A DNA stretch of 20,785 nt from a virus, in IMG/VR virus record IMGVR_UViG_3300007771_000036, positions 1 through 20,785 of that record; one strand, written 5' to 3'. This document shows positions 1-20,785 of this stretch, piece by piece. A program made the translations under genes and the position numbers. Position 1 is the first letter of the stretch; each line of letters opens with the position of its first letter. The notes below the pieces were generated by a model that was not told the DNA's origin, did not search any database, and worked only from the letters and a program-made list of their open reading frames with translations.

Positions 1-140
1 AAGGGGAAGCGCTGAGGCACGCGATCATGGGCGGTCCCCCCACTTTCTTTCCCTTATTTCCCTTTGTCACTTGCGCGCAAGTATTAGAGGGATATGTATT
101 GAGTGTGGGGGGGATGAACCTTCCCCGAAAGGAGCACAGC
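1..140 (+). promoter_or_regulatory. Leader of the + strand small-gene operon
   Basis: This stretch holds no convincing gene. It contains a pyrimidine-rich tract at about 42-66 with the 8-base direct repeat TTTCCCTT (48-55 and 57-64), a 14-base perfect palindrome at 69-82, and a run of seven G at 107-113. TTGTCA at 64-69 resembles a -35 box but has no good -10 at the right distance; TTGCGC (71-76) with TATGTA (93-98) is a weak alternative. A promoter with an operator is likely by position, but the exact start cannot be fixed from sequence. Confidence 0.35.
69..82. promoter_or_regulatory. 14-bp perfect palindrome, candidate operator
   Basis: ACTTGCGCGCAAGT is a perfect inverted repeat lying 58 bases before the first + strand start codon, in the only sizeable non-coding stretch on that side. 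This is the usual form of a binding site for a dimeric repressor or activator. No regulator for it is identified in the window, although the ribbon-helix-helix protein at 987-1487 is one conceivable candidate. Confidence 0.35.
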
Positions 141-332
141 ATGACCACCCTTACCGCCCTCCGCGCCCTCTGCATCACCGCCGGAATCACCCCCCCAATG
201 ATCGCGGCGACAAACTCCACCATCCTGGCTTGGGTCATGACGATGGACCGCAACGCGGACCCGGGCAGCATGGACCGCGAAGAGCTGATCGCCGTGGCCC
301 TCTGCATCATCGGTGATGGGGGTGAGGCATGA
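141..332 (+). CDS. Small hypothetical protein, 63 aa
   Basis: I do not recognise this protein. The ATG at 141 is chosen because GGAG at 131-134 lies six bases upstream as a clear ribosome binding site; an upstream in-frame extension to 27 has no such site and runs through the leader. The N-terminal half is Thr/Ala/Ile-rich and mildly hydrophobic, and the C-terminal half is acidic (MDREEL), ending in GDGGEA. There is no signal peptide or clear transmembrane helix. It is the first of four genes in the same direction, and its TGA overlaps the next ATG (ATGA at 329-332), so the two are probably translationally coupled. Small early-type phage proteins of this kind often adjust host functions, but nothing in the sequence shows what this one does. 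Confidence 0.6.
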   Translation: MTTLTALRALCITAGITPPMIAATNSTILAWVMTMDRNADPGSMDREELIAVALCIIGDGGEA

Positions 333-619
333 AGAACCGCACCTATCCAGCCACCGGCAGGATGCGCGGCACCTGCCCCAGCTGCTGCATCGACAGCGAG
401 ACAGGCCGCACCCTTGGGACCAGTGGCCACCTCGCCCTTTGGACGGACACCGGAGGGGAGGAACGCATGGGCGACCCCGTGTGGATCTGCAACAACTGCG
501 ACCATGAGACACCCCGACGCCCGCGCCGCACCAAGGGCGAAATGGCGCTGGCCTGGGTGAGAGCGCAGCCCTCATACAAGGCCTGGAAGGAAAGCATGGA
601 TGAAGGGGGTGCAGCATGA
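329..619 (+). CDS. Small four-cysteine (zinc-ribbon-like) protein, 96 aa
   Basis: The protein has two CxxC pairs, CPSC near residues 16-19 and CNNC near residues 54-57, about 35 residues apart. This is the pattern of a small treble-clef or zinc-ribbon fold. A basic stretch (PRRPRRTKGE) follows the second pair, and the C-terminal part is probably helical, with WVRAQPSYKAWKESMDEG. Zinc binding is inferred from cysteine spacing; nucleic-acid or protein binding is possible but not shown. It overlaps the previous gene by ATGA at 329 and has an ATGA at its own end (616-619), so it sits inside a tightly coupled operon. Function unknown; I do not recognise a named family. Confidence 0.65.
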   Translation: MKNRTYPATGRMRGTCPSCCIDSETGRTLGTSGHLALWTDTGGEERMGDPVWICNNCDHETPRRPRRTKGEMALAWVRAQPSYKAWKESMDEGGAA

Positions 620-690
620 CCACCGAGACCACCCCCGGGGGTGAAAGCCCCCACCCATCCTGTACAATCAACACCCCAAGGGAGCACACC
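616..690 (+). other. Alternative N-terminal extension or leader of the 691-990 gene
   Basis: The frame of the next gene is open from an ATG at 616 that overlaps the preceding stop (ATGA), which would add 25 residues. The stretch also carries a perfect 14-base palindrome at 630-643, a G-rich/C-rich hairpin (GGGGG at 638-642 with the following CCCCC), a plausible promoter, and a strong ribosome binding site before the ATG at 691. The added residues are Thr/Pro/Ser-rich and look unlike folded protein. I therefore favour non-coding leader use, but a second, longer product by translational coupling is possible. Confidence 0.4.
641..668 (+). promoter_or_regulatory. Candidate sigma70-type promoter before the 691 gene
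   Basis: GTGAAA (641-646, four of six matches to TTGACA) and TACAAT (663-668, five of six matches to TATAAT) are separated by 16 bases. An ATG with a strong GGAG site follows at 691. The -10 box is good and the -35 box modest. The palindrome at 630-643 overlaps the -35 side, as an operator might. Confidence 0.35.
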
Positions 691-990
691 ATGAAGACCA
701 CCACCGCCACCATGGCCACCGGCGAGCGATACGATGCAGGCAAGGCCCGCGCAGTCCTCACTGACGCGGGATGGCTTGTCGCCGTCAGCGCCAGTGAACG
801 CCGCAAGTACATCGCCCGAGGCCGCAAGGGTGACGCACGGATGCGCCGCGAGGTTGATGCAGCCCACGCCACTGCTGTGGCAGAAGTTGAGGCCGCCCTT
901 GGGGTGCCCTATGCCGAGACCACCGCGGCCATGATCTCAGCCGGTGAACTGGTGGTGGGTCGCGATGTCGTGGCCACCTTCAGCGCATGA
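691..990 (+). CDS. Small hypothetical protein, 99 aa
   Basis: I do not recognise this protein. The ATG at 691 is preferred over the in-frame ATG at 616 because GGGAGCAC at 680-687 is a strong ribosome binding site at ideal spacing. The protein begins with a Thr-rich MKTTTATMATGE. A basic middle follows (ASERRKYIARGRKGDARMRR), then a helix rich in Ala and Glu (AAHATAVAEVEAALG) and a short C-terminal segment ending VVATFSA. The basic and helical character could suit nucleic-acid binding, but this is only a guess. The stop overlaps the next start (ATGA at 987-990), so it is coupled to the regulator-like gene downstream. Confidence 0.6.
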   Translation: MKTTTATMATGERYDAGKARAVLTDAGWLVAVSASERRKYIARGRKGDARMRREVDAAHATAVAEVEAALGVPYAETTAAMISAGELVVGRDVVATFSA

Positions 991-1487
991 CCGCCACCGA
1001 TGACCGCGCCGTAGCCTTCCGCATCCTCACCGATGCGGGGGCCGATGGCCTCACCGATGAAGAGATCGCGGGCCGGTGCTCGCTCACCCACAAGGCCGCA
1101 CAAGCTCGACGAACTGAGCTGGTGCGCGCCGGTGTGGTCACCCTCCACCCTGACAAGCGGGCAGCCACCTCTGGCTGGGCGGCCAAGGTGTGGCACGTGG
1201 TCCACCTGCGCGATGCCGACGGGATGCAGGGGTGCGCCTGCGCCTGTGGCCACATCACCCCGGTGGCCAATTGGGATTGGGGCGCGATCATGTGCCCCGG
1301 CTGTGGCGACGAAGTGCCCAGCCCACTGGCACCAGGCCGGCGTGGAAGGCTGGCCAGAGCTGTGGACCCCAGCACCGTGGAGCTGCGTATGTATGTCACC
1401 CCGGGTGAGGCCGCGGACATCAAGGCCAGAGCTGCGGATCGTGGCCAGTCAATCAGCGCCTTCCTGCGGATCGCTGCGCTCGGCTGA
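987..1487 (+). CDS. Predicted DNA-binding protein: winged-helix-like, cysteine cluster, ribbon-helix-helix
   Basis: This 166-residue protein shows three parts. Residues about 5-75 read as a winged helix-turn-helix: a helix (RAVAFRILTDAG), then LTDEEIAGRCSLTHKAAQARR as helix-turn-helix, then a wing-like strand pair ending KVWHV. Residues about 83-106 contain C83, C85, C87, H89 and CPGC (C103, C106), a likely zinc-binding ribbon. Residues 131-166 follow the ribbon-helix-helix pattern seen in MobC/NikA-type and Arc-type proteins: a strand (VELRMYVT), a helix (EAADIKARAADRG), then SISAFLRIAALG. Two DNA-binding folds around a zinc element suggest a transcription regulator or DNA-recognition protein. 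The domains are called from pattern only. It is the last gene of the + operon and ends exactly where the convergent late operon ends. Confidence 0.6.
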   Translation: MTATDDRAVAFRILTDAGADGLTDEEIAGRCSLTHKAAQARRTELVRAGVVTLHPDKRAATSGWAAKVWHVVHLRDADGMQGCACACGHITPVANWDWGAIMCPGCGDEVPSPLAPGRRGRLARAVDPSTVELRMYVTPGEAADIKARAADRGQSISAFLRIAALG

Positions 1488-1499
1488 CTACCGGCAGCG
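1472..1499. terminator. Inverted repeat spanning the two convergent stop codons
   Basis: CGCTGC at 1472-1477 pairs with GCAGCG at 1494-1499, and CGG at 1481-1483 pairs with CCG at 1491-1493, with a three-base bulge on one arm. The repeat encloses both stop codons, TGA of the + gene (1485-1487) and TAG of the - gene (1488-1490). There is no T-tract on either side, so it is at best a weak or factor-assisted bidirectional terminator. The junction has no intergenic space at all. Confidence 0.3.
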
Positions 1500-1763
1500 G
1501 GCCCCGGTGGCCTGACAGATGGCGGCCACATTCGCGGCCATCACCTGCTGATCCTTGGTGGTGGCCAGCTGGCTTGCCTCCAGTTTGTCCAGGCGGTCAG
1601 CCGCCACAGGGTGGGCACCTTCAGCCTGATGGCTAGACATTTCGGTGCGCATCTCGCGCATCTCAGATCCAAGGTGCCGCACCTGCATGTAAATACCCCC
1701 AGCTGCAAAGACGGTAGGCACCACCGTCAGGAGCATCTTCAGCCAGTCAGATCGATCACTCAT
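1488..1763 (-). CDS. Small membrane protein with N-terminal anchor and helical tail, 91 aa (lysis cassette)
   Basis: After MSDRSD comes one hydrophobic stretch (about residues 7-26, LLTVVPTVFAAGGIYMQ) that fits a single N-terminal transmembrane helix. A charged, probably coiled-coil segment follows (MREMRTEMSSHQAEG, then ADRLDKLEASQLATTKDQQV), with two cysteines near the end. This layout is that of inner-membrane spanins (Rz type) and of small hemolysin XhlA-like phage proteins, where the helical part spans or reaches into the periplasm. It is the last gene of the late operon and starts inside the previous gene with an 8-base overlap (ATGAGTGA). A role in the final lysis step is inferred from layout and position, not from a recognised family signature. 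Confidence 0.6.
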   Translation of the reverse strand: MSDRSDWLKMLLTVVPTVFAAGGIYMQVRHLGSEMREMRTEMSSHQAEGAHPVAADRLDKLEASQLATTKDQQVMAANVAAICQATGARCR

Positions 1764-2175
1764 TTGTCACCCCGTTCAGCGCCCAAACCGTGGCCACGAT
1801 GGCCGCAGCACCCAGCCCCATGCCTGCTCCAAACTGGATGCCGGGCTGCTCAAAGAAAGGGGGTGGGGTATTCAGCCGTTCAAGCTCGGCTTGGGTCCAG
1901 TTTAACCCAAATTGCAGCTGCGCGGTGTCCACCAGGTAGCGGGCTTCCAGCAGGTCAGCCCACGCGGAAAGCGCCAGGTGGTCGGCATAGTCACTGACGG
2001 GCAGCGCAATGAAAGCGCAGCGCCCGGTGAGGCCATCGCGGATGGTCTCAGGAATCATCTGCCCTTCGTCCACGCCCACGATCGCAGGGCACTGGGTGGG
2101 GTGGATGTCGGCAGGCTCAGGCCTGGCGGGTGGGTCATCGGCCAGGGCACTGGCCACCAGCAGCAGGGTGATCAT
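1756..2175 (-). CDS. Exported protein with C-terminal membrane anchor, 139 aa (lysis cassette)
   Basis: The protein starts with a short signal peptide (MITLLLVASALA, likely cut before DDPP). It has a periplasmic part with two cysteines (TQCPAIVG and TGRCAFIAL) that could form a disulfide. A helical segment around residues 62-100 follows (DHLALSAWADLLEARYLVD), then a Pro-rich turn (NTPPPFFEQPG). A glycine/alanine-rich hydrophobic stretch ends the protein (about residues 113-133), probably a transmembrane helix. The topology is signal peptide, periplasmic helix, membrane anchor. It lies among lysis genes and overlaps both neighbours (ATGA at 2172-2175). A spanin-like or lysis-accessory role is a reasonable inference; no lipobox is visible, so it is not a classic outer-membrane spanin. 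Confidence 0.6.
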   Translation of the reverse strand: MITLLLVASALADDPPARPEPADIHPTQCPAIVGVDEGQMIPETIRDGLTGRCAFIALPVSDYADHLALSAWADLLEARYLVDTAQLQFGLNWTQAELERLNTPPPFFEQPGIQFGAGMGLGAAAIVATVWALNGVTNE

Positions 2176-2438
2176 GGCCGCAGCTTCTTTGCCACGCGGC
2201 CAAGCTCGGCCAGGTCAGCTGCCGGCGTATCACTGCCCAAAGCCTCATCAATGGCCGCGAGCTCCCGCTCAGCCTGGGCCGCGGCCATGCCCGCGGCGAT
2301 GTCAGCCACACCGCTGGATGGTGGTGGGGTGGCCGGCCTCTGCTTTGCCCGGCGCGCCTTTGGCCGGCACCAGCCCAGCAGAGCAGAAGCCACCGCGAGG
2401 ATGACCGCTGCTCCACAGGCGAGCTGGGCCGAGACCAT
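2172..2438 (-). CDS. Small membrane protein with basic segment, 88 aa (lysis cassette)
   Basis: The start at 2438 is chosen because it forms an ATGA overlap with the preceding gene's stop; a longer frame to 2573 is only a shadow of that gene. Residues about 2-23 (MVSAQLACGAAVILAVASALL) form one transmembrane helix. It is followed by GWCRPKARRAKQRP, so by the positive-inside rule the C-terminal part should be cytoplasmic. The remainder is a Pro/Ser linker and an Ala/Glu-rich helix (AAAQAERELAAIDEALG). The cysteine after the helix is preceded by LGW, which is a poor lipobox, so a lipoprotein is unlikely. The function is unknown; holin partner or antiholin are possible from position only. Confidence 0.55.
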   Translation of the reverse strand: MVSAQLACGAAVILAVASALLGWCRPKARRAKQRPATPPPSSGVADIAAGMAAAQAERELAAIDEALGSDTPAADLAELGRVAKKLRP

Positions 2439-2638
2439 CAAGCGTTGCCGCTCTTTAGGGCGCTCATCATCTTGGGGACAGCCTCGCCCGCGATGAAGGC
2501 CAGGCTGAGCATTAGCCAGGTCTCTGCGTCGATCCGGCCCACCATTAGAAGGCCGGTGCCGGTGGACCAGCACAAGAGGCGCCGGTAGCTGATGCGGCTG
2601 GTGGCATCAAAGAATGTGCTGAGCATTTTGGTCATCAT
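2438..2638 (-). CDS. Putative holin, 66 aa
   Basis: This short protein has two hydrophobic segments, about residues 21-34 (LLCWSTGTGLLMVG) and 41-54 (WLMLSLAFIAGEAV), with a charged turn RIDAET between them. A basic N-terminal region (SRISYRR) precedes them and a short lysine-containing tail follows. Two-helix hairpins of this size directly downstream of an endolysin are typical of class II phage holins, which collect in the inner membrane and open it at the programmed lysis time. The start overlaps the endolysin stop (ATGA at 2635-2638). The call rests on size, topology and position; there is no sequence signature that proves holin activity. Confidence 0.6.
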   Translation of the reverse strand: MMTKMLSTFFDATSRISYRRLLCWSTGTGLLMVGRIDAETWLMLSLAFIAGEAVPKMMSALKSGNA

Positions 2639-3099
2639 GTGATCCTCACGTATCCATTGGTTTTGTCCCAGCTCATCGCCTGCCGGCTCTTGCCGACGGC
2701 GCGCCAGGGTTCGCCCAGACTCAGGTGGATCCAGGTCGGGCGGTCAGCGGTGATGCCCTCAAGAATGAGCTGGCCATAGGGCAAGTCACTCCTGCGCACC
2801 CAATCAAAAACGCGTAGGTGGGGCACCCCCACCACGTAGAAGTCAGCGGCCTCACCCTTCACGTGCTGGCTAAATTGCGATGACGATCCACCCACCGCCG
2901 TGTTCAGGGCAGCACACCGAAAGCCACTGGTCACAATGACCGGAGACCGGAAGCGGTCGCGGATGGCTTGCAGCAGGGTGGCCGTGGCCTGCATGGCGTT
3001 GATGTGCTTGTGGCCCTCGGTCCAGTTTTCATCCAGGTAGGCCCGGTGGCCTGTCCGCACGAATTCTGCATAGGTGAAGTTGGGTGCCAGCTGGGTCAT
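2635..3099 (-). CDS. Endolysin: M15-family D,D-peptidase, 154 aa
   Basis: This is a peptidoglycan-cutting zinc peptidase of the M15 (D-Ala-D-Ala carboxypeptidase-like, M15_3) group, used to degrade the cell wall at lysis. SGFRC at residues 58-62 and SQHVKGEAADF at 77-87 give the family's SxHxxGxAxD pattern, with probable zinc ligands H79 and D86. WIHLS near 123-127 supplies the third ligand, H125. There is no signal peptide, so it should need the holin to reach the wall. The length matches a single-domain enzyme with no separate binding domain. The start at 3099 is preferred over an upstream in-frame start at 3123 because it makes an ATGA overlap with the previous gene. Holin-like and membrane genes follow at once. 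Confidence 0.88.
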   Translation of the reverse strand: MTQLAPNFTYAEFVRTGHRAYLDENWTEGHKHINAMQATATLLQAIRDRFRSPVIVTSGFRCAALNTAVGGSSSQFSQHVKGEAADFYVVGVPHLRVFDWVRRSDLPYGQLILEGITADRPTWIHLSLGEPWRAVGKSRQAMSWDKTNGYVRIT

Positions 3100-3329
3100 C
3101 AGGCCACCGGGGGTGGGGTCCACCCGGCGGCTGTGGCCACCTCTTCCACGGTGGACATCTCCACCCCCGCACTGTCTGCGATCGTGTGGGAGCTGAGCCT
3201 GTCAGGGCTTTCAATGGTGCACTCGGCGGTGCCCTCATCGTGGATGCAGATGCCGAAGTGGGGGCCATCATCGTCTGTGATGAGGGCCACGGTTTGCGCC
3301 ATGAAGGCCTGTGCTTCTTCTTGTGTCAT
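3099..3329 (-). CDS. Small acidic hypothetical protein, 76 aa
   Basis: I do not recognise this protein. It begins with a helix (MTQEEAQAFMAQTVALI), then a DDDG turn and short strands around a HFGICIHDEGTAECTIE segment with two cysteines. It ends in a helix (MSTVEEVATAAGWTPPPVA). It is acidic, with no signal peptide or membrane segment. It lies between the appendage gene and the endolysin, two bases after the former and overlapping the latter by ATGA. It could be a small virion, tail or lysis-control protein; nothing visible decides. Confidence 0.6.
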   Translation of the reverse strand: MTQEEAQAFMAQTVALITDDDGPHFGICIHDEGTAECTIESPDRLSSHTIADSAGVEMSTVEEVATAAGWTPPPVA

Positions 3330-3331
3330 GG

Positions 3332-4168
3332 TCAGATCCCGAAGTCGGTTTCGGTGGCTTCTGTGCTCACCATGTAGTGAGCCTTAAACTTGATCGTGGT
3401 GTTGGTGGACGATTGGGACTGTCTTCCAATTTGAATCACCATCTTCAGATCGGAGATCACCAGGTTGCCCGCGGTCGCGTGGTAGATCGTGCGGAGCTTC
3501 GTGCCCGCGCCGATGGGGACAGGTCGCCACAGCGAGATCACGGCGGTGGTAATATTCGCACCTACCTTGCAGACCTCGACGACGATGGTGTTGGCCTCGC
3601 CCTCGTTTGCGTTGATGAAGCCAGACTGGCTGCCACCGGCGCTGCCCTTCTTCACGCCATAGCGGACATCGGGCTGCATCAGGCCGCTTCCGTTGTTGGG
3701 CTTGTCATTGACCAGGCCGCCATAGGCGTAGCGGCCCACGTTGATGTCGGCGAGCTGGGTGCCATCGCCGCAATCACCGATACCGACATAGACCAGATCG
3801 TCTTCATCGCCGGTGCCAAAATCCGTGATCTCGAGCTTCAGCCAGATCTTCCAGGTGTTGAGATAGGCAAGGCTCTCGGGGAGTGGAAAATGCCAGTAAT
3901 CCCCCACGCCCACAAGGTTGCGGTTCTTCATGCTTCCCGAGTCATCAACGCCCCATGTCGCATGGTGCGAGATCGTCCACTCGGTGCCGTCATCAGCTTG
4001 CGAAAGGATCACATTTCCGGGGGCAGGTAGGCCCGAGTTGGTTCGCACCACGTGGGTGGCATCGGACAGGGCCAGATAGGTCCAGCCATTTTCCAGGCCC
4101 TTGTCAGCACCACCGCCACCGCCTCCCCCCACGCCGGGCCGCTTTCCGCGGTACATCGTGCGGCGCAT
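3332..4168 (-). CDS. Putative tail appendage / virion surface protein, 278 aa
   Basis: The protein opens with a basic segment (MRRTMYRGKRPGV) and a run of seven glycines, then a beta-rich body of about 250 residues with many aromatic and Asp/Gly/Asn turns (for example WTISHHATWGVDDSG, YVGIGDCGDG and FINANEGEANT). It ends in beta-strand-like sequence (TTIKFKAHYMVSTEATETDF). A flexible glycine hinge joining a short anchor to a beta-sandwich body is common in phage tail-tip, fibre and head-decoration proteins, and the body could be a carbohydrate-binding jelly roll. Its place after the tail hub and before lysis supports a tail appendage. Start: GAGGAG ribosome binding site, with the ATG sharing one base with the previous TAA. 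The specific role is unproven. Confidence 0.55.
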   Translation of the reverse strand: MRRTMYRGKRPGVGGGGGGGADKGLENGWTYLALSDATHVVRTNSGLPAPGNVILSQADDGTEWTISHHATWGVDDSGSMKNRNLVGVGDYWHFPLPESLAYLNTWKIWLKLEITDFGTGDEDDLVYVGIGDCGDGTQLADINVGRYAYGGLVNDKPNNGSGLMQPDVRYGVKKGSAGGSQSGFINANEGEANTIVVEVCKVGANITTAVISLWRPVPIGAGTKLRTIYHATAGNLVISDLKMVIQIGRQSQSSTNTTIKFKAHYMVSTEATETDFGI

Positions 4169-4491
4169 TATCCGATCTCCTCGACCAAGATTTCCACCGT
4201 CGTGCCGGCCACCGCGGCGGCCAACAAGATCTCAGTGCGGGCCTGGCCGGTGGATCGCCCGTGCATCTGGATGGTCACCCAGGTGTCAGCGGCCACGGTG
4301 CCATAGTGGGTGCCAAGTGGATCGCCGTCAGCGCCGGTAAAGGTGAAGGTGCCCGCGTTGGTGGCAAAGCGGAAGCTGACCACCTCAGATCCAGGTGGCA
4401 GATCGACGCGGTTTAGCGATGAGCTCCCGCCGGCCAGGGCTGCGCGGTGGACGTGGGGAAAGGCATTTGTGGTGGAAAGGTCAATGGCCAT
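4168..4491 (-). CDS. Small beta-rich virion protein candidate, 107 aa
   Basis: The protein is rich in Thr, Ala, Gly and Val with alternating hydrophobic residues (VVSFRFATNAGTFTFTGADG, then WVTIQMHG and TTVEILVEEIG). This suggests a compact beta-sandwich. There is no signal peptide or membrane segment. It lies between the tail hub gene, 11 bases upstream, and the glycine-hinged appendage gene, whose start overlaps its stop by one base (TAATG). A small tail-tip or appendage component is the likeliest role. I do not recognise a named family. Confidence 0.55.
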   Translation of the reverse strand: MAIDLSTTNAFPHVHRAALAGGSSSLNRVDLPPGSEVVSFRFATNAGTFTFTGADGDPLGTHYGTVAADTWVTIQMHGRSTGQARTEILLAAAVAGTTVEILVEEIG

Positions 4492-4502
4492 GGTGGTCCT
4501 CT

Positions 4503-6146
4503 TCAGGTGGCCCGCAAATCGCGGGTGATGTCGTCGTCAATCAAAAGCGTGAAAGCCCACCCCGCGCCGGTCCATGCCTTTTCAAGCACGGTGGCCAGCT
4601 GGGTGGTGATGAAGAGATCGTCATCCGTGAGGGTGAGCAGATCGCCCACGGTGAGCCACCCCCATTCCACGCCACCCACATAGGGCAGGGTGCGGGGGAT
4701 GAAGGCCCGGCTGCGGCTCCACCAGTCAAGCACCTGGGCGGCTGTGCTGGTGTCATAGACCACATCGGTATCGGTCACTTCTGACGCGGTGCCGTACCGG
4801 CTTGCGCTGGCCTTCACGTACAGGTTCGTGGAACTTTGCGCGTCATCGGCGTTCAGCGTCGGTGACAGCTCCAGATACCGCAGGGCCTCATTTTCGCCTG
4901 CGTCTTTGGCGTAGTCCAAAACAAAGTGGTTCACCACATCGCCCGGGTGGCGCTCGTAAGTCACCGGCCCGGTGCGCTGAAAGCCTGGGCCAGCCACCAC
5001 CGCCTGGGTGTGCATCACCCGGGGCTCGCGATCGTAGTGCACTGGCCACAGCCCATCAGGGCCAGGCAGCACGCTGATCGGAAGCAGCTTCAACAGGTTG
5101 TCCTCCAGCCACTCCCATGGGCTGGCGTCGGGATCGTTGATGTAGGTGGACACCTTGAAGGAATCGAGGGCACCACCCAGGGCGGCCCATCGGCCATGGT
5201 CAACGGCCAAGCTGGACCTGGTGAGCATGAAGCGGCACACATCGCCAGCGTGGGTGAGCACCTGATCAGCCTTAAATGGCGATGCCTTGCCGCCGGCCTG
5301 GTGCCAGCCCACCCAGAACTCATCAGAAAGCCGATCGATCACTGAGGCCGCGGACACGTCCACGGTGGCCGTGACTACCTCCATTACGTCTTGCTCTTCC
5401 ACCACGCTGAAGACTTCGCTGGCGCCATCCTTGTCAAAGACGGTGACTTCAGTGGCGGCCACAGGATGTCCAGCCACCAGCAGCTTGTCAGCCAGCTTGC
5501 CCCGGATGCCAAGCGCGGGCAGTGAGTAGTCCAGCACATAGGCGGGGGATCCTCCACATGTGGCGCTGTCCCCATCTGCATCCACGTACTTGCCCGGGGT
5601 GCCGATGATCAGCGGGTAGGCCTTGCCCTCGGAGTAGGACGGGAAAGCACCCCAGGTGAGCTGATTGATCCGGTGGCTTGGATTGAGCACCAGGCCCGCG
5701 TCATCAAATGGGGCTTGCTCCAAGCTGAAGGCAGCCCAGCCCACCGGCTTGTCTGGTGCTCCATACTGCGGCTGTGTGAGCCTGCCGGTCAGGAGCTGCT
5801 GCCGCTGTTCATAGGTCTGCTGAATGACCCCGCCCACCTCCAGCACCATGGCCAGGTCACCCGATGCCGCGCCCATGTCATGGCCCTTGGCGATCTGCTG
5901 TGCCACGTTGATGGGGAAGATGAGATCAAGGCTGGCCGTCTGGCCCTGGGGTGTGGTGGTCAGCCGATCGAGGGCTTCGGAATAGTCGAGATCTTCAAGG
6001 CCACCGTGAAAGGGCAGGGCCCCGTCATCCGAAGGGAGCACCACCGGCTTGGAGCTGAAGCGGTACACCGTGCCCGCCCATGTGATCTCTAGCAGCCAGA
6101 TGGGGGTGGCCCCCAGAAGCTCTTGGCGATTGAAGATCCTGGCCAT
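4503..6146 (-). CDS. Putative tail hub / tail-tip protein, 547 aa
   Basis: The protein has features of a hub at the end of a tail. Its N-terminal part recalls baseplate and tip proteins that bind the tube end (PIWLLEITWAGTVYRFSSKP). A middle region is built of repeated strand-turn units, and residues about 290-380 include WEWLEDNLLKLLPISVLPG and DGLWPVHY. The C-terminal part has LPYVGGVEWGWLTVGDLLTL and DDLFITTQLATVLEKAW, a pattern seen in hub proteins where a strand reading GDxxxL precedes a variable-depth turn. Such proteins close the tube and guide DNA or peptidoglycan-degrading parts. It overlaps the Asp-box protein gene by ATGA. The call is by pattern and order; the exact family is not certain. 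Confidence 0.55.
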   Translation of the reverse strand: MARIFNRQELLGATPIWLLEITWAGTVYRFSSKPVVLPSDDGALPFHGGLEDLDYSEALDRLTTTPQGQTASLDLIFPINVAQQIAKGHDMGAASGDLAMVLEVGGVIQQTYEQRQQLLTGRLTQPQYGAPDKPVGWAAFSLEQAPFDDAGLVLNPSHRINQLTWGAFPSYSEGKAYPLIIGTPGKYVDADGDSATCGGSPAYVLDYSLPALGIRGKLADKLLVAGHPVAATEVTVFDKDGASEVFSVVEEQDVMEVVTATVDVSAASVIDRLSDEFWVGWHQAGGKASPFKADQVLTHAGDVCRFMLTRSSLAVDHGRWAALGGALDSFKVSTYINDPDASPWEWLEDNLLKLLPISVLPGPDGLWPVHYDREPRVMHTQAVVAGPGFQRTGPVTYERHPGDVVNHFVLDYAKDAGENEALRYLELSPTLNADDAQSSTNLYVKASASRYGTASEVTDTDVVYDTSTAAQVLDWWSRSRAFIPRTLPYVGGVEWGWLTVGDLLTLTDDDLFITTQLATVLEKAWTGAGWAFTLLIDDDITRDLRAT

Positions 6147-9100
6147 CAGACCAGCTCGTCAATGGAGATTGTTGCCACGCGCACCATCTCACCGCGGGTG
6201 GTGTCGCCTTCATCGCCCAAGATGGACTCCACGCGGGCAGCTCCAGACATCCGCCCGGCCATGAATTCCCCGCGCCGGTTGAGGGTGACCACATCCGAAG
6301 GGCCACGCGGCACCCGTGGCAGGTAGACCACTGGGGTGTGTGGCCCATCGAGCTGGCGCACCAGGCCGTCAATGAGCTGCGGCACGGCCTTGACTGTGGC
6401 CACGCCCTCAGCGCTGCCGCTGGCGGTGGCCGTGAAGTAGTCCGGATCGGGGCTCGCACCGTTTAAGCTGCTGGTGTCGATCCCATCGGTCCAGGCGAAA
6501 TCCACCCGGCGGGCGGCGGGCCCGGCAACGCGGGTCCACACCTGGCCATCCTGCAGGGATTCCGCGGCCACGTTCACGGCCGTTTCGGTGGTCCGGCCCC
6601 AGCTGTATTGCGTGCCGAAATACGCCACCGGGCCCATGATGGCGGTGCCAATCTTCTGGAATCCATCGACGGTGGACCCGGCTGTGATGCGAAGCCGATA
6701 GCCGCTGAAGCGCTTATCACCAGTCAGGGCCACCACGATGCATAGGTCTTTGGCCCACACGCTGCCATTGGCGGCGCCCGATGCGGCCTCGGCACCGGTC
6801 ACCCCATCGAGGAATAGCGAGGCCTGCTTTGTGGCCTGGGTGCCGGTCCAGCTTCCCCCCCACGTCGAGCTGATGCGGCGCAGGTCACCATTCAGATCAA
6901 AGGTGCACCCGTCGAATTCGGATTGGTGGAGGTATTGCCCGCTTGATGCGCCACCCGCTGGGCCCACGGTATTTCCGTGCCGGCTCCATGACAGCCCGGC
7001 CAGGCCGCTGGCCGCGTCAATGCTGGCGATCGTGTCCCATGTGGAGGTGGCTTGGTTGTAGCCCTCCCACGTGCCCAGCCGCCAGTTGATGTCCAGCAGG
7101 GTGAGGGCCACAGCTTGATTGCCCATGCGGTGCGCGGCGGTACCAAGCAATGTGGCATCAAGCGGGATCGCGATGTCCTCAGATCCAACGCCGGTGGAGC
7201 GCCAGGCCACCCGTGGGGTGGGTGAATGGACCGGGAAGATGTTTGCCAGCTCATGCCGATAGCCGGTGTCGATGTGCCACAGGTCAGCCACGCGGGTGGG
7301 GCCATCCACCGCGGTGATGCGGGTACCCCCATCGATCCACTGGTGGGAGCCAACGCCCGCGAATGTCCGCGCATGCAGATCGTCAGGGTTGACCTGGCCA
7401 GCCCCAAGGCCCAGGCCGGCTGAGGCACCTGCCGCGTAGTGCAGCTCTGTCCATTTGCTTTGCGATGTGGAGGAAATCCGGTGGCCCCATTGGATCTCTG
7501 ATGTGCCGCCACCTCCAGAGCTGACCAGCGCGCCGGTGGTCGGCCCCACGTTCCAAACCCGATCGCCATCCGTGGACGATTGGCGCCACCACATGGAAGC
7601 GCTGGCGCCCTTCATCGCGATCACCACATCAATGGGCTGATCCCAGCTTAGTGAGATGTCGGATCCGATTTGGACCCCACCGCCGGAATCCACAAAGCGC
7701 AGCTTGGGTGGGCTGTGCATGGCGCGCAACTTGATCTCATAGCCGCTGGCGCCGTCCTCGAGACCAAGGCGAATGGCCACACGGTCACCGGTGAGGCCGC
7801 CACCGGCCACCATCTGCAAGGTGGCGCGGATGATCGCGCCATTGGCTGGCGTCGGACTCCCGGCCACCGTGGTGGTGTAGTGCTTGAAGTTGCCGGCGGT
7901 GGTGATGTCGAGCGCGCCCACGTCAAGGTCTTCAGCGCCCACCCCGGCGGCTGTCCATCCGGTATCCCCCGGGAGCTCAATGGGGATCCAGTTGCGGATC
8001 CACCCCGCTTGGGTGGCCTCATCCCGGTAGGTCCGAAGGCCCGGCATGGTCAGCGTGGAATATCCGCCCAGGTAGAAGGCCCCCAAGCTGTCGTCTTCAT
8101 TGGCTGCCGCGGCGGTCCAATTGTGGAAGAGCACCACGCGGCCACCTTGGTAGGTGGCGGCATAGTTGGTGGGGTAGGCGTTGCCATCGTGGCCGGCCCA
8201 CCACTGGCCGATATTTGTACCCAGCGCGCCGGGCCCAGTGCCCACCCCGCGCCAGCTTGATCCAAGGTCACGGGAGACCATCACGATTCCCTCCTCATCA
8301 CCGCTGCCCGTGGTGGATCTGGCATAGGCCCACATGGTGGAGGCATCATCTATGACCAAGGTGCAGTCACCCACATCTGTGAAGACAGCCCCGGAGAGAT
8401 CCGCAAAGTTGCCCGCGGCGGAAATGGTGGTTTCCACCACGGTGCTGAGCTTTTCATAGGCTGAGCCACAGGTGCGCAGGGCCAGGTCATCGGATGAACC
8501 GCCGGTGAAGAGCACATGGAAGAGGCCGCGGTGGGCCACGATGTCCAGCCCGCCCATGTAAATCACAGAGCTGGTGGGGATCTCCACGGTGTCAAACTGC
8601 GCGCCGTTGCTCGTCGATCCCCACTGAAGCCACAGCTGGCGGGAAGTCAGCGCGGGATCGTTGCTCTGGGCCTGGCCGACCATGAGCACCTGGCCCGCGG
8701 CATAGGCAGCACGAAGGCGGCCCGGCACCCAGCCAGATGCGGAAGAGGAAATATCCACCGGGGTCTTCAGCGCGGCGCTTGCGCCCACGGTCCAGGTGGC
8801 CCCGTCATCCGTGGAGATGTGCATGCGCACCTGGGCCTCTTCGTTGATCGTGTCTTCCAGCCAATGGAAGAGCAGGATCGCGCCGTCAGGCAAGGCCACC
8901 AGGCAGGGGGAGTAATCCACGCCCGGCGCGATCGGTGCCTCGGAATGGACCACCACCGCAGCGGACCAGGTGCCGGTGGAGGGGCTGCGGGTCCGGGTCA
9001 TTATGCGGTGATTGTTTCCGGTGATCTCTTCCTGGCTGGCCAAGACGATCGTGCCATCGTCCAGCGTGATGGCGTGCGGATCCTTGGTGCCCTTTGTCGC

Positions 9101-9442
9101 AGCCAAAACCCCGCCATCTGTCCACAGGATGTGCTCCCAATCGGTGATCGATCCCGCGGCATCGTGGCCGCGCCAGAGCGTGTCCCCATCTTCTTGCCAG
9201 ATGAAGGCCGCCCCACCCGGCTCTGGGTGGCCACCTTCCATGGTCTTGATGCGCAGGGCCTTGGCCGCGGCCTGGGTGCCTGAGCTTTGCAGCACCAAGT
9301 CATAATTTCCCTGGGCCTGGGGGATCCCTGGGTAGGGCCCTGCCTGGGTAAAGCTGGATTCTGCGGCCCACGTACCCGTGCCGATCCGGGGGTCCATCAG
9401 GGCCAGGCCACGCAGGAATGAGGGTGCGGTATCGGTTGCCAT
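6146..9442 (-). CDS. Large tail-tip / receptor-binding protein with sialidase-type Asp boxes, 1098 aa
   Basis: The N-terminal 400 residues form a likely beta-propeller of the sialidase/BNR type. Clear Asp boxes (SxDxGxxW) occur at residues 210-217 (STDDGATW) and 390-397 (SRDLGSSW), with related strands between them such as DPHAITLDDGTIVLAS and YSPCLVALPDGAILLF. A long beta-rich middle follows, with phrases typical of concanavalin-like folds. The last 250 residues contain YRLRITAG, GFQKIGTAIMGPVAYFG and RRVDFAWTDGID, which I associate with a conserved tail-tip domain in siphophages. Glycan binding or cleavage of host surface sugars is inferred from the propeller; catalytic residues of a true sialidase were not verified. 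It follows the tape measure with an ATGA overlap and precedes the hub. Confidence 0.7.
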   Translation of the reverse strand: MATDTAPSFLRGLALMDPRIGTGTWAAESSFTQAGPYPGIPQAQGNYDLVLQSSGTQAAAKALRIKTMEGGHPEPGGAAFIWQEDGDTLWRGHDAAGSITDWEHILWTDGGVLAATKGTKDPHAITLDDGTIVLASQEEITGNNHRIMTRTRSPSTGTWSAAVVVHSEAPIAPGVDYSPCLVALPDGAILLFHWLEDTINEEAQVRMHISTDDGATWTVGASAALKTPVDISSSASGWVPGRLRAAYAAGQVLMVGQAQSNDPALTSRQLWLQWGSTSNGAQFDTVEIPTSSVIYMGGLDIVAHRGLFHVLFTGGSSDDLALRTCGSAYEKLSTVVETTISAAGNFADLSGAVFTDVGDCTLVIDDASTMWAYARSTTGSGDEEGIVMVSRDLGSSWRGVGTGPGALGTNIGQWWAGHDGNAYPTNYAATYQGGRVVLFHNWTAAAANEDDSLGAFYLGGYSTLTMPGLRTYRDEATQAGWIRNWIPIELPGDTGWTAAGVGAEDLDVGALDITTAGNFKHYTTTVAGSPTPANGAIIRATLQMVAGGGLTGDRVAIRLGLEDGASGYEIKLRAMHSPPKLRFVDSGGGVQIGSDISLSWDQPIDVVIAMKGASASMWWRQSSTDGDRVWNVGPTTGALVSSGGGGTSEIQWGHRISSTSQSKWTELHYAAGASAGLGLGAGQVNPDDLHARTFAGVGSHQWIDGGTRITAVDGPTRVADLWHIDTGYRHELANIFPVHSPTPRVAWRSTGVGSEDIAIPLDATLLGTAAHRMGNQAVALTLLDINWRLGTWEGYNQATSTWDTIASIDAASGLAGLSWSRHGNTVGPAGGASSGQYLHQSEFDGCTFDLNGDLRRISSTWGGSWTGTQATKQASLFLDGVTGAEAASGAANGSVWAKDLCIVVALTGDKRFSGYRLRITAGSTVDGFQKIGTAIMGPVAYFGTQYSWGRTTETAVNVAAESLQDGQVWTRVAGPAARRVDFAWTDGIDTSSLNGASPDPDYFTATASGSAEGVATVKAVPQLIDGLVRQLDGPHTPVVYLPRVPRGPSDVVTLNRRGEFMAGRMSGAARVESILGDEGDTTRGEMVRVATISIDELV

Positions 9443-11457
9443 CAGTAGCCCCTTTGCCCGGCGCGGGTCTTGCCTCGGATGGCGCGGCGCAGCTCGCCAC
9501 CGCGGCGCACCTCATCACGGGCAAAGCGATCGAAATGCTTGTAGACGGGCAGCGGCATGGAACCACCGCCCAGGCCCTGGCCAGAGTTGAGGGCGTTGAC
9601 ACCGCCGGCGCCAATGTTGGACACGGCCTGGCGGGTCAAGACCGCTTCACCCCGCAAAGCGCTAATGACCTGGCCATCGCCCTTGCCTCCGATGACCCCA
9701 CCCATATGAAACGATGGCATCTCTTGGGAGGCCACCACGGCGGCTTGGGCCGCGCCACTGGCGCCAATGCCCGCAGCTGCAAGCGGGCCACCGATGGGCC
9801 CAAGCTGTGCCAGGGCCTTGGTGATGGCCACCGCGGTGTTGATCGCGATCTCACCCATGGCGGCACCCTTGCTAAGAATGAACAGCCGCTGGGCCGCCAC
9901 ACCTTGGGCTTCACTCTGCAGATCAGCAGCGGCGGCCAGCGCCTCACCAATGCCTGCAAAGGCCTCCCTGGCGCCAGCGGTGACCTTGGCTTTTCTCTCA
10001 GCGATCCGCGCTAACTCTTCATCATGCCCATCTTGAAGGGCATCCTGGTTTGCACTCCATGCCGAAAATTGCTCGTCCATGGCGGACATCTTTAAGACGT
10101 GCTCGGCCTGGTCAGCTTCGGCCACGGCTTCAGACCTGGCGGCGGCTACCTCGGCGGTCTCCCCCGTCAGCGCTGCGATCTTATTGATCGCCAATATCCT
10201 CTCAATAAAGAGATTATTGATCGCCTCTTCGGCGGTGAAGGTCTCTGCGGACATCTGCCGGCGCAGGCCGGCCAGGTCATTGATCTGCTTCGTCAGATCC
10301 TTGACAGCGGTGGCCGCGCCCTCTGCGCCCTCTTTGTCTTTGGTGAAGGCACCCCCGTCACCTTCACTGCTGGCACTGGCGATGATCTTTTTCTGGGCGG
10401 CCTGATATCTGCCCATCTTTGTGGCTGCCCGATCCAAGATGGATGCCACAGACTCCATGGGATCTGACGATGCCTTTTCGGCCAGCTCGTCAAAGAGCTT
10501 GCGGGCCTCGCCCACATGACCCGACACGCCCAGCCACAGAGCTTCCAGCACTGTGAACGATGCGCCGAAGGCCTTGGTCATGTTGTCCATGACGCCGCCG
10601 GCGGTGGTGCCAAGGTAGACGATGCCCGCGGCCAGGTCATTGATCACACCGGCGGCGCCGCTCTGGCCCATGCTCTCGCCAATGGCGTCACCTGCGCCCC
10701 ACATCGCAGTCTTTAGGCCGGCCATCTCACGCTGCCAGCGGTTCGCGGCATCGGCAGCACCGGGGCCCACATCCACCCCAAACTCAGCGGCGGCGGCGAT
10801 GAAGGTGTCAAGGGCGGCGGGGTCACCGAGGGCCTGCAGAAGCTTGGTACCACTGGCGCCAAAAAGGTCCGAAGCCCGCACGGCACGGAGGGTGGGATCC
10901 TCAATGTCCCCCAAGGCCTTCATGGTGTCGCGGATCACATCGTCGCCGCTGCGAAGCTCTCCCATGGCGTCGTGGGTATTCACGCCCAGATCGGCAAAGG
11001 CCTCCACCGCGAGCTTGACCCCTCGATCAGCATCGCCCATGAGCTTGGGCACCTTGGCCAACACGCGGCTGAGGTTGCCGAATTCCTGGCCGCTGCCCTC
11101 TGCAGCCATGCGCAGGCCGGCCAGCACTTCCGCGCTAATGCCTGTCCGCGTGGACATATCCAGCAGCTCGTTTTTGTTATCAGCAAGCTTTTGATTCCAG
11201 ACGGCCCAGGCAGTGGCTGCGCCGGCTACGCCCTTGGCCACCTTGCCCAAGGTGTTGCCAAATTTCTGCCACTCCTTGCGGCTATTCTTGGCGGCCCGCT
11301 TTGCGGCCTTCTCTGCCTTCTGAAGGTTGCGGTCAAGGCTCTTGACCATGGCCTTGGCTTCTTTCTCAGTCAGCCCAGGGATCTTGGCCAGGTTTTCCTT
11401 CAGCGAAGAAATGTCAGCCTTGTATTTAAGCTCGACGGTGCGAGATGACCCAGCCAT
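9442..11457 (-). CDS. Tail tape measure protein, 671 aa
   Basis: This protein sets tail length and is packed inside the tail tube. The N-terminal part is a helical, lysine-rich coiled coil (residues about 12-75, LKENLAKIPGLTEKEAKAMV, then QKAEKAAKRAAKN). A hydrophobic region lies near 75-90, and the long helical middle includes RTGISAEVLAGLRMAAEGSG and DLFGASGTKLLQALG. The C-terminal end has the classic tape-measure tail, FHMGGVIGG, then GDGQVISALRGEAVLTRQAV and NIGAGGVNALNSG. A hydrophobic stretch before it (IAINTAVAITKALAQLGPIG) may be a membrane-inserting segment. At about 1.5 angstrom per residue, 671 residues would suit a tail of roughly 100 nm. It follows the chaperone and gp10-like genes, with an ATGA start. 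Confidence 0.88.
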   Translation of the reverse strand: MAGSSRTVELKYKADISSLKENLAKIPGLTEKEAKAMVKSLDRNLQKAEKAAKRAAKNSRKEWQKFGNTLGKVAKGVAGAATAWAVWNQKLADNKNELLDMSTRTGISAEVLAGLRMAAEGSGQEFGNLSRVLAKVPKLMGDADRGVKLAVEAFADLGVNTHDAMGELRSGDDVIRDTMKALGDIEDPTLRAVRASDLFGASGTKLLQALGDPAALDTFIAAAAEFGVDVGPGAADAANRWQREMAGLKTAMWGAGDAIGESMGQSGAAGVINDLAAGIVYLGTTAGGVMDNMTKAFGASFTVLEALWLGVSGHVGEARKLFDELAEKASSDPMESVASILDRAATKMGRYQAAQKKIIASASSEGDGGAFTKDKEGAEGAATAVKDLTKQINDLAGLRRQMSAETFTAEEAINNLFIERILAINKIAALTGETAEVAAARSEAVAEADQAEHVLKMSAMDEQFSAWSANQDALQDGHDEELARIAERKAKVTAGAREAFAGIGEALAAAADLQSEAQGVAAQRLFILSKGAAMGEIAINTAVAITKALAQLGPIGGPLAAAGIGASGAAQAAVVASQEMPSFHMGGVIGGKGDGQVISALRGEAVLTRQAVSNIGAGGVNALNSGQGLGGGSMPLPVYKHFDRFARDEVRRGGELRRAIRGKTRAGQRGY

Positions 11458-12008
11458 CAGCGGCCTGCCTCAATGCGTGCCAGCTCATCTGCAAGCTGGC
11501 GGGCCAGGCCTTCCACCAGGCGGGGCTTCATGCCCGGCTTAAAAAGCAGCGTGTGCGTGGGGCTGCGCACCTTGACCTCATCATTGACGACATCTTCATA
11601 GGGCCACAGCGGCCTGATGTAGTACGAATATTTGGCCGTGTTGATCACCATGATCTCCACCGCATCGCGGGTGATGCGGGCGATCGTCTGGAATTTGTTG
11701 CGGCTGCGCCGGGGGTCAGACTTGGCCTTTTGGTAGCGGGCCCGGGCTTTGCCCAAGATGCTGTTGTAGGTGCTGCGATCGCCGCGCTGCAAGGCCAAGA
11801 GGGCCACATAGCGGGCGCCAGGGCTAACGATCCGGGTGGGCCACAGCCGGCGGGCATTGGCCTCCACATCCTCTGCGGTCTTTTTCATCAGCGACAAAGA
11901 GCGCGGGATCGCCTTCTCCAGAAGCCTCTCCAGATCCCTGACCCACGGCTGGTTGATTTCCATCATCTGCCGACCGGAGCCCACCACCACCTTTGAGGGA
12001 AAGCCCAT
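11457..12008 (-). CDS. HK97 gp10-like tail/head-completion protein, 183 aa
   Basis: The protein resembles the HK97 gp10-like group of phage completion proteins. An N-terminal helical part (LERLLEKAIPRSLSLMKKTA) leads into NARRLWPTRIVSPGARY, then a basic middle, then TRDAVEIMVINTAKYSYYIR, which matches the group's N-x-A-x-Y-x-x-Y-I strand. The C-terminus is helical (GLARQLADELARI). Such proteins help join head and tail or finish the tail. The start at 12008 forms an ATGA overlap with the preceding chaperone frame; an in-frame start at 12023 would reach further back into that gene. Members usually lie before the tail tube gene, so a place between chaperones and tape measure is unusual. An alternative is an unrelated tail-assembly protein. 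Confidence 0.6.
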   Translation of the reverse strand: MGFPSKVVVGSGRQMMEINQPWVRDLERLLEKAIPRSLSLMKKTAEDVEANARRLWPTRIVSPGARYVALLALQRGDRSTYNSILGKARARYQKAKSDPRRSRNKFQTIARITRDAVEIMVINTAKYSYYIRPLWPYEDVVNDEVKVRSPTHTLLFKPGMKPRLVEGLARQLADELARIEAGR

Positions 12009-12199
12009 CAGCTGCCCAGCCAAAAGGCCTGGGCCTCATCGGCCACGGATACCCCGGGCTTCAGCTCTGCCGGCCTCTTGGACCGCGGCGGCTCGGTGGT
12101 GATCCGATGGTAGGCCATGACTTTGATCTGTTCCTGTCGGGGGAGAGAATGAAACCAGCCTGGACCATCGCCGTAGGTGAGGCCCAGGTGCAGAGCCAT
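12008..12199 (-). CDS. Tail assembly chaperone, second frame, 63 aa
   Basis: The protein (MALHLGLTYGDG, then WFHSLPRQEQIKVMAYHRI) looks like the T-type extension of a tail assembly chaperone, comparable in role to lambda gpT. The phrase ending in MAYHRI is typical of the C-terminal half of these products. It lies in the -1 frame relative to the upstream chaperone gene. It may be made on its own from the ATG at 12199, which overlaps the upstream TGA, or as part of a frameshift fusion. Fused and unfused forms bind the tape measure and tail tube during assembly. The lysine and arginine content (EPPRSKRPAELKPG) is also seen in such extensions. Confidence 0.62.
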   Translation of the reverse strand: MALHLGLTYGDGPGWFHSLPRQEQIKVMAYHRITTEPPRSKRPAELKPGVSVADEAQAFWLGS

Positions 12200-12591
12200 C
12201 AGATCGGCGCCGCCTCGGCGGCATCGGTAAAATTCGCCGCCGTGTCCACCTCTGGCTCACGCGGGAAGAGGGATGCACACAGCACATCGATGACCACCAC
12301 TGCCGCGGCCATGAGCTCTTCACGCGTATGGCCCGCGCCCATCAGCGCGTTGTACACGCTGCGCCCGTAGACGCAGACATCAAAGCCGTGGCCCTCAAAG
12401 GCCTGGTGGCCTGGCGCGTCGAGCGTGGGCACCGCCAAGCCAAGGCCGGCCATCAAGGCCCAGCCCTGGCGGCGGGGCTTGCCCGCGGCCTCGTGCCACG
12501 ACATCGCCACATCTTCACGCTCGGCAAAGCCGGGCAGGGTGATGGGGTAGTCTTGGCCCTTCAGCGTGATCACGTGCGTTCCATTGGTCAT
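12199..12591 (-). CDS. Tail assembly chaperone, first frame, 130 aa
   Basis: The product is an alpha/beta protein with a short beta start (THVITLKGQDYPITLPGF), a helical core (SWHEAAGKPRRQGWALMAGL) and a long helix (EELMAAAVVVIDVLCASLF). It ends in an acidic Ala-rich tail. Size, position between tail tube and tape measure genes, and an overlapping -1 frame behind it fit the lambda gpG type of chaperone, which keeps the tape measure soluble and feeds tail-tube assembly. The ATG at 12591 is chosen with an AAAGGAG ribosome binding site at 12601-12607, which lies inside a hairpin. A possible frameshift near codon 121 would give a 194-residue fusion with the next frame. Confidence 0.65.
   Translation of the reverse strand: MTNGTHVITLKGQDYPITLPGFAEREDVAMSWHEAAGKPRRQGWALMAGLGLAVPTLDAPGHQAFEGHGFDVCVYGRSVYNALMGAGHTREELMAAAVVVIDVLCASLFPREPEVDTAANFTDAAEAAPI
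12209..12234 (-). promoter_or_regulatory. Candidate programmed -1 frameshift site with hairpin
   Basis: On the - strand the chaperone reads AAT TTT ACC across 12234-12226. The four T at 12232-12229 allow the UUU-reading tRNA to slip back one base with full re-pairing, moving into the frame of the second chaperone. Six bases further on, the RNA has GCCGCC and GGCGGC with two bases between (12222-12209), a strong GC hairpin at the spacing typical of frameshift stimulators. The -1 frame is open from the site through the second frame, with no stop until 12008. The slip site is weaker than the usual seven-base pattern. Confidence 0.5.
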
Positions 12592-12609
12592 TGCAAAGTG
12601 CTCCTTTGC
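12592..12609 (-). promoter_or_regulatory. Hairpin over the chaperone ribosome binding site
   Basis: GCAAAG and CTTTGC (12609-12604 and 12598-12593 on the - strand) form a perfect six-base stem with a five-base loop (GAGCA). The AAAGGAG ribosome binding site at 12607-12601 lies in the 5' arm and loop, nine bases before the ATG at 12591. Folding would reduce access to the site and so lower chaperone output relative to the adjacent tail tube gene. Confidence 0.45.
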
Positions 12610-12637
12610 TCTGGTGGTGGGGGTGGAAGCCGAGGGC

Positions 12638-13126
12638 TCACACCATCGAGATCGCGCCGTAGCAAGTGAAGGAAACGCTGACCGAGTTGGGATCGCCCTC
12701 GCTCACATCCACGGTACAGTGGCAGTCATCAAGGACGATCTGGTGATCGGCGGAATCGCCGTGGTCGGTGCCCTCGATCGTCAGCTGGATCTTCACGCAG
12801 TAGACTTCACCGGTGAGCGTGGAGAGGTTGCCACTGAAGCTGCCAGACTTCATCAGAAAGTCAATCATGGTCTGATCGCTTGCGTCTGAGATGTCGGCCA
12901 GGTGGGCGGTGAACGCGCCAGATGGAAAGGTCTGGTTGCCCAGGCGCAGCGTGGAAAGGTCGCCGCGGTCCATGTAGGTGGTCACCTCTTTCAAGCTCTG
13001 GCTGAGGCCGGAGATCGAAAAGTCACCGGCCTCCAGGCTGACCGTGTAGTTGACGGCGGGGGAGGTACCGTCAAACAGCTTGATCTCTCCATCGCGAAAT
13101 GACTTCAAAAAAGTGGACGCAGGCAT
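12638..13126 (-). CDS. Major tail (tube) protein, 162 aa
   Basis: The protein is beta-rich with the size and place of a siphovirus tail tube subunit. It has an N-terminal FLKSFRDGEIKLFDGTSP, then VNYTVSLEAGDFSISGLS, a helical part (TMIDFLMKSGSF), and a C-terminal beta segment (VDVSEGDPNSVSVSFTCYG). This layout matches tube proteins that stack as hexamers around the tape measure. The start at 13126 has an AAGGAGG ribosome binding site inside the preceding gene's end. Neighbours (terminator candidate upstream, chaperones downstream) support the call. The final segment could include a small C-terminal Ig-like extension, but it is too short to say. Confidence 0.75.
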   Translation of the reverse strand: MPASTFLKSFRDGEIKLFDGTSPAVNYTVSLEAGDFSISGLSQSLKEVTTYMDRGDLSTLRLGNQTFPSGAFTAHLADISDASDQTMIDFLMKSGSFSGNLSTLTGEVYCVKIQLTIEGTDHGDSADHQIVLDDCHCTVDVSEGDPNSVSVSFTCYGAISMV

Positions 13127-13129
13127 GGG

Positions 13130-13345
13130 TCAGCCCTCCTTGGGGCGCGGTGCCTTGGCCTTGGCTTTCACCTTTGGCGTTGGCTTGGGGGGGGTGGTCG
13201 AGAGAAAATGGTGGGCCCGGGTGCAGGCCAGGCGGTGGCGGGGATCCACCTGCCGCTTGATGGCGTGGCCCGGGTGCTCGAGTTCAGCCCAGCCGGGCAG
13301 GTGTGCGTCCAGCAGGGCGGCGGCTTCTTTGTGGGTCATGGTCAT
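13130..13345 (-). CDS. Small Lys/Pro-rich protein, 71 aa
   Basis: I do not recognise this protein. It begins with a helical part (MTMTHKEAAALLDAHLPGWA) followed by LEHPGHAIKRQVDPRHRLAC, with one cysteine and several histidines. It ends in a basic low-complexity tail (PPKPTPKVKAKAKAPRPKEG). It overlaps the upstream terminator-like gene (ATGA at 13342-13345) and stops three bases before the tail tube gene. The tail could bind nucleic acid or be disordered. Position suggests a small tail-assembly accessory, but this is not shown. Confidence 0.55.
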   Translation of the reverse strand: MTMTHKEAAALLDAHLPGWAELEHPGHAIKRQVDPRHRLACTRAHHFLSTTPPKPTPKVKAKAKAPRPKEG

Positions 13346-13785
13346 GCCAGGGCCAGAAGGTGGGTGCAGTCAAAGTGCACTTCGCCCATGAACCACTCAC
13401 CGGCGTCATCCACTTCACGGATCGGCACCTCTGCAAAGATCACCTGGAGATCGGCCCGTGTGGTGGACGTTGGATCCATGCAGGCCTTGATGATGTCGTG
13501 TTCTGCATCCAGGGCCTGGCCGTAGTCGGCCACCTGATCCTTGGGTCGCAGGCGGAAGAGAAAGCGCACGGCGGCGGTGGTCTTCACCGAAGTTCCGACG
13601 GTCACCCGCTGGCGGTCCCCAATGGGCTGGGTGCGGACCATGCCCACCGAATAGACGCGGTGGGCGATGCTGCTGGGGTCTCGACCAAAAGAGCTGTATG
13701 GGCTCTTTGATTCTGCCCACCCGGTGATGCCACCCACTGCGGTGGAGATGCGGCCACGCACTTCTGACACGGTGAGCGCTGCCAT
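13342..13785 (-). CDS. Putative tail terminator / tail completion protein, 147 aa
   Basis: The start at 13785 is preferred because GAGG lies about seven bases upstream; an in-frame start at 13800 would overlap the previous gene by 14 bases. The protein has helical N-terminal residues (VSEVRGRISTAVGGI), a strand (HRVYSVGMVRTQPIGDRQRV), and a central TTAAVRFLFRLRPKDQVADYG, then helical LDAEHDIIKACMDP. The ending is strand-like (WFMGEVHFDCTHLLALA). Size, alpha/beta layout and position before the tail tube gene match tail terminator proteins (gpU type), which cap the tail and join it to the head. The family link is inferred from layout and order. Confidence 0.55.
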   Translation of the reverse strand: MAALTVSEVRGRISTAVGGITGWAESKSPYSSFGRDPSSIAHRVYSVGMVRTQPIGDRQRVTVGTSVKTTAAVRFLFRLRPKDQVADYGQALDAEHDIIKACMDPTSTTRADLQVIFAEVPIREVDDAGEWFMGEVHFDCTHLLALA

Positions 13786-13786
13786 A

Positions 13787-14521
13787 TCAGCCTCGCCCAC
13801 TCAGCCAGATGGTGGGACGGGCTGCCCGCCGGCTGTCCTTGCTATCCGCAAAGCCATCGTCATCTGCATCATAAGACATGGAAATACGGTGCCAGCCGAT
13901 GCCATAGAGCTTGCCGTACTGATTGGCCATCTCCAGCCATTTGCCTTCCCCTGCTGACATGTGGAAGTCAGTGAAAATTAGTTCCAGCGTCTTGAACAGA
14001 TGGACCTCACGGAAGGCGTGGGGATTGACCACCAAATAGGGTCTGTTGCCGTCACCGATCAGGCGGTTTTCAATCTCTGCCCAGGCTTCATCAAGGTACT
14101 GCTGGTAGCTCGTCAAAGAGCTTGGCCGAAGGTCAGCCAGATCGGAATGGCGCCGCGTCAGATCGTCGTCAGTGACCACCGGATAAAGGCGCCGGCGGAC
14201 CATCCCACCATCTGTGCGGAAGATGTGATCCACCCCATCGGGCATGGTTAATGACCACTCGACCAGCCACCCCGCCCCCAGGAGCTCAGCCGATAAGGTG
14301 GCGTTGGCCACGCTGTATTGGGCCACGTCACCGGACACGGTGACCGCGGCGGCGGTGACCACGGCCACATCACTGGCGTTGAATATGGACACGGTGCCAG
14401 AGGATGGCGCGGCTAAGGCACCATCCCGGTAGACGGAGCACTTGATCACATTGTCGCGGCCACGCTCCAGCCACTCAGGGCTGAGAAAGCGGGCCGTATA
14501 CAGTGTGTCAGTGGTGCTCAT
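13787..14521 (-). CDS. Head-tail connector/adaptor candidate with N-terminal beta-sandwich, 244 aa
   Basis: Residues about 8-100 are beta-rich and Ig-like (IKCSVYRDGALAAP, VSIFNASDVAVVTAAAVTVS, then WLVEWSLTMPDG). A linker (RLYPVVTDDDLTRRHSDLAD) leads to a helical C-terminal part (YQQYLDEAWAEIENRLIG, then LFKTLELIFTDFHMSAGEGK), of the size and character of gp6/gp15-type adaptors that sit under the portal. The end is Asp-rich (YDADDDGFADSKDSRRAAR). Position between the capsid genes and the tail terminator candidate supports an adaptor. The beta-sandwich in front is an extra domain. An alternative is a neck or fibre protein. The start at 14521 is three bases after the preceding stop. Confidence 0.55.
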   Translation of the reverse strand: MSTTDTLYTARFLSPEWLERGRDNVIKCSVYRDGALAAPSSGTVSIFNASDVAVVTAAAVTVSGDVAQYSVANATLSAELLGAGWLVEWSLTMPDGVDHIFRTDGGMVRRRLYPVVTDDDLTRRHSDLADLRPSSLTSYQQYLDEAWAEIENRLIGDGNRPYLVVNPHAFREVHLFKTLELIFTDFHMSAGEGKWLEMANQYGKLYGIGWHRISMSYDADDDGFADSKDSRRAARPTIWLSGRG

Positions 14522-14524
14522 GAA

Positions 14525-14668
14525 TCACCCCTTGGGCCGGTCCACGCGGGTGGCGGCCTTGATGGCTGAGGCCTTGGCATCCTTGGCGGCCTGGGTGCCG
14601 CCGGATTGGTAGGCGCGGCGGGTCATCTCTTCCACGGCCTGGCGGGTGGTGCGCTTTTCGTCAGACAT
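14525..14668 (-). CDS. Small hypothetical protein, 47 aa
   Basis: This short frame starts MSDEKRTTRQAVEEMTRRAY and ends AAKDAKASAIKAATRVDRPK, with a single final glycine. It is helical and highly charged, with no cysteine, signal or membrane segment. Its ATG at 14668 overlaps the stop of the upstream gene (8 bases) and it stops three bases before the adaptor gene. It fills an otherwise empty gap in a packed operon and reads with normal codon use, so it is probably real. Its function is unknown. Confidence 0.5.
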   Translation of the reverse strand: MSDEKRTTRQAVEEMTRRAYQSGGTQAAKDAKASAIKAATRVDRPKG

Positions 14669-15290
14669 TGGCGGCCACCTTCTTCTTGGTGCGCTTGCGC
14701 TTGGCTGGCTTCTTCATTGTCTCCAGCATTGCCGCGGCCTTCTTTGCGGCGGCCTTGCTTGCGCGGTCTTCCTTGCCATCCTTGGCAGCCAGGCGGGTGG
14801 CCTGCTGGGCCACCAGCGCTTCCTTGATGTCATCGTCCAGGGGCTCGATGTGGCCCGCGTCGATCAGGCGAAAGAGGAAATCTTTGTAGCCGTCCATGTC
14901 TGGCTTGATGATGACGCGGCCACCCACCTGTTTGATATCCACCCACTTTTCAAGGTGGACAGGGCCGCGGGTTCCAGCAAAGACGATGCAGTAGTCTTCC
15001 CCAATGGTGTCTGGATCGAGCACCACCCAGCCCGCCTGCCGGGCGTTTTCACGTGCGCCGGCCTCGGACATGTTGTGGCCGATCCCGTTGATCCCGGGCT
15101 CCAGCTTCATCTTGGAGAGAATCGGGCACCAATCGCCCTCAATGATCCCCCACCGGGTGGGGTGGGCCTTGTAGAGAAAGGCAGGCGCGGGCGGCAGGTT
15201 CAGGCGCTGGGCCTTGCCCTGGCGGCGCTTGACGGGCTCACCCTGGATTGTGCCTGAGCTTGCGGTGGGGGTCTTTGGATCAAATGCCAT
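14661..15290 (-). CDS. Conserved-position head protein with basic tail, 209 aa
   Basis: I do not recognise this protein, but it follows the capsid gene as many head accessory proteins do. The front part is Thr/Ser-rich and basic (TASSGTIQGEPVKRRQGKAQ). A compact middle (GIIEGDWCPILSKMKLEPGI, then VVLDPDTIGEDYCIVFAGTR) ends in a helical region. The C-terminal 40 residues are Ala/Lys-rich (ASKAAAKKAAAMLETMKKPA, then KRKRTKKKVAANV), like DNA-binding tails. The start at 15290 has GGGAGCAC as ribosome binding site. A role in the virion, perhaps DNA-associated, is possible. Virion location is inferred from position only. Confidence 0.55.
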   Translation of the reverse strand: MAFDPKTPTASSGTIQGEPVKRRQGKAQRLNLPPAPAFLYKAHPTRWGIIEGDWCPILSKMKLEPGINGIGHNMSEAGARENARQAGWVVLDPDTIGEDYCIVFAGTRGPVHLEKWVDIKQVGGRVIIKPDMDGYKDFLFRLIDAGHIEPLDDDIKEALVAQQATRLAAKDGKEDRASKAAAKKAAAMLETMKKPAKRKRTKKKVAANV

Positions 15291-15328
15291 GGGTGTGCTC
15301 CCTGTGGTGGCGTGTTTGTTTGTTTGTC

Positions 15329-15396
15329 AAAAAGAGGCGACCCAAGGCACTCCACCAAGGAGACCCAAGGGAGCACAGAGCCACCTTGGGCCGCCT
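15329..15396 (-). terminator. Terminator hairpin after the major capsid gene
   Basis: On the - strand, AGGCGGCCCAAGG (15396-15384) can pair with CCTTGGGTCGCCT (15347-15335) as a 13-base stem with one G-U pair, followed by C and five T (15333-15329). A second copy of the right arm, CCTTGGGT at 15370-15363, lies inside the loop and could pair instead, giving a shorter hairpin without a T-tract. It begins just after the capsid gene stop, so it may lower expression of the downstream genes relative to the capsid gene. Confidence 0.6.
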
Positions 15397-15405
15397 GGGA
15401 AAGGG

Positions 15406-16326
15406 TCAAGCGTCGGTGATGATGCTGACGCCCCTGGCGTCCTCAACGATGCCCACACCGACGTAGTAGTTGCCCACCACCTTGGTGAGACCACCGGATG
15501 CAGAGCGCTCGAATTCGACCACGATCTTGGTGCCCGCGGGCATCACCAGGTCACCAGCTCCGCGCACTGCGGACATGGCGCCATCGGCGTAGCCCACAGC
15601 CCCTTGGCCCCACATGCCGCCGGCCCTATCAGCCCCGGCATTCGAAGTTGGAACCTGCTGCGAGGTGAAAATATCCACCCCGTTGTAGCTACCGGAGTAG
15701 CCCTGGCCCTTGATGGCCAGCATTTCAGGCGTGGCAGGATCAAACTGGATGACGCCAGAGGAGCCACGAAGGGCACCCTGCAGATCGGTCAATTGGACCG
15801 GGTGGAGCAGGCAGAAATAGGGCCCGGGGACGCCAGCCAATGTCAGCGCAAACTGAGCATCAAACCAATTGTCCACGGTCATGTCCACGCCACTGGCGCC
15901 GGCGGTGGTGGTGAAGTCATCGGTGATGGCAGCCACCATCTCGGTGAAACGCATGTCAGCGGATCCGACCATCGAAGCAGCCAGGCGATCGGTGTTCAAA
16001 CCGAGGGTATCTGTCAGGTTCGCAAGGTCGCTGATCTCATACTGGAGGGCCTGGCGTGCGATCGTGATCGACGGGCTGGCATCGGTCAGCGCAGAGTTGG
16101 TGACGGCGGCGCCCTCAGCAATTGCGGCCATCTTGTCGCTGCCATCGAGGCCCGCCAGGGGCACTTCAAGAGCGGTCGATCCGCGGCCTGCGATGTCACC
16201 GTAGTAGGTGATCGCGGGGTGGCCCCAGAGGCCGGCACGGTCAGCCAGCGCCAGCTGGATGTCTTGATGAAGGATCGCGGACAGACGAAGATCGCCCAGC
16301 CCAGAAAAGAGAATTTCGTTAGCCAT
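15406..16326 (-). CDS. Major capsid protein, HK97-type fold (inferred), 306 aa
   Basis: The protein has the size, position and sequence character of a capsid subunit. The N-terminal arm is short (MANEILFSGLGDLRLSAIL). A helical and strand-rich body follows, with YEISDLANLTDTLGLNTDRL, MRFTEMVAAITDDFTTTAGA and WFDAQFALTLAGVPGPYFCL. The end has TKIVVEFERSASGGLTKVVG and YYVGVGIVEDARG, which fits the beta-rich P-domain and spine-strand region of HK97-fold capsids. There is no long N-terminal delta domain, and a separate scaffold gene lies upstream. The ATG at 16326 has only GGTG as a ribosome binding site, five bases upstream, which is weak for the most abundant protein. A candidate promoter precedes it. 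Confidence 0.78.
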   Translation of the reverse strand: MANEILFSGLGDLRLSAILHQDIQLALADRAGLWGHPAITYYGDIAGRGSTALEVPLAGLDGSDKMAAIAEGAAVTNSALTDASPSITIARQALQYEISDLANLTDTLGLNTDRLAASMVGSADMRFTEMVAAITDDFTTTAGASGVDMTVDNWFDAQFALTLAGVPGPYFCLLHPVQLTDLQGALRGSSGVIQFDPATPEMLAIKGQGYSGSYNGVDIFTSQQVPTSNAGADRAGGMWGQGAVGYADGAMSAVRGAGDLVMPAGTKIVVEFERSASGGLTKVVGNYYVGVGIVEDARGVSIITDA

Positions 16327-16453
16327 GGGAGCACCAGAATGGAATTGTGAAGTGGTTTACATCCACTCACCCTTTCCGCTGGTACGGGTGCGACCCGAGG
16401 CGAGAACAATCGACACCAACATAGTATCGCATTGGGTGATGCAGCGTCAAGAC
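16327..16453 (-). promoter_or_regulatory. Structured 5' leader of the capsid gene
   Basis: This 127-base gap between scaffold and capsid genes is the longest in the head module. It contains a candidate promoter (16421-16450), a 13-base inverted repeat CGGGT/ACCCG (16385-16397), and a small hairpin AGTGG/CCACT (16351-16367) just before the start codon. Such leaders can raise the stability or translation of an abundant mRNA. No open frame is seen in it. Confidence 0.5.
16421..16450 (-). promoter_or_regulatory. Candidate promoter for the capsid gene
   Basis: On the - strand, TTGACG (16450-16445, five of six matches to TTGACA) is followed after 16 bases by GATACT (16428-16423, four of six) preceded by TGC, an extended -10 arrangement. 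TACTAT two bases further on is an alternative -10 at 18 bases. The -35 box begins four bases after the scaffold gene stop. Confidence 0.45.
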
Positions 16454-17050
16454 CTACCCAAGCGAAGCCTTGATGGCTGCACGCTTCTCGCGGTATTCAT
16501 CCAGGGACATGTGGCTAATGCTCTCTGGGGTGAAGGCACCGGGGGCAGCGGTGTGGGGGATGGCCCCAGCGTCTGCCCGGGGTGGCGTGGCCAGAGGTGC
16601 GGCGGTGGCGGCGGGGGTCTCAGTGGCTGCGGCCACCGGAGCTGCGGCGGTGGGGGTCTCTGTCGCAGGCGAGGTGAGCAGAGCAGCCGCGGACCTGGGC
16701 AGGCTGTCCCGCTCGGCCAGCCAATCGGACACGCTCACGCCCTCTGGTGCCCGGCGGTCAAAGATGGCCAGCAGATCGGCCACGTCTTCAGGGTCACTGA
16801 CCCCGGCACCCATGACAGCCACAGCCCTGGCGTGGGCATCGCCCTGGGTGGCGAAGCGGCTTTCAAGATCGGCCAGCTTGGCCGTGAGCTCTTCAGCATT
16901 GGTGGCCGTGGTCGATGCATCAGCGGCGGCTGATTGTGCGTCAGCCAGCTCAGCCTTCAGGGCGCGGCGCTCGCTATAGACCTCATCGAATCGAGACTTG
17001 GGGACAGCATCTTCGTTGGGCTTTTCGCAGTGTGGGCAGTTGTAAGGCAT
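16454..17050 (-). CDS. Scaffolding protein, 198 aa
   Basis: The product is a helical protein of the right size and place, between portal and capsid genes. It begins with MPYNCPHCEKPNEDAVPKSR, a lone CxxC pair unusual in scaffolds. A coiled coil follows (residues about 25-75, SERRALKAELADAQSAAADA). A long Ala/Pro/Thr-rich low-complexity linker (TPTAAAPVAAATETPAATAA) comes next, then a short helical end (MSLDEYREKRAAIKASL) that could bind the capsid. Scaffolds guide capsid assembly and then leave or are degraded; no protease gene is seen nearby. The GGGAGCAC ribosome binding site precedes the ATG at 17050. Helix, linker and capsid-binding tail are typical of the group; exact homology is inferred. 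Confidence 0.65.
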   Translation of the reverse strand: MPYNCPHCEKPNEDAVPKSRFDEVYSERRALKAELADAQSAAADASTTATNAEELTAKLADLESRFATQGDAHARAVAVMGAGVSDPEDVADLLAIFDRRAPEGVSVSDWLAERDSLPRSAAALLTSPATETPTAAAPVAAATETPAATAAPLATPPRADAGAIPHTAAPGAFTPESISHMSLDEYREKRAAIKASLG

Positions 17051-17069
17051 GGGGTGCTCCCTTGGTGAA

Positions 17070-18785
17070 TCAAGCGATCGGGGTGGGGGTGAAGGTCCGG
17101 CCCACTGAGCCCATGATGGCCTCAGCGGTGACAGGGGGAAGGTTGAAGAATGAGCTGAGCATCTGCACGCCGGTTGCCCGCGGCAGCTGTCCAGCGCTCA
17201 CGCTGGCCACGATGGATTGAGCGGCCAGCACCTGGGCGCCATTCAGCGCGGTATCCTGCAGCTTGTCCACCCCGCTGCCCTCGGCGGCATCGGTGACCAG
17301 GGCCAGGGGTGCGGGCCCGCCGTTGATGGGCTCGACCTCTGGATCGTCTTGGGTCTTGATGGCGGCCAGGTCGGCCTTGGCCTGGGCTTCAGTCAGCCCG
17401 GGGTGGAGCGTGCGATATCCGGCCACCCGGTCCATCAACCCAGCCTCCAGCATTTCCACCACGTGCTTGCGGCGGCCCTCCAGCTCTTGGGCAGACAGCG
17501 GGATCTCTTGGTACACCACCGCGTAGCCACTTTCCGGCAAGCTCGAGCCATGCACGCGGTTCAGCATGATCGCCGTGAGCGAGATCAGCAGCGCGTCAGC
17601 TGCGGCAAACTGAGGCGCATAGCGGCGCTGTGCCTGGCGCTTGCCTTCATTGGTCAGCGCGATGGCGTAGCCGCTGCGGCTGGCGTTTAGCCGCTGGATA
17701 TCAGACGGGGGCACACCGGCGTCTTGGGTGAGCCTGGCCGCGTAGGCAGAGATCGCCCGCTCCAGGCTCTCGATGTCAGCGGCGCTCTGCCACTGGCCCA
17801 CCATGGGCTGCCCGGTCTCAGACACGCCATCGGCGCCGGACTCCAAGATCAGCACGCTGGCCGGGTCCGTGATGACCTCAGCGCGGCGGGCGTCGTCAGC
17901 ATCTGTGACGCCCAGGCCGGCGGGCACCAGGTTGGCCAGGTAGCGCTGGGGCCAGCTTGCATCCTTCAGGCAGTGAAACCAGAATGACCAGGCCACAGCC
18001 AAATTCAAACTGCCTTCCACCACTTCCATTCCTTCCCAGGCATCCCACAAGCGATCACCAGATCGCTGGGCGTGGAAGAGCACATAGGGCAAGACCGGGG
18101 TTCCATCGGCTTTGCGGTAGGGGTAGGCATCGCCCGAAAAGTCACCGCCCAAAACCTTGGTGGTGATGTCCTCACCCGGGCCCTTTCTGCCCTGCTGCTC
18201 GGCACGCACCACCTGGAAGATGGGCCTGGAAGGATCGCGGATGTCGAGCACATCCCAGCACCACGAAGCCTTGCCGTCCACTTCCCGTAGGCGCAGCTCT
18301 CGGATGGAATCTGGCTGGTCAGGCTGATCAGCCATGGCGGTGGCCACCACCTTGTCAGGTGGCACCGGGCGGAACCGCACCCCGCGCTCATCTGCGGTGA
18401 CCCGCACCAGGTACTCCCGGCAGCCAATCACACGGGCCTGCAGCCACTGGGCCTGAGCCCACAGGCCGCTGGCGACGATCTCGCCCTCTGGCCCCAGGAA
18501 AGCAGACACATCGGCCCGCTCCTCTTCATCATGGCGGATATGCGGCGGGCGGTCATACAACACCGCCAGCTCCCGGGCGATCACCCGGAATGGGTTGGAG
18601 CTTAGATCAAGCTCACCGTGCGCCGCGGTGCGCGTCGATCCCATGTGCTGGCGGTAGCGGTCCGCCAGGTCACCGCCCCAATTGCCTTCCAGCAGACGGC
18701 GGCGCAGGCGAGTGTGATCCCACCGGTCAGCCTCAAGAGGGCTTGATGGTGCGGGAATATTGGGGATGGGCTTGGACATGGACAT
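17070..18785 (-). CDS. Portal protein, 571 aa
   Basis: This is the dodecamer ring through which DNA enters and leaves the head. The size and position (directly after the large terminase, before the scaffold) are typical. Residues about 20-130 form the N-terminal region (DRWDHTRLRRRLLEGNWGGD, NPFRVIARELAVLYDRPPHI). A middle region includes SFWFHCLKDASWPQRYLA. A stem and crown region near residues 365-410 has LNASRSGYAIALTNEGKRQA, like portal families in which the long helix lines the tunnel. The C-terminal part carries EPINGGPAPLALVTD and a short helix. A GAGG site lies before the ATG at 18785, with MSMSK as the N-terminus; the second in-frame ATG at 18779 is a weaker option. Confidence 0.82.
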   Translation of the reverse strand: MSMSKPIPNIPAPSSPLEADRWDHTRLRRRLLEGNWGGDLADRYRQHMGSTRTAAHGELDLSSNPFRVIARELAVLYDRPPHIRHDEEERADVSAFLGPEGEIVASGLWAQAQWLQARVIGCREYLVRVTADERGVRFRPVPPDKVVATAMADQPDQPDSIRELRLREVDGKASWCWDVLDIRDPSRPIFQVVRAEQQGRKGPGEDITTKVLGGDFSGDAYPYRKADGTPVLPYVLFHAQRSGDRLWDAWEGMEVVEGSLNLAVAWSFWFHCLKDASWPQRYLANLVPAGLGVTDADDARRAEVITDPASVLILESGADGVSETGQPMVGQWQSAADIESLERAISAYAARLTQDAGVPPSDIQRLNASRSGYAIALTNEGKRQAQRRYAPQFAAADALLISLTAIMLNRVHGSSLPESGYAVVYQEIPLSAQELEGRRKHVVEMLEAGLMDRVAGYRTLHPGLTEAQAKADLAAIKTQDDPEVEPINGGPAPLALVTDAAEGSGVDKLQDTALNGAQVLAAQSIVASVSAGQLPRATGVQMLSSFFNLPPVTAEAIMGSVGRTFTPTPIA

Positions 18786-18794
18786 GGGGTGGCC

Positions 18795-20186
18795 TCACTT
18801 GAACTTGATGCGCACGGGTGCGCGGAATTTGTCTTGGATGATGGTGACCGCGGCATACCGAATGGCATCAATTGAATGTTTGTATTCATCATCACGAAAT
18901 TGCCAGTGCTTCAGGCTTCTGACGGCTTGCTTGCAACATGATCGAATGATGAAATTGTCCCGCTCCATGCACTCATGGATCACATTGCTGCCGTGGTACA
19001 CGCTCCACCGCGGCTTCCACGCTGTGCGGATGCGCAGGGACAGGCGGCCCGGCTTCATGTTCAACACGGCTTCAAGGCCCTTCATCAAGCGGGCATTGGA
19101 CATCTTGCCGCCATGGCGCTTCCCACCGTAGGCGCGATCCCCTACCCATTTGTCCACATGATTGTGGGTCATGCCATTGCGGTGGAGCATCTTGATCATG
19201 CCCCGGGCGTGGGCCTCTGGGCTGGCAGCTCCGGCCACGTACTCATCAAGCACGAAGATCTTGGGATATTGGCCGCTCTTGTCAACGGCCACCAGCACCG
19301 CCACCTGGGTGCCCGCGTCCGCGCCGTGATCAATGCCAATGCCAATCTGGTAGGGCTTGGCCCCATCGGGAAGATCAGGCAGCGGCAGATCGCAGATCTG
19401 TTCATCGGTGAAGGCCTCGAATACCCGGCCCTCGGTGCTGCCTTCCCAAGCGCCATCCACCCGCTGAGGGCGATCGATCGGCAGGTAAGACTTGGCCACG
19501 CGGTCGATCTGGGATTGAGCGAGCAGAGCACGGCCACCGATCGGGGTGGTGTTGGCCACGGTCAGCGCGGCCTGGTGATCAGTCACCACGCCCTCCTCCA
19601 CCAGCTTGCGAAGCCAGCCCACCGGCGCACCCACCGGGGTGATGGTCAGCCCGATGACGCCACCGGTTCTGAGCACCCGGGCCTGCAATTCTCCCCAGAT
19701 GCTTGGTGGGGGGGGCTCATCTATGAAGACCGCGTGGATGGTGGCAGATGCCAAGCCAAGGCTGCCCTGGCTGGTGGTCTTGATTCGGACAAGTGATCCA
19801 TTTTTGAAGAGGATGACCGGCACCTTCCCACGGTATCCACGGCCCGGGACATATTCGGTGTCGGGGTGCAGCTCGTCCTTCGGTGCCATCTCATGGAATT
19901 TCTTCTGCAGTGATTTGCTGCTTTCCCAGCTGTGGACCACGATCCAAATTTCCACCGGCACCTTGTGGGTGCTGAGGTAGGGGTGGGTGCCCGTTGCCCG
20001 CCAGATCGTTTCCGCAATTGCGGCGGAGCTCTTGCCGACCTGGTTTCCACCACGCAATAATTTGGCGGTGCTGGCATCGGATAGCCACGCATGCTGCGGC
20101 GGCGTTGGGCTCCAGAAATCCAGAGGCCGGCGGGCCGCACGGTCCTTCAGCTCAAAGGCCACGCGGGCGAGTTGGGGCAGGCCCAT
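18795..20186 (-). CDS. terL: Terminase large subunit (ATPase-nuclease), 463 aa
   Basis: This is the packaging motor that cuts concatemeric DNA and pumps it into the head. The N-terminal ATPase has Walker A GGNQVGKS at residues 46-53 and Walker B VFIDE at 153-157, with GLTITP at 179-184 as the coupling motif. The C-terminal RNase-H-like nuclease has GIDHGAD at 284-290 (likely metal-binding D286), VLDEY at 312-316 and SIDAIRYA at 438-445 (D440), all expected acidic residues. Length and layout suit the Terminase_6/T4-like group. It overlaps the small subunit gene (ATGA at 20186) and is followed by the portal, 9 bases later. The presence of both active sites suggests a working enzyme. Confidence 0.93.
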   Translation of the reverse strand: MGLPQLARVAFELKDRAARRPLDFWSPTPPQHAWLSDASTAKLLRGGNQVGKSSAAIAETIWRATGTHPYLSTHKVPVEIWIVVHSWESSKSLQKKFHEMAPKDELHPDTEYVPGRGYRGKVPVILFKNGSLVRIKTTSQGSLGLASATIHAVFIDEPPPPSIWGELQARVLRTGGVIGLTITPVGAPVGWLRKLVEEGVVTDHQAALTVANTTPIGGRALLAQSQIDRVAKSYLPIDRPQRVDGAWEGSTEGRVFEAFTDEQICDLPLPDLPDGAKPYQIGIGIDHGADAGTQVAVLVAVDKSGQYPKIFVLDEYVAGAASPEAHARGMIKMLHRNGMTHNHVDKWVGDRAYGGKRHGGKMSNARLMKGLEAVLNMKPGRLSLRIRTAWKPRWSVYHGSNVIHECMERDNFIIRSCCKQAVRSLKHWQFRDDEYKHSIDAIRYAAVTIIQDKFRAPVRIKFK

Positions 20187-20554
20187 CAGCCCTTGCCCTT
20201 CTTGGGCTTGGGCATCTTGATCACCTGCCCAGAGGCCAGGCTGTCCAGCGTGTCACGGAGCTGATCCTGAAGCATGGGCGGAAGCTGCACCACAGCATCC
20301 GCGATCATGTCCATCAGCTTGGCCGGGTCCATCGCATCCAGGGCATCCACCTCGGATGGCGGCGCCTTCTCTTTGATCTCCACTTCCAGCCTGTGCAGCA
20401 CGGCCACCGCAGTGGACTTGCCCCCATCGCGGCACTGCTTCAGATCGTCGCGCACTTCACTAAGCTTCAGCGCGTAGTAATCGCGATCATCCAGATCCAG
20501 AAGCTCATGACCCCGCACGATCTGCTTGCTTGTGCGCTTCAATGTCATGGGCAC
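20186..20554 (-). CDS. terS: Terminase small subunit candidate, 122 aa
   Basis: The product is a small helical protein directly upstream of terL with an ATGA overlap, as is usual for the DNA-recognition subunit. The start may be GTG at 20554 or ATG at 20548; neither has a strong ribosome binding site. The sequence begins with a basic stretch (TLKRTSKQIVRGHELL), followed by a helical region (YYALKLSEVRDDLKQCRDGG and VAVLHRLEVEIKEK), an acidic helix (DALDAMDPAKLMDMIADAVV), and a C-terminal basic tail (KMPKPKKGKG). No clear helix-turn-helix is seen. The role is inferred from position and size rather than a motif. Confidence 0.6.
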   Translation of the reverse strand: MPMTLKRTSKQIVRGHELLDLDDRDYYALKLSEVRDDLKQCRDGGKSTAVAVLHRLEVEIKEKAPPSEVDALDAMDPAKLMDMIADAVVQLPPMLQDQLRDTLDSLASGQVIKMPKPKKGKG

Positions 20555-20785
20555 CCGCCCAATGAAGGGCTGGCCCAGGTGTGGTCATTCTGGGGCATGG
20601 TGGGCAGGTTTCTGAGGTGGAGCGAGAGAAAAGATCGACAAAGGAATAGACCTCGGGGGAGGGATCGGCCTTTACACACGCTTGTAGGGGGTTTTTCCTT
20701 GTTTCACCTATGCCCAGAGCCTGCCACAGCTGAAGTATAACGCACCGACACAGCTCCATGGGTGGGATCTGCCCTGCTGGGTGGC
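20555..20785. other. Non-coding stretch upstream of the packaging genes
   Basis: No convincing gene is seen here. On the - strand a TATACT box (about 20735-20740) resembles a -10 element but has no good -35 partner. On the + strand a weak hairpin with a T-tract occurs at 20669-20696. Promoters of the late operon and the cos or pac packaging site often lie just upstream of terS, so this stretch may contain either, but neither can be shown from sequence alone. Confidence 0.35.
20669..20696 (+). terminator. Weak candidate terminator
   Basis: CCTTTACA (20669-20676) can pair with TGTAGGGG (20683-20690) through eight pairs, two of them G-U, with a six-base loop. One G and five T (20692-20696) follow. 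Read on the + strand this is a rho-independent terminator shape, but it would act on transcripts antisense to the late operon or on an unseen gene. The stem is weak. Confidence 0.25.

Follow-up and report, generated by a model that had tools for sequence, protein, structure and literature searches.

In the window, by which we mean the whole stretch of 20,785 nucleotides analyzed here, two overlapping reading frames in all probability encode a tail assembly chaperone in two forms, through a lambda G/GT-type −1 programmed frameshift at a relaxed slippery heptamer. The mechanism is very likely the one known from lambda, here in an uncultivated phage clade where it was previously undescribed. The slip site, the −1 frame and its position are conserved among relatives, and the model of the first product resembles a known tail assembly chaperone fold. 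The window sequence alone offers modest, suggestive evidence for this reading, and it is conservation that, in our view, makes it strong.

The window is a viral contig from IMG/VR, and the chaperone pair lies on its minus strand. The first or zero frame (ch1; 12199–12591, ATG at 12591, stop TGA at 12201–12199) encodes 130 aa in a gpG-like position, between a putative major tail protein gene, assigned by position only (12638–13126, minus strand), and the tape measure gene (9442–11457, minus strand; phrog_8462, E 4.6e-18), and this tail module gene order is kept in relatives. The second, gpT-like frame extends without interruption from 12256 to its TGA at 12010–12008 (12008–12256, minus strand), of which 73 residues would be used after a slip, from base 12229. 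Read independently, it forms a 63-aa ORF (ch2; 12008–12199, minus strand) whose ATG (12199–12197) shares one base with the ch1 stop, giving TGATG at 12201–12197. Overlapping frames between major tail protein and tape measure genes characterize lambda G/GT-type loci, as do a shifted second frame, a conserved slip site and a stop-free −1 frame, and all of these are found here. The lambda G/GT tail assembly chaperone frameshift was reportedly described by Xu, Hendrix and Duda in 2004, and the lambda slip heptamer is G_GGA_AAG. Like lambda, our locus has a chaperone gene adjoining the tape measure gene, a proposed −1 shift shortly before the first frame ends, a predicted fusion carrying the second frame and, in many relatives, a second frame without its own start; unlike lambda, the window has GAATTTT, and its proteins lack a sequence match to known chaperone families.

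A first-pass annotation of this DNA had placed a candidate slip at TTTT (12232–12229), with ch2 in the −1 frame of ch1, and we confirm both. On the minus strand, the in-frame reading is GCG AAT TTT ACC, with TTT as codon 121, and because no stop interrupts the −1 frame between 12256 and 12010–12008, a slip there would join 121 and 73 residues into the 194-residue fusion that had been predicted. TTTT is the sole Z_ZZN motif among the 0-frame codons from 12258 to 12199, a stretch that holds no XXXYYYZ motif. The site had been described as an atypical, bare UUUU; the four bases are there, but they are better read as part of a near-canonical heptamer, G_AAT_TTT (12229–12235, minus strand), with the TTT of Phe121 in the A site. 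GAATTTT differs from canonical AAATTTT by one base, and by its sequence may be placed in the R_RRU_UUU class of heptamers with a relaxed first half.

In the mechanism that we infer, from the occurrence and rate of the shift to the binding partners of both products, most ribosomes would read ch1 to its stop and release the 130-aa protein. A minority would be held up by a hairpin six bases downstream of the slip site, probably aided by an upstream GAGG, and would move back by one base while tRNA-Asn and tRNA-Phe occupy G_AAU_UUU. The tRNA-Phe would re-pair perfectly (UUU to UUU) and the tRNA-Asn imperfectly (AAU to GAA), and −1 reading would go on as TAC CGA TGC and so forth to yield the 194-aa ch1–ch2 fusion, equivalent to lambda gpGT. 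The tape measure protein would be the partner of its ch1 part, and the tail tube protein that of its ch2 part. In pairs of the lambda type, the two products are made in a fixed ratio.

The main evidence comes from relatives, gathered from IMG/VR and, for two of them, from bacterial genome assemblies, by searches with the proteins of the chaperone, capsid, terminase and 244-aa neighbor genes; in the stretch beyond the major tail protein, they yield 64 distinct homologous regions. An in-frame NNT_TTT close to the ch1 stop, followed by a long open −1 frame, occurs in 63 of these, with the stop 2 to 12 codons away from TTT. Grouped at 70% fusion identity, the regions having NNT_TTT form 23 lineages, and the chance of finding the motif in all 23 from codon usage has a log10 probability of about −30, with lineages taken as independent. 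Phe121 is invariant across 27 aligned relatives and is one of only four invariant ch1 residues. The comparison proposed at first pass, of slip site and stop-free −1 frame in related phages, was thus passed by 63 of 64 regions, and the exception, L103 from a Janthinobacterium assembly, swaps its slippery heptamer: it is without TTTT, and canonical G_GGA_AAA takes its place at the homologous codon, which lies six residues past a conserved Val. That motif is followed by a 9-bp hairpin, and the −1 frame is open and lacks a start codon beyond the slip. Because one slippery motif here replaces another at the same codon, L103 is the strongest evidence that slipping is selected. Elsewhere in the family, L125 (around 11356, AAT TTT ACG TAA) and L146 (around 11777, AAT TTT TCC TAA) have a single codon between slip codon and ch1 stop, so that ch1 and fusion would part almost at once.

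The heptamer itself varies. Canonical forms are found in 40 of the 63 relatives (GGGTTTT in 35, AAATTTT in 5), and non-canonical ones include GGATTTT, GGCTTTT and GACTTTT; the triplet ahead of the T run may be GGG, AAA, GGA, GGC, GAA, GAC, AGG or CGA, with U_UUU fixed. A search for exact XXXYYYZ motifs only would overlook 23 of the 63 slip sites. We offer tentatively, at less than even confidence, the idea that P-site tRNA re-pairing is dispensable and that A-site tRNA-Phe slippage alone may be enough, with hairpins and the upstream GAGG tuning the rate; if so, the family would provide naturally occurring variants with which to tell P-site and A-site contributions apart. We considered whether hairpins are stronger where the heptamer is poorer, and the trend was not significant across lineages (p 0.13 and 0.37).

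The −1 peptide is itself conserved from the slip onward, in a Y/F-R-x-x-x-G-x-L/A-D pattern with an invariant Gly, and the whole pattern precedes any possible ATG. Fourfold-site differences in the window's group number 3 of 27 at 0 to +30 after the slip vs 9 of 12 just upstream, and they stand at 8% after the slip in the largest group. The window (12320–12120) and L003 (3270–3480) also share a near-identical patch of ~200 bases in otherwise diverged genomes; an RNA constraint was rejected as its cause, since wider relatives show normal synonymous change upstream of the slip, and recent recombination is the likelier origin.

Start codons bear on the alternatives, the likeliest of which refines the frameshift reading rather than excluding it. 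In the window's lineage, the fusion could be accompanied by free ch2 made by reinitiation, as the first pass had suggested from an ATGA overlap. A second route of this kind is possible in the window, where the conserved slip site coexists with a lineage-specific overlap, but the overlap is TGATG rather than ATGA, and an ATG overlapping the ch1 stop is confined to the window and L027/L003, L028, L026 and L014, or 4 of 23 lineages. Minus-strand genes in the window are repeatedly joined by one-base TGATG or TAATG overlaps (12010–12006, 11457, 9442, 6146, 4168 and 20186), a pattern that suggests translational coupling as the default at gene junctions of this genome; as this is the usual junction, free ch2 may be made there too. 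Free ch2 cannot be made in most relatives, however, and we consider the coexistence of both routes less likely than not.

Far less probable is a route in which ch2 exists solely as a separate protein, produced by termination–reinitiation at TGATG (12201–12197), with TTTT and hairpin incidental. The overlap is present, several neighboring genes share its one-base form, and a GAGG lies 13 nt before the ch2 ATG, yet that GAGG is beyond the usual spacing and sits inside the hairpin, and the ATG–stop overlap does not extend past the few relatives just named. The −1 peptide ahead of the ATG is conserved. Moreover, 26 of the 63 regions keep NNT_TTT and the −1 frame although the latter holds no ATG, GTG or TTG as far as +60; a further 16 have only GTG or TTG as a −1 start over that distance, and in L070 the −1 frame opens just 4 nt before the TTT codon. 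The independent ATG nonetheless counts against the frameshift reading, as do the imperfect P-site re-pairing in the window, its ordinary overall fold energy for the GC content, the absence of a chaperone family match and the weak or missing hairpin in several lineages. That the overlap arose by transcriptional slippage or by sequencing or assembly error is barely credible: a homopolymer run is involved, but four T is short for polymerase slippage, and 23 lineages, assembled independently, share the two-frame layout, with one lineage using G_GGA_AAA.

As a structure at the normal stimulator distance, the first pass had drawn a GC hairpin, GCCGCC-TC-GGCGGC, six bases downstream of the slip. A hairpin is present at that spacing, but the 6+2+6 stem is excluded because a two-base loop is impossible; folding gives GCCGC-CGAG-GCGGC (12209–12222, minus strand), a candidate stimulatory hairpin of five pairs and a CGAG tetraloop, 6 nt after the slip site and separated from TTTT by ACCGAT. 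Of the in-frame control positions in this genome, 2.7% are followed at 4–9 nt by a stem as stable (p 0.027), and the 45-nt fold energy is at the 27th percentile, ordinary for a GC-rich genome. Stems reach p<0.05 against in-frame control positions in 9 of 23 lineages, in eight of which the stem begins exactly 6 nt after TTTT, and the family-wide signal is significant (Fisher p 7e-9 over all 23 lineages; downstream 45-nt fold energies with an average z of −1.0, Stouffer −4.9). The stems at 6 nt use different bases, namely GCCGC/GCGGC, GGCGCC/GGCGCC, GCCGAC/GTCGGC and CCACCCG/CGGGTGG. Structure 5–9 nt downstream is found in the window and across the family, though not in every lineage: among the 23 tested against in-frame controls, L034, L036, L077 and L146 have no comparable stem. 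Since such lineages keep both frames intact, the hairpin is common but not required. The first pass had regarded loss of TTTT or hairpin with intact frames as telling against its proposal; several lineages have lost the hairpin alone, and the slip site is kept. A single consensus RNA structure across all lineages was not found, structures varying by group, and an Rfam search returned nothing beyond one antisense chance match below threshold.

Upstream of the heptamer, by 13 nt, the SD-like GAGG (12249–12252, minus strand) is a candidate second element and possibly a further stimulator. Its enrichment (p = 0.009 in the window; Fisher 1.5e-12 over 23 lineages) is confounded by conserved Glu-Val codons. 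Anti-SD pairing across lineages peaks ~20 nt before the slip, and GAG encodes the conserved Glu of the Glu-Val pair in all 13 cases (codon-frequency product 0.004).

The identity of the proteins was approached through sequence, structure and position. The ch1 and ch2 proteins of the window have no match among PHROG or Pfam chaperone families, and searches of the same families with 27 relatives gave no meaningful match; given strong divergence, such a match would be helpful but is not required. The AF2 model of ch1 has a pLDDT of 87.5, and ch2 is predicted to be helical (pLDDT 84.6). The best alignment of the ch1 model is with YqbN (3KLU; VIA-align Z 6.8, rmsd 3.5 over 87 residues, 2% identity), and the next chain has Z 2.6; since a Z below 8 can reflect a mere common arrangement, we take this likeness as support and not as proof. 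YqbN (PDB 3KLU) is presented as a phage tail assembly chaperone fold in a passage of PMC9603447 citing Pell 2013, and for all that it is the best structural match, the low identity sets ch1 apart, as does Foldseek, which gave the ch1 model no significant match in the PDB. Matches in BFVD are weak, many of them named tail assembly chaperone, and a sequence-profile search of the PDB was set aside, having returned nothing but designed helical proteins and further weak, unrelated matches. The chaperone label thus draws on gene order, the proposed frameshift and the resemblance of ch1 to the YqbN fold.

Several elements have parallels in the literature. The lambda G/GT frameshift is reviewed in PMC5009743. 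In Burkholderia phage PhiE067, GGGTTTT has been put forward as the slip site of the tail chaperone, where a shift at residue 127 leads to a product of 204 aa (PMC7266877); GGGTTTT is also the heptamer of 35 of our 63 relatives, a likeness of slip site and not of protein homology, and differs from the GAATTTT of the window. Measurements in E. coli show that R_RRU_UUY heptamers are unusually shifty and that R_RRU_UUU and U_UUU shift, U_UUU being a weak tetramer that needs a strong stimulator, and U_UUU/R_RRU_UUU motifs are found in IS1/IS3 elements (PMC4066793). Common to these (PMC4066793) and, as proposed, to our locus are a tRNA-Phe slip on UUU and a downstream stimulator, whereas those cases are transposons and reporters and ours is a tail gene whose P-site codon is relaxed. 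PRFect postulated 'twofour' and 'twoonefour' slippery motif classes from SEA-PHAGES annotations (PMC10885494); by our own reading of the class names, AATTTT fits the former and GGATTTT the latter. The classes there were inferred from annotation, whereas here the motifs interchange inside one homologous family.

These results would add a large uncultivated clade, which existing family libraries miss, to the known range of the lambda-type chaperone frameshift, allow the second chaperone to be annotated correctly and provide a natural set of slip-site variants. The 244-aa neighbor gene is carried by 456 contigs. Among phage isolate records, no match was found for ch1, ch2, the 244-aa neighbor or the ch1 of two divergent relatives, and by capsid protein the nearest isolates are HTVC112P and DSL-LC06. 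Elsewhere in the window, a 162-aa ORF (2635–3123, minus strand) resembles an M15-type peptidase or endolysin, an impression from sequence only. In Pelagibacter phage HTVC112P (L173, about 10495–10505), A_AAA_AAG stands at the end of the chaperone ORF beside an unannotated −1 frame, and phage DSL-LC06 (L174, about 10478–10486) has A_AAA_AAC in the same setting; these A-rich runs are likely unannotated frameshifts.
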